Below are positions 1 through 64,000 of a stretch of DNA of 64,000 nt, piece after piece (the first letter of the stretch is position 1; every line of letters begins with the position of its first letter). Position numbers and translations under genes: made by a program. The notes under the pieces were generated by a model. It made no database searches. It was given only the letters and a program-made list of their open reading frames with translations, and had not been told where the DNA came from. The DNA comes from Pseudomonas sp. MH9.2 (GTDB lineage Bacteria > Pseudomonadota > Gammaproteobacteria > Pseudomonadales > Pseudomonadaceae): contig NZ_CP133784.1 of assembly GCF_034353875.1 (NCBI RefSeq), positions 1,736,001-1,800,000 of the forward strand. The letters are read 5' to 3'.

Positions 1-1
1 G

Positions 2-610
2 TATGCCGCCGAGTATCAGAATCAAGGCATGGCGTTCTACCTGACAGCGGATGGCAAACATGTGCTGGCCGGCAATCTGTATGACGAAAAAGGCAAGGAC
101 TTGAGCAAGGCGCCGCTGGACAAGCTGGTGTATGCGCCGATGGCGAAAGAAGTCTGGAACAAGATGGAGAACAGCACCTGGATCGCCGACGGCAGCAAGA
201 CCGCACCCCGAGTGGTCTACCTATTCAGCGACCCGAATTGCCCCTACTGCAACATGTTCTGGGAACAGGCACGGCCGTGGGTCAAGGCCGGCAAAGTGCA
301 GTTGCGGCACATCATGGTCGGTATCATCCGCGAAGACAGCGCCGCCAAATCCGCCACGCTCCTGGCCGACAAATCCCCCGAAGTCGCGCTGAACGCTCAC
401 GAAAGCGCTGGCAAAGGCAGCCCGCTCAAACCCCTGGCAACCATCCCGAAAGATATCCAGACCAAGCTCGACGCCAACCTGCAATTAATGACCGATCTGG
501 GCCTGTCCGCCACCCCGGCCATCTTCTACCTCGACGACCAAGGCCACCTGCAACAGCAACAAGGCGCACCATCGCCCGAGACCTTGAACAAAATAATGGG
601 CCCCAAATAA
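2..610 (+). CDS. dsbG: Thiol:disulfide interchange protein DsbG (3' part)
   Basis: The reading frame is open from the left window edge, so the N-terminus (signal peptide and part of the dimerisation domain) lies outside. The visible 202 codons contain a thioredoxin-like domain with the active site DPNCPYC (CPYC is typical of DsbG; DsbC usually has CGYC) and the cis-Pro loop SATPAIFY. DsbG is a periplasmic disulfide isomerase/reductase that protects single cysteines from sulfenylation and is kept reduced by DsbD. The Met codon at 29 is internal, because the residues before it (AAEYQNQG) continue the family alignment. A REP pair follows the stop. Confidence 0.85.
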   Translation, partial: YAAEYQNQGMAFYLTADGKHVLAGNLYDEKGKDLSKAPLDKLVYAPMAKEVWNKMENSTWIADGSKTAPRVVYLFSDPNCPYCNMFWEQARPWVKAGKVQLRHIMVGIIREDSAAKSATLLADKSPEVALNAHESAGKGSPLKPLATIPKDIQTKLDANLQLMTDLGLSATPAIFYLDDQGHLQQQQGAPSPETLNKIMGPK

Positions 611-722
611 ACCTGGCAGGATATGGAACTGACTTGCCTGCGAAAAAGCCGGGGTCGCGTCCGACCAGGAGCACCTTCATGCGATGGTGAACCCAGCTAT
701 TTTGCGACGGCTCCGCAGCCGA

Positions 723-836
723 TTCGCAGACAAGTCTGCTCCTACGGCCTAGCGGCCAGAGGCTGAGACAGTGTGGGCAATGCTTTTGATAGGTAGGAGC
801 TGACCGGGACGCGTAGTTTTGTCTGCGAATAAGCCC
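723..836. repeat. REP/BIME pair downstream of dsbG
   Basis: Two REP-type palindromes in opposite orientation: TTCGCAGACAAGTCTGCTCC at 723-742 followed by TAC, and a GTAGGAGCTGAC...TTGTCTGCGAATA copy at about 794-830. The second copy is interrupted by CGGGACGCGTAGT (805-817), which recurs inside REPs near 29963 and 55388. The flanks (CCGGGGTCGCG, CGATGGTGAACCCAGC) are the same spacer sequences as in the 4-5 kb array, so all belong to one BIME family. REPs of this kind are mobilised by RAYT proteins, and a RAYT remnant is present at 30 kb. Confidence 0.8.
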
Positions 837-883
837 GGCACGGGCTTCCAGCTAGCACGGCAGCGCGGGATTTTCCACAGAGG

Positions 884-1873
884 TCAGCGGCGTTTCAACG
901 TCACCGACGGCAATTCACCAAATTGATTCTTGTAGTACTCGGCGAAGCGGCCCAGATGGAGGAAGCCGTAATCCAGAGCGATTTCGGTCAGGTTGCGCAC
1001 GCCCTGGCTCGGGTCAGACAAACTGGCCTGAATGCGTTCGAGCTTTTTGCTGCGGATGTAGTTCATCGGGGTGGTACCGGCATGGCGTTCGAACAGCGCA
1101 TACAGCGAACGAATGTTCATGTGGCTCAACTGCGCGAGTGACTCGACGGTGATGTCTTGCTTGAGGTTCTGCGCAATGTACTGGGCCAGTCGTTCGAATG
1201 GCGCGGACTGCACGTCAAGCGTCTCACGGTTGACGTTGGTGCCCAGCAGCGAGAGCAGTTTGCTCGCAATGATCTGGGTGTAATGCTCACGAACCCGAGG
1301 CAACACCAAGTCCGTTTCCGCTTCCTGACAGACCAATCCCAACAGGCTCATAAAACCATCGAGTTCGGCCAGCTTATGGCGATTGGAGGCAAAACGAATG
1401 CCTTCGCTGGGCTTATGCCAGCGTAACTCGGCGCAGGTCAGGTCGAGCAAAGGCAGCGGCAACTTGAGAATGAATTTTTCGCAATCGGCGGAATACATCA
1501 GGTCCACCGGATCGTCCGGGTTAATCAACAGTAACTCGCCCGGCGCGAAGTAATGCTCCTGCCCATAGGATTTGGACAGGCACTGACCCCGCAGTAGAAT
1601 TTGCAAGTGATAGATAGTTTCAAGCGCGGGAGACGTCACGTGAACACTGGCGCCATAACTGATACGGCACAGGTCGAGACTGGCGAACTTAGTGTGATTC
1701 AGACTGGCCTGCGGTCTTGATGTTGCAGGCAGCCGGATGCAGTGGGAACCGACATGCTGATTGACGTATTCCGACACCGCGTAAGGGTCGGCGCGCTCAA
1801 ACACCATGCTCTTTTCGTTAAGCAGAAGGCTTTGCATACACCGCACACCCATCTTGTTTTTATAGTTGCTCAC
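884..1873 (-). CDS. AraC/XylS family transcriptional regulator
   Basis: The 329-residue frame has an N-terminal cupin-like AraC_binding_2 type sensing domain (roughly residues 45-215) and a C-terminal double helix-turn-helix (about 225-329). The second helix-turn-helix shows the family signature (LTEIALDYGFLHLGRFAEYY, then FGELPSVTLKRR). Length and domain order fit the BenR/AntR/XylS-like branch, activators of catabolic operons. The first codon is GTG at 1871-1873; ATG codons at residues 8 and 13 (the latter at 1835-1837) are plausible alternatives and no ribosome site is decisive. It is divergent from the TetR gene at 2080. The ligand and target cannot be told from sequence. Confidence 0.85.
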   Translation of the reverse strand: MSNYKNKMGVRCMQSLLLNEKSMVFERADPYAVSEYVNQHVGSHCIRLPATSRPQASLNHTKFASLDLCRISYGASVHVTSPALETIYHLQILLRGQCLSKSYGQEHYFAPGELLLINPDDPVDLMYSADCEKFILKLPLPLLDLTCAELRWHKPSEGIRFASNRHKLAELDGFMSLLGLVCQEAETDLVLPRVREHYTQIIASKLLSLLGTNVNRETLDVQSAPFERLAQYIAQNLKQDITVESLAQLSHMNIRSLYALFERHAGTTPMNYIRSKKLERIQASLSDPSQGVRNLTEIALDYGFLHLGRFAEYYKNQFGELPSVTLKRR

Positions 1874-2006
1874 AATGCCCGGAAGACCCGGGCATTGGCA
1901 CTATCAAGAGGGTACTGGAGATAGCGGGCAAACAACAGACGACTGTCCGATCACCGAACACTCTCTGCAATCAACTGATAGCCGGGCAACTGTCCAGTGA
2001 ATGTTT

Positions 2007-2026
2007 GATGCGGCATGTTACGCATC
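2007..2026. promoter_or_regulatory. Inverted repeat, candidate TetR operator
   Basis: GATGCG (2007-2012), 8-nt spacer, CGCATC (2021-2026): a perfect 6-bp dyad in the divergent araC/tetR intergenic region, 53 nt before the TetR start. TetR family proteins commonly bind such dyads to repress themselves and a divergent neighbour. The role is inferred from position and symmetry only. Confidence 0.35.
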
Positions 2027-2079
2027 CATGTGAAAATGACATACACCATCTCACGAGCCCTAATCGGGAGGCTCCAGCA

Positions 2080-2643
2080 ATGCGCTACTCGGAAGACCAT
2101 AAAGCCCAAACTCATCAACGGATCGTCAACGAAGCGTCTGCGCGCTTTCGGCGTGATGGCATCGGCGCAACAGGCCTGCAACCGCTGATGAAAGCCCTGG
2201 GCATGACCCATGGCGGCTTTTATGCTCACTTCAAATCCAAAGATGACCTGGTTGAACAATCACTGCGCAAAGCTGCCGACGATGTGACTGTTCGTTGCAA
2301 CGGCCTGTTCGCAGAGGAAAACCCGCTGGCAGCTTTTATAGACAGTTATCTGTCGTCTGAGCATCGCGCATCGCCAGATACAGGCTGCCCGCTGCCGACC
2401 ATGTCCGCCGAGCTGGGCCAACGCGGACAGGCCAGTCCGACGACCGATGAATGTATCCAGTCCCGGCTCAAATCCATCGAAAACACCCTTCCCGATCAAA
2501 CCAATGCCAGCGAACAAAGCATCGTCATGCTCTCGACCCTGGTCGGTGCATTGCTACTGTCGCGTAGCGCAAATGACCCCGCGCTATCCGATCGAATCCT
2601 CGACACCACGCGTGAGTGGCTGAAACAGCAAGCCACCGCATGA
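2080..2643 (+). CDS. TetR/AcrR family transcriptional regulator
   Basis: 187 residues. The N-terminus holds the TetR helix-turn-helix: RIVNEASARFRRDGIGATGL, then LMKALGMTHGGFYAHF and KSKDDLV. The C-terminal ligand/dimer domain is variable. The start at 2080 is chosen because GGGAGG lies 8 nt upstream (2066-2071); the frame is open further upstream but has no comparable site. The HTH resembles the sub-branch typified by GFYAHFKSKDDL proteins that control redox or electrophile-response genes, but the target is unknown. The gene converges on the ketoacyl synthase gene with only 18 nt between stops. Confidence 0.88.
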   Translation: MRYSEDHKAQTHQRIVNEASARFRRDGIGATGLQPLMKALGMTHGGFYAHFKSKDDLVEQSLRKAADDVTVRCNGLFAEENPLAAFIDSYLSSEHRASPDTGCPLPTMSAELGQRGQASPTTDECIQSRLKSIENTLPDQTNASEQSIVMLSTLVGALLLSRSANDPALSDRILDTTREWLKQQATA

Positions 2644-2661
2644 CTATTCACTTACACCCAC

Positions 2662-3936
2662 TCAATCATGCCAACGCCGAAACAGTACGCTCGCATTGAC
2701 CCCGCCAAACCCAAAACCGTTGGACAAGGCATATTCAATGGCCATCGGTCGTGCCGCGCCATGGACAATATCCAGGCCCTGCGCCGCTTCATCGGGATTG
2801 TCGAAATTGAGGGTGGCTGGCGCAATTTGATCGCGAATCGCCAATGCCGTAAAAATCGCCTCGATCCCGCCTGCCGCGCCGAGTAAATGTCCGGTGGCTG
2901 ACTTGGTCGACGTCACTGCAATCGACGCCTGATCACCAAACACCGCCTTGATCGCCGCCATCTCACCCAAGTCACCCACCGGCGTGGACGTGGCGTGCGC
3001 ATTGAGATGCTGGATCTCGGAAGGTTGAATCCCCGCCTGACGAATCGCCGCCTGCATCGAGCGCCGAGCCCCACTGCCATCTTCCGGCCCGGCGGTCAGG
3101 TGATAGGCATCAGCCGTGGTGCCATACCCCACCAACTCGACAATCGGCTTGGCCCCACGCGCCAACGCATGTTCCAGCGACTCAATCACCAAAATCCCTG
3201 CGCCCTCCCCCATCACAAACCCATCGCGATCACGATCAAACGGACGCGACGCACGCTCCGGCGTGTCATTGAACGCACTGGACAGCGCCCGTGCCGCTGC
3301 AAATCCGCCAAGGCTCACGCGATCAATCGCCGCCTCAGCACCGCCACAGACCGCTATATCCGCCTCACCGCAACGAATCATCCGCGCTGCATCGCCAATC
3401 GCCTGAACACCCGCCGCGCACGCAGTCACGGGTGCGCCCAACGGCCCCTTGAAACCATGCTGGATCGAAACATTGCCCGCCGCGAGATTGACCAGAAACG
3501 AAGGGATCGTGAACGGCGACAAACGGCGTGGGCCACGGCTGTCCGTGATCCTCACCGCCTCGGCAATCGCACTGAACCCCCCCACGCCAGAACCAATGAT
3601 GGTCGCCGTGCGCTCCTGAGCTTCTTCGCTGTCAGCAACCCAACCCGCCTGAGCCACCGCCTCCTTGGCCGCCGCCAGCGCGTACAGAATGAAGCGGTCC
3701 ATCTTCTTCTGCTCTTTAGGAGGCGCAGCAGCGTCCACATCGAACCCAGCCTCCGCGTCATCGGCAATTAACGGCACAACCCCACCGACCTTGCCCGGCA
3801 AATCGGCCACCACCTCTTCCGGTAACCGAATCACCCCGGAGCGGCCCGCCAACAAGCGTTGCCACACCACCTCCACGCCACAGCCCAAAGGTGACACCAG
3901 GCCCATGCCCGTCACTACAACTCGGCGTTCGCTCAT
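2662..3936 (-). CDS. fabF: Beta-ketoacyl-ACP synthase II (FabF-like), stand-alone paralogue
   Basis: 424 residues, a normal FabF/KAS II length. The thiolase-fold active site is visible: the nucleophile Cys at about residue 173 in VTACAAG, and the two catalytic histidines in NAHATSTPVGD and SATGHLLGAAGG. The C-terminal GFGFGG motif is also present. It condenses malonyl-ACP with acyl-ACP in fatty acid elongation. The start at 3936 (MSERRVVVTG) has GAGGG about 7 nt upstream; an extension to 3969 adds residues with no family match. The gene is alone, away from fabD-fabG-acpP, so it is likely a second fabF copy that could serve a specialised acyl pathway or redundancy. Repeats lie immediately upstream. 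Confidence 0.9.
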   Translation of the reverse strand: MSERRVVVTGMGLVSPLGCGVEVVWQRLLAGRSGVIRLPEEVVADLPGKVGGVVPLIADDAEAGFDVDAAAPPKEQKKMDRFILYALAAAKEAVAQAGWVADSEEAQERTATIIGSGVGGFSAIAEAVRITDSRGPRRLSPFTIPSFLVNLAAGNVSIQHGFKGPLGAPVTACAAGVQAIGDAARMIRCGEADIAVCGGAEAAIDRVSLGGFAAARALSSAFNDTPERASRPFDRDRDGFVMGEGAGILVIESLEHALARGAKPIVELVGYGTTADAYHLTAGPEDGSGARRSMQAAIRQAGIQPSEIQHLNAHATSTPVGDLGEMAAIKAVFGDQASIAVTSTKSATGHLLGAAGGIEAIFTALAIRDQIAPATLNFDNPDEAAQGLDIVHGAARPMAIEYALSNGFGFGGVNASVLFRRWHD

Positions 3937-4077
3937 GCAATAACCCTCAACGTTGAAATAGAAGCTCAAGCAACCGGAGCTTCGTAACGAGCCGCATCAA
4001 GCTGAATCATACGATCCAGATCGCGCGCAACTAACAACAAATCGTAGCCGCGTTTGGCGAAACGGTCGGCATAAGTG

Positions 4078-5194
4078 TCGATTGTTTAATAGGACTGTCG
4101 CACAGCCAACCGGGGCGCGCTCAACTCGGACGACCTTCATCCGATGGTGAATCCAGCCATTCTGCGATTGTTTGATAGGAGGCCTCGCCTTGTCGCACCG
4201 CAAACACAACCTCGATTCTGCCCCGCGGGCGTAGGAGCTGACTTGTCTGCGAATAAGGGCGGCACGACCTTCATCCGGTGGTAAACCCAACCATTCTGCG
4301 ACTGCTATACAGTCGGACGCGACCCCGGGTCGATTCGCAGACAAGTCAGCTCCTACAAATAATCTTATATTTAAAATGGTTATCGATTGTTTGATAGGAG
4401 GCCTCGCCTTGTCGCACAGCAAACACAACCTCGATTCTGCCCCGCGGGCGTAGGAGCTGACTTGTCTGCGAATAAGGGCGGCACGACCTTCATCCGGTGG
4501 TGAACCCAACCATTCTGCGACTGTTTCAGTCGGACGCGACCCCGGGTCGATTCGCAGACAAGTCAGCTCCTACAAATAATCTTATATTTAAAATGGTTAT
4601 CGATTGTTTGATAGGAGGCCTCGCCTTGTCGCACAGCAAACACAACCTCGATTCTGCCCGGCGGGCGTAGGAGCTGACTTGTCTGCGAATAAGGGCGGCA
4701 CGACCTTCATGCGGTGGTGAACCCAGCCATTCTGCGACTGCTATACAGTCGGACGCGACCCCGGGTCGATTCGCAGACAAGTCAGCTCCTACAAATAATC
4801 TTATATTTAAAATGGTTATCGATTGTTTGATAGGAGGCCTCGCGTTGTCGCCCAACAAACACAACCTCGATTCTGCCCGGCGGGCGTAGGAGCTGACTTG
4901 TCTGCGAATAAGGGCGGCACGACCTTCATGCGGTGGTGAACCCAGCCATTCTGCGACTGCTATACAGTCGGACGCGACCCCGGGTCGATTCGCAGACAAG
5001 TCAGCTCCTACAAATAATTTTCTATTTCAAATGATCATCGATTGTTTGATAGGAGGCGTCGCACTGTCGCGCAGCAAACACAACCTCGATTCTGCCCGGC
5101 GGGCGTAGGAGCTGACTTGTCTGCGAATAAGGGCGGCACGACCTTCATCCGGTGGTGAACCCAACCATTTTGCGACTGCTACGGTCGGACGCGA
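4078..5194. repeat. Tandem BIME array, about 219-bp unit, five copies
   Basis: The marker GATTGTTTGATAGG occurs at 4166, 4385, 4602, 4821 and 5040, giving spacings of 219, 217, 219 and 219 bp. A diverged part copy begins near 4078. Each full unit carries one forward REP (GTAGGAGCTGACTTGTCTGC) and one inverted REP (GCAGACAAGTCAGCTCCTAC) separated by long spacers that are almost identical between copies. The 217-bp unit differs by CTGTTTCAG versus CTGCTATACAG. The last unit is truncated after its forward REP. No gene is seen. Because 219 is divisible by three, long spurious frames run through it on the minus strand. Confidence 0.92.
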
Positions 5195-5252
5195 GGTGTC
5201 TTCTGACTTTTTTTGATAAAACCATGCAACAACCCCATTTCACACACCCATT

Positions 5253-5281
5253 AAAAAAGGCCAGTCAAAAGACCAGCCTTT
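5253..5281 (-). terminator. Rho-independent terminator of the ComEA-like gene
   Basis: Read on the minus strand: AAAGGCTGGTC, loop TTTT, GACTGGCCTTT (11-bp stem with two G-U pairs), followed by a run of six T. It starts 18 nt after the stop codon of the 5299-5634 gene, a textbook intrinsic terminator. Confidence 0.9.
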
Positions 5282-5298
5282 CATCCACCGACGCCTGT

Positions 5299-5634
5299 TT
5301 AGTTAATGCCGACCTTGTCGCGATTTTTTTCAAGGATCGCTTTGCCGATGCCTTTCACCTCAAGCAGCTCATCAATCGACGTAAACTCGCCGTTGGCTTC
5401 ACGGTAAGCCACGATGGCTTTGGCCTTGGCTTCACCCACTCCAGCCAATTCACGCTGAAGCATCTCGGCATCCGCAGTGTTGAGATTGATTCTTTCACCC
5501 TGCTCGGCCTGCATCATGGCTGGAGCGCTGGCAGGGACCGGCGCGGAAACCTCGGCAACAGGCGCGGCACTCACAGCGACCGAAGCAGTGGTGAACAAGG
5601 CAAACAAGAAGGACGAGAGGACAGAATTACGCAT
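5299..5634 (-). CDS. ComEA family helix-hairpin-helix DNA-binding protein
   Basis: 111 residues. There is an N-terminal signal sequence (about 1-23, hydrophobic core VLSSFLFALFTTASVAVSA), an Ala/Pro-rich linker, then a ComEA-type tandem helix-hairpin-helix domain (about 48-111). The domain shows INLNTADAEMLQRELAGVGE and IDELLEVKGIGKAILEKNRD. Such short ComEA-like proteins are exported and bind double-stranded DNA without sequence specificity. In competent Gram-negatives ComEA pulls DNA into the periplasm; in Pseudomonas its role in uptake is not certain. It has its own terminator and appears monocistronic. In Pseudomonas genomes this gene commonly borders the O-antigen region, as here. Confidence 0.88.
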   Translation of the reverse strand: MRNSVLSSFLFALFTTASVAVSAAPVAEVSAPVPASAPAMMQAEQGERINLNTADAEMLQRELAGVGEAKAKAIVAYREANGEFTSIDELLEVKGIGKAILEKNRDKVGIN

Positions 5635-5640
5635 AAGTGA

Positions 5641-6148
5641 CGCTCCATGTTATCCAGGGTGAGGGCAGCTTTCCGAAGCTGCCTCTCAAAGGTAGCCGAG
5701 CCCCGCCCCCCGTCAAAAACCGAAGCGTTACCGAATATTTGATCGCGCATGCAAAGCCATAGCGAACGTCAGCCCCGCCCAAAAACGCCCTTCGAGGTCA
5801 TTTGAAACAATTATTTCTCGAACCAACGCTTTCCTCTGCTTGAGCGACGTAATTATGTCGAAGCACGACAACCCAACATCTTCCCGTGCTAGTACCATGA
5901 AATCATTCATTTAAATAAATGCCAAAAAACCGCCAAAACAGAAAAGCGTCAACTTGCCGGCAATCACACAACATCAACCCCAAAAAAAACAAACGAAGGC
6001 CGTTTTTTTGACGACAAAAATAATGGCTTTTAGCTTGAACAACTTAATTTTAGAGGTAAATTTAGTTCAGGAGTTTTTTGACGCTCAGCAAAAAAGGCTC
6101 AAATCCGCGTTTGTTCGGACAAAGAAATACCGAATCAGGAGCAGCAAA
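5641..6148. other. AT-rich intergenic region
   Basis: About 500 nt between the ComEA-like gene and the small ORF at 6149. From about 5900 the composition becomes clearly A/T-rich, with poly-A stretches, unlike the GC-rich surroundings. A 60-codon frame on the minus strand (5728-5910) has no recognisable features and was not called. No repeat or RNA structure was identified. Confidence 0.5.
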
Positions 6149-6310
6149 ATGTTAACTTTTTTTCTGTGCTGGGGCGCTGCTTCGGTAGTCGGCACTTTAA
6201 TCGCACTGAGCCTTATCTGGAGCGGGAAACGCGCCAGTCAAGAAAGCAGCGAACTATCATCACGTACTGCCGCTAATTCGGCGGTGGCGCCAAGAACGTT
6301 GCGGGCCTGA
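6149..6310 (+). CDS. Small single-pass membrane protein, unknown function
   Basis: A 53-residue frame beginning at ATG 6149 with AGGAG 7-8 nt upstream (about 6138-6142). Residues 2-28 form one hydrophobic segment (TFFLCWGAASVVGTLIALSL) followed by a positively charged and Ser/Ala-rich tail. The frame is open further upstream (to 5954), but the extra part is low-complexity and AT-rich with no ribosome site. The family is not recognised. It lies on the opposite strand from the O-antigen operon and next to an IS66 remnant. It is a plausible real small membrane protein, supported only by the start site and the membrane segment. Confidence 0.5.
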   Translation: MLTFFLCWGAASVVGTLIALSLIWSGKRASQESSELSSRTAANSAVAPRTLRA

Positions 6311-6336
6311 ACATCTAGCTTTCAACTTCTGCAATT

Positions 6337-6689
6337 TCATTGATGATTCATTAAACAATAAGCCATCAGTTGATACTGGGCGGCACTCAGCTCCTGCAAC
6401 CGTGGTCGGTTACGCCAAAGATCAAATCCGTCGAGCAGCCAGTTCAATTCCTGGACAGTTAACACTTCGGCCTACAGGCGCTTGAGCCAAAAAAAGAAGC
6501 CGTTGCGCTGCCAGTAGAGGATTTTCACCCGGTTATGGTGGCTACTCAGAAAAACGAAAAGCACCGGGGCGAACATGGCAACGTTGATACCCAGCTCCAC
6601 CAGCGCAGCCAAGCCGTCGATGGATTTTCGGAAGTCCACCGGCGTGGGGTAGAGGTATACATTTCGACTTTAGCGTCGGAGCGCATCAT
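6337..6689 (-). pseudogene. IS66-family tnpB (Orf2) remnant
   Basis: Read on the minus strand from ATG 6687-6689, the first codons give MRSDAKVE. A one-base loss then shifts frame into YLYPTPVDFRKSIDGLAA, then LFVFLSSHHNRVKILYWQRN and FFFWLKRL, followed by an in-frame TAG. Beyond the stop the same frame continues LTVQELNWLLDGFDLWRNRP, the TnpB C-terminus, with the usual linker missing. These are the hallmark residues of IS66 TnpB (IS66 Orf2-like). No tnpA, tnpC or terminal repeats were recognised nearby, so this is an isolated dead fragment at the downstream border of the O-antigen locus. Confidence 0.85.
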
Positions 6690-6895
6690 GGTTGTAGGCT
6701 CCTGAAAGAGATCAAGAGCACAGCATCAGGCTTCAACTGGCACGGCGCATCGCTTACCGTGGAACTGCACGCCGCAAACTCCAAGATAGCCATAGATCCC
6801 CACCGTTAAAGTGTCGGGATTTATAGAGTACCTATAATGAATTAGCCGTACAGTCAACTAGACCGGCAGCGGGGCATTAGCATTTTAATTAATGT

Positions 6896-8902
6896 TTATG
6901 GCTCCAGGCGCCGCTTTTGATATATCCAGTCAACAATTTCACCGTCTGGCGCATAACCACTCACAGTTTCCCGTAGTAACTGTCGGACCTTGGTGTAGTC
7001 GTCCTCATTAACGGCGAAGACCAGTTCCGATAGCTTTTGCTTGAGTACATCCCATTGAAGGTAATCTTCATGGGCGCTCATAATCATCGGATGTCCGGTG
7101 GCAGTGGCGTTATCACCAATCAGCAACTCCTCGTATAACTTTTCTCCAGGACGCAGCCCAGTGAACTCTATGGCAATATCGCCATGAGGATTTTTCTCAG
7201 AACGAATACTAAGGCCTGATAAGTGCACCATCTTCTCCGCTAGCTCAACGATCTTCACTGGCTCCCCCATGTCGAGCACGAATACATCGCCACCCAACCC
7301 CATCGAGCCAGCCTGGATGACCAATTGAGCAGCCTCGGGAATGGTCATGAAGTAACGGGTGATTTTAGGATGGGTGACAGTGATCGGCCCGCCTGACTTT
7401 ATTTGCTTGTGGAAAAGCGGTATGACGGACCCTGATGACCCCAAGACGTTGCCGAAACGCACCATAGTAAAACGAGTTTTGTTGACTCTGGAAACATTGC
7501 TCTTATCGCCGAACATGACCGCTGCACTTTCCCGGCTCAAGGCTTGCAGGGTTAACTCAGCCAAACGCTTGGTACTGCCCATGACGTTGGTGGGCCGTAC
7601 CGCTTTGTCAGTGGAGATTAATACAAAGTTCGCAACGCCTGCTTTTAACGCTGCCTGAGCAGTATTAAGCGTGCCAATGACGTTATTCAAGACACCTTCT
7701 GCGATGTTGTGTTCGACCATTGGCACATGTTTATAGGCCGCAGCATGGTAAACAGTATCTATATTCCACGTCTTCATGACGTCAACCAACTTTGACTCAT
7801 TACGCACAGAGCCTAAAATTGGCAGCACCCTCACCGGCAAAGACTCGCGCGTTACACGCTGTTCAAGCTCCGACAAGATGGTGTAGAGGTTGAATTCGCT
7901 GTGCTCAAACAACAGTAGGGTTGTCGGCTTGAGCATTAGAATCTGCCGGCACAACTCAGACCCAATTGAGCCGCCCGCTCCAGTCACCAAAACTGACTGG
8001 CCAGAAATGCATCGCTCCAACAAGTGTTCCTGCGCCGGTACAGCATCACGCCCGAGAAGGTCAGCGATATCGACTTCCTGAATATCGTCGACCTTGACCC
8101 GACCACTAGTCAGATCCATAAACCCTGGAACGCTTCGGACATGCAGCGGAAATTTCTCGAGAAACCCAAGTATCTCCCGACGCCGAGTACGACTCGAAGA
8201 TGGAATCGCCAACAACACCTCTTGGGCGCCTGTTGCTTCAATCATCCGTTGGATGTTCCGCGGCTTATAGACGTGTAGTCCAGAGATTACTCTGTCAACA
8301 ATACTCGGATCATCATCAATGAACGCGACCGGTCGCATTATACGGCCCATACGCAACGCTGCGACCAACTGATTACCCGCCGCACCTGCGCCATATATCG
8401 CCACGCGGGGAAGACCATTGTCACGATTGGTAAACGGGACATGTTGCGCTGCAGCGAACCAATCGCCGAGAAAGTACTGGCGCATGCCCAAACGCAGCCC
8501 GCCGATCATGATCAAACTCAACCACCAGTAGTTGAAGATAATCGAGCGAGGAATGACATTCTCATGGTTGCTGTACCAATAAACTACCACACCCAGAATC
8601 AGCGACGAAAGACTCACCGCCTTGACTATCGCAATCAGAGCATCGTTACCGAAATAGCGCATGACCGCCCGATACATGCCAAAACGGACGAAGAGAGGGA
8701 TTGCTACGACGGGAGCAGCCAGAAACAGCCACAGGTGATGAGCTATCGGATTCACCATCTCGTCAAAGCCAAGACGAACCACAAACGCCAACCACATCGC
8801 GCCCCAGACCAAAAAGAGATCCGCTACCACTTGTATCAGGCGTTTTTGATGACGTGGCAACGCCAACAAAAACGTCCGAATCCGGGTCATAAAGCCATCC
8901 AT
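6896..8902 (-). CDS. wbpM: WbpM-type nucleotide-sugar 4,6-dehydratase, membrane-bound
   Basis: 668 residues, typical for WbpM/FlaA1-like long forms. The N-terminus has about four membrane segments (roughly residues 18-130) and a CoA-binding-like Rossmann fold (GAGAAGNQL near 171). The C-terminal SDR domain has GAGGSIGSELC near 308 and the active-site region STDKAVRPTNVMGSTKR. There the usual Tyr of YxxxK is Met, as in characterised WbpM (a Ser-Met-Lys arrangement). WbpM converts UDP-GlcNAc to the 4-keto-6-deoxy sugar feeding UDP-D-QuiNAc or UDP-D-FucNAc for O-antigen. It is the last gene of the operon, 61 nt after wbpL, the common arrangement in Pseudomonas. Met5 is an alternative start. Confidence 0.93.
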   Translation of the reverse strand: MDGFMTRIRTFLLALPRHQKRLIQVVADLFLVWGAMWLAFVVRLGFDEMVNPIAHHLWLFLAAPVVAIPLFVRFGMYRAVMRYFGNDALIAIVKAVSLSSLILGVVVYWYSNHENVIPRSIIFNYWWLSLIMIGGLRLGMRQYFLGDWFAAAQHVPFTNRDNGLPRVAIYGAGAAGNQLVAALRMGRIMRPVAFIDDDPSIVDRVISGLHVYKPRNIQRMIEATGAQEVLLAIPSSSRTRRREILGFLEKFPLHVRSVPGFMDLTSGRVKVDDIQEVDIADLLGRDAVPAQEHLLERCISGQSVLVTGAGGSIGSELCRQILMLKPTTLLLFEHSEFNLYTILSELEQRVTRESLPVRVLPILGSVRNESKLVDVMKTWNIDTVYHAAAYKHVPMVEHNIAEGVLNNVIGTLNTAQAALKAGVANFVLISTDKAVRPTNVMGSTKRLAELTLQALSRESAAVMFGDKSNVSRVNKTRFTMVRFGNVLGSSGSVIPLFHKQIKSGGPITVTHPKITRYFMTIPEAAQLVIQAGSMGLGGDVFVLDMGEPVKIVELAEKMVHLSGLSIRSEKNPHGDIAIEFTGLRPGEKLYEELLIGDNATATGHPMIMSAHEDYLQWDVLKQKLSELVFAVNEDDYTKVRQLLRETVSGYAPDGEIVDWIYQKRRLEP

Positions 8903-8963
8903 CGTTCAATTCCATTCTGCTAGCAGACCCGCATCGCAGGTCTTGTATTGAGTTAACTGCCGA

Positions 8964-9983
8964 TCAAGCTGACGCTTCCAACTGCCCAGCCTTGTATTTG
9001 AAGGCCAACGCAACAAGAGGAATATACGCCAGCACTAACCCTAATGCGCCGTCGAGGTGGTGCAAGCCTACGCTCATCGCAATCGGAAGTAACCACACCA
9101 GGTTGATGCCGGTGACGGCAAGTGTCACCCGTTTGTGGCTGCCATAAGCCCTTGAGGCGAATTGATAAGCATGGCTGCGATGAGCTTCGTATACCTTGTC
9201 GCCCCGAACCAGACGACGAGTCAGCGTGAACGTGGCGTCAACCACAAAAACACCCAACATGATCAGCCATGCAAAAAAATACTCGGAGCCAGCCCACGCA
9301 GCCTGAATAGACAAGCAACCCAAAATGATACCCAGAAAACCGCTACCGGCATCCCCCATGAATATCCTTGCTGGCGGAAAGTTCCAAAATAGAAACCCTC
9401 CAACCGCCATCGCCAACAGCAACGGCGCCCATATCGCACTAGTCTGCCCCACCAGCCAGTAAATCAGACAAAGCCCTAGGCAACTACAAATCGCTTCAAG
9501 ACTGGCAATGCCATCAATACCGTCCATGAAGTTATACAAGTTGAGCATCCAGACCAAATAAAAGGTAGCCAGAACACCGCCAATCCAACCGAGGTCAATG
9601 CTCAAGCCAAAAGTGCTGACGGGCGGCATGCCGCCTAGCCAAAATAAGGCCCAGGCAGCCGCTAGGAAATGTCCTAATAATCGCCATCTGGCCGCAATGT
9701 GCCCGTGATCGTCCATGAAGCCAATAAGAGCAATTAACGTTCCGGCACCTAAATAAGCCGTAAGAATCGGCCATACTTCAATACCAAAAACACCAAGCAA
9801 CACCAACGCGAGCAGAAAGGCGATCACAATTGCAACGCCTCCCCCTCTCGGTGTTGGCACAGAATGCGAGCTTCGCGCGTTAGGGATATCGATAATGCTG
9901 TGACGCAGCGCGTAACGCCTGAGGACTGCCGTCAGCAATAAGGATAAAATCATAATGGCAGGCAATACGTACCAAAATCTCAT
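8964..9983 (-). CDS. wbpL: WbpL-type undecaprenyl-phosphate sugar-1-phosphate transferase
   Basis: 339 residues of the MraY/WecA polyprenyl-phosphate transferase family, with about ten membrane segments. Family motifs visible are PRGGG near residue 50, DDHGHIAARWRL, NLYNFMDGIDGIA, the catalytic FMGDAGSGFLG, and the basic HRSHAYQF loop. The enzyme loads the first sugar-1-phosphate (in P. aeruginosa a FucNAc/QuiNAc-type sugar) onto undecaprenyl phosphate on the cytoplasmic face, starting each O unit. Its start overlaps the epimerase stop by 4 nt (ATGA), so translation is probably coupled. The pairing epimerase-wbpL-wbpM implies the initiating sugar comes from the WbpM product. Confidence 0.92.
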   Translation of the reverse strand: MRFWYVLPAIMILSLLLTAVLRRYALRHSIIDIPNARSSHSVPTPRGGGVAIVIAFLLALVLLGVFGIEVWPILTAYLGAGTLIALIGFMDDHGHIAARWRLLGHFLAAAWALFWLGGMPPVSTFGLSIDLGWIGGVLATFYLVWMLNLYNFMDGIDGIASLEAICSCLGLCLIYWLVGQTSAIWAPLLLAMAVGGFLFWNFPPARIFMGDAGSGFLGIILGCLSIQAAWAGSEYFFAWLIMLGVFVVDATFTLTRRLVRGDKVYEAHRSHAYQFASRAYGSHKRVTLAVTGINLVWLLPIAMSVGLHHLDGALGLVLAYIPLVALAFKYKAGQLEASA

Positions 9984-10948
9984 TTAACACGCTCATTCAA
10001 GAAGTAGTCGGCGGTCTTTTTCAAACCTTCGTCCACAGTGACCACAGGTTGCCAACCCAACAATGAACGGGCCTTATGGATATCAACCTGCAGCGATCCG
10101 CACAAACGCTGGGACAATGAGTTTTTCCCAAAAAGCCCCGCTCCTAGAGCAAGTAAACGAGCGGGAACAGGCAACAATCGTGCTGGAGAGTGCAAAGCAC
10201 TGCCCAACCTCTGAAGCAGCTCGGTAGTCGATACGTCTTGCCCGTCGCTGATCAGAAAAGTCTGGTCAGCGGCCGCAGGATGCTCAGCGCATACCTTGAT
10301 GAAGCTGACCAGATTATCTAGCGCCACTAGGCTGCGTTTATTGTTCAGCGAACCAAAGGGTAAAGGAACGCCTTTACACAGCCATTTCATCATGTTCTCG
10401 AAGTTAGCTTTGACCCCTGGCCCGTATACCAAGACCGGACGAATGATGACGACTTGCAACCCCGTCTGCGAGGCGATGGTTTTCAAACCCTTTTCCGCTT
10501 CCATTTTGGAAATGCCGTACGGATCAGCGGGTGCCGGGGTATCGGATTCACGATAAGCCTGGCCTGGCGCGGTCCCTTCACCGTTTACCTTTACCGAACT
10601 TACAAACACGAATCGCTTCACACCAGCTGCTGCTGCACTGCGCGCCAACTGGAGCGTATGCCCAACATTTACACGTCGAAAAGCCTCGAGAGGGTCGGGG
10701 TCGCTATCGTTCATGATGTGAACGCGAGAGGCCAAATGCACGACAACCTGGATGTCTTTCAATGCAGGGTGTAAAGCGTCGATCTCTGCAAAATCGGCGA
10801 CCACGACGAAATCGTCAGGTGCTGGTGCCTTCTCAGGGAGGCGCCGCACCAGCATTCGGATATCTGATGCAGGATCTTCGCGCAGGTGAGCAACCAGCTG
10901 CCTGCCGACAAATCCAGTACTGCCGGTGATCAATAATTTGGTTTTCAT
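9980..10948 (-). CDS. NAD-dependent sugar-nucleotide epimerase/reductase (WbpV/WbpK-like SDR)
   Basis: 322 residues, extended SDR fold. The NAD-binding motif GSTGFVGRQL is near residue 9, the Ser of VFVSSVKVNGEG comes mid-protein, and the catalytic pair is in DPYGISKMEAEKG (YxxxK). It overlaps wbpL by 4 nt. In P. aeruginosa the gene in this position (wbpV or wbpK type) reduces or epimerises the 4-keto-6-deoxy intermediate made by WbpM, giving UDP-D-QuiNAc or UDP-D-FucNAc. Sequence alone does not decide which C4 epimer results. The ATGA overlap with the upstream glycosyltransferase (10945-10948) shows it is part of the same operon. Confidence 0.85.
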   Translation of the reverse strand: MKTKLLITGSTGFVGRQLVAHLREDPASDIRMLVRRLPEKAPAPDDFVVVADFAEIDALHPALKDIQVVVHLASRVHIMNDSDPDPLEAFRRVNVGHTLQLARSAAAAGVKRFVFVSSVKVNGEGTAPGQAYRESDTPAPADPYGISKMEAEKGLKTIASQTGLQVVIIRPVLVYGPGVKANFENMMKWLCKGVPLPFGSLNNKRSLVALDNLVSFIKVCAEHPAAADQTFLISDGQDVSTTELLQRLGSALHSPARLLPVPARLLALGAGLFGKNSLSQRLCGSLQVDIHKARSLLGWQPVVTVDEGLKKTADYFLNERVK

Positions 10949-11856
10949 TTCTTATGTTTCACCAAAGCGAGTGCAAGACAAAGACCAGCAAACACAAGCT
11001 TGTCTCTCGGCCGTCTGCGACATCGGGAACTGTTCAACGCCAAGCGCAATAATTGAATACGACCCAGATTGATCCAGTCCCGGACGAAAGGCTGATCAGA
11101 CACACCTACCAAATTAGCGATTCGCACGGCCTGATTTAAATACCAACCGTCGAACACTTGCGACAAACGAGACCTGAAAGCCTTGATACCACGATTGACG
11201 CCAACTTGATTGCTTGCGTGCTGCCGGTACTGCATGCCCGGAACATTATCGATGTGCCAACGATAGCCCTTTGCTCGACTGAAGGCGTAGAAATACCAAT
11301 CATGGAGGGTTACCTCCTGCACCCCTGCAAAGTGACCTACGACGTGGTTCTGCAGTTCGATAAACAAATCTCGAGTGAACACATACGTACATCCCGGGCC
11401 GGCGGCTTCAAATAGAAAATCATAAGAAACTTGTGGTTGCGACTTGACGATTGCATTAGTACGCCCATCGGGCCAGAACGCGGTCACATCACCGGAATAG
11501 CCGTCTACTCGTTGCGAGTTGATCACGTGCACGGCACGGCTGAATTTGTCCGGATGCCAGATATCGTCCTGATCTGCCAATGAAAAATAGTCAAAGTCTG
11601 CTGAAGATGCGTCTTTGATAAGGCGGAAAAAATTGCGCGCTGCCCCGCCGAATTTTTCTCCAAACGGTAATGCGATCACTCTCGTGTCACGCGTTGCCAT
11701 CTCAGCGACCCACTGCTCTGTACCGTCAGTGGAACTGTCGACACTGATCAGCAACGTGACAGATACATTCTGCTGAGAAAGAATTGATTCAACCTGCTCT
11801 GAAATCCATTTCATGCCGTTGTAAGCGGCTAGCAGTACCAAAAAACGCGGCTGCAT
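10945..11856 (-). CDS. Family 2 glycosyltransferase
   Basis: 303 residues of the GT-A fold. The N-terminus LVLLAAYNGMKWISEQVESI and the nucleotide-sugar/metal site DQDDIWHPDKF (preceded by YFSLA) are characteristic of GT2 enzymes of the WfgD/rhamnosyltransferase-like group. It would add one sugar to the lipid-linked O unit on the cytoplasmic side. A short basic C-terminal tail (SRCRRRPRDKL...LVKHKK) may bind membrane. The donor is unknown; L-rhamnose is the obvious candidate given the rml genes in the operon. It ends overlapping the epimerase start (ATGA). Confidence 0.85.
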   Translation of the reverse strand: MQPRFLVLLAAYNGMKWISEQVESILSQQNVSVTLLISVDSSTDGTEQWVAEMATRDTRVIALPFGEKFGGAARNFFRLIKDASSADFDYFSLADQDDIWHPDKFSRAVHVINSQRVDGYSGDVTAFWPDGRTNAIVKSQPQVSYDFLFEAAGPGCTYVFTRDLFIELQNHVVGHFAGVQEVTLHDWYFYAFSRAKGYRWHIDNVPGMQYRQHASNQVGVNRGIKAFRSRLSQVFDGWYLNQAVRIANLVGVSDQPFVRDWINLGRIQLLRLALNSSRCRRRPRDKLVFAGLCLALALVKHKK

Positions 11857-11911
11857 AAATCTACCTTAGATATCCTGGCGACCTCGCGGTCCAAAATGGG
11901 AAACTCGATGG

Positions 11912-12817
11912 TTAGTGGACAGGACCCAAGCTCGTTTTGAGACCATGCCGGATGCCTCGAACCATCATGCGAAGCGACTTGGCGCGGTCGGTATCAATAA
12001 GAAGGTTCACAGCAAAGCGTAGCATCAGCGCCATGATCATCCTGCGTTTCCAGCAGCCAGGCGTGTGCTTCATGCGGCAAACAGCAACCGTGTTGCGGAA
12101 AAAGAAATAGCGGCGAACGGGAGAGTAGCGGAAAAAGCTGAGCCCCAGAATTTTGACGGGGGGGGCATCGGAAAGCGCATGGCCCATTTCGACTTTTAAG
12201 CAGCCATAAAGACTAAAACCGCGATCACGGACTCGAAAACACCACTCAGTATCGGTGAAATCAACAAACATGCCGTCGTCGTATTTGATGCCCTTTTTCC
12301 AAGCGCGGGTATCGACTAACATCCCCGACGTAATTAAAGCGTCAGCCTTGACGAGGCCGTGTTCGTCGTCGCTTTGAAATATGGCCCTAATGGCACCGCT
12401 GCTGGAGCTGTAGAAAGGAAACTTTATTTGTTTCCCGTCTCGACGATCAAAAAATGTAGGACTTACGGCGATAGCATTACCATCCATTAATTTCGCTTTA
12501 CACATCGCTTGGTGCAACGTGGAAATAAGATCAGATTGCGCATGACTGTCTTGATCGAACGTAACGACATAATCATTTCCTTCGTCAATAGCGCAAGAAA
12601 ACCCAATATTTAGCGCAAAGCCTAATCCTTTATTTTCTCCCAATGGAATATAGCGTATCCGATCACGAATGGTTGGTGATGATTCAAGAAATAATGACGC
12701 GCCGCCATTATCCACTAACACCAGCAAGTCAACCTGATCGACTAATGAGGCCAACAGACTATCCAATACTTGTATATCTGGATTGTACCCAACCACTACT
12801 GCTGCTACACCTTTCAA
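11912..12817 (-). CDS. Family 2 glycosyltransferase, rhamnosyltransferase-like
   Basis: 301 residues. It begins AAVVVGYNPDIQVLDSLLAS with DNGG near residue 37 and the DxD-like site TFDQDSHAQ near 91. The mid-protein segment FVDFTDTEWCFRVRDRG is typical of the RfbF/WbbL-type dTDP-L-rhamnose transferases of GT2. This suggests it transfers rhamnose in O-unit assembly, fitting the rmlBDAC genes upstream. The start overlaps the stop of the wzy candidate by 4 nt (12814-12817). Acceptor and linkage cannot be read from sequence. Confidence 0.85.
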   Translation of the reverse strand: MKGVAAVVVGYNPDIQVLDSLLASLVDQVDLLVLVDNGGASLFLESSPTIRDRIRYIPLGENKGLGFALNIGFSCAIDEGNDYVVTFDQDSHAQSDLISTLHQAMCKAKLMDGNAIAVSPTFFDRRDGKQIKFPFYSSSSGAIRAIFQSDDEHGLVKADALITSGMLVDTRAWKKGIKYDDGMFVDFTDTEWCFRVRDRGFSLYGCLKVEMGHALSDAPPVKILGLSFFRYSPVRRYFFFRNTVAVCRMKHTPGCWKRRMIMALMLRFAVNLLIDTDRAKSLRMMVRGIRHGLKTSLGPVH

Positions 12818-13974
12818 ATTAACCCCCTAGGTTGCGGCATCAATGCTACTGTGGGCTGCCCCTTGATGATTACTGACCAGTACCACAAAATCACTAAGAA
12901 GCCGAATGAATTAAATAAAACAGGGTTACTCATCGACATCAATAAATAAAGCAGCATAATAATCCCCGTTGGCCGAAGCTCTTTCGATGCAAAGATTTTT
13001 TTGACTGGAAAAAGAATTGAACCGAGTAATAAGACAGAAAGGGGGACGCCTACAAACCTTACGGAGTCCATCCAGGTGATTTCAGTCTGTGATACAACCG
13101 TTCCATATCCCTCCGTATAAAAATAGGATCCCAACCCCTTTCCAAAAAAAAGCATACTCCAATCAGCCGTATTAAAAAAAGAAACAACGTGACCTATCTT
13201 TATATTGTTTGACTGTTCATCCGCACTTAAAACACTCGTCTCATTCACCAGGTACGTAAACGCTGATAGGCCTAAAGGAACCGCAGCCATCAAGATCAAA
13301 ACCCTAAGAGGCCAAGTCTTATAGTTAAAATACAAAACAAATAGAGATATGGCGGCCATAGCCATGAGTGCGCGAGAAGCAGAACAAACTATAGAGACCA
13401 AGATCAACCCTATAAAAAACAATGTCAATAACTTACGAGAATTCAAATAATCCATGAAGAGTAAAGACAAGGGAACGAGAAGAAATGGAGAAGATCTGTG
13501 ATGCAGCATGAAAAGCTGTAGATTACCAAAGTTACGCACCCCATAATATCCAAGCTCATTAGCATTATAGTATTCTAAAAGTACATCGCCCAAGAAAAAT
13601 CCTGGCATCATCATAAGCATGAATGACAAACCACACATTATAGCTGCCAAGGTTACACCAGACGCTTTCAAAGCGAGTCCCATGTCGACATTATAGGCAA
13701 TAACTACATAAATCAGAAACAGCGAGAAAGCGCCAAGAAGCATCTGGCGACCCAGAGCCAAATCGGCTTCACCTGTCAAAGAAATAACAAATCCGTATAA
13801 AAAAATCAGAATTACTATCCATGGAGCCAATGTCTTTATTGGCTTCAAAAACATGAGTACTACAGACAAAAAAAACAACGGAAAAAACAATAGTTTATTC
13901 AAAATAAACACAGGCACTAAAACTGTAGCAAGGCAATAACCGAGCATCAAAAAACGCACAATTTTAGAATTCAT
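12814..13974 (-). CDS. wzy: O-antigen polymerase (Wzy) candidate
   Basis: 386 residues, almost entirely hydrophobic, with about 10-12 predicted membrane segments and one larger hydrophilic periplasmic loop (roughly residues 235-295, holding SADEQSNNIKIGHVV and GKGLGSYFYTEGYGT). The GxGLGS-type motif before a late membrane segment and this topology are usual for Wzy/O-antigen ligase family proteins. The ligase WaaL normally lies in the core locus, so polymerase is the better call here. Wzy joins O units at the reducing end in the periplasm, with length set by Wzz. Composition is AT-rich compared with housekeeping neighbours, as is common for wzy. It overlaps both neighbours by 4 nt. Confidence 0.8.
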   Translation of the reverse strand: MNSKIVRFLMLGYCLATVLVPVFILNKLLFFPLFFLSVVLMFLKPIKTLAPWIVILIFLYGFVISLTGEADLALGRQMLLGAFSLFLIYVVIAYNVDMGLALKASGVTLAAIMCGLSFMLMMMPGFFLGDVLLEYYNANELGYYGVRNFGNLQLFMLHHRSSPFLLVPLSLLFMDYLNSRKLLTLFFIGLILVSIVCSASRALMAMAAISLFVLYFNYKTWPLRVLILMAAVPLGLSAFTYLVNETSVLSADEQSNNIKIGHVVSFFNTADWSMLFFGKGLGSYFYTEGYGTVVSQTEITWMDSVRFVGVPLSVLLLGSILFPVKKIFASKELRPTGIIMLLYLLMSMSNPVLFNSFGFLVILWYWSVIIKGQPTVALMPQPRGLI

Positions 13975-15428
13975 ATTACATCCAATCTAGACGACCTAGT
14001 TTTTTTATATTTTGCCAATAAAACCTTCAACAGAAGTTTTAACTTTTTATCAAATCGCAGACTCAAAAGCAACTTGATAGCGAGCCTGTAGTTCAACTTC
14101 TTCAATGCAAAGTAAGCTGAAGTTGATACATCGACTGCTAGAGCACCATCTTTCTGTCTAAACAACCCTACATCACCGCTCCAGTCACAATATGAGTCAA
14201 GCAAATTTTGACAAATTATTCCGTCCTCAACACAGCGAAGATATCGGGATTCCACATTAGCTGTTGAATTCACCTTTACGATCAGATCGTGAATTTCTGT
14301 TGAAAATTTATAATCTGCAATTGAGTTCATGACTTGATCGACAGTTGTTCTTTTCAACCTATCAGCCGGCGAGTAGCCTTGTAATGGCGATACAAGCCCT
14401 ACGCACCGACGCCCTAAAACAAACTGTTCGGCGAACGCGGTACCGCCTGGTATAGGATAGCTATCCACAAAAAAATCGGCTCCCTGCATTGTAGCCAAGT
14501 ATTCAGAATGCGGCATGATCGGAATAACTAAAAACCGTTTTTTATACTTAACTTTAAGCAACCACCACCAATAAGCAGTCTTAATGTTAGATCCAATAAC
14601 GGAGACTTTACAGTTAGGATATTCAGTTAAAATCCTGTTTAACAGTACAGTCAAACTCAAACCTTTGACAGGTTTGAATTTAATATCGCTAGCGGCAGTA
14701 ATAAAATGTAATGATTCACTATTAAGATGCACCTTGGCTGACTCATATTTTTTTTCAGGTACGTCAATTGGAATACCTAAAAAACTTTTTACGCCTTTGA
14801 TTTTTTTCAGTGCATCCAAACGACGACCGTAACTGCTTAACTCAAAATAGTAGTCTGCAACCGAACAGCCAAAAGAAAAAACGTGATCCGCATGATTCAC
14901 GAAAAATACTTTCTGCTCAGCCCTGCGATTTAGAAGTCCGCATGCTACAACTGTATAGATATCATCCGGGTGAAGATGGAGAACAATTTTTTCATATCTT
15001 GATAGGACGTCTGTAGTTTTAAAAACCCGTTCAAGAGGAGTACACAAACCAATCTGGACGACACTTTTGAAATATCTAGAAACGCGATCTAATGCAGCCT
15101 TTGAAGCCCTTTTAGTGATAAGCAAATCAACGGGGCGGTCATGCATGCCAGCGAGCTTCTCCATCAATCTGGTATGGCCACCGGTTACATACGGTTCAGT
15201 AACTACATGAATTACGGCCCCCCTGACAACTGCATCTACGTCAACGACAACCCGGTTCGGCGTAGCAGTGCATCTCGATATCAACTCTTGCTCAAGATCT
15301 GACGCGTCGTAAATCCCAACGTCTGCGAACCACAGGAGATTTCCATAGATGTGCGCTAGCTCCAGAGCTGCATCCAATTCCGGCTCGGATAGTATTGCAC
15401 TTTGAATCTCTGTAAATATCATATTCAA
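13971..15428 (-). CDS. Putative GT-B glycosyltransferase, family not assigned
   Basis: 485 residues. I do not recognise a named family with certainty. The middle part reads like the two-domain GT-B fold: VIHVVTEPYVTGGHTRLMEK near residue 72, HLHPDDIYTVVACG, then a C-terminal nucleotide-binding half with VSVIGSN, PIMPHSEYLATMQGADFFVD and SYPIPGGTAFAEQFVLGRRC. The latter resembles the donor-binding acidic/Gly-rich loop of GT4/GT41-like enzymes (P-G-G-T-A-x-x-E). The last 80 residues are Lys-rich (LKLLLKVLLAKYKKTRSS), perhaps membrane-associating. It is AT-rich and sits between wzx and wzy in the operon with 4-nt overlaps. That makes a sugar transferase in O-unit assembly the most economical role. 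Confidence 0.65.
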   Translation of the reverse strand: MNMIFTEIQSAILSEPELDAALELAHIYGNLLWFADVGIYDASDLEQELISRCTATPNRVVVDVDAVVRGAVIHVVTEPYVTGGHTRLMEKLAGMHDRPVDLLITKRASKAALDRVSRYFKSVVQIGLCTPLERVFKTTDVLSRYEKIVLHLHPDDIYTVVACGLLNRRAEQKVFFVNHADHVFSFGCSVADYYFELSSYGRRLDALKKIKGVKSFLGIPIDVPEKKYESAKVHLNSESLHFITAASDIKFKPVKGLSLTVLLNRILTEYPNCKVSVIGSNIKTAYWWWLLKVKYKKRFLVIPIMPHSEYLATMQGADFFVDSYPIPGGTAFAEQFVLGRRCVGLVSPLQGYSPADRLKRTTVDQVMNSIADYKFSTEIHDLIVKVNSTANVESRYLRCVEDGIICQNLLDSYCDWSGDVGLFRQKDGALAVDVSTSAYFALKKLNYRLAIKLLLSLRFDKKLKLLLKVLLAKYKKTRSSRLDVI

Positions 15429-16699
15429 GCCTCAACACTTAACTTAGCATTATTTTTCTCAAGGCTTAAATAAACAAAAAAATACATCATCAAACAATAT
15501 ATAAAATAGTTAAACGCATAAGCCCAGGTAACAGCTTCAACTCCCCACACCTTGGTAAAAATAAGGGTAAGCATATATAGAGAGGCACAGGAAATAATTT
15601 CCGTTATGATAAACCGCTTAACCATAGCTTTACTAAGCATAACGTAGGCGATTATCCAGCTGACTATTTTCAGACTATCTCCTATGACTTGCCCAGCAAA
15701 AAAAATCCGCATCGGATGAAACGCTTCGGTAAATAATAGCGAAATAATAAAATCTCGGAACAAGTACGTCATTAGACCTGCGAACATTGCGACCGGAAGT
15801 ATGTACTTGTAACCTTGTATGATCTCCGCCCGGATATCGCCAGCGACTTTTAACTCCGAGAGTTTTGGCAAGTAATAAACGCTCAATGTAGTCGTAACTA
15901 ATAGGAGATAGGCGGCACTTAGCCGTGACAGCGCTTCCCAGTATCCGGCAACTTCCCAGCCGAATGTATTACCCAGGTAATTCCTGACCAAAATCTGGCC
16001 AATAGGAATGCTTGCCGCAGATACAACAGCCATCAAAAAATAGGCAAGAAGTTTTTTCGCGACTACTTTATTGAACGAACCAAACATATAGCTAAACTTA
16101 AACCATGACATACGATTACAGACAAGCAGAGTTACAAAAAAACTGAACGACTGGTACATAACTAACGCAATCAACGCGCCATGTAGCCCATAAATAACAG
16201 TTAAAGCTACCGTCAACCCAAGCGCTATCAAGCTCCCTGCGATATTTGAGATAACATAGAGTAGTATTTCCTTTTTTCCATTTAAAATAGCCAATAAAAA
16301 CGTATTTAAAGAAAAAAACAAAATCCCAGCAGCAAACCAATAAAATATGTCACGCAAGTTTTTATCGTGAAGAAAAAAACCTGCGAGTTCGTGGCTAAAA
16401 ACGACTACCAGAATTGCAACTACTAAACTACTAAGTATAGTAATAGTACCCGCAACTTTCCAGATCTGACGTTGAGCCTGTTCGTTATCGGCATATTCGG
16501 CCGTATATTTTACAACGCCGTTAGTTATCCCCCCTCCGGTCAAAGTTGTTATCATTTGTAATGCGTTTTGAAATTGGCCAATTGCTGCGAATCCCGTTGG
16601 ACCGATGTAAACCGCCAATATTTTATTTAAGCCCAACAGCGTCAACATTTTAACAACTACAGCTATGCCATTCAGCAAACTGGTTTTAATCAGGTTCAT
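15425..16699 (-). CDS. wzx: O-antigen flippase Wzx
   Basis: 424 residues with about 12 membrane segments, PST/MOP superfamily. The N-terminus [20 protein letters not shown] and [16 protein letters not shown], then [16 protein letters not shown], closely follow the WzxE/O-antigen translocase pattern. It moves lipid-linked O units from the cytoplasmic to the periplasmic leaflet. Together with wzy and wzz in the window this defines a Wzx/Wzy-dependent pathway rather than an ABC-transporter pathway. Start and stop overlap neighbouring genes by 4 nt. AT-rich like the next two genes. Confidence 0.9.
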
Positions 16700-17823
16700 A
16701 GTTTTCCTGACTGAAAGCTATTGCATGCCTGAATGACGGTTTCTGCATCCGCGGTAGAAAGCGTCGGGCCCATAGGAAGACTCAATATCTGACTATGAAT
16801 CTTTTCAGACACAGGGAGCGAAAGTCCCGCCCACTCTACGTAAGCTGCCTGATGATGCGGCGGAATTGGATAGTGAATTAGCGTTTGAACGCCAAGATCT
16901 GCGAGGTGCTTTTGCAGTGCTTCTCGGTCATCGCAGAGCACGGTGTAGACATGCCACACATGTCCTTCATTGGTAGCAGCATGGAACGCCAGGTCAACGG
17001 GGAGCTGGATTGAGGGGTTGTTTATGCCTTGAGTATACAGCTCCGCTATTTGGCGACGATGCTCGGTTTGCTCGTCGAGGTATTTCAATTTCACGGAGAG
17101 GCAAGCGGCTTGCAACTCGTCTAGCCGGCTATTTACGCCACGATAGAGGTTCTCGTATTTCTTGTGAGAGCCGTAGTTACGTAAAGCCCTCAAAGTACTT
17201 GCGAGCAAATCGTCGTTTGTTGTGATAGCACCCGCATCGCCCAACGCACCAAGGTTTTTGCCAGGGTAGAAACTGAAGCCTGAAGCATGCCCCCAGTTAC
17301 CTGACCTTTTTCCATCGATGCTTGCGCCATGAGACTGAGCAGAATCTTCGAGCACCAACAGGTTATACCGGTCGGTCAGCGCCATAATCGCGGGCATGTC
17401 GGCAAGACGACCATAAAGGTGCACAGGCAAAATCGCCTTGGTTTTGGACGTTATTGCAGCTTCAGCGTTGACAGGGCAAATGTTGAACGTAGATTGATCA
17501 GGTTCAACCAGAACTGGAACCAAGCCGTTCTCGGATATGGCCAGAATACTTGCGATATAGGTGTTAGATGGCACAAGAATTTCATCGCCAGCCTGCAGAT
17601 AACCAAGCTCTTTCCACGCACGGATTACCAGCGCTAAAGCGTCCAAGCCGTTTGCAACACCGATGCAGTGCTTGGTGCCACAATACTCAGCAAAACTGTC
17701 TTCGAACGTCTTAAGTTCTGCCCCGCCGATGTACCAACCAGAATCAATAACGCGAGTGCAGGCTGCGATTAACTCATCCCGGCAACCACTATTGACTTCT
17801 TTCAAATTTAGGAAACTTATCAT
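16696..17823 (-). CDS. fdtB: DegT/DnrJ/EryC1 aminotransferase, FdtB/QdtB-like
   Basis: 375 residues, PLP-dependent sugar aminotransferase. It shows [15 protein letters not shown] near residue 55, [23 protein letters not shown], and the PLP lysine in [16 protein letters not shown] near 190. Adjacent fdtA (3,4-ketoisomerase) and fdtC (acyltransferase) genes indicate it aminates C3 of dTDP-3-keto-6-deoxyhexose using glutamate, giving dTDP-Fuc3N (or Qui3N). The gene order here is fdtA-fdtC-fdtB, all overlapping by a few bases. The dTDP-4-keto-6-deoxyglucose substrate comes from RmlA and RmlB in the same operon. Confidence 0.88.
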
Positions 17824-18284
17824 TTATTCACATACCTAATAACTTTGGCGGGATTACCCACCACAACAGCACGGTCCGGCACATCGACCACCACTACGGC
17901 CCCGGCACCGACCATGGCCTCTGTGCCGATAGTCACGCCTGGCAATATGGTCGCATTAGCACCGATGCTAGCACCCCGTTTAACTGTGATTCCGGAGAAC
18001 TTCTCTGGATAAATTTTTGAGCGAGGCATCGCATCATTGGTAAAAGTCGCATTCGGGCCAATAAACACATCATCGGCAATGACGGTGCCTTCCCAGAGAT
18101 ATACCCCAGACTTGACAGTAACATTGTTGCCGACTGTCACGCCTTTTTCGATTAGTGTGTGTGCGCAAATATTGCAGTTCTCTCCAATCACGGCACCGTC
18201 GAACACCACCGCGTATTGCCACACGCGAGTATCTTTGCCTATATGGGAGCTTTTCACATCGGAAAGCGGATGTATTTTAGGCAT
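17820..18284 (-). CDS. fdtC: Left-handed beta-helix sugar N-acyltransferase, FdtC-like
   Basis: 154 residues made almost wholly of hexapeptide repeats (for example [48 protein letters not shown]). It ends in the common [10 protein letters not shown] motif. Such trimeric acyltransferases use acetyl-CoA (less often another acyl-CoA) to N-acylate an amino sugar. Given fdtA and fdtB around it, the likely product is dTDP-3-acetamido-3,6-dideoxyhexose. It overlaps fdtB by 4 nt and the end of fdtA by 8 nt. Confidence 0.85.
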
Positions 18285-18681
18285 GCTTGATTATCTCCAA
18301 GAAACTAGAGTACTCGCGTATGTAATCCGCCTCATCGTAAAAGTCACTCGCTAACACAAGCAATACGCAGTGCTGACTAAAATCATGCATCTCGTGCCAT
18401 ATCATTTTGTCAATAATGATCGCCTTATTAGGAGCGTCGAGCCAGACTTCTTCTTGATTGATACCGTCGTCCATCTTCATAAGACATCGGCCGGATACAC
18501 AAACTGCGACCTGAACGAGTTCTTTGTGCGCATGGAAGCCGCGCGGCACGCCCGGCTGCGTATCAGTCAGGTAATAAACGCGTTTTACGTCGAACGGAAT
18601 ATTTTTGTTGTTTTCAAGCACAACCAAATGCCCGCGCTCATCACCTAAAGTCTTTAGATCAAGAAAAGTAATCAGACTCAT
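18277..18681 (-). CDS. fdtA: dTDP-4-oxo-6-deoxyglucose 3,4-ketoisomerase, FdtA-like cupin
   Basis: 134 residues, single cupin (WxcM-like) domain. Family residues are [36 protein letters not shown] and [18 protein letters not shown]. The enzyme moves the keto group from C4 to C3 on dTDP-4-keto-6-deoxyglucose. FdtA and QdtA differ in C4 stereochemistry. From memory of published work, QdtA has Tyr at the position that here is Arg16 (in DERGHL), and FdtA-type enzymes have Arg. The RGFHAHK motif is also nearer the FdtA form, which favours the galacto product leading to Fuc3NAc. That discrimination is inference. Confidence 0.85.
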
Positions 18682-19244
18682 GAGTTTATCGCCGGCAAAC
18701 TATCGACAGCAGGAGCATCACTGTCTTTTTCATTGATTATAAAATCGCTTGGCTGAGGCCATTTAATACCTAATGCTGGATCCTTCCAAAGAAGAGCACC
18801 TTCCGACGACTTATCGTAGTAATCCGTAGTTTTGTACATAAAGTGCGTATCGTCTTCCAGTGCAACGAAACCGTGAGCAAAACCCTCTGGAATCCATAAC
18901 ATACGGTTGTTTACAGCGCTCAACTCGACCCCGACCCACTGCAAATAGGTGGATGAAGCTGGACGTATGTCCACGGCCACATCATAAGCAGCACCCTGAA
19001 TGACACGTACAAGCTTGCCCTGAGCATGAGGCGCGCGTTGATAATGCAACCCGCGCAAAACACCTTTGGCAGAGCAGGAATGATTATCCTGAACAAAAGC
19101 TCGAGGAGTCGGTAAATCTAAAGCTTGTAGCGCCGTATGAAATTTCGCCTCATTAAAACTTTCCATAAACCACCCTCGGTCATCACTGAACACTGTGGGC
19201 TCAATAATGACGACGTCGGGCAGAGAGGTCTGAATCAATTTCAT
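18678..19244 (-). CDS. rmlC: dTDP-4-dehydrorhamnose 3,5-epimerase RmlC
   Basis: 188 residues, cupin family, typical RmlC length. Visible motifs are [15 protein letters not shown] near the N-terminus, [18 protein letters not shown] with the catalytic His, [18 protein letters not shown], and [12 protein letters not shown]. It converts dTDP-4-keto-6-deoxy-D-glucose to dTDP-4-keto-L-rhamnose, the third step of dTDP-L-rhamnose synthesis. It overlaps rmlA by 4 nt. The C-terminal tail is a little longer than in minimal RmlC proteins. Confidence 0.95.
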
Positions 19245-20134
19245 GCGCTTTCAGCCTCAGCCAACAACTTCAGCAGATACTGACCATAACCTGTTTTTTT
19301 CAGTTTCTCGGCCTGCTCTTTCAACTGCGCAGGCGAAATCCATCCGTGAGCGAATGCAATTTCTTCGAGACACGCGACCTTGAGGCCCTGCCGATGTTCA
19401 ATCGTGTGTACGAATTGGCTAGCCTCCAGCAAGGACTCATGGGTACCCGTATCTAGCCAGGCAAAACCACGCCCGAGCATTTCGACCGTGAGCGACTTGT
19501 CTTCAAGATACACCCGGTTAACGTCCGTGATCTCAAGCTCACCGCGATCCGACGGCTTGATACGCTTTGCAATGTCCACCACACGGTTGTCGTAGAAGTA
19601 GAGGCCAGTCACCGCATAGTTGGACTTCGGCGTCGAAGGTTTTTCTTCGATGCTCAATGCCCGCCCAGTACTGTCGAACTCAACCACGCCAAAGCGCTCT
19701 GGATCGGATACGTGATAGCCAAACACCGTTGCGCCTGACGTCTGGGACATTGCGGCGCTCAGGTTTTCAGAGAAATGGTGGCCGTAAAAAATGTTGTCCC
19801 CGAGTATCAGGCAGCAAGGATCCTGACCGATGAACTCTTCACCGATTAAAAACGCCTGCGCCAAGCCATCCGGGCTCGGCTGCTCTGCGTAGGTCAACTC
19901 GATTCCGTATTGGCTACCGTCCCCCAACAGCTTTTTGAAACACGGCAGATCTTCTGGGGTGGAGATGATCAAAACTTCCCGCATGCCCGCGAGCATCAAC
20001 ACCGAAAGCGGATAAAAAATCATTGGTTTGTCGAAGATCGGGAGCATTTGCTTCGACACGCCAAGTGTCAGAGGGTGCAGGCGTGTGCCTGAGCCGCCAG
20101 CGAGAATGATGCCTTTGCGTTTGATGACCGTCAT
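19241..20134 (-). CDS. rmlA: Glucose-1-phosphate thymidylyltransferase RmlA
   Basis: 297 residues, the usual RmlA length. The nucleotidyltransferase signature [16 protein letters not shown] is at residues 8-23, followed by [38 protein letters not shown] and [14 protein letters not shown]. It makes dTDP-glucose from glucose-1-phosphate and dTTP and is feedback inhibited by dTDP-rhamnose in homologues. The start at 20134 (MTVIKRKG) is chosen because it overlaps the rmlD stop as ATGA; an in-frame ATG at 20209 lies within rmlD. The product feeds both the rhamnose and Fuc3NAc branches. Confidence 0.95.
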
Positions 20135-21024
20135 CTGACTAACACTTCCTTCAACATCCGGGTTACTCCACTCTGCCAATCGGGCAGGTGGATAGAAAAA
20201 GTCCTGCACAGTTTATCTGTGTTGAGCCGTGAGTTCAGCGGCCGACGCGCCGGCGTCGGGTATTGTTCCGTTAGGATAGGCGTGATGCATTGAACAGCTA
20301 GAGTTTCCTCGGCGGCGCGACCGCAGTCGATGACCAGTGTCGCGTATTCATGCCACGAAGTGAAACCCGACGCTGCAAGATGATAAATGCCACACACCTT
20401 GTCGTCACCACGCGCGTGACGAATCGCAACAGTAGTTACGTCGGCGATCAGGTCTGCCCCTGTTGGTGCTCCAATCTGATCAGCAATGACGTTTAATTGA
20501 GTACGATCAGTGGCTAGCTTCAACATCGTCTTCGCAAAATTGTTACCTCTTGCACCGTAGACCCAACTGGTCCGAAATATAAGGTGCTTGCAACCTGAAG
20601 CAAGGATCGCCTGCTCACCAGCGAGCTTGGTTGATCCATAAGCGTTGACAGGAGCAACCTGATCTTGCTCCTGCCAAGGCTCCGAACCCGAGCCGTCAAA
20701 CACGTAGTCGGTAGAGAAGTGAACCAGCAGACAACCCAGTCGGGCGGACTCTTGCGCCAGAAGTTCCACCGCGTCAGCGTTTATCAACCTTGCGGTATTG
20801 TGATCAGACTCAGCCTTATCGACCGCGGTGTAGGCCGCGGCATTCACGATAACGTCAGGGGCCACGTGCCGAATGGTCTCACGTAAAGCCTCAAGATTTG
20901 CGAGATCACCGCTGAGCCCGTTTCCCTCATGCCGATCCAGTGCGACGAGGTCGCCAAGCGTCGCCAATGATCGTTGCAGCTCCCAGCCGACCTGACCGCT
21001 TTTGCCAAGCAATAATACTTTCAT
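20131..21024 (-). CDS. rmlD: dTDP-4-dehydrorhamnose reductase RmlD
   Basis: 297 residues. NADPH-binding motif [11 protein letters not shown] at the N-terminus, [26 protein letters not shown] and the catalytic [11 protein letters not shown] (YxxxK). It performs the last reduction to dTDP-L-rhamnose. The start at 21024 (MKVLLLGK) lies one base after the rmlB stop; the longer frame to 21057 would overlap rmlB with no family match. Order rmlB-rmlD-rmlA-rmlC is the standard Pseudomonas arrangement. Confidence 0.95.
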
Positions 21025-21025
21025 A

Positions 21026-22105
21026 TCAGTTCGAACGCTTTGCGTAGTTCTGATCAATCCAGTTCTGGTAAGTGCCGCTTTTTACGTGTTCTACCCACGC
21101 ATGGTTGTTCAGATACCACTCAACCGTCTTGCGGATGCCTGAATCAAAGGTTTCGGCAGGCACCCAACCGAGTTCACGCTGGATCTTGCTTGCGTCAATA
21201 GCATAGCGCTGATCATGGCCCGGCCGATCTTGAACATAGGTAATCAGTTGTGCGTGCGGCACAAACTCTGAGGCCGGACGTAGTTCATCCAGCAATTCGC
21301 AAAGTTTCAGAACGACGTCGAGATTTTTCTTCTCGTTGTGACCACCGATATTGTAAGTCTCACCGTCCACGCCTTCTGTTACTACACGGTATAAAGCCCG
21401 AGCATGGTCCTCCACGTAAAGCCAGTCACGTACTTGGTCACCTTTGCCATAAATAGGCAGCGGCTTACCTTCCAGTGCGTTGAGGATAACCAGGGGAATC
21501 AGCTTTTCCGGAAAATGGTAAGGCCCGTAATTGTTCGAGCAGTTGGTCACTACCGTTGGCAACCCGTACGTGCGACTCCAGGCGCGTACCAGATGGTCAG
21601 AGCTGGCTTTGCTTGCAGAGTATGGGGAGCTGGGTTGATACGGGGTCTGCTCAGTGAAGAGATCCTCAGGCCCGTCAAGATCGCCGTATACCTCGTCGGT
21701 GGAAATGTGGTGGAAGCGAAAATCGTTTTTCTGCTTCTCAGCCAACCCGTTCCAGTAGGCCCGAGTAGCCTCCAGCAATGTGTAGGTTCCAACGATGTTG
21801 GTTTGTATGAAGTCAGAGGGACCGATGATCGATCGATCCACGTGTGACTCGGCGGCCAGGTGCATGACCGCATCAGGACGATGATCCTTGAAAACCCTGT
21901 CAAGCTGCTCTCTGTCGCAGATATCGACTCGTTCGAAGGCATAGCGCTCGTTTTCGGCAACGTCCAGCAGCGACTCGAGGTTGCCTGCGTACGTTAGCTT
22001 GTCCACGTTCACTACCGAATCAGTGGTGTCGGCGATGATGTGACGCACAACTGCCGAACCAATGAAACCTGCACCGCCAGTTACTAAAATCTTCAAAGCA
22101 TTCAT
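21026..22105 (-). CDS. rmlB: dTDP-glucose 4,6-dehydratase RmlB
   Basis: 359 residues. NAD-binding [14 protein letters not shown] near residue 9, [22 protein letters not shown] with the active-site Asp-Glu pair, and [15 protein letters not shown] with YxxxK. It forms dTDP-4-keto-6-deoxy-D-glucose, the branch point used by RmlC/RmlD (rhamnose) and FdtA/B/C (3-acetamido sugar). It is the first gene of the O-antigen operon; the promoter should lie in 22106-22314. Confidence 0.96.
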
Positions 22106-22314
22106 CCTGGTGTCAATTACGGACGCTTGCGCTGTCCGTCGTTAGTTTCTGCACGACTGGCCACGACTTTCTGACAGCTCTTCGCCGGGAATGCCTATGG
22201 CATTTCCGCAGCACGAACATTCAGGAAATATGGGCAGTCTTGCTTCGATCCTTTTAAACAGGAAAAGCGAGAACTCTGCGTATATCGCCTAGTTGATACT
22301 TACAGTTATCGTCC
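22106..22314. promoter_or_regulatory. Leader/promoter region of the O-antigen operon
   Basis: 209 nt between the O-antigen operon start and the end of the next minus-strand gene. It holds one small hairpin, AATGCC (22190-22195), loop TAT, GGCATT (22199-22204). No JUMPstart/ops-like GGCGGTAG sequence and no convincing sigma-70 boxes could be picked out by eye. Confidence 0.4.
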
Positions 22315-23826
22315 CTATACAGAAACTGGTAAACCAACCCTTACGGGAATGCTGACTACCGAAGAAGCCTCCTTGAGGCTGATTTTTCTGTACAGGACTT
22401 CACACAAAACGTTCTTCGAATGAGCGTCACCGTGGACGAGTCGGATTTCCGATGGCCATTCAGGCATCCCCTCGACAAAAGCGACTAGTCCTTGCTGGTC
22501 GGCATGCGCCGAGTAGCCGGCCATCGATGTCACGCCAGCGTTGATCGTGTAGCGTTCCTGTTCTAGCTCAACATATCCGCCTTTTGGTCCATAGCTTTGA
22601 ATTGCGGCACCCGGCGTGCCTTTGGCTTGATAGCCCACAAAAAGCACATTATGCCTGCTGTCACCGAGCATGGCTTTCAGGTAGTTGACGATTCGACCAC
22701 CGGAGCACATGCCGCTGCCCGCGATGACGATAGCGGGGCGGCCGCTGCTGGCAAGGTAGTTGACCGTTTGCATATGCTTTGCATGGGTGTCGATGGTAAT
22801 CAGTTGGTCGAATCGTAGCGGCTCGCGCCCGTTGTCTAGTCGCTGTTTAGCTTCGGCATCCCAGAAGTCATCAAGTTCCTGATAGACCTTGGTAAAACGG
22901 CTGGCCAAGGGTGAATCCAGGATGATCGGTAGCTGAGGCCAATCGATGGGTAGGGAGCTGCCTGGATCTTGCTCGGATGCGGGGCTTTCAAACGCCACCC
23001 CCTCATTGGCGGTGTTTGGGTTCCGCAGCGCTTTGCGATGGAGAATATCTTCGATTTCGTAGAGCAATTCCTGAGTGCGCCCGATGCTGAATGCGGGAAT
23101 CAGTACCGTGCCATGATCTGCCAAAGCCCTGTCAATGACCTCTTCCAGTCGCGACAGGCGTGTAGCCCGGTCTTCATGCAGGCGATCACCATAGGTGCTT
23201 TCCAGCACCAGTACGTCCGCGCGTTCTGGGGATTTTGGACGAGATAACAGTGGCGTGTGCGAGGCGCCCAGATCACCCGAGAAAACGATACGCTTATTGC
23301 GGCTTTCGACGGGGTAGTCGATATCGCATTCGACATAAGCCGAACCAAGAATATGCCCAGCACGCTGCAGACGAACTCTGCAAGAAAGCTCAGGGGTTTT
23401 TGCCAGGCTAAACCAGGTGTCGAAGGGCAGCGCAATGATCCTCGACTCGATTAGCTTGAGATAGCGCTCGACGTGTTGTTCGTCTCGCCCGTATTCGAGC
23501 TTGTAGGCGTCTTCCAGCACCAGCGGCAACAATTTAGCCGACGGCTCGCTGCAGAGAATCGGACCTTTAAAGCCAGCGGTCAGGAGATTAGGGATACGCC
23601 CGACATGGTCAGCGTGCACGTGCGTAACGATCAGGGCTTTGATGGTTTCGATGGAAAAGTCGATGGCCGATGAATCGGCCCCGACGATACCCTGCTTGCT
23701 GGTTTCCAATCCCTGAAATAAGCCGCAGTCGATCAGCAGGCTGCTTGTTGCATCCAGTTGCAGTTGATGGCAAGAGCCTGTGACACCCTCAATGGCGCCG
23801 TGGTGGATGATTTCCGGGTAAAGCAT
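22315..23826 (-). CDS. Beta-CASP metallo-beta-lactamase-fold hydrolase (RNase candidate)
   Basis: 503 residues. N-terminal MBL domain with the zinc motif HVHADH at residues 69-74, RAGHILGSAYVE and FSGDLGASHTPLL. The inserted beta-CASP domain has LESTYGDRLHED and IPAFSIGRTQELLYEIEDIL. The C-terminal motifs are IAGSGMCSGGRIVNYL and GYSAHADQQGL, then LVHGDAHSK. This is the YSH1/CPSF-73 layout of archaeal and bacterial RNA-processing nucleases, so an endo/exoribonuclease acting in the cytoplasm is likely. The physiological target in Pseudomonas is not established to my knowledge. It is read in the same direction as, and just downstream of, the wzz terminator, so it probably has its own promoter. 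Confidence 0.85.
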   Translation of the reverse strand: MLYPEIIHHGAIEGVTGSCHQLQLDATSSLLIDCGLFQGLETSKQGIVGADSSAIDFSIETIKALIVTHVHADHVGRIPNLLTAGFKGPILCSEPSAKLLPLVLEDAYKLEYGRDEQHVERYLKLIESRIIALPFDTWFSLAKTPELSCRVRLQRAGHILGSAYVECDIDYPVESRNKRIVFSGDLGASHTPLLSRPKSPERADVLVLESTYGDRLHEDRATRLSRLEEVIDRALADHGTVLIPAFSIGRTQELLYEIEDILHRKALRNPNTANEGVAFESPASEQDPGSSLPIDWPQLPIILDSPLASRFTKVYQELDDFWDAEAKQRLDNGREPLRFDQLITIDTHAKHMQTVNYLASSGRPAIVIAGSGMCSGGRIVNYLKAMLGDSRHNVLFVGYQAKGTPGAAIQSYGPKGGYVELEQERYTINAGVTSMAGYSAHADQQGLVAFVEGMPEWPSEIRLVHGDAHSKNVLCEVLYRKISLKEASSVVSIPVRVGLPVSV

Positions 23827-23872
23827 GAGAGTCCCTCTCGGTCTTGCTACATGAAAGACGATGTTCGCCCAT

Positions 23873-23899
23873 AAAAAAACGGTCCAGCTTAGCCGGACC
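23873..23899 (-). terminator. Rho-independent terminator after wzz
   Basis: Minus strand: GGTCCGGC, loop TAA, GCTGGACC (8-bp stem, one G-U pair), then GTTTTTTT. It starts 11 nt after the wzz stop, separating it from the metallo-hydrolase gene. Confidence 0.9.
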
Positions 23900-23910
23900 T
23901 TGGGCGTTGA

Positions 23911-25275
23911 TCAGTCTTTAACGTTTTGCAAACCTTGTCCGTTGCTGCCTTGCAGGGTGCCATTCAATGCAGGTGCTAACGCCTGATGATGAACAACCGA
24001 TAGGCGCCGTGCGCTGACGAAATGGCGGATCAATGCCAACAGTACACCCAGCATCGCGCCCATTATCAGGCCAAGAATGACAATCAATACCTTTTTAGGT
24101 TTGACGGGCCGTTGAGGCTCCAGAGCCTTACGGTCGATAGTGACCAATTTTAGGTTCTGCAGATCGATGTTCAAGTTACGCAGTCGTGCACCCTCTTCAC
24201 GTAGAGGCTCGATGCCGGTCAAGAAAATGTCTTCGTTTTCACGCTTGCTCAGCACTTCAACCTGGCGGTTGTTCTGCAGCAGTAGCAGTTCCTTGGCGAT
24301 CTCGGCAATTCGGTGTTCGGTGAAATCGTCAGATTTACGCTGCTGCAAGGCATTACGCTCCGCCTCCAAGGCTTCTGTGCCCATGAAGTACAGGGGAATT
24401 TGCTGATTATTGACTTCCGTACGCATAACACTGTTAGGGCCTGTGCGCTCAGTGTCACCCAACGAGGACGGAGTGGTAGGTCGCTTGATACCCAATGATT
24501 TGGCAATACCTATGGCTTCACTCAACTGAGCCATTCGATCACCGCGCTGGGTTTTTAACTGCAAGCGTAGGGCTTTTAGCTCGTCCTGCAGTTGCGCACG
24601 CTTTAGGTTATCCGCCTCAAGCAGCACCGCGATTTTCGATTCTTTGTCGGTATCGTAGCTGGCACGCGCGGCATCAATTTTGCCTTTCAACTCATTCAGA
24701 CGGTTATTGACGATCACATCCATGTCCGCCGAAATCTGCTCACGCTCAGCCTGAATCCCGTAGTCAATAAAGCCGTTCAGGATTGCAACACCATCTACAC
24801 CTTTCGGATAGTTCAACTCCAGGCCAATAGAAGCGCTGAGGACATCCACTCTCTTGGGGTCTGGCAAAACCAGCCTGATTGAGTCGCGGTTGAACTCCTC
24901 AAAGCTTTGCTCAAGGGTTTGACCTGGGCGCTTGAATTCTTTGAATAATCCTTGATTTGCGCGGAAAAAGCCTAAACGTGTGTCATAAGATTCCAACGAA
25001 GCCCCCACTTTGAGAAGGGCATCTTTAGGAGGAAGCTTGTAGATATCCGAGCGGTTCAGGGCATCGAGTTCGTTGATCGCCGCCGGGCGCAGAACGCTGC
25101 TGACTTGATATTCCGGGGTAGTAAGGAACGCGTAGGCTGCGGCGATCAGACCGGCGACGATAGCCACTGAGACGATCAGCGCTTTCTGACGCCAGATGGC
25201 ATGAACTAACGCAAATAGATCGATTTCATCGTTAGGGGTAGTCGAGGGAATACGGGTAATGCTACTCACAACCAA
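23911..25275 (-). CDS. wzz: Wzz/GumC-type chain-length determinant protein (first copy)
   Basis: 454 residues. There is an N-terminal cytoplasmic part with DEIDLFALVHAIW, membrane segment 1 (about 33-52), a long coiled periplasmic region, and the Pro/Lys-rich PQRPVKPKKVLIVILGLIMG entering membrane segment 2 (about 408-428). A 25-residue cytoplasmic tail follows. This is the polysaccharide copolymerase 1 layout; these proteins set O-antigen modal length with Wzy. It is longer than typical 325-350 residue Wzz, closer to the very-long (Wzz2/FepE-like) class. The first codon read is TTG at 25275; GTG at 25269 is equally possible. Confidence 0.88.
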   Translation of the reverse strand: MVVSSITRIPSTTPNDEIDLFALVHAIWRQKALIVSVAIVAGLIAAAYAFLTTPEYQVSSVLRPAAINELDALNRSDIYKLPPKDALLKVGASLESYDTRLGFFRANQGLFKEFKRPGQTLEQSFEEFNRDSIRLVLPDPKRVDVLSASIGLELNYPKGVDGVAILNGFIDYGIQAEREQISADMDVIVNNRLNELKGKIDAARASYDTDKESKIAVLLEADNLKRAQLQDELKALRLQLKTQRGDRMAQLSEAIGIAKSLGIKRPTTPSSLGDTERTGPNSVMRTEVNNQQIPLYFMGTEALEAERNALQQRKSDDFTEHRIAEIAKELLLLQNNRQVEVLSKRENEDIFLTGIEPLREEGARLRNLNIDLQNLKLVTIDRKALEPQRPVKPKKVLIVILGLIMGAMLGVLLALIRHFVSARRLSVVHHQALAPALNGTLQGSNGQGLQNVKD

Positions 25276-25353
25276 GGCCTGCCTTCAAAAGAGAAACTGC
25301 GGGCTCGTTATGCAGACAGATAGCTAAGTGCTAGTAGTTATTATTAATTCTGG

Positions 25354-25386
25354 TCATTGACGCGAGCTTCATGCTCGCGTCAATGA
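25354..25386. terminator. Perfect 14-bp inverted repeat between the two wzz genes
   Basis: TCATTGACGCGAGC (25354-25367), loop TTCAT, GCTCGCGTCAATGA (25373-25386). The stem is perfect and GC-rich in its middle. No T-run follows on either strand, so it may be a weak or factor-dependent terminator, an RNA-stabilising hairpin, or a protein-binding dyad. The rest of 25276-25516 is AT-rich and shows no ORF. Confidence 0.5.
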
Positions 25387-25516
25387 CGCACAAAAGACTG
25401 ACTGGTAATCGAGAACTTGCGGCATTCTGCCACTAACCTAGCTCATTACAAGTCTTGACAATTTGTAGGATAGTTCCTACAAAACGAATCGGCATGAGGA
25501 TTTGAGTCTAGATGCT

Positions 25517-26641
25517 TCAAACCCTACCTTTCCTGGTCAGTACGAAATGGCGAACCAGCGCGATCATGAAACCCACCATGCCACCCACGACCAGCCCTAG
25601 CAGTATGATGAGGCCTTTTTTGGGTTTGATGGGACGATCAGGCTGCTCAATGGGACCATCCTGGCGATAGACAGAGACGGCGTCTGGGCTTACCTGTAAA
25701 TCTGTGTAAAAACTTTGCTTGATTTGCAGTGCTCTTAAGTTCCCCGTGAAAGGATCGTCAGATTTACGACTTTCGAGGTTCTGAATTTCTGCTTTCAGCG
25801 CTTTGCTGCCACGCATATATGTCAACTGCCCGTCCATGCTGGCAGAGACTTCCGCTGAAATATTGCCAGAAACGATGGGTGGATTTTGCAGGCCAATGGC
25901 CTCAGCCACCGCCAACGCCTCACGCAGCTGGGTGATGGAGTCCTGACGAATTCGGCTTTGTGTTTCTTGTAAGGTAGTGATCTGCTGGCTAAGGTTACGC
26001 GCCCGCACTTCGGCTTCACGGGTAACGTTGCTGATCATTTCTTTTTCCGCTGCGGCACCCGCTCTGGCTGCAAAAGCCTTCACCCAATCGGCGGCTTGGG
26101 CAGGATCCTCGCCTTCAACGATAACGGAATAACGATCTGGCTGCTCTTTGCTCGGAAGACCTATGGTCAATGTTCTTAAAAAATTGGCGTACAACACATC
26201 TTGCGACCCGTTACGCACGGACGCTGGTAGCGAAGGCAAATAAACTTCATTGAAGAAGGCTCGTCGCAATGATTCACTCTGTAAGTTACGGGTGAATACC
26301 TCGTACACATCTTTGGTCGTAAAGGGCGTGAGCTCTGCATCTCTGGTTCGGCCGTAGTTGAAATCAGCGATGCCGTTCAAGGTTGGCGGCTGCAAATAAA
26401 CACGCGCTTCATAAATAGGCTTACTGAGAAAAGCATACGTTGCTGCTGCCAGGGTTGCGACCAAAGCGACACTGATTATCAGAAGCTTCTGAGCCCATAA
26501 CGCCACAACCAATTCAAACAGGTCGATCTCATCCGCGTCCTGCGTCGTTGCCGGGGTGTTCGCCATATCAGGTCTAACCTTTTCAATTTTTATAGTGGGT
26601 TGGTCGACGCTCTGAATATCTTGAGCGTCCTTGCCAAGCAT
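25517..26641 (-). CDS. wzz: Wzz-type chain-length determinant protein (second copy)
   Basis: 374 residues. N-terminal DEIDLFELVVALWAQKLLII, membrane segment 1 (about 50-70), a periplasmic coiled region with RNLSQQITTLQETQSRIRQD, and QPDRPIKPKKGLIILLGLVV leading into membrane segment 2, then a short basic tail (RHFVLTRKGRV). Both ends are closely similar to the first copy, so the pair arose by duplication with divergence in the periplasmic part. The frame opens at 26641; Met26 (26566) begins right at the family-like region and is an alternative start. Two Wzz proteins often give two O-chain length modes. Confidence 0.87.
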   Translation of the reverse strand: MLGKDAQDIQSVDQPTIKIEKVRPDMANTPATTQDADEIDLFELVVALWAQKLLIISVALVATLAAATYAFLSKPIYEARVYLQPPTLNGIADFNYGRTRDAELTPFTTKDVYEVFTRNLQSESLRRAFFNEVYLPSLPASVRNGSQDVLYANFLRTLTIGLPSKEQPDRYSVIVEGEDPAQAADWVKAFAARAGAAAEKEMISNVTREAEVRARNLSQQITTLQETQSRIRQDSITQLREALAVAEAIGLQNPPIVSGNISAEVSASMDGQLTYMRGSKALKAEIQNLESRKSDDPFTGNLRALQIKQSFYTDLQVSPDAVSVYRQDGPIEQPDRPIKPKKGLIILLGLVVGGMVGFMIALVRHFVLTRKGRV

Positions 26642-26787
26642 GACTATTTGAGGTTAGACAATACTTTGATGTTCTGAGTGTCGAAGGTGTAAACAATTGA
26701 GATCTCTTGAAGAGAACCCGGAAAAAGTGCGCACTCCGCGCCCTCTTTCTCTTTCCGCTCGCTGATCATCCAGAATCCGGACTGAAC

Positions 26788-27027
26788 TCAAACCAATCGA
26801 GGCGGTTTTTGTTTTCTCCGGAAGCTCACAATCCAGCCAAGCAGCGGGCCGATCATCATCCCGATCAGCAAGGCTACAATCACAGGGACAGCCACCGACA
26901 GCTCTGGCGCTGACCAGCCGAGAAAGACCAGAGAAACGGGTTGCTGATTTTCCAGCACGAACACTACCGTCGCCAAAACGATCAGCAGGATGATTACGAC
27001 CAACATTACGCGCTTGAAGTTCCGCAT
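26788..27027 (-). CDS. lapA: LapA (YciS) domain inner-membrane protein
   Basis: 79 residues with two membrane segments (about 6-24 and 45-68) joined by the short loop ENQQPVSLVFLGWSAPE, and a basic end RRKQKPPRLV. This matches the lipopolysaccharide assembly protein A domain. In E. coli LapA/LapB adjust LPS synthesis by controlling LpxC stability. The start has AAAGGAG 7 nt upstream. It lies 24 nt after ihfB, the usual Pseudomonas order rpsA-ihfB-lapA-wzz. Confidence 0.9.
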   Translation of the reverse strand: MRNFKRVMLVVIILLIVLATVVFVLENQQPVSLVFLGWSAPELSVAVPVIVALLIGMMIGPLLGWIVSFRRKQKPPRLV

Positions 27028-27051
27028 CTGCCGCTCCTTTTGTTGGGGGCG

Positions 27052-27348
27052 TTAGACGCCCTCTTCTTCGTCTTCGTTGACTCGATCACGCAATTCTTTG
27101 CCCGGTTTGAAGTGAGGGACGAATTTGCCGTCCAGGCTCACGGATTGGCCGGTTTTTGGGTTGCGTCCTACGCGCGGTGAGCGGTAGTGCAGAGAAAAGC
27201 TGCCAAAGCCCCGAATCTCGATGCGATCACCGGTAGCGAGGCATTGAGACATTTGCTCAAGCATGGTCTTGATAGCCAGCTCGACATCCTTGGATGAGAG
27301 CAGCCCTTGATGGGTAACAATTCGATCGATCAACTCCGACTTCGTCAT
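27052..27348 (-). CDS. ihfB: Integration host factor subunit beta
   Basis: 98 residues, HU/IHF fold. It begins [20 protein letters not shown], continues [20 protein letters not shown] with the DNA-intercalating arm [11 protein letters not shown], and ends in an acidic tail (DEDEEEGV). IhfB pairs with IhfA to bend DNA sharply at specific sites, assisting transcription, recombination and replication. Normally it follows rpsA directly; here about 3.3 kb of repeats, an IS and a RAYT remnant separate the two genes. Confidence 0.97.
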
Positions 27349-27513
27349 ATTTTTCCCTTCTTTTTCAAGCAGCTAGATAAGCGCTCCGAAGGTTTTAGCA
27401 TGACTGGAAGGATTTGAACAGTCCGAGTATTGACTTATGTGAAGGATGATTGGCGGCCCGTGAAGTTCCCTTCATTTATGACATTTTCTGGTGCATATCC
27501 AGGATTAAAACGC

Positions 27514-27795
27514 TCAATTACAGACCACGAGCATGCTCCTGGTGAAATAGCCGGCTGGATTCCACCCGAATGGATAGTCCTCTGGATCTTCTTTGACGTC
27601 GCTGGATTTGCCGAGGACTTTAAAGCCACCCGGTTTGCATTCACGGGTAGCGCGGGCGTAGCAACTGTCCCAACTGGAGTTCATGCCGGAGCATTCGACC
27701 ATCAATCCGCTTTGACCACGTATTACTTTGGTTTTATGGGAGGTGGCACAGCCTGTGAGGGCCAGCATGGCGACAACAATGATGATGCGGCGCAT
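27514..27795 (-). CDS. Small lipoprotein of unknown function
   Basis: 93 residues from ATG 27795, chosen for AAGGA 6 nt upstream and because it begins a clear lipoprotein signal: MRRIIIVVAMLALTGC, lipobox LTGC with Cys16. The mature part has six further cysteines, including CSGMNSSWDSC, CKPGG and the final VVCN, so disulfides are likely after export. The longer open frame to 27969 is not supported. The family is not recognised. It stands alone between ihfB and BIME repeats on the minus strand, in the patch that separates ihfB from rpsA. Confidence 0.7.
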   Translation of the reverse strand: MRRIIIVVAMLALTGCATSHKTKVIRGQSGLMVECSGMNSSWDSCYARATRECKPGGFKVLGKSSDVKEDPEDYPFGWNPAGYFTRSMLVVCN

Positions 27796-27984
27796 GTATT
27801 TCCTTATGCGGGGCGCGTGCCCTGCGACAGCTCGTAGACGATTCAGTCTAGTCTCGGCTTGAAGGGCTTGTCTTGTTGAAAAGACAGGAGGGGGTGATGT
27901 GTTGGTGGTATGACCGTGTGGGGCAATGACAGACGCGAAAGACATGGTGCATTTCACGGCGAAAATCACCTATGGCAGGAGGTT

Positions 27985-28223
27985 GATCGGGATCGAGGGG
28001 CAGCAGGTAGACCGCGCCGCATGGTCTTCGCAGACAAGTCTGCTCCTACGGCCTTGGGGCCAGAAGCGGAGACCGTATGGGCAATGATTTTGATAGGTCG
28101 GAGCTGACTCGTCTGCGAATAAGCACGGCACGGGCTTCCGGCGGGTTTGGGCTTGACCCTGCAGCCACGATCGGGATCGAGGGGCAGCAGGCAGACCGCG
28201 CCGCATGGTCTTCGCAGACAAGT
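27985..28223. repeat. BIME repeats left of the IS element (184-bp period)
   Basis: GATCGGGATCGAGGGG occurs at 27985 and again at 28169, a 184-bp period. Each unit carries an inverted REP (TTCGCAGACAAGTCTGCTCC) and, in the first, a forward REP (GGAGCTGACTCGTCTGCGAA near 28101). The second unit's inverted REP is split by the IS after ACAAGT (28218-28223) and continues at 29888. The region from 27796 to 27984 shows no gene or repeat. Confidence 0.88.
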
Positions 28224-29887
28224 TGTCAGTACCGATGCAAAACTGACCCACCGGGGATGCGGCGGAAATCTTGGACTACCTGGAGGTAGTTCATGTATTC
28301 ATACGAAGACCGTATCCGAGCGGTCAAGCTCTACATCAAACTGGGCAAGCGAACCGGGGCAACTATTCGTCAGTTGGGCTACCCGACGAAGAACTCTTTG
28401 AAGAGCTGGCACGCAGAGTATGAGCGATGCCTCGACCTGCCGCGTGGCTACGAGAACTCGAAGTCGAAGTACTCACTGGCCCAAAGGGAAAAGGCTGTCG
28501 GGCACTATCTCGAATACGGTCGCAACATCGCCGCTACCATCAAGGCGTTAGGCTACCCCGCGCGGGATTCGTTGCGTGCCTGGATTTACGAAATGCACCC
28601 CGAGTTGCATACGCGTGTTGTCGGTCGATCAGACGGGTTAGCCCGGCCGCCAGCGGTGAAGCAGGCAGCGGTCATCGCGCTGTGCACGCGAAAAGAAAGT
28701 GCGAAAGCCCTGGCTCAAAAGCTGGGCGTGTGCAGGCCGACCTTGTACAACTGGAAAAACCAGCTACTCGGCCCAGAGGTATCCCCATCCATGAAGTGTC
28801 GACTTGAACCCTCATCGTCACCGGAACGAGAGGAGTTGCAGCGGCAACTCGAATCTCTCCAGCTCGATGTTCGCCGTTTGCAGCTTGAACATGACCTGTT
28901 GATGAGGGCGAATGAACTCATAAAAAAAGAGACGGGCATCAACCGGCAAGTCCTGACCAATCGGGAGAAGACATTGCTGGCTGATGCCCTGAGGCAGACA
29001 TACTCCTTGTCAGAGCTGCTTGAAGCACTGGGCTTGGCCCGAAGCTCCTATTTCTATCATCGAGCCCGAATGCAGGTCGCGGAAAAGTACACCGAAGTGC
29101 GTCGTGCCATGGCGGACATATTCGAGCGCAATCATCGTTGCTATGGCTACCGTCGGATGCGAGCTTCGTTAAGCAGGCAGCGTGTGCGCCTTTCAGAGAA
29201 GGTGGTGCAGCGCTTGATGAAGCAGGAGTGCCTAGTCGTCGCCAAGCCGAAACGGCGTCGATATGCTTCCTACCTCGGGGAGATCAGTCCGGCGCCGGAA
29301 AACCTCCTCAACCGCGACTTCACGGCTCTAGCTCCGAATGAGAAATGGCTGACCGACATCTCGGAGTTCCAGATCCCGGCCGGTAAGGTGTACCTGTCCC
29401 CCATGATCGACTGCTTCGATGGAAAGGTCATCAGTTGGTCGATCGGCACGCGTCCCGACGCCGAGCTTGTGAACACGATGCTGGATGCCGCTATCGAAAC
29501 GGTGGCCAGCAACGATAAACGGCCTGTTGTTCACTCCGATCGTGGCGCTCACTACCGCTGGCCCGGCTGGTTATCGCGCATCGCTGATGCGAAGCTGATT
29601 CGTTCGATGTCGCGCAAAGGCTGCTCACCAGACAACGCGGCTTGTGAAGGTTTCTTCGGCCGACTGAAAACGGAACTGTTCTATCCTCGCAACTGGCAGT
29701 CAACGAGCATCGAGCAGTTCATTCAGGCCTTGGATTCATACATTCGCTGGTACAACGAAAAACGTATAAAGATTTCCCTCGGCGCGCTCAGTCCCATTGA
29801 GTATCGTGAAAGCCTGGGCTTCGCGGCATAACCAGTCCAAGTTTTTGTCCGCATCCCCGGTGGGTCAGTTTTCAACCGGTATTGACA
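28224..29887 (+). mobile_element. IS3-family insertion sequence inside a REP, 1664 bp
   Basis: Left end TGTCAGTACCGATGCAAAAC (continuing TGACCCACCGGGGATGCGG) and right end, reverse-complemented, TGTCAATACCGGTTGAAAAC (same continuation): about 39-bp terminal inverted repeats with four mismatches and TG...CA tips. The 6-bp sequence ACAAGT is directly repeated at 28218-28223 and 29888-29893. Removing the element plus one copy restores a perfect REP (TTCGCAGACAAGTCTGCTCC). One intact transposase gene fills the element. A 4-bp duplication (CAAG) with TTGTCA ends is an equally exact parsing. Confidence 0.93.
28293..29831 (+). CDS. IS3-family transposase, single long ORF
   Basis: 512 residues. N-terminal helix-turn-helix segments (RIRAVKLYIKLGKRTGATIR and a second near 118-155, KLGVCRPTLYNWKNQLLG) are followed by a coiled region (ELQRQLESLQLDVRRLQLEH). 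Next come an HTH_21-like segment (HRCYGYRRMRASLSRQ) and the rve integrase core. DDE residues are read in LTDISEFQIPAG, VVHSDRGAHY and DNAACEGFFGRLKTELFYPR. IS3 elements usually use two frames joined by -1 frameshifting; here one uninterrupted frame encodes the whole protein. The start has GGAGG 6-7 nt upstream. Intact, so possibly active. Confidence 0.93.
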   Translation: MYSYEDRIRAVKLYIKLGKRTGATIRQLGYPTKNSLKSWHAEYERCLDLPRGYENSKSKYSLAQREKAVGHYLEYGRNIAATIKALGYPARDSLRAWIYEMHPELHTRVVGRSDGLARPPAVKQAAVIALCTRKESAKALAQKLGVCRPTLYNWKNQLLGPEVSPSMKCRLEPSSSPEREELQRQLESLQLDVRRLQLEHDLLMRANELIKKETGINRQVLTNREKTLLADALRQTYSLSELLEALGLARSSYFYHRARMQVAEKYTEVRRAMADIFERNHRCYGYRRMRASLSRQRVRLSEKVVQRLMKQECLVVAKPKRRRYASYLGEISPAPENLLNRDFTALAPNEKWLTDISEFQIPAGKVYLSPMIDCFDGKVISWSIGTRPDAELVNTMLDAAIETVASNDKRPVVHSDRGAHYRWPGWLSRIADAKLIRSMSRKGCSPDNAACEGFFGRLKTELFYPRNWQSTSIEQFIQALDSYIRWYNEKRIKISLGALSPIEYRESLGFAA

Positions 29888-29996
29888 ACAAGTCTGCTCC
29901 TACGGCCTTGCGGCCAGAAGCGGAGACCGTATGGGCAATGATTTTGATAGGTGGGAGCTGACCGGGACGCGTAGTTACGAGTCAGCTCAGCGGCTG
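29888..29996. repeat. BIME repeats right of the IS element
   Basis: Continuation of the split REP (ACAAGTCTGCTCCTACGGCC), then the spacer GCGGAGACCGTATGGGCAAT shared with the left side. A forward REP start (GGGAGCTGAC) follows, carrying CGGGACGCGTAGT at 29963-29975 before an imperfect second arm (ACGAGTCAGCTC). It ends close to the RAYT remnant, as REPs normally flank their RAYT gene. Confidence 0.85.
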
Positions 29997-30009
29997 GGAT
30001 AGTGTGATG

Positions 30010-30467
30010 TTAAAGCCATATGGCGTCCCACAGTGGGTAGTCACCTATTCGCTTGACCAGCCCGGCTCGCAGGGGGTTTGCGACGATGTAGCGGGCGAGT
30101 TTTTTTAGGTCGTTTTCGGGGCGGAGGGTTGTATCGTGGTATCCGCGTTGCCATACACGGTTTTGGCTTGGGTGGCTTTGTTGATTGCGATAGCGCTTCG
30201 GGCTTTGATTTGTTGCATGACGCGGGAAAGGGAGTTTTGCTTTAGCTCGATGAGCCAGTGCAGGTGATCGGGCATCACTACCCAGGCTAATGACTGAACC
30301 AGGCTTTGCTCTTCGGCGCGTTTTAGTTCGGAGACGACCAACCGTCCCAGGCGCCAGTCTTTGAAGAGGGGGTGGCGGTTTTGGGTGACGGTGGTTAACA
30401 GGTAAATTTGGCTGATTTCAGAGAGTCGGCCATGGCGTAGGCTATGGCTGTGCGCGTGTTTGGGCAT
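30010..30467 (-). pseudogene. REP-associated tyrosine transposase (RAYT), frameshifted
   Basis: Minus-strand start MPKHAHSHSLRHGRLSEISQ; the Y1/HUH core motif VVMPDHLHWLIEL is intact. After ATQAK the frame is lost. One base added in the AAAA run near 30165-30168 restores RVWQRGYHDTTLRPENDLKK and LARYIVANPLRAGLVKRIGD, the typical RAYT C-terminus including a Tyr in GYHD, ending at TAA 30010-30012. The restored protein would be 152 residues, normal for the family. As read, the last third is missing (stop at 30105), so it is probably inactive. BIME copies lie just downstream. Confidence 0.88.
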
Positions 30468-30591
30468 TCCGTTGCCCCTCCCGTTGGGTAATCAGGTGTA
30501 TGTCCCAGATTAGCCAAGTGTGGGGTGGTGTGCAGGGAGGTATGTTTGGCGAGGTGTGTCAGAGGGATCGTGATGGGCTTTTCGCAAGCAC

Positions 30592-30620
30592 AAAAAAGGG
30601 CGACCGAAGTCGCCCTTTTT
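30592..30620 (-). terminator. Rho-independent terminator of rpsA
   Basis: Minus strand: GGGCGAC, loop TTCG, GTCGCCC followed by TTTTTT (with A-run on the other side). Stable UUCG-type tetraloop. It lies 18 nt beyond the rpsA stop. The symmetric A/T tails would also allow it to act on plus-strand transcripts. Confidence 0.93.
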
Positions 30621-30637
30621 CTATGGTCAATCAGAAC

Positions 30638-32329
30638 TTAGTTCTGTTTTTCCATTTGTGCGCGAAGCAGGTCACCGATGGTGGTAGGACCTGTGCTTTC
30701 CGCAGTTTCTGGCTTGGCGCGCAGGCTTTGGATAGCTTCTTTCTCGTCTTCAACGTCTTTCGACTTGATGGACAATTGGATTACGCGGCTCTTGCGATCA
30801 ACGCTGATGATCTTGGCTTCAACTTCTTCGCCTTCTTTCAGAACGTTACGCGCGTCTTCAACGCGGTCACGGCTGATTTCGGAGGCTTTCAGAGTAGCTT
30901 CGATGTCGTCGCCCAGAGTGATGATGGCGCCTTTGGCGTCAACTTCTTTAACGATACCGCGAACGATAGCGCCTTTGTCGTTGACCATCACGTACTCGGA
31001 GAACGGATCGCTTTCCAGCTGTTTGATGCCCAGGGAGATGCGTTCACGCTCTGGATCAACAGACAGGATCACGGTGTCGAGCTCATCGCCCTTCTTGAAG
31101 CGACGTACGGCTTCTTCGCCAACTTCGTTCCAGGAGATGTCGGACAGGTGAACCAGGCCGTCGATGCCGCCGTCCAGACCAATGAAGATACCGAAATCGG
31201 TGATCGACTTGATGGTGCCGGAGATTTTATCGCCCTTGTTGAACTGGCCAGAGAAATCTTCCCATGGGTTAGATTTGCACTGTTTGATACCGAGGGAGAT
31301 ACGACGACGCTCTTCGTCGATGTCCAGAACCATAACTTCCACTTCGTCGCCAACTTGTACGACTTTCGAAGGGTGGATGTTTTTGTTGGTCCAGTCCATT
31401 TCGGAAACGTGTACCAAGCCTTCAACGCCTTCTTCCAGCTCAGCGAAGCAGCCGTAGTCGGTCAGGTTGGTAACACGGGCTGTTACGCGAGTGCCTTCTG
31501 GGTAGCGAGCTTTGATAGCGACCCATGGATCTTCGCCCAACTGCTTCAGACCCAAGGAAACACGATTGCGTTCGCGATCGTACTTCAGGACTTTTACATC
31601 GATCTCATCGCCAACGTTGACGATTTCCGATGGATGCTTGATGCGTTTCCAAGCCATGTCGGTAATGTGCAGCAGGCCATCGACGCCACCCAGATCGACG
31701 AATGCGCCGTAATCGGTGAGGTTTTTGACGATACCTTTGACTTGCTGACCTTCTTGCAAGGATTCCAGCAGAGCTTCGCGCTCAGCGCTGTTCTCGGCTT
31801 CAAGGACGCTACGGCGGGAAACGACAACGTTGTTGCGTTTCTGGTCGAGTTTGATGACCTTGAATTCGAGCTCTTTGCCTTCCAGGTGAGTCGTGTCACG
31901 CACTGGGCGGACATCAACCAGAGAACCAGGCAGGAACGCACGGATGCCGTTAACGTCGACAGTGAAGCCGCCTTTAACCTTACCGTTGATAACGCCCTTG
32001 ACCACTTCTTCAGCTGCGAAAGCCGCTTCCAGAACAATCCAGCACTCAGCACGCTTGGCTTTTTCGCGGGACAGCTTGGTTTCGCCAAAGCCATCTTCGA
32101 CCGCGTCCAGTGCAACGTGCACTTCGTCGCCGATCTTGATGGTCAGCTCGCCAGCGTCGTTGTGGAACTGCTCCAGCGGGATGAGGCCTTCAGATTTCAG
32201 ACCGGCGTGAACCGTAACCCATCCAGCCTGGTAATCGATATCAACGATGATCGCGGTGATGATCGAACCGGCCTGAAGGTTGAGGGTCTTTAGGCTTTCT
32301 TCAAAAAGTTCTGCAAAGCTTTCGCTCAT
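30638..32329 (-). CDS. rpsA: 30S ribosomal protein S1
   Basis: 563 residues, the usual RpsA length, with six S1 RNA-binding domains. The repeats are visible as [60 protein letters not shown] and a more diverged sixth with [16 protein letters not shown]. The first two N-terminal domains are the ribosome-binding, degenerate ones. S1 unwinds and docks mRNA on the 30S subunit. The start has AGGAA about 7 nt upstream. A terminator-like hairpin lies in the cmk-rpsA gap, suggesting partly separate expression. Confidence 0.97.
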
Positions 32330-32400
32330 TTTAATTCCTGTTGATCAAGGGCGAAGAATACGCCCATCTGCCACGTTCCAGACAACGTGGGTTTCGTTCA

Positions 32401-32446
32401 AATAAAAGAAGGCCTGTGGGACTATGCCTGGTCTCCCACACGCTTC
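32401..32446 (-). terminator. Imperfect terminator-like hairpin between cmk and rpsA
   Basis: Minus strand: GAAG-CG-TGTGGGA, 12-nt loop, TCCCACA-GGC-CTTC, then TTTTATTT. The core is a perfect 7-bp stem (32415-32421 with 32434-32440), extended by 4 bp past a small internal loop. It begins right after the cmk stop and could attenuate read-through into rpsA. Confidence 0.55.
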
Positions 32447-32450
32447 CTTG

Positions 32451-33140
32451 TCATCCGGCGAGATCGCGAAGTGCGATTTCACTCAAAATGCGTTCCAGCA
32501 CCTGCTCGATGGATAATTCAGTGGAATCCAGCTGTATGGCGTCATGCGCCGGCTTGAGCGGGGCTACCGCTCGCTGGGTGTCACGCTCATCGCGTGCACA
32601 TATCTCATCTAGCAGACTCGACAGACTAACATCATCGCCTTTTGCCTTCAACTGCAAGTAACGGCGACGTGCACGTTCCTCGGCGCTGGCGGTCAGAAAA
32701 ATCTTCAGCGGCGCATCCGGGAACACCACAGTGCCCATGTCGCGACCATCGGCTACCAGGCCCGGCGGCTCCTGAAACGCGCGCTGGCGCTGGAGCAAGG
32801 CATCGCGCACCGCGGGCAGTGAAGCCACTTGCGAGGCGCCATTGCCGATCTGTTCGTTGCGGATGGCGTGGGTGACATCTTCGCCTTCCAGAGTAATCCG
32901 CTGCCCGTGATCATCGGTGCCGACGTTGAACTGCACATCCAGATGAGCGGCCAGCAGCTTCAGGGCCTCTTCATTCGTCAGGTCGACGCCGTGGTTACGC
33001 GCGGAGAACGCCAGCAAACGATAGAGCGCTCCGGAATCCAGCAGACACCAACCCAGATGCTTGGCCAACCGGCCAGCAACGGTGCCCTTGCCTGAACCGC
33101 TAGGTCCATCGATGGTGATGACTGGCGCTCGAACTCTCAT
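32451..33140 (-). CDS. cmk: Cytidylate kinase
   Basis: 229 residues. P-loop [15 protein letters not shown] near residue 12, [13 protein letters not shown], and the CMP-site [20 protein letters not shown]. It phosphorylates CMP and dCMP. The start at 33140 ([11 protein letters not shown]) overlaps the end of tyrA-aroA as ATGA; the frame extends upstream only inside that gene. Order tyrA-aroA, cmk, rpsA is conserved in Pseudomonas. Confidence 0.96.
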
Positions 33141-35368
33141 GACTGCGCCTCTTCTGCTACACGCATGCCGACTTGAGCGCAGAGCGCGAGGAAGTTGGGG
33201 AATGAGGTCGCGACGTTGGCGCAATCATGGATGCGGATCGGTGCCGATGCGCGCAGGGAGGCCACGCTGAAAGCCATGGCAATCCGGTGGTCGCCGTGAC
33301 CGTGAACTTCGCCGCCGCCGATCAGGCCGCCATCGATAATGATGCCGTCCGGGGTCGGCTCGACTTTGACGCCCAGCGCCAGCAAGCCGTCGGCCATGAC
33401 CTGGATACGGTCGGACTCCTTGACCCGCAGCTCTTCGGCGCCGCGCAGGACGGTGCGCCCTTCTGCACAGGCTGCCGCCACGAACAGTACCGGAAATTCG
33501 TCGATTGCCAGCGGGACCAGCTCTTCAGGGATTTCGATGCCCTTGAGTTTGGCCGCGCGTACACGCAGATCTGCCACGGGTTCGCCGCCGACTTCGCGCT
33601 GGTTTTCCAGGGTGATGTCGGCGCCCATCAGACGCAGAATATCAATGACGCCGGTACGCGTCGGGTTGATGCCAACGTGCTCAAGCAACAGGTCAGAGCC
33701 TTCAGCAATAGACGCGGCGACCAGAAAGAAGGCTGCCGAGGAGATATCAGCAGGCACTTCAATGTGGGTCGCGGTGAGCTTGTGACCCGACTCTACGGAA
33801 GCGGTGCTGTTCTGAACGCTGACCGGGTAGCCAAAGCCGCGCAGCATGCGTTCGGTATGGTCACGCGTCGGTGCAGGTTCGGTGATGCTGGTCTTGCCAT
33901 CGGCATACAGGCCAGCCAGCAGCAGGCAGGATTTCACCTGTGCGCTGGCCATTGGCAAGGTGTAGGTCAGGCCGGTCAGACGATGGCCGCCGCGAATGAT
34001 CATCGGTGGACGACCTTCAGCGGCGGTCTCGATCACGGCGCCCATTTCACGCAATGGATTGGCGACGCGGTTCATCGGCCGCTTGGACAGCGAGGCATCG
34101 CCGGTCAAGGTGCTGTCGAAGCTCTGCGCGGCCAGCAAACCGGAAAGCAGGCGCATCGAAGTGCCGGAGTTGCCCAGATAGATAGGGCCCGGCGCGGCTT
34201 TCAAGCCATGCAGGCCAACACCATGGATGGTCACGCGGCCATTTTGCGGCCCTTCGATCACAACACCCATGTCACGGAACGCCTGCAAGGTTGCCAGCGC
34301 GTCTTCACCTTCGAGGAAGCCCTCGACTTCGGTCGTGCCTTCGGCCAGCGAGCCGAGCATGATCGAGCGGTGGGAAATCGATTTGTCGCCTGGAACGCGG
34401 ATACGTCCGCAAACGCGTCCACCAGGATTAGCCAGGAAAATCAGGTCGTTGGTGTTCATAGCGTCCACATAAGCCCGGCGGGCAAGGATTTTACTGAAAT
34501 GCTCGCGAGCAACACGGGCGCGAGTGAATACGCCCAGTAATTGAAGCCCATCCCCTGCATCGACCGCGTCGCGCAAGGCGTCGAGGTCTGTGCGAAATGT
34601 ATCCAATGTGCGTAACACCGCCTCGCGATTAGCGAGAAAAATGTCGTGCCACATCACCGGGTCACTGCCCGCGATCCTTGTGAAATCGCGGAAACCGCCC
34701 GCTGCGTATCTAAAGATGTCCAGATTCTCGTTGCGCTTAGCCAGTGAGTCCACCAGGGCAAACGCCAGCAGATGCGGCAAATGACTGGTCGCCGCCAACA
34801 CTTCATCGTGGCGTTCGACCTGCATATGCTCGACATCCGCGCCCAGCTCAGACCATAAACGGTCAATCAGGGCCAACGCTGCCGGATCGGTTTCGGCCAG
34901 CGGTGTCAAAATCACTTTATGCCGACGGAACAGCTGGGCGTTGGAGGCTTCCACCCCGCTCTGCTCGGACCCGGCAATTGGATGCCCCGGCACGAAACGC
35001 GCGGGCAAACCGCCAAACGCCAGACGCGCAGCGCGCACCACGTTGCCCTTGGCGCTGCCGACATCGGTCAGCACAGCATTGCCAAGATCAAGGGTCGCCA
35101 ACAACGTCAGTAACTTTTCCATTGCCAGAATAGGCACAGCGAGCTGGATAACGTCAGCGCCGCGACAGGCGGCAGCGATATCTTCCTCGCACCGGTCGAC
35201 CACGCCCTGCTCTACCGCCAGCTGGCGCGAGCGCGGATTCAGATCGACACCCACCACTTCCCGGCACAGGCCACTTTCACGCAGGCCTTTGGCGAACGAA
35301 CCACCGATCAAGCCGAGGCCGATCACCACCAGGCGCCCGATCATAGGTTGAGTTGATTGCACGGGCAT
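33137..35368 (-). CDS. aroA: Bifunctional prephenate dehydrogenase / EPSP synthase (TyrA-AroA fusion)
   Basis: 743 residues. The N-terminal half is an NAD-dependent prephenate/arogenate dehydrogenase ([17 protein letters not shown] near residue 13, [14 protein letters not shown]). The C-terminal half, from about residue 310, is EPSP synthase with [55 protein letters not shown] and a [11 protein letters not shown] segment. The two activities sit at two steps of aromatic synthesis (prephenate to hydroxyphenylpyruvate; shikimate-3-phosphate to EPSP). The start at 35368 (MPVQSTQP) overlaps the hisC stop; Met at 35344 is an alternative. This fusion is well known in pseudomonads. Confidence 0.95.
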
Positions 35369-35372
35369 GACA

Positions 35373-36485
35373 TCAACCACGTGCCAGAACCTTGGCCAAA
35401 GCCTCAAGGAAGCGCGCGTTTTCGCCCGGCAGACCGATGCTGACCCGCAGGTGGTTTGGCATCCCATACCCCCCGACCGGGCGCACGATCACGCCTTCAC
35501 GGAGCAGGCCTTGATAGACCGACGCACCTTCGCGACCGAGATCAATGGCAAGGAAGTTGGCCTTGGACGGAATCCAGCTCAGGCCCAACACACGCAGACC
35601 TTGTTCAAGCTGTTGCATCCCGGCTTCGTTCGCACGGCGACTTTGGGCCACGTACTCGACGTCATCCAGCGCAGCACAAGCCGCCGCCAGCGCAAGACTG
35701 TTGACGTTGAACGGCTGACGTACACGGTTCAGCACATCAGCAACAACCGGCGAAGACACGCCATAACCGACGCGCAGCGATGCCAGGCCATAGGCCTTGG
35801 AGAAGGTGCGCGATACCAGCAGGTTTGGGTAATCCGCCAGGTAGTTCAGGCCATTTGGCAGTTCCGCGCCTTCGGCGTATTCGATGTAAGCCTCGTCCAG
35901 CACCACCAACACGTTTTCCGGCACGGCGGCGAGGAAGTCAGCCAAGGCACTCGGACCGAACCAGGTCCCGGTCGGGTTGTTCGGGTTGGCGATAAACACG
36001 ACGCGGGTGTTGCTATCGATAGCCGCGAGCATTGCCGGCAGGTCATGACCCCAGTCTTTGGCGGGCGCAACGCGAGCGTCGGCGCCAACAGCCTGAGTGA
36101 CAATAGGATAGATGGCGAACGCATGCTCACTGAACACCGCATTCAGGCCCGGCGCCAGATACGCACGAGCGACCAACTCCAGAATGTCGTTGGAGCCATT
36201 ACCCAAGGTGACTTGATTGGCTTGCACACCGCAGCGCTCTGCAAGACGCGCCTTGAGATTGAAACCATTACCGTCCGGGTAGCGGGTCAACTCGGCGAGT
36301 TCGTCGCGAATCGCGGCCAAGGCCTTAGGGCTGGAACCCAGCGGGTTTTCGTTACTGGCCAGCTTGATGATCCGGGCCGGATCGATGTCCAGTTCGCGCG
36401 CCAGTTCGTCCACGGGTTTGCCCGGGACGTAAGGCGAAAGTTTTTGCACGCCCGGCTGTGCCAGGGCGAGGAAGTCGACGCTCAT
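35373..36485 (-). CDS. hisC: Histidinol-phosphate/aromatic aminotransferase (HisC type)
   Basis: 370 residues, class I/II PLP aminotransferase. Motifs: SNENPLGSSPKALAAIRDEL, ANPNNPTGTWFG, DEAYIEYAEG and the PLP lysine in SRTFSKAYGLASLRVGYG. Its place between pheA and tyrA-aroA suggests the second hisC copy of Pseudomonas, acting mainly on aromatic keto acids (phenylpyruvate, hydroxyphenylpyruvate) rather than only on imidazole acetol phosphate. The start has AAAGGGG upstream. Only 15 nt separate it from pheA. Confidence 0.94.
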   Translation of the reverse strand: MSVDFLALAQPGVQKLSPYVPGKPVDELARELDIDPARIIKLASNENPLGSSPKALAAIRDELAELTRYPDGNGFNLKARLAERCGVQANQVTLGNGSNDILELVARAYLAPGLNAVFSEHAFAIYPIVTQAVGADARVAPAKDWGHDLPAMLAAIDSNTRVVFIANPNNPTGTWFGPSALADFLAAVPENVLVVLDEAYIEYAEGAELPNGLNYLADYPNLLVSRTFSKAYGLASLRVGYGVSSPVVADVLNRVRQPFNVNSLALAAACAALDDVEYVAQSRRANEAGMQQLEQGLRVLGLSWIPSKANFLAIDLGREGASVYQGLLREGVIVRPVGGYGMPNHLRVSIGLPGENARFLEALAKVLARG

Positions 36486-36500
36486 GTAGTGCTAACCCCT

Positions 36501-37595
36501 TTAGAGAACCGCTTTCGGGTAGGAACCCAGCACCTTGAGTGCCACCGCTTCCTGACTGATCTGTTCCAACACGGCCTTGATCAATGGATCACGGTGATGG
36601 CCGACGAAGTCGATAAAGAACACGTAGGTCCATTTACCGCTGCGTGAAGGTCGGGTTTCGATACGGGTCAGGTCGATTCCGTTCTCATGGAAGGGCACCA
36701 GCAATTCATGCAGCGCGCCTGGTTTGTTGCTCATCGACACGATGATCGAGGTCTTGTCGTCGCCAGTCGGCGGGACTTCTTGACTGCCGATGATCAGGAA
36801 ACGCGTGGCGTTATCCGGGCGATCTTCGATTTTTTCTGCGATACGGGTCAGGCCGTACAGCCCTGCCGCCATATCGCCGGCGATGGCCGCCGAGTTCCAC
36901 TCACCCTTGACCCGCTTGGCCGCTTCGGCGTTGCTGGCAACGGCGATGCGCTCGACATTCGGGTAATGCGCGTCCAGCCACTTGCGGCACTGGGCCAGCG
37001 ACTGGGCGTGGGAGTAGATGCGGCTGATGCTGTCGGTCTTGGTATTTTCACCGACCAATAAATGGTGGTGAATACGCAATTCGACTTCGCCACAGATGAC
37101 CATGTCGTGTTCGAGAAAGCTGTCGAGGGTGTGGTTGACCGCGCCTTCGGTGGAATTTTCCACCGGGACCACGCCAAAATTCACCGCGCCGGCTGCGACT
37201 TCACGGAACACTTCATCAATGGCACCCATCGGCAAGCTGATGACAGCGTGACCAAAGTGCTTCATGGCTGCAGCTTGGGTGAAGGTGCCTTCAGGACCGA
37301 GGTAAGCCACTTTCAGCGGCTGCTCCAGCGCCAGGCACGAGGACATGATTTCGCGGAACAAGCGCGCCATTTCCTCGTTGCCCAACGGCCCCTTGTTGCG
37401 ATCCATGACACGCTTGAGCACTTGGGCTTCGCGTTCTGGACGGTAGAACACTGGCACTTCGCCTTCAGTGAGCGTGGCCATTTTCACCCGCGCAACTTCT
37501 TGCGCACAGCGCGCACGCTCACTGATCAACTCCAGGACTTTCTCGTCCAGGCTGTCAATGCGGATGCGCAGCGCCTTGAGTTCTTGCTCAGACAT
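36501..37595 (-). CDS. pheA: Bifunctional chorismate mutase / prephenate dehydratase (P-protein)
   Basis: 364 residues in three parts. The AroQ-type chorismate mutase is at about 1-90 (LRIRIDSLDEKVLELISERA). Prephenate dehydratase is at about 95-275 (AYLGPEGTFTQAAAMKHFG, VPVENSTEGAVNHTLDSF, and NATRFLIIG with the catalytic Thr). A C-terminal ACT domain (NKPGALHELLVPFHENGIDL, IETRPSRSGKW) binds phenylalanine for feedback inhibition. It makes phenylpyruvate. The ATG overlaps the serC stop by one base (TAATG), so translation is coupled. Confidence 0.96.
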   Translation of the reverse strand: MSEQELKALRIRIDSLDEKVLELISERARCAQEVARVKMATLTEGEVPVFYRPEREAQVLKRVMDRNKGPLGNEEMARLFREIMSSCLALEQPLKVAYLGPEGTFTQAAAMKHFGHAVISLPMGAIDEVFREVAAGAVNFGVVPVENSTEGAVNHTLDSFLEHDMVICGEVELRIHHHLLVGENTKTDSISRIYSHAQSLAQCRKWLDAHYPNVERIAVASNAEAAKRVKGEWNSAAIAGDMAAGLYGLTRIAEKIEDRPDNATRFLIIGSQEVPPTGDDKTSIIVSMSNKPGALHELLVPFHENGIDLTRIETRPSRSGKWTYVFFIDFVGHHRDPLIKAVLEQISQEAVALKVLGSYPKAVL

Positions 37596-38677
37596 TAGCC
37601 GTGTTCCTTCTCGAACTCTGCCATGTACGCCACCAGGGCGTTGACCCCATGGATGTCGACGGCGTTGTAGATGGAGGCACGCATGCCGCCAACCGAACGA
37701 TGGCCCTTGAGGTTGAGCAGACCACGTGCTTCGGCGCCGACCAGGAACGGCTTGTCCAGACGATCATCGGCCAGACGGAACGGCACGTTCATCCACGAGC
37801 GATCGGGTTTGTTGATCGGGTTGCTGTACAGGCCGCTGGCGTCGATGAAGTCGTACAGCGTGCGCTGTTTGATGTCATTGAGCTTGCCGATGGCTTCGAC
37901 GCCACCCTGCTCTTTGAGCCATTCGAACACCAGTCCGGACAGGTACCAGGATAGAGTCGGCGGGGTGTTGTACATCGACGCGTTGTCGGCGGCGACTTTG
38001 TAGTTGAGCATGGTCGGACAGATTGTACGGGCACGACCGAGCAGGTCTTCGCGAATGATCACGACGACAATACCGCTCGGGCCGATATTTTTCTGGGCGC
38101 CCGCGTAGATCATGCCGAACCTGGAAACGTCCACGGGGCGCGACAGGATGTCCGAGGACATGTCAGCCACCAGCGGGATATCGCCGGTTTCAGGAATCCA
38201 GCTGAATTCCAGGCCGCCAATGGTTTCATTGGGTGCGTAGTGAACGTAGGCAGCGTCTTTGGACAGCTTCCACTCGTTCTGGCCAGGAATGGCGAAATAG
38301 TCGTAAGGCTTGGCGCTGGCAGCGATGTTGACGTTGCCGAAGCGCGATGCTTCTTCAATTGCTTTCTGCGACCAGATACCGGTGTCGATGTAATCGGCAC
38401 TGGCGTTTTCCGGCAACAGATTGAGCGGAATCTGGGCAAATTGCTGGCTTGCGCCGCCTTGCAGAAACAGCACTTTATAGTTTGAGGGGATGCTCATCAG
38501 GTCGCGCAGATCTTGCTCGGCCTTGTTGGCAATGGAGACGAACTCATCACTGCGATGACTCATTTCCATGACGGACAGGCCTTTGCCATGCCAGTCCAGG
38601 AGTTCTGCCTGGGCACGCAGCAGAACAGCTTCAGGGAGCGCAGCAGGACCTGCGCAGAAGTTAAAAGCTCGCTTGCT
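37595..38677 (-). CDS. serC: Phosphoserine aminotransferase
   Basis: 360 residues. FNFCAGPAALPEAVLLRAQ at the start, EMSHRSDEF, GGASQQFAQIPLNLL, and the PLP lysine in YAGAQKNIGPSGIVVVI; it ends with GGMRASIYNAVDI. It forms phosphoserine (and 4-phosphohydroxythreonine for pyridoxal phosphate synthesis). The start at 38677 (MSKRAFNF) gives the standard length; the upstream in-frame ATG at 38728 adds 17 unsupported residues. First gene of the serC-pheA-hisC-tyrA/aroA-cmk-rpsA supraoperon. Confidence 0.96.
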   Translation of the reverse strand, partial: SKRAFNFCAGPAALPEAVLLRAQAELLDWHGKGLSVMEMSHRSDEFVSIANKAEQDLRDLMSIPSNYKVLFLQGGASQQFAQIPLNLLPENASADYIDTGIWSQKAIEEASRFGNVNIAASAKPYDYFAIPGQNEWKLSKDAAYVHYAPNETIGGLEFSWIPETGDIPLVADMSSDILSRPVDVSRFGMIYAGAQKNIGPSGIVVVIIREDLLGRARTICPTMLNYKVAADNASMYNTPPTLSWYLSGLVFEWLKEQGGVEAIGKLNDIKQRTLYDFIDASGLYSNPINKPDRSWMNVPFRLADDRLDKPFLVGAEARGLLNLKGHRSVGGMRASIYNAVDIHGVNALVAYMAEFEKEHG

Positions 38678-38732
38678 CATATCCACTCTCGTCAATGCTT
38701 GGGTCTGTACGCGTTGCACGTGTATCAAATCT

Positions 38733-38979
38733 GTAGGAGCTGACTTGTCTGCGATAAGCCGGGGTCGCGCTCGACTCGGTACGACCTTCCGACGGTAGTG
38801 AATTCACTATTTTTGCTAGCGCTTCGCACTAGATCGCAGACAAGTCAGCTCCTCCAGGAATTCGTGTTCGGCCGGGCATCTGTTTCTGGCCGAAGGCCGT
38901 AGGAGCTGACTTGTCTGCGATAGGGGCATACCTGATAGATACACCGCGTCAAACCATTCGCAGACAAGTCTGCTCCTAC
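38733..38979. repeat. Two BIME pairs between serC and gyrA
   Basis: Four REPs alternate in orientation: forward GTAGGAGCTGACTTGTCTGC (38733), inverted TCGCAGACAAGTCAGCTCCT (38834), forward (38899), and inverted TTCGCAGACAAGTCTGCTCC (38957). Spacers in the first pair match those near dsbG (CCGGGGTCGCG). They fill the gyrA-serC gap, where such elements can stabilise upstream mRNA ends or serve as gyrase sites. Confidence 0.9.
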
Positions 38980-38989
38980 AGGTATCGCA

Positions 38990-41764
38990 TTACTCTTCTT
39001 CCGGGGCGTCGACTTGCTGGGATTCGTCGATGTCGCTGACATCCAGCACTTCGCCTTCAAGCACTTCGCCTTCCAACACCTCACCCTCTTCGAACTCTTC
39101 GCCTTCGACTTCCGATGGCTCCTGAACACGCTCCAGGCCGACCAGTTTTTCGTCGCTGGCGAGTTTGATCAAGGTTACACCCTGGGTATTACGACCCAAA
39201 CTGGACACTTCATCAACACGGGTACGAACCAAGGTGCCCTGGTCGGAAATCAACATGATTTCTTCGCCGTCGAGCACTTGTACCGCACCGACCAAACGGC
39301 CATTACGGTCGTTGCTGACCATGGCGATAACGCCCTGACCGCCACGTTTGTACTCAGGGAACTCGGTAATCGCAGTGCGCTTGCCGAAACCACGCTCGGA
39401 CGCGGTGAGAATCTGGCTGCCTTCTTCCGGGATCAGCATGGAAATCAGCTTCTGACCTTCTGGCAGACGCATGCCGCGCACACCGCGAGCGGTACGGCCC
39501 ATGGCACGAACGTCGGACTCTTTAAAGCGTGTCACTTTGCCGCCGTCGGAGAACAGCATGACTTCGCGTTCGCCGTCAGTGATGGCGGCGGAAATCAGGA
39601 TGTCGCCTTCGTCCAGCTCCAGCGCGATCAGGCCAACACTGCGTTGACGGCTGAATTGCACCAGCGGGGTTTTCTTCACGGTGCCGTTGGCAGTCGACAT
39701 GAAGATGAACGGAGCTTTCTTCCTGTCTTCCGCCTTGATGCGGGCCTTTCTGTCTTCTTCGCTCTCGTCGCTTGCTACGTCGTCCAGTTCTGGAGTGATG
39801 ACATCGTCACCGCCTTCTTCTTCGGACTTCTTGCGCATGGCTTCCATGTCTACCGGCAGCATGGTGGTGATGTATTCACCCTCACTCAGCGGCAACAGAT
39901 TGACCAACGGACGACCACGGGCAGCACGCGACGCTTCCGGAATTTCGTATGTCTTGAGCCAGTACACCTTGCCTTTGCTGGAGAACATCAACAGCGTGGT
40001 GTGACTGTTGGCGACCAGCAGGTGAGCAATGTAGTCCTCATCCTTGACGCCGGTAGCCGATTTGCCTTTACCGCCACGGCGTTGAGCCTGGTAGACGGCC
40101 AACGGCTGAGTCTTGGCATAACCACCGTGAGAGATAGTAACGACACGCTCTTCTTCGGTGATCAGGTCGCCGAGGGTCAGGTCCAGACGCGCATCGAGAA
40201 TCTCGGTGCGGCGCACATCGCCGTATTCAGCGCGGATCAGCTCCAGCTCTTCGCGGATGACTTCCATCAGACGTTCGGCGCTGTTGAGAATACGCAGCAG
40301 TTCGCCGATCTGGGTGAGGATTTCCTGGTATTCGGTCAGCAGTTTTTCGTGTTCGAGACCGGTCAGACGGTGCAGACGCAGTTCCAGAATCGCCTGAGCC
40401 TGTTCCGGCGACAGGAAATACTTGCCGTCACGCAGGCCATATTGCGGGTCAAGGTTGTCCGGACGGCAGGAATCTGCGCCGGCACGCTCAACCATTTCCA
40501 CAACAGCACTGGATTCCCACGGTGTTTCGATCAGCGCTGCCTTGGCTTCAGCCGGTGTCGGCGAAGCTTTGATCAACGCGATAACCGGGTCGATGTTCGA
40601 CAGGGCGACCGCTTGACCTTCGAGCAGGTGACCACGTTCACGGGCTTTACGCAGTTCGAAAACGGTACGGCGGGTGACGACTTCGCGACGGTGGCGAACG
40701 AATGCTTCCAGCAGATCCTTAAGGTTGAGGATCCGCGGACGGCCATCGATCAGCGCTACGATGTTGATACCGAAAACGCTTTGCAGCTGGGTCTGGGCGT
40801 AGAGGTTGTTGAGGATCACCTCAGGCACTTCGCCACGACGCAGTTCGATCACTACGCGCATGCCGTCTTTGTCGGACTCGTCGCGCAGTTCAGTGATGCC
40901 TTCGAGCTTTTTCTCTTTGACCAGCTCGGCGATCTTCTCGATCAGACGTGCTTTGTTCAGCTGGTACGGGAGTTCGGTGATGACGATCTGCTGACGACCA
41001 CCGACCTTGTCGATGTCTTCGACCATCGAGCGGGCACGCATGTAAATGCGCCCACGACCGGTGCGATAGGCTTCGACGATACCGGCACGACCGTTGATGA
41101 TCGCGGCCGTCGGGAAGTCAGGACCCGGGATGTATTGCATCAGCTCATCGATGGTCAACTCAGGGTTGTCGATGAGCGCCAGGCAACCGTCGATGACTTC
41201 ACCGAGGTTGTGCGGCGGAATGTTGGTCGCCATGCCCACGGCGATACCGCTCGAGCCGTTGACCAGCAAGTTGGGGATACGGGTCGGCATGACCGCAGGG
41301 ATCATTTCGGTGCCGTCGTAGTTCGGCACCCAGTCCACGGTTTCTTTATGCAGGTCGGCCAGCAGTTCGTGGGCCAGCTTGGTCATCCGGACTTCGGTGT
41401 ATCGCATGGCTGCGGCGTTGTCGCCGTCCACCGAACCGAAGTTGCCCTGGCCGTCTACCAACAGGTAGCGCAGGGAGAATGGCTGAGCCATCCGTACGAT
41501 AGTGTCGTAAACAGCAGTATCACCATGCGGGTGGTACTTACCGATAACGTCGCCGACCACACGGGCAGATTTCTTGTACGGCTTGTTCCAGTCGTTACCC
41601 AGTTCGCTCATCGCGAAGAGTACACGCCGATGCACGGGCTTCAAGCCATCACGCGCATCCGGCAGTGCCCGTCCGACGATTACGCTCATCGCGTAGTCGA
41701 GGTAGGACTGTTTCAGCTCGTCTTCGATATTGACCGGGAGGATTTCTTTGGCCAGTTCGCCCAT
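38990..41764 (-). CDS. gyrA: DNA gyrase subunit A
   Basis: 924 residues. The start at 41764 ([17 protein letters not shown]) matches GyrA; the frame extends upstream without homology. The breakage-reunion domain has the quinolone region [17 protein letters not shown] with Thr83 and Asp87 (the Pseudomonas wild-type residues) and catalytic Tyr122 in AAAMRYTEV. The C-terminal DNA-wrapping domain has GyrA-box-like [10 protein letters not shown] and later blade motifs ([34 protein letters not shown]). The end is a long acidic tail with repeated GEVLE units. It partners GyrB to introduce negative supercoils. Confidence 0.97.
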
Positions 41765-42103
41765 GAGAAGCCTGATTCCTTTTTCTGGTGAAACCTCGTC
41801 ACATCCATGCGGGACGAACGAAGCTCGCCGCTGCAGGCATTTGCCATGCAACGACTTACGACAAATCAACGAGTTATGCCATGGATCTGCGCAGTAAAGG
41901 CAGGCGCATCGCGCTACCCTGGAAACCGCCGAATGTTATCACAAACGCGATCAGGGACCTATCCCCTGGATAGCCTGCCAAAACACTAATCGACCAACGA
42001 TCGGCCTTTATAGCGCCTCTGAGGGCCCTGCATGCGTTTTGACGATCCCGCCCTGTGTCGATTTCGATTCTGATCGAAGGTCTGCAGGAGGGCCCATATA
42101 AGA
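41765..42103. other. Intergenic region upstream of gyrA
   Basis: 339 nt between gyrA and mtnA, both on the minus strand. It must hold the gyrA promoter and mRNA leader. I saw no repeat, hairpin with a T-run or convincing promoter box by eye; short frames here lack features. Confidence 0.4.
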
Positions 42104-43180
42104 TCAATGCAACCGCTTGCGGCACATCAGTTGCGCCATTTTGGCGGTGTCGGGGCGCTCGACGATGCCTTTCTCGGTCACGATGGCGTCGATCAAGTCT
42201 GCTGGCGTCACATCGAACACCGGGTTGAACGCGTCGACATCAGCCCCTACACGCTGGCCGCCGAGCTCCAGCAACTCTCGACCGTCACGCTCTTCGATGG
42301 GGATGTCTTCACCACTGGCCAAGGCCATGTCGATGGTCGAACTCGGCGCCACTACCATGAAGCGCACGCCGTGGTGCATGGCGGCAACGGCCAGTTGATA
42401 GGTGCCGATCTTGTTCGCCACGTCACCGTTGGCGGTGATGCGGTCGGCGCCGACGATGACCCAGGTAATGCCTTTGGTGCGCATCAGGTACGCCGCGGCC
42501 GAATCGGCAGTGACGGTGACAGGGATGCCCTCATTCGCCAGTTCCCAAGCCGTCAAACGCGAGCCTTGCAGCCATGGCCGGGTTTCATCGGCGTAAACGC
42601 GCTCGATCATGCCTTCCAGGTACGCCGCACGGATCACCCCCAGCGCGGTGCCGAAGCCGCCAGTCGCCAGCGCGCCCGTGTTGCAGTGGGTCAGCACGGT
42701 TTGCAGATTGCCCTGATGCTTGCGGATCAGGTCGGCACCGAGCTGGGCCATAGTCAGGTTGGCTTCGCGATCACTCAAGTGAATCCCCACTGCTTCCGCT
42801 TCGAGCGCCGCCAAAGGTGATTCGCTGCCCTTCAAGCGCTGCAGACGGTCGCGCATGCGATTCAGCGCCCAGAACAGGTTGACGGCGGTGGGCCGCGACT
42901 CGGCAAGCACGGTGAAGTCTTCTTCCAATGCTGCCTGCCAGTCGCCGCCAGCGGCAAAACGCTCGCGCGCTGCCAACACCACGCCATAGGCCGCACTGAT
43001 ACCGATGGCGGGCGCACCGCGCACGACCATCGAGCGAATGGCCTCAGCCACGCCCGCCGCGCTGGTGTACGTGTGCCAGGTTTCCTCGAAGGGCAACACG
43101 CGCTGATCAAGCAGATGCAGAGCGCCATCCCGCCAATCGATGGCCTTCACCTTCTCCGCAGCCAATAGTCGATCGCGCAT
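42104..43180 (-). CDS. mtnA: S-methyl-5-thioribose-1-phosphate isomerase
   Basis: 358 residues, eIF2B-alpha/MtnA family. [20 protein letters not shown], the catalytic Cys in [19 protein letters not shown], the catalytic Asp in [20 protein letters not shown], and the ending [11 protein letters not shown]. It isomerises methylthioribose-1-phosphate to methylthioribulose-1-phosphate in methionine salvage. The start at 43180 ([16 protein letters not shown]) is preferred; the frame opens at 43231. It is divergent from the methylthioadenosine deaminase gene, another salvage enzyme. Confidence 0.94.
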
Positions 43181-43317
43181 TCCACACCCCATGTACTTAA
43201 AAATAGAAAGCCAAGATCGAGAGCAAAGCATAAAAAGCCGCTGATTATAGCGAGCCGCCCAAGAAGACGCTCGGGTATACTTCGCCGGCCCTGAATATAA
43301 GCTCTGGATGTCCTGCC

Positions 43318-44664
43318 ATGCCCAATCCTGCTGCCCCGCTCGACCTGCTGCTCCTGCCCACCTGGCTGGTGCCGGTCGAACCTGCTGGCGTGGTCCTCAA
43401 AGAGCACGGCCTGGGCATTCGCGACGGCCTTATCGTGTACATCGGCCCCAGAGCCGAAGCGTTGAAGCAAACCGCGCTGCAAGTGCGCGAACTGCCTGGC
43501 ATGCTCCTCAGCCCTGGTCTGATAAATGCCCACGGGCATGCTGCCATGACCTTGTTTCGCGGTCTGGCCGACGACTTGCAACTGATGACCTGGCTGGAGC
43601 GGCATATCTGGCCTGCCGAAGCCAAATGGGTCGATGAAGCCTTCGTCCGCGATGGTACTGACCTGGCGATTGCCGAGCAGTTGAAAGGCGGCATCACCTG
43701 CTTCTCTGATATGTATTTCTTCCCCAAGGTGGCCAGCGAACGTGTGCACAACAGCGGCATCCGCGCACAAATCACCGTGCCGGTCCTGGACTTCCCTATT
43801 CCCGGCGCACGCACCCCCGAGGAAGCACTGCACACTGGCGTCGAGTTGTTTAACGACCTCAAGCATCACCCACGAATAAACGTCGCCTTCGGCCCCCATG
43901 CACCCTATACCATCAGCGATGAAAACCTGGAAAAAATCCGGGTCCTGGCTGACGAACTCGACGCGATGATTCACATGCACATGCATGAAACCGCGTTCGA
44001 AGTTGAGCAATCCGTCGAGCACCGCAATGAGCGGCCTCTGGCACGTCTGGGCCGACTGGGTCTTTTGAGCCCACGCTTTCAAGCGGTACACATGACCCAG
44101 GTCAGCGATGAGGACATGGCTTTGCTGGTAGAAAGTAACGCCAGCGTGATCCACTGTCCGGAATCGAACCTGAAACTCGCCAGCGGCTTTTGCCCGGTAG
44201 AGCGCTTGTGGCAGGCTGGAGTCAATGTCGCGGTGGGCACCGATGGCGCAGCCAGCAACAACGACCTGGACCTGCTCGGCGAAACCCGCACTGCGGCCTT
44301 GCTGGCCAAGGCTGTCGCGGGGTCGGCTACCGCACTGGACGCGCACCGCGCCCTGCGCATGGCCACCCTGAACGGCGCCCGCGCCATGGGTATCCAGGCG
44401 CAAACAGGCTCGCTGGAGATCGGCAAGGCTGCGGATCTCGCCGCCTTCGACCTGTCCGGGCTGGCCCAGCAACCGGTGTATGACCCGGTATCGCAGCTTA
44501 TATATGCCACCGGGCGCGACTGCGTAACCCACGTCTGGGTCGCTGGCAAGCAACTGCTCGAGGACAAGTGCCTGACGCGGATGGATGAACAAGCGCTTAT
44601 TGAAACGGCTAAAAGCTGGGGCCAGCGCATTCATGGCCATAAAGAGCAGCAGAAAACAGAATAA
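43318..44664 (+). CDS. mtaD: 5'-methylthioadenosine / S-adenosylhomocysteine deaminase, TRZ/ATZ hydrolase
   Basis: 448 residues, amidohydrolase superfamily. Metal ligands are visible in [31 protein letters not shown] and [31 protein letters not shown] is also characteristic. In P. aeruginosa the orthologue at this locus (before ubiG) deaminates methylthioadenosine to methylthioinosine, an alternative route into methionine salvage in which a phosphorylase then feeds MtnA. Its placement opposite mtnA supports the same role here. Deamination of S-adenosylhomocysteine or related adenosines is possible. Confidence 0.88.
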
Positions 44665-44724
44665 AGACCGTCCGAACCCTCGTTCGAACGCTCGCCAGCA
44701 TTATCAAGTTTAAGAGGACATCCC

Positions 44725-45423
44725 ATGAGCAACGTTGACCACGCTGAAATCGCCAAATTCGAAGCACTGGCCCATCGCTGGTGGGACCGCAACAGCGAAT
44801 TCAAGCCGCTGCATGACATTAACCCGCTGCGGGTCAACTGGATTGACGAGCGCGTCCAGCTGGCCGGTAAAAAGGTGCTGGACGTCGGTTGCGGCGGCGG
44901 CATTCTCAGTGAAGCCATGGCCCTGCGTGGCGCCACGGTAATGGGCATCGACATGGGCGAAGCGCCGTTGGCGGTCGCGCAGTTGCACCAATTGGAATCG
45001 GGCGTGACCGTCGACTACCGGCAGACCACCGCCGAAGACCTCGCGGAAGAAATGCCCGAGCAGTTCGACGTGGTGACGTGCCTGGAGATGCTGGAGCACG
45101 TCCCGGACCCGTCGTCGGTGATTCGCGCCTGCTTCCGCATGGTCAAACCGGGTGGCCAGGTGTTTTTCTCCACCATCAACCGCAACCCCAAGGCGTACCT
45201 GTTTGCCATCGTCGGCGCGGAGTACATCATGGGCCTGTTGCCACGCGGCACCCACGACTTCAAGAAATTCATCCGCCCTTCCGAGCTGGGTGCCTGGAGT
45301 CGCGAAGCCGGTTTGCAGGTCAAGGACATCATCGGCATGACCTACAACCCGCTGACCAAGCATTACAAGCTGGCGTCCGATGTCGACGTCAATTACATGA
45401 TCCAGACACTTCGAGAGGCATAA
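44725..45423 (+). CDS. ubiG: Ubiquinone biosynthesis O-methyltransferase UbiG
   Basis: 232 residues. SAM-binding motif [18 protein letters not shown], then [35 protein letters not shown] and the family end [15 protein letters not shown]. The N-terminus [20 protein letters not shown] is typical UbiG. It performs both O-methylations in ubiquinone synthesis (Class I methyltransferase, membrane-associated). The start has AGAGGA 6-7 nt upstream. It is followed 4 nt later by mupP, an operon conserved in Pseudomonas. Confidence 0.96.
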
Positions 45424-45427
45424 GGAC

Positions 45428-46099
45428 ATGCGTTTGAGAGCGGTTTTATTCGACATGGACGGCACGTTGCTCGATACCGCGCCGGATTTCATCGCGATCT
45501 GCCAGAGCATGCTTGCCGATCGCGGCCTGGCGTCGGTGTCGGACAAACTGATTCGCGATGAAATTTCCGGCGGCGCCCGGGCGATGGTCGCGGCGACGTT
45601 CGCCCTGTCGCCGATGGAACCTGAGTTTGAAGCGCTGCGCCTGGAGTTTCTCGAGCGCTATCAGACCAACTGTGCCGTCCACAGCACGCTGTTCGATGGC
45701 ATGGCCGAGTTACTGATCGACATTGAGAAAGCCAATCTGATCTGGGGTGTGGTTACCAACAAGCCCGTGCGCTTTGCCCAACCGATCATGGAGCAACTGG
45801 GTTTGGCCGAGCGCTCGGCAATCCTGATCTGTCCGGACCACGTGACCAACAGCAAGCCACACCCGGAGCCTTTGATTCTGGCGTGCAGCATGCTCAACCT
45901 GGACCCGGCCAGCGTGCTATTCGTCGGCGATGACCTACGTGACATCGAGTCCGGACGCGACGCTGGCACCAAAACCGCAGCCGTGCGTTATGGCTACATT
46001 CACCCCGACGACAACCCCGATCATTGGGGTGCCGATGTAGTGGTCGATCATCCACTGGACCTGCGCAAGGTGCTGGATAACGCATTGTGTCGCTGCTGA
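45428..46099 (+). CDS. mupP: N-acetylmuramic acid 6-phosphate phosphatase MupP (HAD family)
   Basis: 223 residues, HAD phosphatase of the Gph-like group: nucleophile [14 protein letters not shown], motif [11 protein letters not shown], and motif [22 protein letters not shown]. Proteins at this exact locus (after ubiG) in P. putida and P. aeruginosa are MupP, which dephosphorylates MurNAc-6-phosphate in peptidoglycan recycling via AmgK/MurU. Loss of this route raises sensitivity to fosfomycin. By motif alone it could be called phosphoglycolate phosphatase; synteny decides for MupP. Confidence 0.88.
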
Positions 46100-46169
46100 A
46101 GAATAGACTGATCTGCTTCCGGCCATAGGCTGCAGGAGACGGGTGCCTTTTTAATTGTTGAGGTTTTTA

Positions 46170-46910
46170 ATGTTTGATTATTCCGCTCGTCCCGAACTGC
46201 TCAAGGATCGGGTGATTCTGGTCACCGGCGCTGGCCGTGGCATTGGTGCGGCTGCCGCCAAGGCCTTCGCTGCACATGGCGCCACGGTATTGCTGTTGGG
46301 CAAGACCGAAGCCAATCTGACTCAGGTCTATGACGAGATCGAAGCCGCGGGCCATCCTCAGCCAGCCGTGATCCCCTTCAATCTGGAAACTGCCCTGCCG
46401 CACCAGTATGACGAACTAGCCGCGATGATCGAGACTGAATTCGGCCATCTGGACGGTTTGCTGCACAACGCATCGATCATTGGCCCGCGCACGCCGACCG
46501 AACAGTTGTCCGGCGAGAACTTCATGCGCGTGATGCACGTCAACGTCAACGCGATGTTTATGCTCACCAGCACCTTGCTGCCACTGCTCAAGCTGTCCCA
46601 GGACGCCTCGGTGGTGTTCACCTCCAGCAGTGTCGGGCGCAAGGGTCGTGCTTATTGGGGCGCTTACGGGGTGTCCAAGTTCGCCACTGAAGGCTTTATG
46701 CAGAGCCTCGCCGACGAACTGGAAACGGTCTCTTCGGTGCGCGCCAACAGCATTAACCCGGGCGCCACACGCACCAGCATGCGTGCGCAGGCTTACCCAG
46801 GTGAAAACCCGCTGAACAACCCGACCCCCGAAGAAATCATGCCCCTCTACCTGTACTTGATGGGTCCTGACAGCACCGGCATCAACGGCCAGGCTTTCGA
46901 CGCTCAGTGA
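46170..46910 (+). CDS. yciK: YciK-type short-chain dehydrogenase
   Basis: 246 residues, classical SDR. VTGAGRGIGAAAAKAFAAHG near residue 18, HNASIIGPRTP, SSSVGRKGRAYWGAYGVSKF with the catalytic Ser and YxxxK, and the late NSINPGATRTSMR. The start at ATG 46170 (MFDYSARPEL) is used; an in-frame TTG lies at 46155. YciK reduces an unknown substrate with NADP(H). Position after ubiG-mupP is conserved in Pseudomonas. Confidence 0.9.
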   Translation: MFDYSARPELLKDRVILVTGAGRGIGAAAAKAFAAHGATVLLLGKTEANLTQVYDEIEAAGHPQPAVIPFNLETALPHQYDELAAMIETEFGHLDGLLHNASIIGPRTPTEQLSGENFMRVMHVNVNAMFMLTSTLLPLLKLSQDASVVFTSSSVGRKGRAYWGAYGVSKFATEGFMQSLADELETVSSVRANSINPGATRTSMRAQAYPGENPLNNPTPEEIMPLYLYLMGPDSTGINGQAFDAQ

Positions 46911-46960
46911 AAGCCGTTGCGCTGTAGCAAAGCAAATCCAATCGAAGAATCGGGCTTGAT

Positions 46961-46990
46961 ATTGAGGTGACATAATTCTGTCACCTCAAT
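46961..46990. terminator. Perfect 12-bp inverted repeat after yciK
   Basis: ATTGAGGTGACA (46961-46972), loop TAATTC, TGTCACCTCAAT (46979-46990), 50 nt past the yciK stop. No T-run follows, so it may be a terminator of weak type, a 3'-end-stabilising hairpin or a dyad bound by a regulator of the diguanylate cyclase gene. The remainder of 46911-47169 holds nothing recognisable. Confidence 0.5.
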
Positions 46991-47169
46991 CAGTTTGGTG
47001 GCCGAAGGCTACCAATCGAGTCAAGGAACCGCCTACCCTGCAACACCTCCCCGTTTTATAGTTCCCTAACTAGCTGAATATCAATGCATTTAATTAAATG
47101 AACTGTTTGGCACGACTTTCGCTCTAAAACACCAGCTAAGACTGCGTTATGTGTTTTAGGAGTAAAAAC

Positions 47170-48096
47170 ATGAATTCTTCTACCCAGACCAACGCAATCG
47201 ACTTCGACAGCGCTAAATTGCAACGACTGGGATTTGGCCAACAACACAACGCCGCCCAGCGGCCTGTCGATTTGGCACAATTGCGCCATCAGCTTGGCCT
47301 GCAATTACAAACCAGCCTTGAACCGGAAAGAATCCTGACGATTTTTTTTCGCGGCATTCAGCGCATGATCCCGCTCATGGCACTGAGTTACGAACACCGC
47401 GCCAGCGACCTGCACCTTAAAGTGGGTGAGCGTGGGCACCATCGTGTCAGTTACAGTTTGAGCAATGAAGGCGAACACCTGGGCGAACTGGTCTTTCAGC
47501 GTAACCAGCGTTTTTCCGAACGCGAATTGGCCCAGTTTGAATCTTTGCTGCCTTGCCTGTTATTCCCTCTGCGAAACGCCCTGCTCTATCGCGAGGCGAC
47601 ACTGAGTGCCCTGCGCGATCCGTTGACCTGTACCGGCAACCGAATCGCCATGGATCAAACCCTGTCTCGGGAAATCGAAGTCGCCCACCGTCATAAACAC
47701 CCGCTGTCCTTGCTGATGCTCGATATCGACCACTTCAAGCGGGTCAATGACGATTACGGCCATAGCACGGGCGATGAAGTGCTCAAAGCCGTCGCAAACT
47801 CAATCAAGGCCCAACTGCGCAATATCGATATGGTGTTTCGTTTTGGGGGTGAGGAGTTCTTGATCGTGCTCTCGAACACCGGGCGCGAAGCCGCTGCAAT
47901 GGTCGGCGAGCGCCTGCGTCTGGCGGCGACCCATCTGACCTATCCAATGCTGGATCACCCGATTGAACTGAGCGTCAGCCTGGGGTGCGCCACGCTGTTG
48001 CCGGCCGAGTCGGCCGAAAGTATTCTGCGCCGCGCAGACAGCGCGCTGTACGTAGCCAAGCGTCAGGGGCGCAACCGTCTGGCGATGGCGGGCTAA
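47170..48096 (+). CDS. Diguanylate cyclase with GGEEF domain
   Basis: 308 residues. The N-terminal 130 residues are soluble and of no recognised family (perhaps GAF-like, with TSLEPERILTIFFRGIQRMI). The C-terminal GGDEF domain (about 145-305) has DPLTCTGNRIAMDQTL, LLMLDIDHFKRVNDDYGHST and the active site FRFGGEEFLIVL. An inhibitory I-site RNID precedes it at the correct 5-residue spacing, so product inhibition is expected. It makes cyclic di-GMP in the cytoplasm. The start at 47170 has AGGAG upstream. It converges on undA. Confidence 0.93.
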   Translation: MNSSTQTNAIDFDSAKLQRLGFGQQHNAAQRPVDLAQLRHQLGLQLQTSLEPERILTIFFRGIQRMIPLMALSYEHRASDLHLKVGERGHHRVSYSLSNEGEHLGELVFQRNQRFSERELAQFESLLPCLLFPLRNALLYREATLSALRDPLTCTGNRIAMDQTLSREIEVAHRHKHPLSLLMLDIDHFKRVNDDYGHSTGDEVLKAVANSIKAQLRNIDMVFRFGGEEFLIVLSNTGREAAAMVGERLRLAATHLTYPMLDHPIELSVSLGCATLLPAESAESILRRADSALYVAKRQGRNRLAMAG

Positions 48097-48131
48097 GCTC
48101 GATTAACTCGTTTGCCAAGCCTGCCCGTCAC

Positions 48132-48917
48132 TCAGTTTTCAACCAGCATCATGTGTTCACGCGACTGCGTCGCCTGCTCCAGCTGCATGCAGCGTTCCAG
48201 AAACAGGTACATGTAGTCGTAACTCTTGGTGACTGCCTGACGCAGCTCAGTCTGCAATTGGATACTGGGGTTGTTACCGGCCAGCGTGCAGATAATTTCC
48301 AATGCTTCCCAAGGATGCGAGTCGTCATATTGAGCGTGCATTTTCAGCCATTTCATGGCGCGCTTACGCTGATCTTCCGGGAAAGCGTCGGCATACACCC
48401 CGTTTGAGCAGACAAGTGCCGACCATTCACCGGTGGCGCCTTCAATGGCATAGTTAGTCGCCGCAATAGCGACGATCAGCGAGTCAGACGAACTGGAATG
48501 CCAACACCAATGGCTCAGAGCATGCAATTCAGGTGGAACTTGCTGGGCCTGCAACTCTTCAAGGCTGACCCCGTGGGCCAGGCTCCAGTTCACCCAATAA
48601 TCAGCATGATTGAGTTCGACGCGAATATTGCGCATTAACCAACGACGCGCCATGTCCTCACCCGGATGACGGGCGAAGCGGGTTTTTGTCAGGTTCTGCG
48701 CCATGTACAGGGCGAACTGTTCAACCACCGGCCAGCCACCGATCAAGTACTGCCGCATGGTTTTCGAACTCAGGCGGCCATCGCGCATCCGCTGATATAA
48801 CTCATGCCCTACCACTCGGCGCTTGGCTTCACTGCACTCTTGAATCAACTGCTGTGCCCACGCCGGATAACTGGTTGCTTCCATGAGCGGACCAGTTCTG
48901 CAGAAAGTATCGATCAC
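48132..48917 (-). CDS. undA: UndA: non-heme iron oxidase making 1-undecene from lauric acid
   Basis: 261 residues, heme-oxygenase-like (HDO/TenA-like) fold. The sequence closely follows the UndA of P. protegens Pf-5 as I recall it: TFCRTGPLMEATSYPAW, RMRDGRLSSKTMRQYLIGGW, NLTKTRFARHPGEDMARRWL, NYAIEGATGEWSALVCSNG. Iron ligands fall at the published positions: Glu101 and His104 (ELNHADYW), Glu159 (AIEGATGEW), and His194, Asp198 and His201 (HAQYDDSH). The GTG start at 48917 is chosen because AAAGGAGG lies 8 nt upstream and it gives the known length; an ATG at 48947 lies within the ribosome-site region. UndA oxidatively decarboxylates medium-chain fatty acids to volatile terminal alkenes. Often annotated only as a TenA family protein. 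Confidence 0.92.
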   Translation of the reverse strand: MIDTFCRTGPLMEATSYPAWAQQLIQECSEAKRRVVGHELYQRMRDGRLSSKTMRQYLIGGWPVVEQFALYMAQNLTKTRFARHPGEDMARRWLMRNIRVELNHADYWVNWSLAHGVSLEELQAQQVPPELHALSHWCWHSSSSDSLIVAIAATNYAIEGATGEWSALVCSNGVYADAFPEDQRKRAMKWLKMHAQYDDSHPWEALEIICTLAGNNPSIQLQTELRQAVTKSYDYMYLFLERCMQLEQATQSREHMMLVEN

Positions 48918-48968
48918 TGTTTTGGCCTCCTTTTTTTGTGGTGTCATTGTTCGGTCGCGCACTGCGTT

Positions 48969-51434
48969 TTAGCGGAATGCTCCTGGCACCCTGAACAACA
49001 AAGGTGCTGGGCGAACCGGCCGGGAATACAGACTTTCACACGTAAACACTTGCGGGCGCTGGATGATATAGCCCTGCGCGAAATCGACGCCGATCTCTAG
49101 CAGTGCCTGTTCAATCTGCGGCGTTTCGACAAACTCGGCAATGGTCCGTTTGCCCATCACATGCCCGATATGGTTGATCACTTCAACCATCGCGCGATTG
49201 ACAGGATCATCCAGCATGTCCTTTACAAAACTGCCATCGATCTTCAAAAAGTCTACTGGCAGATGTTTGAGGTAGGCGAACGACGACATCCCCGCACAAA
49301 AGTCATCCAGCGAGAACAGACATCCCAAGCCTTTTAGCTCATTAATAAAGCGGATGGCACTGCCCAGGTTTGAAATGGCACTGATCTCCGTGATCTCAAA
49401 ACAAATCAGGTCGGGCGGTATTTGGTACGTATCGAATTGCTCTTTCAGGTACGCCAGAAAAGCATCATCGCCAATACTGGTCCCCGACAGGTTGATCGCG
49501 CATATCGCCATCGGCCCGCTGTGCTTTGCCTCGCGCAGGCATTGCGCGATGACCTTGAATACGTTCTGCACCACCCAGCGATCCAGCGTGGTCATCAGGC
49601 CATAGCGCTCGGCAGCCGGAATAAAGCTGTCCGGCAGAATCATCTGACCTGTTTCATCGCGTAGTCGCAGGAGAATTTCGATGTGCCCTCCCGCATGTTC
49701 ACCGACATTCCCCAAGTCGGCGATTTCCTGGGAATACAGGCAGAAACGATTCTCTTCGAGGGCCATGTGCAGCCGCTGCACCCAGGCCATTTCGCCGAAA
49801 CGCATGGACAGCTCAGAGTCGTCTGCGTGGTAGACCTGCACTCGGTTGCGGCCCTTCTCTTTGGCCATATAGCACGCCATGTCGGCCGTACGCAGTGAGG
49901 CCTCGAGGGTAGTCGGCACATGGGTAATGTGCACCAACCCAATACTGATGGTGGTGACGAAAGGCCGACCCTTCCAGACAAAATGCAGGCTTTGCACGGT
50001 TTGGCGCAAGCTTTCAGCAATGATTTCGGCTGTTTCCTGCGGGCAGTTCTCCAGAAGGATGCCGAACTCATCACCGCCCAGTCGCGCCAGGGTGTCGCCT
50101 TCGCGCAAGCCCTGTTGCAGCAAGGTACAAATGTGCCGTAGCAACTCATCCCCCGCAGCGTGACCACTGGTGTCATTGACCAGCTTGAATTGGTCAAGAT
50201 CGAGAAACAACAGCGAATGGCGACCGGCATGACGCGCCAGATTACTGAGCGTCTGCTCCAGTCGATATTCAAACTCGCGCCGGTTGGCCAGCCCGGTCAA
50301 TGCATCGTGGGTCGCCTGCCAGGACAGATTGGCGATGTATTGCTGCTCTTGGGTCATGTCATGCAGAACCAGCACGGCACCGCTGACTTTGCCGCCGGAC
50401 TGGATCGGCGACCCCACCAGCGCTACTGACACCGTGGAGCCGTCCAGACGCTGAATAGACTGCGAATGTTCGCTGGCGCTACTCAGCTTGCCGCCCAGGA
50501 TGTGTTCTATCAGGGTGAAACTGTCTTTCTGGTCGTTCTCATCCAGCAGATTGAACAGCGCAGCCAGCGGCAAACCACTGGCCTGCTCGCTCTTCCAATG
50601 GGTCAGGTGCTCGGCTGCCGGGTTCATGTAAGTGATCGAGCCCTCGACATCGGTGGTGATCACCCCGTCGCCTATGGACTCCAGCGTGATTTGCGCCCGC
50701 TCTTTTTCCAATTGCAGCGCACTGGCGAAAGCGTGCCGCTGTGTCAGCAATTTATGCGTGCGCAGCAGGGCCAGAAGAATCAGCACCACCGCCGTTGCCA
50801 GGTTGGTGATCAGCAACAGGCGCAGAATGAACCGCGAACCCTCCCCCAGCGCATCGCTGAAGGCTTTGGCTGCGGGAGTCACACCCTCATTGATCGCATT
50901 GATCTGAGACTTCCAGCCACGCACATCATCGTTGGTCGCACTGCCCTGGCTGATACGGGTGTGCATCTGCCGGGCAACGGCATCGAGTTGTACCAGGTAG
51001 CCGTCACCGACTTTCCACAACTCAATGGCTTTTTCCATGTAGCTGAAATGACGAAAGTTCAAATACAGCCAGATGATACTCGGGACGTCATCCGGGTGGT
51101 TTCCACCTTGCAGAATACCGAGACGAGCTGCTCCGATCTCAGGGATCGGTCCGTCGAGCGCGATCCGTAGATCATGACTACCCTGCGGAATGGCAATGGC
51201 TTGCTGGTACTTCTGATAGTGCTGCTCATCCCGACTGTTGGCATACAGGTTGAGGTAGTAAATGGCATCCTTTTGCCCTTTGGACCACATGCTCTCGCCG
51301 GCGACATACCCGCGAACGGCAGACAGCACATACAAGCTCACGCACCCCAGAAGCGTCTGGAACAGCACGACCGCTATAAATGGCCAAACAATGCCCAGCA
51401 AACGGGGCCTCTCCAGAATCCGCTTTTTCTTCAT
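48969..51434 (-). CDS. Membrane PAS-GGDEF-EAL cyclic di-GMP protein
   Basis: 821 residues. Two membrane segments (about 13-40 and 205-228) bracket a roughly 165-residue periplasmic sensor of unrecognised type. Then come a PAS domain (ITLESIGDGVITTDVEGSIT), a GGDEF domain with LARLGGDEFGILL and I-site REGD, and a C-terminal EAL domain. The EAL domain keeps Glu (HIEILLRLRD, EIL instead of EAL), INLSGT, FEITEIS, DDFCAGMSSF (usually DDFGTG), KIDGSF and VETPQ, so phosphodiesterase activity is possible but altered. The start at 51434 (MKKKRILERP) has AAGGG upstream. Likely dual or regulated cyclic di-GMP turnover at the inner membrane. Confidence 0.92.
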   Translation of the reverse strand: MKKKRILERPRLLGIVWPFIAVVLFQTLLGCVSLYVLSAVRGYVAGESMWSKGQKDAIYYLNLYANSRDEQHYQKYQQAIAIPQGSHDLRIALDGPIPEIGAARLGILQGGNHPDDVPSIIWLYLNFRHFSYMEKAIELWKVGDGYLVQLDAVARQMHTRISQGSATNDDVRGWKSQINAINEGVTPAAKAFSDALGEGSRFILRLLLITNLATAVVLILLALLRTHKLLTQRHAFASALQLEKERAQITLESIGDGVITTDVEGSITYMNPAAEHLTHWKSEQASGLPLAALFNLLDENDQKDSFTLIEHILGGKLSSASEHSQSIQRLDGSTVSVALVGSPIQSGGKVSGAVLVLHDMTQEQQYIANLSWQATHDALTGLANRREFEYRLEQTLSNLARHAGRHSLLFLDLDQFKLVNDTSGHAAGDELLRHICTLLQQGLREGDTLARLGGDEFGILLENCPQETAEIIAESLRQTVQSLHFVWKGRPFVTTISIGLVHITHVPTTLEASLRTADMACYMAKEKGRNRVQVYHADDSELSMRFGEMAWVQRLHMALEENRFCLYSQEIADLGNVGEHAGGHIEILLRLRDETGQMILPDSFIPAAERYGLMTTLDRWVVQNVFKVIAQCLREAKHSGPMAICAINLSGTSIGDDAFLAYLKEQFDTYQIPPDLICFEITEISAISNLGSAIRFINELKGLGCLFSLDDFCAGMSSFAYLKHLPVDFLKIDGSFVKDMLDDPVNRAMVEVINHIGHVMGKRTIAEFVETPQIEQALLEIGVDFAQGYIIQRPQVFTCESLYSRPVRPAPLLFRVPGAFR

Positions 51435-51667
51435 GGTTTCCCTTACATGAGCGTTTCTGATACTCACCCTGCAGCTTGAGTGATAGTCCTGGAAAGAGCC
51501 TAGGCTAAAACCGGACAAGACGGCAGACCATTTTCTCAAGTTTGAGACGCAATACCGCCCGGTGGCGCCCTTTCGTTGGCAGTCTATATAGAAGATAGAG
51601 GATGTATAAGAAATTCGTAGCGCTACGATTTATTTATAACCGGGTCTTCAGCAAGACCGTTTGGTTA

Positions 51668-53485
51668 TTATATTTGCTGCAGATGACCGTACAGCTTTGC
51701 GTACAGGCCGCCCTCGGCGATCAATTGGTGGTGGTCGCCCTCTTCGGCAACGCGTCCGCCATCGAACACCAGGACCCGATCTGCCTGTTTCACCGCTGAC
51801 AAGCGGTGGGCAATGATCAGGGTTGTCCGGCCGCTGAGGAAGTGCGCCAAGGCTTGGTGCAGGTTGTATTCAGTCGCTGCGTCGAGTGCCGAGGTGGCTT
51901 CGTCGAGAATCACCACTTTGGGGTCGGCCAAGACCATGCGCGCAATCGCCAGCCGCTGACGCTGACCACCGGACAAGCGCACGCCAGAACGCCCGACGAT
52001 GCTGTCCAGCCCCTGCGGCAGGGCGCTGATGGTGTCGTCGAGCTGGGCGATTTCCAGCGCACGCCAGCAGGCTTCATCGGTGCGCTCACGGCCCATGGTC
52101 AGGTTGGCGCGTACCGTGTCGTTGAACAACGCCGGATGCTGGAGCACCACCGCGACGTGTTCGCGCACGGTTTCCAGACCGATCTCCTGCTGGCTTGCGC
52201 CGCCAAACCGGATGCTGCCCGCTTGAGGCGTATACAGTCCCAGCAGCAATTGGACCAAAGTGCTTTTGCCACCACCACTGGCGCCTACAATCGCAACCTT
52301 CTCTCCTGGGGCAATCGACAGGTTCAATTGATCCAGCACCAGTTCTTCGCCATACCCAAAACTCAGGCCACGCACCTCGATATCGACCGTTTCCCGCCCC
52401 GTGAACGGGTCTGTACCGCCAGGGTATTGCGGCTCATCGGCGCGCGCCAGCAACTGATTGATGCGGGTCAGCGCTCCGCCTGCGGCGTAGTAGGCGTATT
52501 GCAGATTGAGTAGTTGTTCCACCGGGCCGATCATGAACCACAGGTAGCTGAACACCGCGAGCATCTGGCCGATGGACAGGTCGGAAAACAATACGGTGAG
52601 CATCGCTGCCGCGCGGAAGATATCAATGCCGAACTGGAACAGCAGCCCGCTGGCCCGGCTTGAAGCATCGCTTTTCCATTGGGAGGCGATGGCGTAGTTG
52701 CGAACCTCTTGCGCCCGCACCCCCAGGCGCCCCAGAAAGAAGCCCTGGCGATTGCCGGCACGCACTTCCTGAATCGCATCCAGGGTTTCGGTCAGCGCCT
52801 GGGTGAAGCGAGAGGTGCTGTCGTTCTCGAGTTTTTTCAGGTGTTTGACCCGCTTGCCCAACTGCACCGTGGCGTAAATCACCAACGGGTTGAACAGCAG
52901 GATCAGCAGCGCCAACTGCCAATGCATCCAGACCAGAATGGCGGCGGTGCCGGTCAGGGTGAGCGTGGCGACGAGGAAACGGCTCAGGGTTTCGCCAACG
53001 AATTTGTCCAGGGTGTCGAGGTCGGTCACCAAATGCGTGGTGACCGTGCCGCTGCCCAGACTTTCGTACTCGCTGAGGGAGATGCGTTTGAGGCGCTCGA
53101 TCAGACGTATCCGAATGCGGTAAACGATGTCCTTGGCCAGCCGGGCAAACAGGCGCGCCTGCAGCACATTGAACACCAACGCCCCCAGGCGCAGGGCAAA
53201 CGTCACCAGCAACATCAGGCCGATGTAGCCCACCGCCTTATGCAGGCTGTCGGGCAGCAGGTGGTTCATGAATTTAAGCGCTGAATCGCCATGCCCGAGC
53301 AGCACTTCATCGACCAGCAAGGGCAGGAGCAAGGGGATTGGCACACTGCACAAGGTCGCCAGCACAGCCACGCCGTTGGCGATCCACAATGCCTTTTTAT
53401 GATGAAGTGCCAGACGGCGAATTTCGGCCCAGCTTAGTCGATCAATACGAGGTGCAGCTTCAGGCAGGCTCGGTTGCTCATGCAC
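51668..53485 (-). CDS. ABC exporter, fused permease/ATPase (MsbA/LmrA type)
   Basis: 605 residues, half-transporter. Six membrane segments lie in about residues 30-320. The ATPase domain has Walker A GASGGGKSTLVQLLL, Q-loop VVLQHPALFND, signature RLSGGQRQRLAIARMVL, Walker B VVILDEATSALDAAT and the switch His in IIAHRLSAV. It should work as a homodimer exporting a lipid, peptide or drug. Substrate unknown. The start overlaps the end of the DsbA-family gene by 8 nt, so the two genes are probably co-transcribed. Confidence 0.92.
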   Translation of the reverse strand: MHEQPSLPEAAPRIDRLSWAEIRRLALHHKKALWIANGVAVLATLCSVPIPLLLPLLVDEVLLGHGDSALKFMNHLLPDSLHKAVGYIGLMLLVTFALRLGALVFNVLQARLFARLAKDIVYRIRIRLIERLKRISLSEYESLGSGTVTTHLVTDLDTLDKFVGETLSRFLVATLTLTGTAAILVWMHWQLALLILLFNPLVIYATVQLGKRVKHLKKLENDSTSRFTQALTETLDAIQEVRAGNRQGFFLGRLGVRAQEVRNYAIASQWKSDASSRASGLLFQFGIDIFRAAAMLTVLFSDLSIGQMLAVFSYLWFMIGPVEQLLNLQYAYYAAGGALTRINQLLARADEPQYPGGTDPFTGRETVDIEVRGLSFGYGEELVLDQLNLSIAPGEKVAIVGASGGGKSTLVQLLLGLYTPQAGSIRFGGASQQEIGLETVREHVAVVLQHPALFNDTVRANLTMGRERTDEACWRALEIAQLDDTISALPQGLDSIVGRSGVRLSGGQRQRLAIARMVLADPKVVILDEATSALDAATEYNLHQALAHFLSGRTTLIIAHRLSAVKQADRVLVFDGGRVAEEGDHHQLIAEGGLYAKLYGHLQQI

Positions 53486-54113
53486 AGGCAGCGCGCTCCA
53501 GCCAACGGCCGAGCAACGGAGCTAATTGGTCAAGAGGTTGATAACCGTTGGTCAGTAACGCCAACTGACCGTTGCGCTCGGCGAGCAACGTCGGAAAACC
53601 GGCGATGCCCAGATCCTGTACCCAGGTGAAATCCGCTGCCGTGGCCGCGCGCTGTTCAAGACTGTCGAACGCTTCAGCAAATTCGATTCGGGGCAAACCG
53701 GCCTGTTCCGCCAGCTCCACCAGAACCGAGGCGCGGGTCACATCGCGGCCTTCGACGTAGAACGCCTGCTGAATCAATTTGACCAGCGTCCAGGCGCTCT
53801 CCGGATCGAGGTCTCGCGCCGCGACCAGTGCGCGGCAAGCCGGCTCGGTGTCGTAGACAAAACCGTCCGGCAGCGCGCCCTCAAAACGAAATGGCTGACC
53901 GGTGGTGTTCGCCACCGCTTGCCAGTGTTCGAGGATATAACGCTTCGTGGTGGGTTCCAGCGCGGCACCGCTGCCCGTGCGCAACCCACCCGCTACCAGA
54001 TGCAATGCAACGCCCGCCGCTTTCGCCTGCTGCACCAGAGCCTCGGCCACCGGAGCAAAGCCCCAGCACCATGAGCACATGGGGTCCATCACGTAGAGCA
54101 GGCGGGCTTGCAT
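53478..54113 (-). CDS. DsbA-family oxidoreductase, FrnE-like, cytoplasmic
   Basis: 211 residues, DsbA-like thioredoxin fold with helical insert. The redox site is at the N-terminus, DPMCSWCWGFAPV (Cys13 and Cys16, CSWC), and the cis-Pro loop is LGIAGFPTLLAE. No signal peptide is present, so it acts in the cytoplasm, like FrnE/HCCA isomerase-like proteins. The partner is unknown. It overlaps the ABC exporter start by 8 nt and is 3 nt from trhO. Confidence 0.88.
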   Translation of the reverse strand: MQARLLYVMDPMCSWCWGFAPVAEALVQQAKAAGVALHLVAGGLRTGSGAALEPTTKRYILEHWQAVANTTGQPFRFEGALPDGFVYDTEPACRALVAARDLDPESAWTLVKLIQQAFYVEGRDVTRASVLVELAEQAGLPRIEFAEAFDSLEQRAATAADFTWVQDLGIAGFPTLLAERNGQLALLTNGYQPLDQLAPLLGRWLERAACA

Positions 54114-54116
54114 GTC

Positions 54117-55055
54117 TCAGGCCTCTGTTGGCAGTCGGTAGTTGCGACCAATCGGGTGCGGTTGATTGCGTGCCTTGGCCAATTCGATCTGCTTTTGCCG
54201 ATCAATGGCGCTGCGGCGGGTCTTCTCGCTTAATTTATCCCAGCAGTGCGGGCAACTGATACCCGGTGCGTAGTGTTCGCTGGCACGGTCCTCAACGCTG
54301 ATCGGGGTCCGACAGGCGTGGCACTGATCGTAATCGCCTTCGCTCAAGTCGTGGCGCACGGTGACGCGGTTGTCAAAAACGAAGCAGTCACCACGCCATA
54401 AGCTGTCTTGCTGCGGTACTTGCTCAAGGTATTTGAGGATGCCGCCCTTGAGATGATAGACCTCATCGAAGCCCTGACCGAGCATGTAGCTCGAGGCTTT
54501 TTCGCAGCGAATGCCACCCGTGCAAAACATGGCGACTTTCTTGTGCTTGGCTGGGTCGAAGTGGGCTTTGATGTAGTCCGGAAACTCGCGAAAACTGGTG
54601 GTTTTCGGATCGATGGCGCCTTCGAAGGTGCCAATCGAGACTTCGTAATCATTGCGGGTGTCGATCAGCAGGACTTCCGGATCGCTGATCAGCGCGTTCC
54701 AGTTTTCCGGATCGACGTAGGTGCCGACACTCTTGTTCGGGTCGACGCCTTCGACGCCCAAGGTGACGATTTCTTTCTTGAGTTTGACCTTGGTGCGATA
54801 GAACGGCTGATCATCGCAGTACGATTCTTTGTGATCGATATCGATCATGCGTGGATCGTTTTTCAACCAGGCCATCAAGCCGTCGATGCCTTCGCGGGTA
54901 CCGGAAACGGTGCCGTTGATGCCTTCTTCAGCGATAAGCAGGGTGCCTTTGATGCCGTTATCGACCATCGCCTGCAACAGCGGCTCGCGCAGGGCGACGT
55001 AATCGGTGAGGGTGACGAATTTATACAAAGCCGCCACGACAATCTTTTGATTCAT
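54117..55055 (-). CDS. trhO: tRNA uridine(34) hydroxylase TrhO (rhodanese family)
   Basis: 312 residues. An N-terminal acylphosphatase-like part ([20 protein letters not shown]) is followed by a rhodanese domain with [19 protein letters not shown] and the catalytic Cys in [19 protein letters not shown]-terminal Cys-rich segment ([10 protein letters not shown] ... [10 protein letters not shown]) follows. TrhO (YceA) hydroxylates U34 of certain tRNAs to ho5U using O2. The start at 55055 ([13 protein letters not shown]) has GGAGACG 7 nt upstream; the frame runs to 55145 across a terminator hairpin, which is not credible as coding. Confidence 0.93.
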
Positions 55056-55100
55056 GCTGCGTCTCCAGGTGGGTGCTCTCGCAAAGAGCCGACCCGATGC

Positions 55101-55131
55101 AAAAAAAACGCGCCGGCTAATGCGGCGCGTT
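55101..55131 (-). terminator. Rho-independent terminator just upstream of trhO
   Basis: Minus strand: AACGCGCCG, loop CATTAGC, CGGCGCGTT, then TTTTTT. A perfect 9-bp GC-rich stem. It ends 46 nt before the trhO start and 317 nt after the bolA stop. It could end the bolA transcript or act as an attenuator in the trhO leader. Confidence 0.85.
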
Positions 55132-55265
55132 GTGGATTCTAACAAAACTGCAGAGGCATGGCTTGTTTCAGGTCATCGCGTGCGACCCGATTGGACCCGA
55201 GTCTGATACTGTCCGTCGGAGTCTTCTGTCAAACAACCTATAACCATCTGAAATATAAGATCATT

Positions 55266-55425
55266 TGTAGGAGCTGACCTGTCTGCGAATAAGCCCGACA
55301 CGGGCTTCCGGCGGGTTTGGGTTTGACCCTGCAGCCATGATCTGGATCGAGCGGCAGCAGGTAAACCGCGTTGAATGGTCTTCGCAGCGGGACGCGTAGT
55401 GACAAGTCAACTCCCACGCCGGGCA
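55266..55425. repeat. BIME pair between bolA and trhO
   Basis: Forward REP GTAGGAGCTGACCTGTCTGC at 55267, then the spacer with GACCCTGCAGCCATGATCTG, shared with the 28-kb repeats. The inverted REP at about 55380-55420 is interrupted by CGGGACGCGTAGT (55388-55400), between TTCGCAG and GACAAGTCAACTCC. The remaining 55146-55265 has no gene. Confidence 0.85.
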
Positions 55426-55447
55426 GAAGCGCGACAGCAACGATCTG

Positions 55448-55759
55448 TCAGTGTTTGCTACCACCGGCGCAGGTCGGTGAATCTGGGGCCGCGCCGGTTT
55501 TCGCCCATTCTTCAGGCGTGTAGGTGTGCAGCGCCAGAGCGTGGAACTCGCTCATCAAATCACCCAGCGTGGCGTAAACCTTCTGGTGACGCTTGACTGC
55601 ATTCAACCCGGCGAACTGATCACTGACCAGTACCGCCTTGAAGTGGGTCTGCAGACCACGGCTGTGCATGTGGCTTTCATCAAGCACTTGCAGATGCTGC
55701 GGCTGCAAGGCGGCCAAAGCCGCCTCGATTCGCTGTTGCATGGTCATGTCTGCCTTCAT
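55448..55759 (-). CDS. bolA: BolA family protein
   Basis: 103 residues. The BolA fold is seen in RIEAALAALQPQHLQVLDES, HMHSRGLQTHFKAVLVSDQF and NAVKRHQKVYATLGDLMSEF, with HALALHTYTPEEW at the end and a short Cys-containing tail. BolA proteins bind glutaredoxin with an iron-sulfur cluster and affect morphology and stress response. Met at residue 4 or 6 are alternative starts. It is 15 nt after the DUF2059 gene, the typical Pseudomonas pairing. Confidence 0.9.
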   Translation of the reverse strand: MKADMTMQQRIEAALAALQPQHLQVLDESHMHSRGLQTHFKAVLVSDQFAGLNAVKRHQKVYATLGDLMSEFHALALHTYTPEEWAKTGAAPDSPTCAGGSKH

Positions 55760-55774
55760 TTACGCCAACTGCGC

Positions 55775-56305
55775 TTATGGCTTTTTGGCCGGAGCAGCAG
55801 GAGCAACGGCTTTTGCCGGTTCCAGTTCTGCGGTCATGTCAGCCAGCAATTTGTTGACGACAGGCACTGCGCTTTCCAGTTTGCCCTGGGTCAATTGAGC
55901 CGACTGCTGAGTCAGTTCAGGCATCTTGGTCAGCACTTTCTTGCCCAATGGGGACTGATAGAACGCGACCAGATCCTTCAACTCGCTTTCGGTGAAGTTG
56001 GCGGTGTAGAGCTTGACCATGTCTGGCTTGAGCTTGTCCCAGCCGATAGCGCGGTCCAGGGCTGCGTTGGCTTTGGCCTGATAGGTCTCAAGCAGGGCCT
56101 TTTTCGACTCAGGGGCTTTGGTTTCGGCAAAGCGCTGCTGGAACATTTGCTGCACTTGCATGTAAACCGGTGTGCCCAGTTTGTCGGCATGAGCCAGCTT
56201 CAGGAATGTTTCAGCACTGGCGTTGTGGCTGGCGGTGTCGGCAAAAACCTGGCCGCTGGCGCATACCAGAGCAACCGCGGTACAGATGGCACGAAGACGG
56301 GTCAT
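55775..56305 (-). CDS. DUF2059 exported protein
   Basis: 176 residues. Signal peptide about 1-22 (LRAICTAVALVCASGQVFA, cleavage near VFAD). The mature part has the helical DUF2059 signature: FTESELKDLVAFYQSPLGKK, then VLTKMPELTQQSAQLTQGKL. A low-complexity Ala/Pro/Lys tail (AKAVAPAAPAKKP) ends it. Periplasmic; function unknown. Co-directional with bolA and in the fumC neighbourhood, as in other pseudomonads. Confidence 0.88.
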   Translation of the reverse strand: MTRLRAICTAVALVCASGQVFADTASHNASAETFLKLAHADKLGTPVYMQVQQMFQQRFAETKAPESKKALLETYQAKANAALDRAIGWDKLKPDMVKLYTANFTESELKDLVAFYQSPLGKKVLTKMPELTQQSAQLTQGKLESAVPVVNKLLADMTAELEPAKAVAPAAPAKKP

Positions 56306-56478
56306 CGAGTTTCCTTATCATCTAGCAGGCGAGGCAGAACCCCAAGACCGGTCATTCTGCGCCCATGTCTGCTTACGGCTCAACCCCCGACTGGCGAGCG
56401 GTTAAAAACGGAGCTTAGGGAACCCAACCCGGTTAACTGAGCCTAAACTTCGCAATCAGACCTTAAGGAGTGAGCCCG

Positions 56479-57873
56479 ATGAGCCGTATCGAGACCGACA
56501 GCATTGGCCAGATAGACGTACCTGACGATGCTTACTGGGGGGCACAGACTCAACGCTCACTGATCAATTTCGCGATTGGCAACGAGCGTATGCCGCTGGC
56601 CGTGTTGCACGCCCTGGCGCTGATCAAGAAAGCCGCCGCGCGGGTCAACAACCGCAACGGCGACCTGCCTGTCGACATCGCGCGCTTGATCGAACAATCG
56701 GCTGACGAGGTACTCAGCGGTCAGTTGGACGAGCAATTCCCCTTGGTGGTCTGGCAGACCGGCAGCGGCACCCAGAGCAATATGAATGTCAACGAGGTGA
56801 TCGCCGGCCGCGCTAACGAGCTGGCCGGCAAAGGGCGCGGCGGCAAGGCGCCGGTGCACCCCAACGACCATGTGAACCGCTCCCAGAGCTCCAACGATTG
56901 TTTCCCGACGGCGATGCACATTGCGGCGGCGCAGGCGGTTCAAGAGCATCTGCTACCCGCGATTGCCGAGTTGTCTGGCGGGCTCGCCGAACAATCGGCG
57001 CGACACATGAAGCTGGTCAAAACCGGGCGCACCCACCTGATGGATGCCACACCGATCACCTTCGGCCAGGAGCTCTCGGCGTATGTCGCACAGCTCGATT
57101 ACGCCACACGGGCAATTCGCAATGCATTGCCTGCCGTGTGTGAACTGGCTCAAGGCGGCACCGCTGTCGGTACTGGCCTGAACTCGCCACACGGGTTCGC
57201 CGAAGCGATTGCCGCCGAACTGGCTGCCCTTTCCGGTCTGCCGTTTGTTACTGCGCCGAACAAATTTGCCGCGCTGGCCGGTCATGAGCCGCTGACCACG
57301 TTATCGGGCGCCCTGAAAACCCTGGCCGTGACCCTGATGAAAATCGCCAATGACCTGCGCCTGTTAAGTTCTGGACCCCGTGCCGGGCTGGCCGAAGTGA
57401 GGCTCCCGGCCAATGAACCCGGCAGTTCGATCATGCCCGGCAAGGTCAACCCGACTCAGTGCGAGGCATTGTCGATGCTGGCCTGTCAGGTGCTGGGCAA
57501 TGACGTAGCCATCGGCTTCGCGGCCAGTCAGGGCCATCTACAATTGAACGTGTTCAAGCCGGTGATCATCCACAACCTGCTGCAATCGATTCGTCTGCTG
57601 GGTGATGGTTGCAGCAATTTCCAACAGCATTGCGTTGCCGGCATGGAACCAGATGCCACGAAAATGGCGGAACACCTGGAGCGCGGTTTGATGCTGGTAA
57701 CAGCACTGAACCCCCATATCGGCTACGACAAATCGGCGCAGATCGCCAAGAAAGCCTACAGCGAGGGACTGACCTTGCGCGAAGCGGCCCTGGCATTGGG
57801 TTATCTGACCGAAGAACAGTTCGACGCCTGGGTGCGTCCGGAAAATATGCTGGAGGCAGGCAGCAATGGGTGA
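56479..57873 (+). CDS. fumC: Class II fumarate hydratase FumC
   Basis: 464 residues. Lyase-1 signature [15 protein letters not shown], substrate sites [14 protein letters not shown] and [14 protein letters not shown], and [14 protein letters not shown] with the catalytic His. It hydrates fumarate to malate and needs no iron, which suits oxidative stress or iron limitation. The start at ATG 56479 ([10 protein letters not shown]) is placed 8 nt after AAGGAG; a GTG at 56470 is in frame but too close to the ribosome site. It overlaps the next gene by 8 nt. Confidence 0.95.
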
Positions 57874-58480
57874 TCCGAAAAGCGGCGCCACTCCACTGGA
57901 AGGGGACGGCAAACGCATCCTGATGATTTTTGGTACGCCGAAAACCATCAGCCTCTGCCACGCATTGGGCGAAGCATATGCCCGAGGCGCACGCAGCGAG
58001 GGGCATGTGGTGCGGATGCTCAAATTGGGTGAGTTGGAGTTCGATCCGGTGCTGCGTTATGGCTATGAACAGAGCCAAACCCTGGAGCCAGATCTGCTGG
58101 AGGCTCAACGACAGATTCATTGGGCCCAACACGTGGTGTTTGTTTACCCCATCTGGTGGGGTGGCCTACCAGCGTTGCTCAGCGGTTTTTTCGACCGGGT
58201 ATTTTTACCCGGATTTGCGTTCAAGGCCCATGGTCGCAAACACCCTTCGAACGAGCTGCTCAGGGGGCGCACCTCCGAGATATTGGTGACCATGGACACC
58301 CCGCCGCGCTACTTTCGCTGGGTCTATGGCGCCCCGGCGCACCGGCAGTTGGTGCGTACGATTCTGGATTTTTGCGGGATCAAAAACCAACGCTTGAAAG
58401 AGTTCGGCCCGGTGCACAGCTCGTCTGAAGAGCAACGACAGAAGTGGTTGCGAGAAGCTGAACAGTTGGGCCGGGTTTAG
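57866..58480 (+). CDS. NAD(P)H:quinone oxidoreductase, flavodoxin-like (KefF/MdaB group)
   Basis: 204 residues. [20 protein letters not shown] at the start, and the flavodoxin_2 signature [23 protein letters not shown]- or FAD-dependent two-electron quinone reductase, cytoplasmic. The start overlaps fumC by 8 nt, suggesting co-translation under the same stress control. The usual KefF histidine-rich pattern is absent, so the exact subgroup is open. Confidence 0.85.
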
Positions 58481-58538
58481 GAGGCGGCTTTTTCGGGAAG
58501 CCTTCACGAAAGGACCAACACGCCCCACCTGATACCGA

Positions 58539-59498
58539 TCAAACCCCGGCTATCCTGGCCCGCCGTGCCCGCAAGCCCGCCATCAACGACGGACCGAGGG
58601 CCGTGAGGGCTGAGCCGAGCACCACCAACACCGCACCGCTGTAGCCCAACCCATTGATGTCTTCGGCCTGGACATAATCAGGCCATAACCAGGCGGCGGT
58701 CGCCACGGAAGCAAAGGTCACCAACGGCGTAATCGCCAACGTCGCACTCACCCGAGACGCTTCCCAATGGGCCAGCGCTTCGGCGAAAGCACCATACGCC
58801 ACCAGCGTGTTCAGGCAGCAGGCCAGCAATAACCAACCTTGCAACGGACTCAGCTGTAACGCCTCCATCGGATGCGCCCACGGCGTCACCAACAGTGCGC
58901 AGAACAGGTAAATCACCATCATCACTTGCAGTGAGTTCCACACCGTCAACAATTGCTTCTGGCTCAAGCCATAAAACGCCCAGACAGCCGACGCCAGCAG
59001 CACCGTGAGAATCCCGGCCGTGTAGTCGCCCAACGAGGTCAGCAACTCGATCAGCCGCTGGTTGAAGAACAGGCCAAAGCCGATCAGCAGGACCAGTAAG
59101 CCTACCCCCTGCCCCAGACTGAAACGCTCCTTGAACAGGAAAATACTGCTGATCAGCAGCAGGACCGGCCCCATCTGGATCACCAGCTGTGTGGTGCCGG
59201 GACTGAGCATTTTAAGGCCGATCAAATACAGCACGTAGTTGCCCACCAACCCGCACACCGCAAGCGCCACGAGCCCTTTGCCCTTTCGCCCCAGCACGTT
59301 GAAACTTGGCAGGCGCCCCACCGATGCCAGCCAGATAAACAGCAGCGAGCCGGAAACCAGTAGCCGAAACCAGGTCACCGTGACCGGATCCATCACTTGC
59401 AATACTTGCTTGAGCTTGACCGGCAGGATGCCCCACAGCACCGCGGTCACCAACGCCAGTGACAGGCCGTACAACCAGCGTCCAGAAGAGACATGCAT
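58539..59498 (-). CDS. EamA/DMT-family transporter
   Basis: 319 residues with ten predicted membrane segments forming two EamA halves. Segments such as ALVTAVLWGILPVKLKQVL, WFRLLVSGSLLFIWLASV, and in the second half LLASAVWAFYGLSQKQLL and LALITPLVTF-like ATLAITPLVTFASVATA are seen. Such proteins export amino acids or other small metabolites. Substrate not identifiable. Convergent with the quinone reductase gene; own promoter expected in 59499-59730. Confidence 0.88.
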   Translation of the reverse strand: MHVSSGRWLYGLSLALVTAVLWGILPVKLKQVLQVMDPVTVTWFRLLVSGSLLFIWLASVGRLPSFNVLGRKGKGLVALAVCGLVGNYVLYLIGLKMLSPGTTQLVIQMGPVLLLISSIFLFKERFSLGQGVGLLVLLIGFGLFFNQRLIELLTSLGDYTAGILTVLLASAVWAFYGLSQKQLLTVWNSLQVMMVIYLFCALLVTPWAHPMEALQLSPLQGWLLLACCLNTLVAYGAFAEALAHWEASRVSATLAITPLVTFASVATAAWLWPDYVQAEDINGLGYSGAVLVVLGSALTALGPSLMAGLRARRARIAGV

Positions 59499-59730
59499 CG
59501 CAGATAATCCTATAAACGAGCCGTGAAAAGGCAGTACAGCAGAGCCGCTATTCTAGACGCGGTTTGGCCTGCGACACAGGGACAGTTGCGCGCAGAGATT
59601 TCCGGAAAGTGTGTTAATTGATGGCCGCCGGCCACTTATCCGATGTATTCCTGCCCGCTATTGGCAAGATTTAAACTAGGCTTTGTCCGCCACCACAGCT
59701 GTCCACTACGTCCAATCCCAGGAAACGACC

Positions 59731-59934
59731 ATGTTCGGAAAGCGCGCACAAGATCCAAACCCGACCGTCCACTACCGCTGTGATCGTGTTTCGCTGGTCA
59801 ATGGGCAGTACTTTTTCAGCACCCGGGAAAACACCCTGGAAGGCCCATTCCCAAGCCGCACCGATGCGGAGCGTGAAACCGATGCCTATATCCAGCGAAT
59901 GCAGCGGATCAAGGCAGAGCACAGTCCTCACTGA
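59731..59934 (+). CDS. DUF6316-type small protein
   Basis: 67 residues from ATG 59731 with AGGAAA about 6 nt upstream. Sequence pattern HYRCDRVSLVNGQYFFSTRE and EGPFPSRTDAERETDAYIQR suggests a small single-domain cytoplasmic protein. It matches, as I recall, the family of short Pseudomonas proteins now called DUF6316. Function unknown. It converges on the DTW gene with 11 nt between stops. Confidence 0.75.
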   Translation: MFGKRAQDPNPTVHYRCDRVSLVNGQYFFSTRENTLEGPFPSRTDAERETDAYIQRMQRIKAEHSPH

Positions 59935-59945
59935 ACGGCTGATGC

Positions 59946-60551
59946 TCAAAGATGGTTGCGCTGATAGGTGTCCTCGCCCATCGCTGCAATTTGCCCGTCG
60001 ATCAGGGCCTCGAAAGGCCGCAATAGCGCGTCGAACGTTTTTGGCGCCTCCAACGTCTGCAATGCCTGGACAATGGCTTCTACTGTCGACAACGCACCCG
60101 GCCCCGGCGCTTTACGCAGTCGATAGCGTGAAGGCACGGTTTGCGCCAGGGTCACCCGGGGCAAGGCCGCCAGCAGTGGATTGAGGTGCAGTAACTTGCG
60201 CGCCTTGCGCCAGGTGCCGTCCGGTACGACCAACAACATCGACATACTTCCCGTCTCACCGCCTTCGCTCCGGTAAGCCTCCAACGGCTGCGCATCGTCG
60301 GCGGGGAACAGCAGCCTTGCCTGATAACCGGGCGGGTTCAGTAGTGCAGGCAAGTCATCGAATACTTCCCCCACAATCAATTCGGCATTGTTCAGCCCAA
60401 GCGCCGCCAGCCGTGCGGTGTTCAGGGCGTGATTGACTTCGCTCGGGTGCTGCAAAATCAGCACCCGGGTGCGACTGTCGAGTTGCGGGATCAGCGCGCA
60501 CAGGCAATGAGTTTCAGGTCGCAGGCAGCGGGCGCATTGGGCGCGGGACAT
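59946..60551 (-). CDS. tapT: DTW-domain tRNA-uridine aminocarboxypropyltransferase (TapT-like)
   Basis: 201 residues. N-terminal zinc-type cysteines (CARCLRPETHCLCALIP), LQHPSEVNHALNTARLA, and the DTW motif VPDGTWRKARKLLHLNP. The later PSRYRLRKAPGPGALSTVEA is also typical. DTW proteins transfer the aminocarboxypropyl group of SAM to uridine, making acp3U47 in tRNA. Start with GAGGAG 7 nt upstream. It is 10 nt downstream of the LysR gene, so likely co-transcribed, though function seems unrelated. Confidence 0.88.
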   Translation of the reverse strand: MSRAQCARCLRPETHCLCALIPQLDSRTRVLILQHPSEVNHALNTARLAALGLNNAELIVGEVFDDLPALLNPPGYQARLLFPADDAQPLEAYRSEGGETGSMSMLLVVPDGTWRKARKLLHLNPLLAALPRVTLAQTVPSRYRLRKAPGPGALSTVEAIVQALQTLEAPKTFDALLRPFEALIDGQIAAMGEDTYQRNHL

Positions 60552-60561
60552 GGTGTTCTCC

Positions 60562-61455
60562 TCAGCTCTGATTGAGCTGTGCCTTGAGCAAGTCGCGGAA
60601 AGTCTGGATCAACGGTTCGCGACTGCGCCCACGGCGCACGATCATCGAGAACGGCGCCTGGTAGCCGAACGTCGCTGGCAACAAGACCCGCAGATGACCG
60701 GAGTCTGCCCAGGCTTGCGCGTAATGCTCCGGCAGGTAGCCAATATAGGCGCCGGACAGCACCAGAATCAGCTGTGCTTCCATACTTTCCACGGTCGCGG
60801 CGCTGTGCTTGAAACCATGCCGCGCCAGCTCGGCCTGGCTCCAATAACCACGCCCGACCATGCGCTGCTGAGTGATGACTTGCTCGGGGATGCGCCGCTC
60901 GGTAAACAATGGGTGGCGATTGCTGCAATACAGCCAGTGTTGCTCGCGGTACAACGGCTGATAGACCAGCCCACTCATGCGCGTGGAGAAGGCGCCAATG
61001 GCCAGATCGAGGCGATTGTCCTGCACGCCGAGCTGCAATTCGTAGGGACTCATCACTGACAAGTGCAGATGCACCGCCGGATACTCATGACTGTAGGCGC
61101 CAATGGCTTCGGCGAACGGCAGTGCGCGATCACTGACGGTGGAGTCGATTACCCCGAGGTTGAGCGTGCCACGCAGTTCGCCTTTGAGGGCGGCGGCGTA
61201 TTGCTCGAAATCCTCCAACTCGCCGAGCAGACGCAGGGTCTCCTGATGGAACAGCTCGCCCTTGCTGGTCAAGCTGAAACCGCCCCGCCCACGATGGCAC
61301 AACACCAGCCCCAAGGCCGCTTCGAGCTGACTCATGTAGGTGCTGATGGCCGAGGTCGACAAGTTGAGTTCCTGCTGAGCGCTGGCAAAACCCTGATGCC
61401 GCACCACGCTGACGAAGATGCGTAACAGTTTCAGGTCGGGTAACGCGTTGGCCAT
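60562..61455 (-). CDS. gbuR: LysR-family regulator, probably GbuR
   Basis: 297 residues. The N-terminal winged HTH (LLRIFVSVVRHQGFASAQQE, NLSTSAISTYMSQLEAALGL) and C-terminal effector domain are intact. It is divergent from gbuA. In P. aeruginosa the LysR gene at this position (gbuR) activates gbuA in response to guanidinobutyrate. Length and position agree, so the same role is inferred. Confidence 0.85.
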   Translation of the reverse strand: MANALPDLKLLRIFVSVVRHQGFASAQQELNLSTSAISTYMSQLEAALGLVLCHRGRGGFSLTSKGELFHQETLRLLGELEDFEQYAAALKGELRGTLNLGVIDSTVSDRALPFAEAIGAYSHEYPAVHLHLSVMSPYELQLGVQDNRLDLAIGAFSTRMSGLVYQPLYREQHWLYCSNRHPLFTERRIPEQVITQQRMVGRGYWSQAELARHGFKHSAATVESMEAQLILVLSGAYIGYLPEHYAQAWADSGHLRVLLPATFGYQAPFSMIVRRGRSREPLIQTFRDLLKAQLNQS

Positions 61456-61523
61456 GAGGGTTCCGGGTGATTAGCAGGAAGACACATATCCCCCTGTAGG
61501 AGCTATGTCACAGTTTAAGCGAT

Positions 61524-61536
61524 AGTTTAGAAAACT
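61524..61536. promoter_or_regulatory. Dyad in the gbuR-gbuA intergenic region, candidate LysR site
   Basis: AGTTT (61524-61528), AGA, AAACT (61532-61536), within a longer AT-rich stretch about 90 nt before gbuA. LysR proteins commonly bind T-N11-A dyads placed between divergent genes. A REP fragment (TGTAGGAGCT) sits near 61495. Assignment is by position and symmetry only. Confidence 0.35.
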
Positions 61537-61624
61537 CTGAACTAAGTATTTTGCCTCAGCGATTCTTTCAATCCTTTGTACTTTGCAAAATCCGCCTAAA
61601 TCACAACAACGATGAGGCAATCCC

Positions 61625-62575
61625 GTGGAAAAGATTTTTCACCAACCACTGGGCGGCAACGAAATGCCGCGCTTCGCCGGCATCGCCACCATGATGCGTC
61701 TACCCCACCTGCAATCGGCTGCTGGCCTGGATGCGGCCTTTGTTGGCGTCCCGCTGGACATTGGCACGTCACTACGCCCTGGCACCCGTTTCGGGCCGCG
61801 TGAGATTCGCGCCGAGTCGGTCATGATTCGTCCGTACAACATGGCCACCGGCGCTGCGCCTTTTGATTCCCTGTCCGTGGCCGATATCGGCGACGTGGCG
61901 ATCAACACCTTTAACCTGCTGGACGCTGTGCGCATCATCGAAGAGTCCTACGACAAGATTCTCGAACACGATGTCATCCCTCTGACACTGGGCGGTGACC
62001 ACACCATCACCCTGCCAATCCTGCGCGCCATCCATAAAAAACACGGCAAGGTTGGCCTGGTGCACATCGACGCCCACGCTGACGTCAACGATCACATGTT
62101 TGGCGAGAAAATCGCCCATGGCACAACCTTCCGCCGCGCAGTAGAAGAAGGCCTGCTCGATTGTGATCGTGTGGTGCAAATTGGTCTGCGCGCTCAGGGT
62201 TATACCGCAGAAGACTTCAACTGGAGCCGCAAACAGGGCTTCCGTGTGGTTCAGGCCGAAGAATGCTGGCACAAATCCCTCGCCCAACTGATGACTGAAG
62301 TCCGTGAAAAAGTCGGCGGCGGTCCGGTGTACCTGAGCTTCGATATCGACGGTATCGATCCCGCGTGGGCACCCGGCACCGGCACCCCTGAAATCGGCGG
62401 CCTGACGACTATCCAGGCAATTGAAATCATCCGTGGCTGCCAGGGCCTCGACCTGATCGGTTGCGATCTGGTAGAAATCTCGCCACCTTACGACACCACC
62501 GGCAATACCTCGCTACTGGGCGCTAACTTGCTGTACGAAATGCTCTGCGTACTCCCCGGCGTTGTGCACCGCTGA
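61625..62575 (+). CDS. gbuA: Guanidinobutyrase (agmatinase/ureohydrolase family)
   Basis: 316 residues, arginase fold. Manganese ligands are seen in LGGDHTITLPIL, HIDAHADVNDHM and SFDIDGIDPAWAPGTGTPE. The start GTG at 61625 gives MEKIFHQPLGGNEMPRF, which matches P. aeruginosa GbuA as I recall it better than GpuA. GbuA hydrolyses 4-guanidinobutyrate to GABA and urea, in arginine and agmatine catabolism. GAGG lies upstream. The next two genes are broken, while the gene itself looks intact. Confidence 0.88.
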   Translation: MEKIFHQPLGGNEMPRFAGIATMMRLPHLQSAAGLDAAFVGVPLDIGTSLRPGTRFGPREIRAESVMIRPYNMATGAAPFDSLSVADIGDVAINTFNLLDAVRIIEESYDKILEHDVIPLTLGGDHTITLPILRAIHKKHGKVGLVHIDAHADVNDHMFGEKIAHGTTFRRAVEEGLLDCDRVVQIGLRAQGYTAEDFNWSRKQGFRVVQAEECWHKSLAQLMTEVREKVGGGPVYLSFDIDGIDPAWAPGTGTPEIGGLTTIQAIEIIRGCQGLDLIGCDLVEISPPYDTTGNTSLLGANLLYEMLCVLPGVVHR

Positions 62576-62584
62576 GGGATGACC

Positions 62585-62912
62585 ATGAGCGACCGCGATG
62601 ATGTCCTGCAAGCCGCCGCCGACCTGGTGACGGCGTTTGTAAACAATGATCGCAGCCTATCAGGCGTTGTGGGACAGCTGGCGGCTGGAGGGATTTGAAG
62701 TACTCCGCTGCGTTTCCAGTAATGCTCACGTCATTCTGCAAGGCGACGTCGCGATTTTTATCCATGACGTTGCCACCGAGCTGCGCATGCAAGGGGAGCA
62801 AAGCCTTAGCCAAGAGCGCGAAACCATTGTGTTCCGCCGACAACACGCCACTTAAAAACAACAAGAAGGCCGCTGGCTGGCCTGCCACGAACATTTGTCC
62901 GCACTCCCTTAA
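62585..62912 (+). pseudogene. SnoaL-like protein gene, internal deletion and frameshift
   Basis: It begins MSDRDDVLQAAADLVTAFVN. A segment of about 25-30 codons is then missing and the frame is lost. A different frame continues YQALWDSWRLEGFEVLRCVS and GDVAIFIHDVATELRMQGEQ, up to a stop after RRQHAT. The C-terminus (EGRWLACHEHLSALP) follows in yet another frame to 62912. These pieces match, in order, the ketosteroid-isomerase-like (SnoaL) protein that follows gbuA in other pseudomonads. At least two lesions make it non-functional. Confidence 0.85.
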
Positions 62913-62954
62913 GGCTGCCACCCCCTTAGCCCAATGAAATGATCGGAGCAGATC

Positions 62955-63537
62955 ATGAATAACAACAAAAACGACCAAAGCATCAACAGCATCGAGACGT
63001 TCGGGGTTGAACAGATCCCCGATCACGCACGTACCGCAACCCCCCGCGACCTGTTCCAGATGATTTTTGGTGGGTCCAATACCTTCTGGTTTGTTCACGA
63101 TTCTAGTGCTGACCGTGTGCATCTATGGCTTCCGCTTCCTGCTGTGGGTCAACAAGATCGCCGTGTGGAGCGCCAGCCTGTTATTCCTGCTCGGCATCTT
63201 CGCCTTCGCCGGTCCATTCGACATCAACTTTGCCGGCAGCGTCAGCCTCGGCAAAGAAGGCTTCTGGGCAGCCTTTATCGGCTCTGCATTGGTGGCCATG
63301 AGCAACCCGATTTCCTTTGGCGCGTTCCTCGGCGACTGGTCGCGTTACATACCCCGCGACACGTCGAAAACCAGAATAATGCTGGCCGTGATCATCGCTC
63401 AGGCTGCCACGCTGATTCCATTTCTGTTTGGCCTGGCATCGGCGACCCACGCCGCCAAGACAACAAAGCCGCTGATACCGCCACACTGCGACAAACCGTC
63501 TGATCCATCAACGCTCGCGGCGAGCCTGCCTGTGTGA
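62955..63537 (+). pseudogene. NCS1-family permease gene, large internal deletion and frameshift
   Basis: It begins with the conserved N-terminus QSINSIETFGVEQIPDHART and MIFGGSNTF. It then jumps, out of frame, to a middle part: FTILVLTVCIYGFRFLLWVN, FAFAGPFDINFAGSVSLGKE, ALVAMSNPISFGAFLGDWSR. It breaks again after LFGLASAT into a hydrophilic end. A normal NCS1 (purine/cytosine permease) has about 480 residues and 12 membrane segments; only about 190 codons remain. It corresponds to the transporter following gbuA in P. aeruginosa. Confidence 0.85.
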
Positions 63538-63603
63538 CCCTGCCCGCCGCGACGCCGCGTCAGATTTGCGCTTCAACATAAAAAAAATAATAGGAAACCC
63601 TCC

Positions 63604-64000
63604 ATGGCTTTAGATATTTTCGTCGTCCTCATTTATGCCGCTGGCATGCTGGTGCTCGGCTGGTACGGCATGCGCAAAGCGAAAACCCACGAAGACTACC
63701 TGGTCGCCGGGCGTAATCTGGGCCCAACCTTATACATGGGCACCATGGCGGCCACCGTCCTCGGCGGCGCGTCCACCGTCGGCACTGTACGGCTGGGATA
63801 TGTGCACGGGATTTCCGGTTTCTGGCTGTGCGCGGCCTTGGGCCTGGGGATCATCGCGCTGAACCTGTTCCTCGCCAAACCGCTGCTCAAACTGCGAATT
63901 TTCACTGTTACTCAAGTGCTGGAAAAGCGCTATAACCCGATGGCCCGTCAGGCCAGCGCGGTGATCATGCTGGTGTATGCACTGATGATCGGCGTGACCT
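63604..64000 (+). CDS. Sodium:solute symporter (SSS family), 5' part
   Basis: Open from ATG 63604 to the window edge (132 codons). It starts MALDIFVVLIYAAGMLVLGW, has the SSS N-terminal pattern THEDYLVAGRNLGP, then GTMAATVLGGASTVGTVRLG, and several membrane segments. The full family length is near 460-500 residues, so most lies outside. At this place in P. aeruginosa a sodium:solute symporter also ends the gbu cluster; it probably imports guanidino compounds or a related amine. Confidence 0.85.
   Translation, partial: MALDIFVVLIYAAGMLVLGWYGMRKAKTHEDYLVAGRNLGPTLYMGTMAATVLGGASTVGTVRLGYVHGISGFWLCAALGLGIIALNLFLAKPLLKLRIFTVTQVLEKRYNPMARQASAVIMLVYALMIGVT

Follow-up and report, generated by a model that had tools for sequence, protein, structure and literature searches.

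The closest described system is UndA of Pseudomonas, which, together with its product, was reportedly described by Rui et al. in 2014. The enzyme is regarded as a heme-oxygenase-like diiron oxidase (HDO), in which Glu101, His104, Glu159, His194, Asp198, and His201 would hold two ferrous ions and the carboxylate of lauric acid would bind one of the irons; O2 would then give rise to a peroxo-diferric intermediate, and oxidation of dodecanoic (lauric) acid, a common fatty acid, would yield CO2 and the volatile hydrocarbon 1-undecene. The excerpted text of a 2026 review covers this diiron mechanism, assigns UndA a 3H/3C diiron ligand set, and names Trp190 (PMC13108848). As reported in extracts of the published studies, UndA orthologues use O2 and Fe(II) to produce 1-alkenes from C10–C14 free fatty acids, 1-undecene is abolished by deletion of undA in P. 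fluorescens MFE01 and lost in an undA transposon mutant of P. aeruginosa PA14, and expression of P. putida KT2440 undA in Acinetobacter baylyi raises 1-undecene 93-fold.

UndB is likewise described, in the same kind of extract, as forming 1-undecene from lauric acid, but unlike UndA it is membrane-bound and desaturase-like. CADD has the 3H/3C ligand motif in common with UndA according to the excerpted review (PMC13108848), whereas CADD/4-aminobenzoate synthase (CT610, PDB code 1RCW; 8VA9) matches the window protein at just ∼17 bits in sequence and differs in chemistry. Extracts of two further papers describe effects of 1-undecene on Legionella growth and biofilm maturation (PMC10614000) and on worm behavior (PMC8246062).

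Gene Structure

The window (the whole stretch of 64,000 nucleotides analyzed from Pseudomonas sp. MH9.2) contains, on its minus strand from 48917 to 48132, a single open frame of 261 codons followed by TGA. This gene is almost certainly undA, the orthologue of P. protegens undA, intact and full-length and making a 1-undecene synthase. The initial annotation had named no strand, and on the plus strand the frame given by 48132–48917 has internal stops. The features of the locus are as follows.

48132..48917, minus strand: undA, 261 aa, with GTG at 48917 and the TGA stop at 48134–48132; identified from the open frame, the PDB match, and the alignment
48918..48968, minus strand: intergenic stretch of 51 nt from the rbdA stop to the undA GTG, weakly structured, with the ribosome site AAAAAAAGGAGG
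48969..51539, minus strand: rbdA-type gene (PAS-GGDEF-EAL), directly upstream of undA, its stop 51 nt from the GTG
47149..48096, plus strand: GGDEF-domain gene, convergent with undA across a 35-nt gap; a neighbor outside the claimed function

Comparison with UndA Structures and Other HDO Families

A search of the PDB matched the protein to 4WWJ (with 4WWZ and 4WX0) at 516 bits and to 6P5Q, named "UndA," at 515 bits, both alignments covering residues 1–260 of 261 with E about 1e-154. These P. protegens/fluorescens UndA entries, of which the P. protegens ones presumably come from strain Pf-5, are like the window protein in their length of 261 aa and in the numbering of the ligands and Trp190. 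The remaining UndA-type sequence, 3OQL, which we take to be a P. syringae DC3000 protein, matched residues 1–256 at 482 bits and is known as a TenA homolog by name alone. By computation, 223/261 residues (85%) are identical in the P. protegens 14B2 protein (L064). L064 is nearly identical to 4WWJ and 6P5Q, with six positions differing from 4WWJ when counted by eye, and the window protein itself shares ∼221/260 residues with 4WWJ by the same kind of count. Identity to other relatives is 250/258 for Pseudomonas sp. UMAB-08 (L001), 194/257 for a P. aeruginosa record (P0068), and 156/257 for P. knackmussii (P0117). The initial annotation had described a match to UndA along the whole length, which these alignments bear out.

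It is extremely improbable that the protein is a generic TenA-like or other HDO (of the thiaminase II, PqqC, or CADD/4-aminobenzoate synthase type) with no alkene synthase activity. Such an assignment could appeal to Pfam, where the matches are to broad families alone, Haem_oxygenas_2 and TENA_THI-4 (PF14518 and PF03070), the latter limited to residues 32–155 at 38 bits. It could appeal also to the names of relatives in database records, which include "TenA family transcriptional regulator," "pyrroloquinoline quinone biosynthesis protein C," and "iron-containing redox enzyme family protein"; the initial annotation's remark that automatic annotation speaks of a TenA-like regulator holds for these records. 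The vagueness of the automatic names probably arises because the Pfam families are broad and CADD falls far under its cut-off, the sole NCBIfam match being to the CADD subfamily TIGR04305 at 40.8 bits against a cut-off of 200. Weighing against a generic HDO, the best PDB match beyond the three UndA-type sequences is an antibody chain at 17.7 bits (E = 0.014), and CT610 (17.7 bits, E = 0.015) and 4-aminobenzoate synthase (17.2 bits, E = 0.02) score ∼30-fold below UndA. No chain named for thiaminase or PqqC occurs among the 10 PDB matches at E ≤ 1, and the "TenA homolog" 3OQL is itself UndA-like. The initial annotation had proposed that identity no better than that of generic TenA/HDO proteins would count against UndA; with UndA-type chains at 482–516 bits and the best other HDO chains at 17.7 and 17.2, the claim survives that comparison.

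Two classes were rejected: the metal-independent TenA/PqqC class, given the partial 38-bit Pfam match, the absence of such a chain from these PDB matches, and the presence of all the diiron ligands; and the CADD/4-aminobenzoate synthase class, given that the TIGR04305 cut-off was missed. Identification as undA provides a reliable functional name for a gene often recorded as a TenA regulator or a PQQ protein.

Active Site and Sequence Conservation

Residues 101, 104, 159, 194, 198, and 201 of the window protein are Glu, His, Glu, His, Asp, and His, and residue 190 is Trp, so that the protein has the 3-His/3-carboxylate set and Trp190. The individual ligand numbers are those of the initial annotation, all six of whose iron ligands are present, and Trp190 and the 3H/3C set were taken from the review (PMC13108848). 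Conservation was assessed in 200 relatives (the best 120 of 1230 proteins and the best 80 of 432 loci, the query being kept apart). Glu101 and Glu159 are found in 200 of these 200, His104 in 199 with a single Gln exception, and Trp190, His194, Asp198, and His201 in all 199 that have the column. This near-invariance of the UndA ligands and Trp190 is a further argument against a generic HDO. The only residues of the window protein that are rare in the same set (≤3% of the column) are Cys6, Ile219, and Met257.

The 38 differences from L064 over 261 positions are distributed as 10 in residues 1–53, none in 54–108, 11 in 109–206, and 17 in 207–261, with none at the ligands and none at Trp190. Given 85% identity to a solved structure, an altered hydrophobic channel for the C10–C14 acid substrates appears unlikely. 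Pairwise comparison gave dN 0.017, dS 0.287, and dN/dS 0.058 with L001; 0.072, 2.32, and 0.031 with L002; 0.083, 1.92, and 0.043 with L031; and 0.098, 1.49, and 0.066 with L064, the larger dS values being near saturation and rough. Change at the protein level in undA is strongly held back by purifying selection, with dN/dS of ∼0.03 to 0.07. A pseudogene was rejected, the frame being open and dN/dS well below 1. Orthology, ligand conservation, integrity of the gene, and purifying selection are thereby demonstrated for the window undA.

Start Codon and Leader

The ribosome site AAAAAAAGGAGG ends 8 nt before the GTG at 48917. Every one of the 80 titled relatives (the best 80 of 432 loci), P. protegens L064 included, has GTG at the aligned start position, and when the window is added to these 80, 81/81 sequences carry AGGAG or AAGGA in the 20 nt preceding the GTG. 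The titled loci, being the best 80 of 432, are close relatives (84–97% identity) and include at least three MAGs; loci L081–L119, which may overlap titled loci and in part represent pieces of the same broken genes, were excluded from the counts out of 80. The minus-strand frame, the GTG, and the conserved site agree with the 261-residue protein and GTG start with a ribosome site put forward in the initial annotation.

An in-frame ATG 10 codons upstream of the GTG could extend the protein to 271 aa with a lysine-rich N-terminal tail. From this in-frame ATG the frame stays open in both the window and L001, but an ATG occupies that place in just these 2 of the 81 sequences (window and best 80 of 432 loci), and it is the GTG that the conserved ribosome site precedes. 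In six of the 81 the distance of an in-frame ATG from the GTG is different, and the remaining 73 have none. A start at the upstream ATG is very improbable, and the GTG at 48917 is the likelier start of undA. The idea of a structured regulatory leader was examined and rejected: when the 111 nt around the undA start were shuffled 200 times, 198 of the shuffled sequences folded at least as stably (z = +1.97), and the region is consequently not structured but unusually open.

Gene Neighborhood and the rbdA-type Gene

In the window, as in every one of the 80 titled Pseudomonas loci (best 80 of 432), undA is immediately preceded by the rbdA-type gene, whose frame is broken into several pieces in L073. 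Proximity to rbdA, a biofilm regulator gene, is customary for undA without strictly defining it. The label "rbdA-type" derives from the domains, the position, and PMC10614000 rather than from an RbdA reference sequence, and the excerpted text of that 2023 paper attributes the undA-rbdA association to Rui et al. 2014 (PMC10614000). As listed, the open frame begins with TTG at 51539; the match in relatives begins at about residue 26–33, and for this reason translation probably begins at the ATG at 51434 instead.

Downstream, the convergent GGDEF gene is present in 71 of the 80 titled loci (best 80 of 432), and among the nine without it L041 ends 71 nt past undA. As a side observation, both immediate neighbors of undA encode c-di-GMP domains, the rbdA-type gene upstream and the convergent GGDEF gene downstream. 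Farther on, an SDR gene is found in 74/80, a HAD gene in 72/80, and a ubiG-like gene in 72/80 of the same best 80 of 432 loci, some of which end earlier; the ubiG-like identity of this last neighbor is our assumption.

Distribution and Co-occurrence with rbdA

A match to undA at E ≤ 1e-5 was obtained in 326 of 398 Pseudomonas genomes, that of the window included, and none in the other 72. Because so many genomes carry a match, the finding of undA here is ordinary; the gene is already known, and nothing in the window departs from the published picture. In a few genomes the gene is interrupted: it is split by ∼2.6 kb in G353, is broken in G358 into three pieces that overlap and differ in frame, and is spread over two contigs in G206. 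The broken copies of G353 and G358 (L113, L117, L114, L116, and L119) lie near an rbdA-type gene. G189 has two undA copies of equal score (L111 and L115), one on contig C1 and one on C6, each adjacent to an rbdA-type gene; this may be a duplication or an assembly overlap.

Co-occurrence was compared in samples that are not random, namely 20 hand-picked undA-positive genomes, mostly with more distant undA, and the 20 listed of the 72 without undA. A near full-length rbdA-type match was present in 20/20 of the former (71–96% identity) and in 5/20 of the latter (54–68% identity, one with a stop inside), where 14/20 have rbdA-type matches at ≤42% only. Two of the undA-positive genomes, G023 and G045, have one stop inside the rbdA-type matched stretch. 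In the remaining genome of the 20 without an undA match, G108, the rbdA-type gene is divided into two pieces (70% and 81% identity), possibly a case of joint decay. Genes of rbdA type do occur without undA, and the co-occurrence may merely follow phylogeny. The conserved linkage, together with the tendency toward a diverged, missing, or broken rbdA in genomes lacking undA, allows for the two genes forming one functional unit, in which the RbdA-type c-di-GMP enzyme would sense 1-undecene or its lauric acid precursor. Such a unit is quite doubtful; were it real, 1-undecene would tune biofilm maturation through a protein encoded beside its synthase.

Transcription, Regulation, and Predicted Emission

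A scan for sigma-70-like promoters, that promoter type only, found none on either strand of 47900–49400 (shuffle mean 0.6), and no terminator was found in the same interval (shuffle mean 1.3); between rbdA and undA there is neither a terminator-like nor a sigma-70-like site. Since no such promoter was found, undA transcription is assumed to come via rbdA, and the arrangement fits a single transcript shared by the two genes.

According to extracts of the respective studies, mutation of gacS eliminates 1-undecene in MFE01, and in SBW25 it lowers 1-undecene, with undA 9.7-fold down; possible Rsm sites at undA are mentioned in the MFE01 extract, and the absence of a Gac box upstream of undA in that for SBW25. 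The MH9.2 genome encodes three CsrA/Rsm-type proteins, which fits the published GacS control, and by analogy with those strains GacS/Rsm control of undA in MH9.2 appears plausible. Of 81 sequences (window and best 80 of 432 loci), 80, the window among them, have just one A(N)GGA in the 60-nt undA leader; that of the window is the ribosome site itself, and it consequently lends little independent support to direct Rsm control.

The chemistry, substrate, and product of the window UndA are carried over from the published orthologues, and on that analogy it is a sound prediction that MH9.2 would emit 1-undecene. The identification thus leads directly to an expectation of the compound in the headspace of the strain. 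It is unlikely, if not strikingly so, that the orthologue is intact but silent, or has drifted to another fatty acid substrate, with little or no 1-undecene emitted. The GacS dependence of emission in extracts of the MFE01 and SBW25 work, the lack of a recognized sigma-70-like site near undA (47900–49400), and the broken copies in a few other genomes would all accord with this, and its silent half is compatible with the gene being an intact undA orthologue. Opposed to it are the intact frame with dN/dS well below 1 and a conserved ribosome site, and the restriction of rare residues to Cys6, Ile219, and Met257 (best 120 of 1230 proteins and best 80 of 432 loci).

Other PF14518 Proteins in the Genome

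The window undA is the sole match in its genome at E ≤ 0.01, and two other PF14518 proteins are distinct from it; the possibility that it is one of several close copies was rejected on these grounds. Both of the others lie outside the window. The first (L125, G000:C1:3310461–3310895) has a 267-residue frame with PF14518 at 36.2 bits and is without the ExxH and HxxxDxxH motifs. The second (L123, G000:C1:42658–43164) spans 230 residues from stop to stop with PF14518 at 104.8 bits and has both motifs, and it is likely a second diiron HDO protein.
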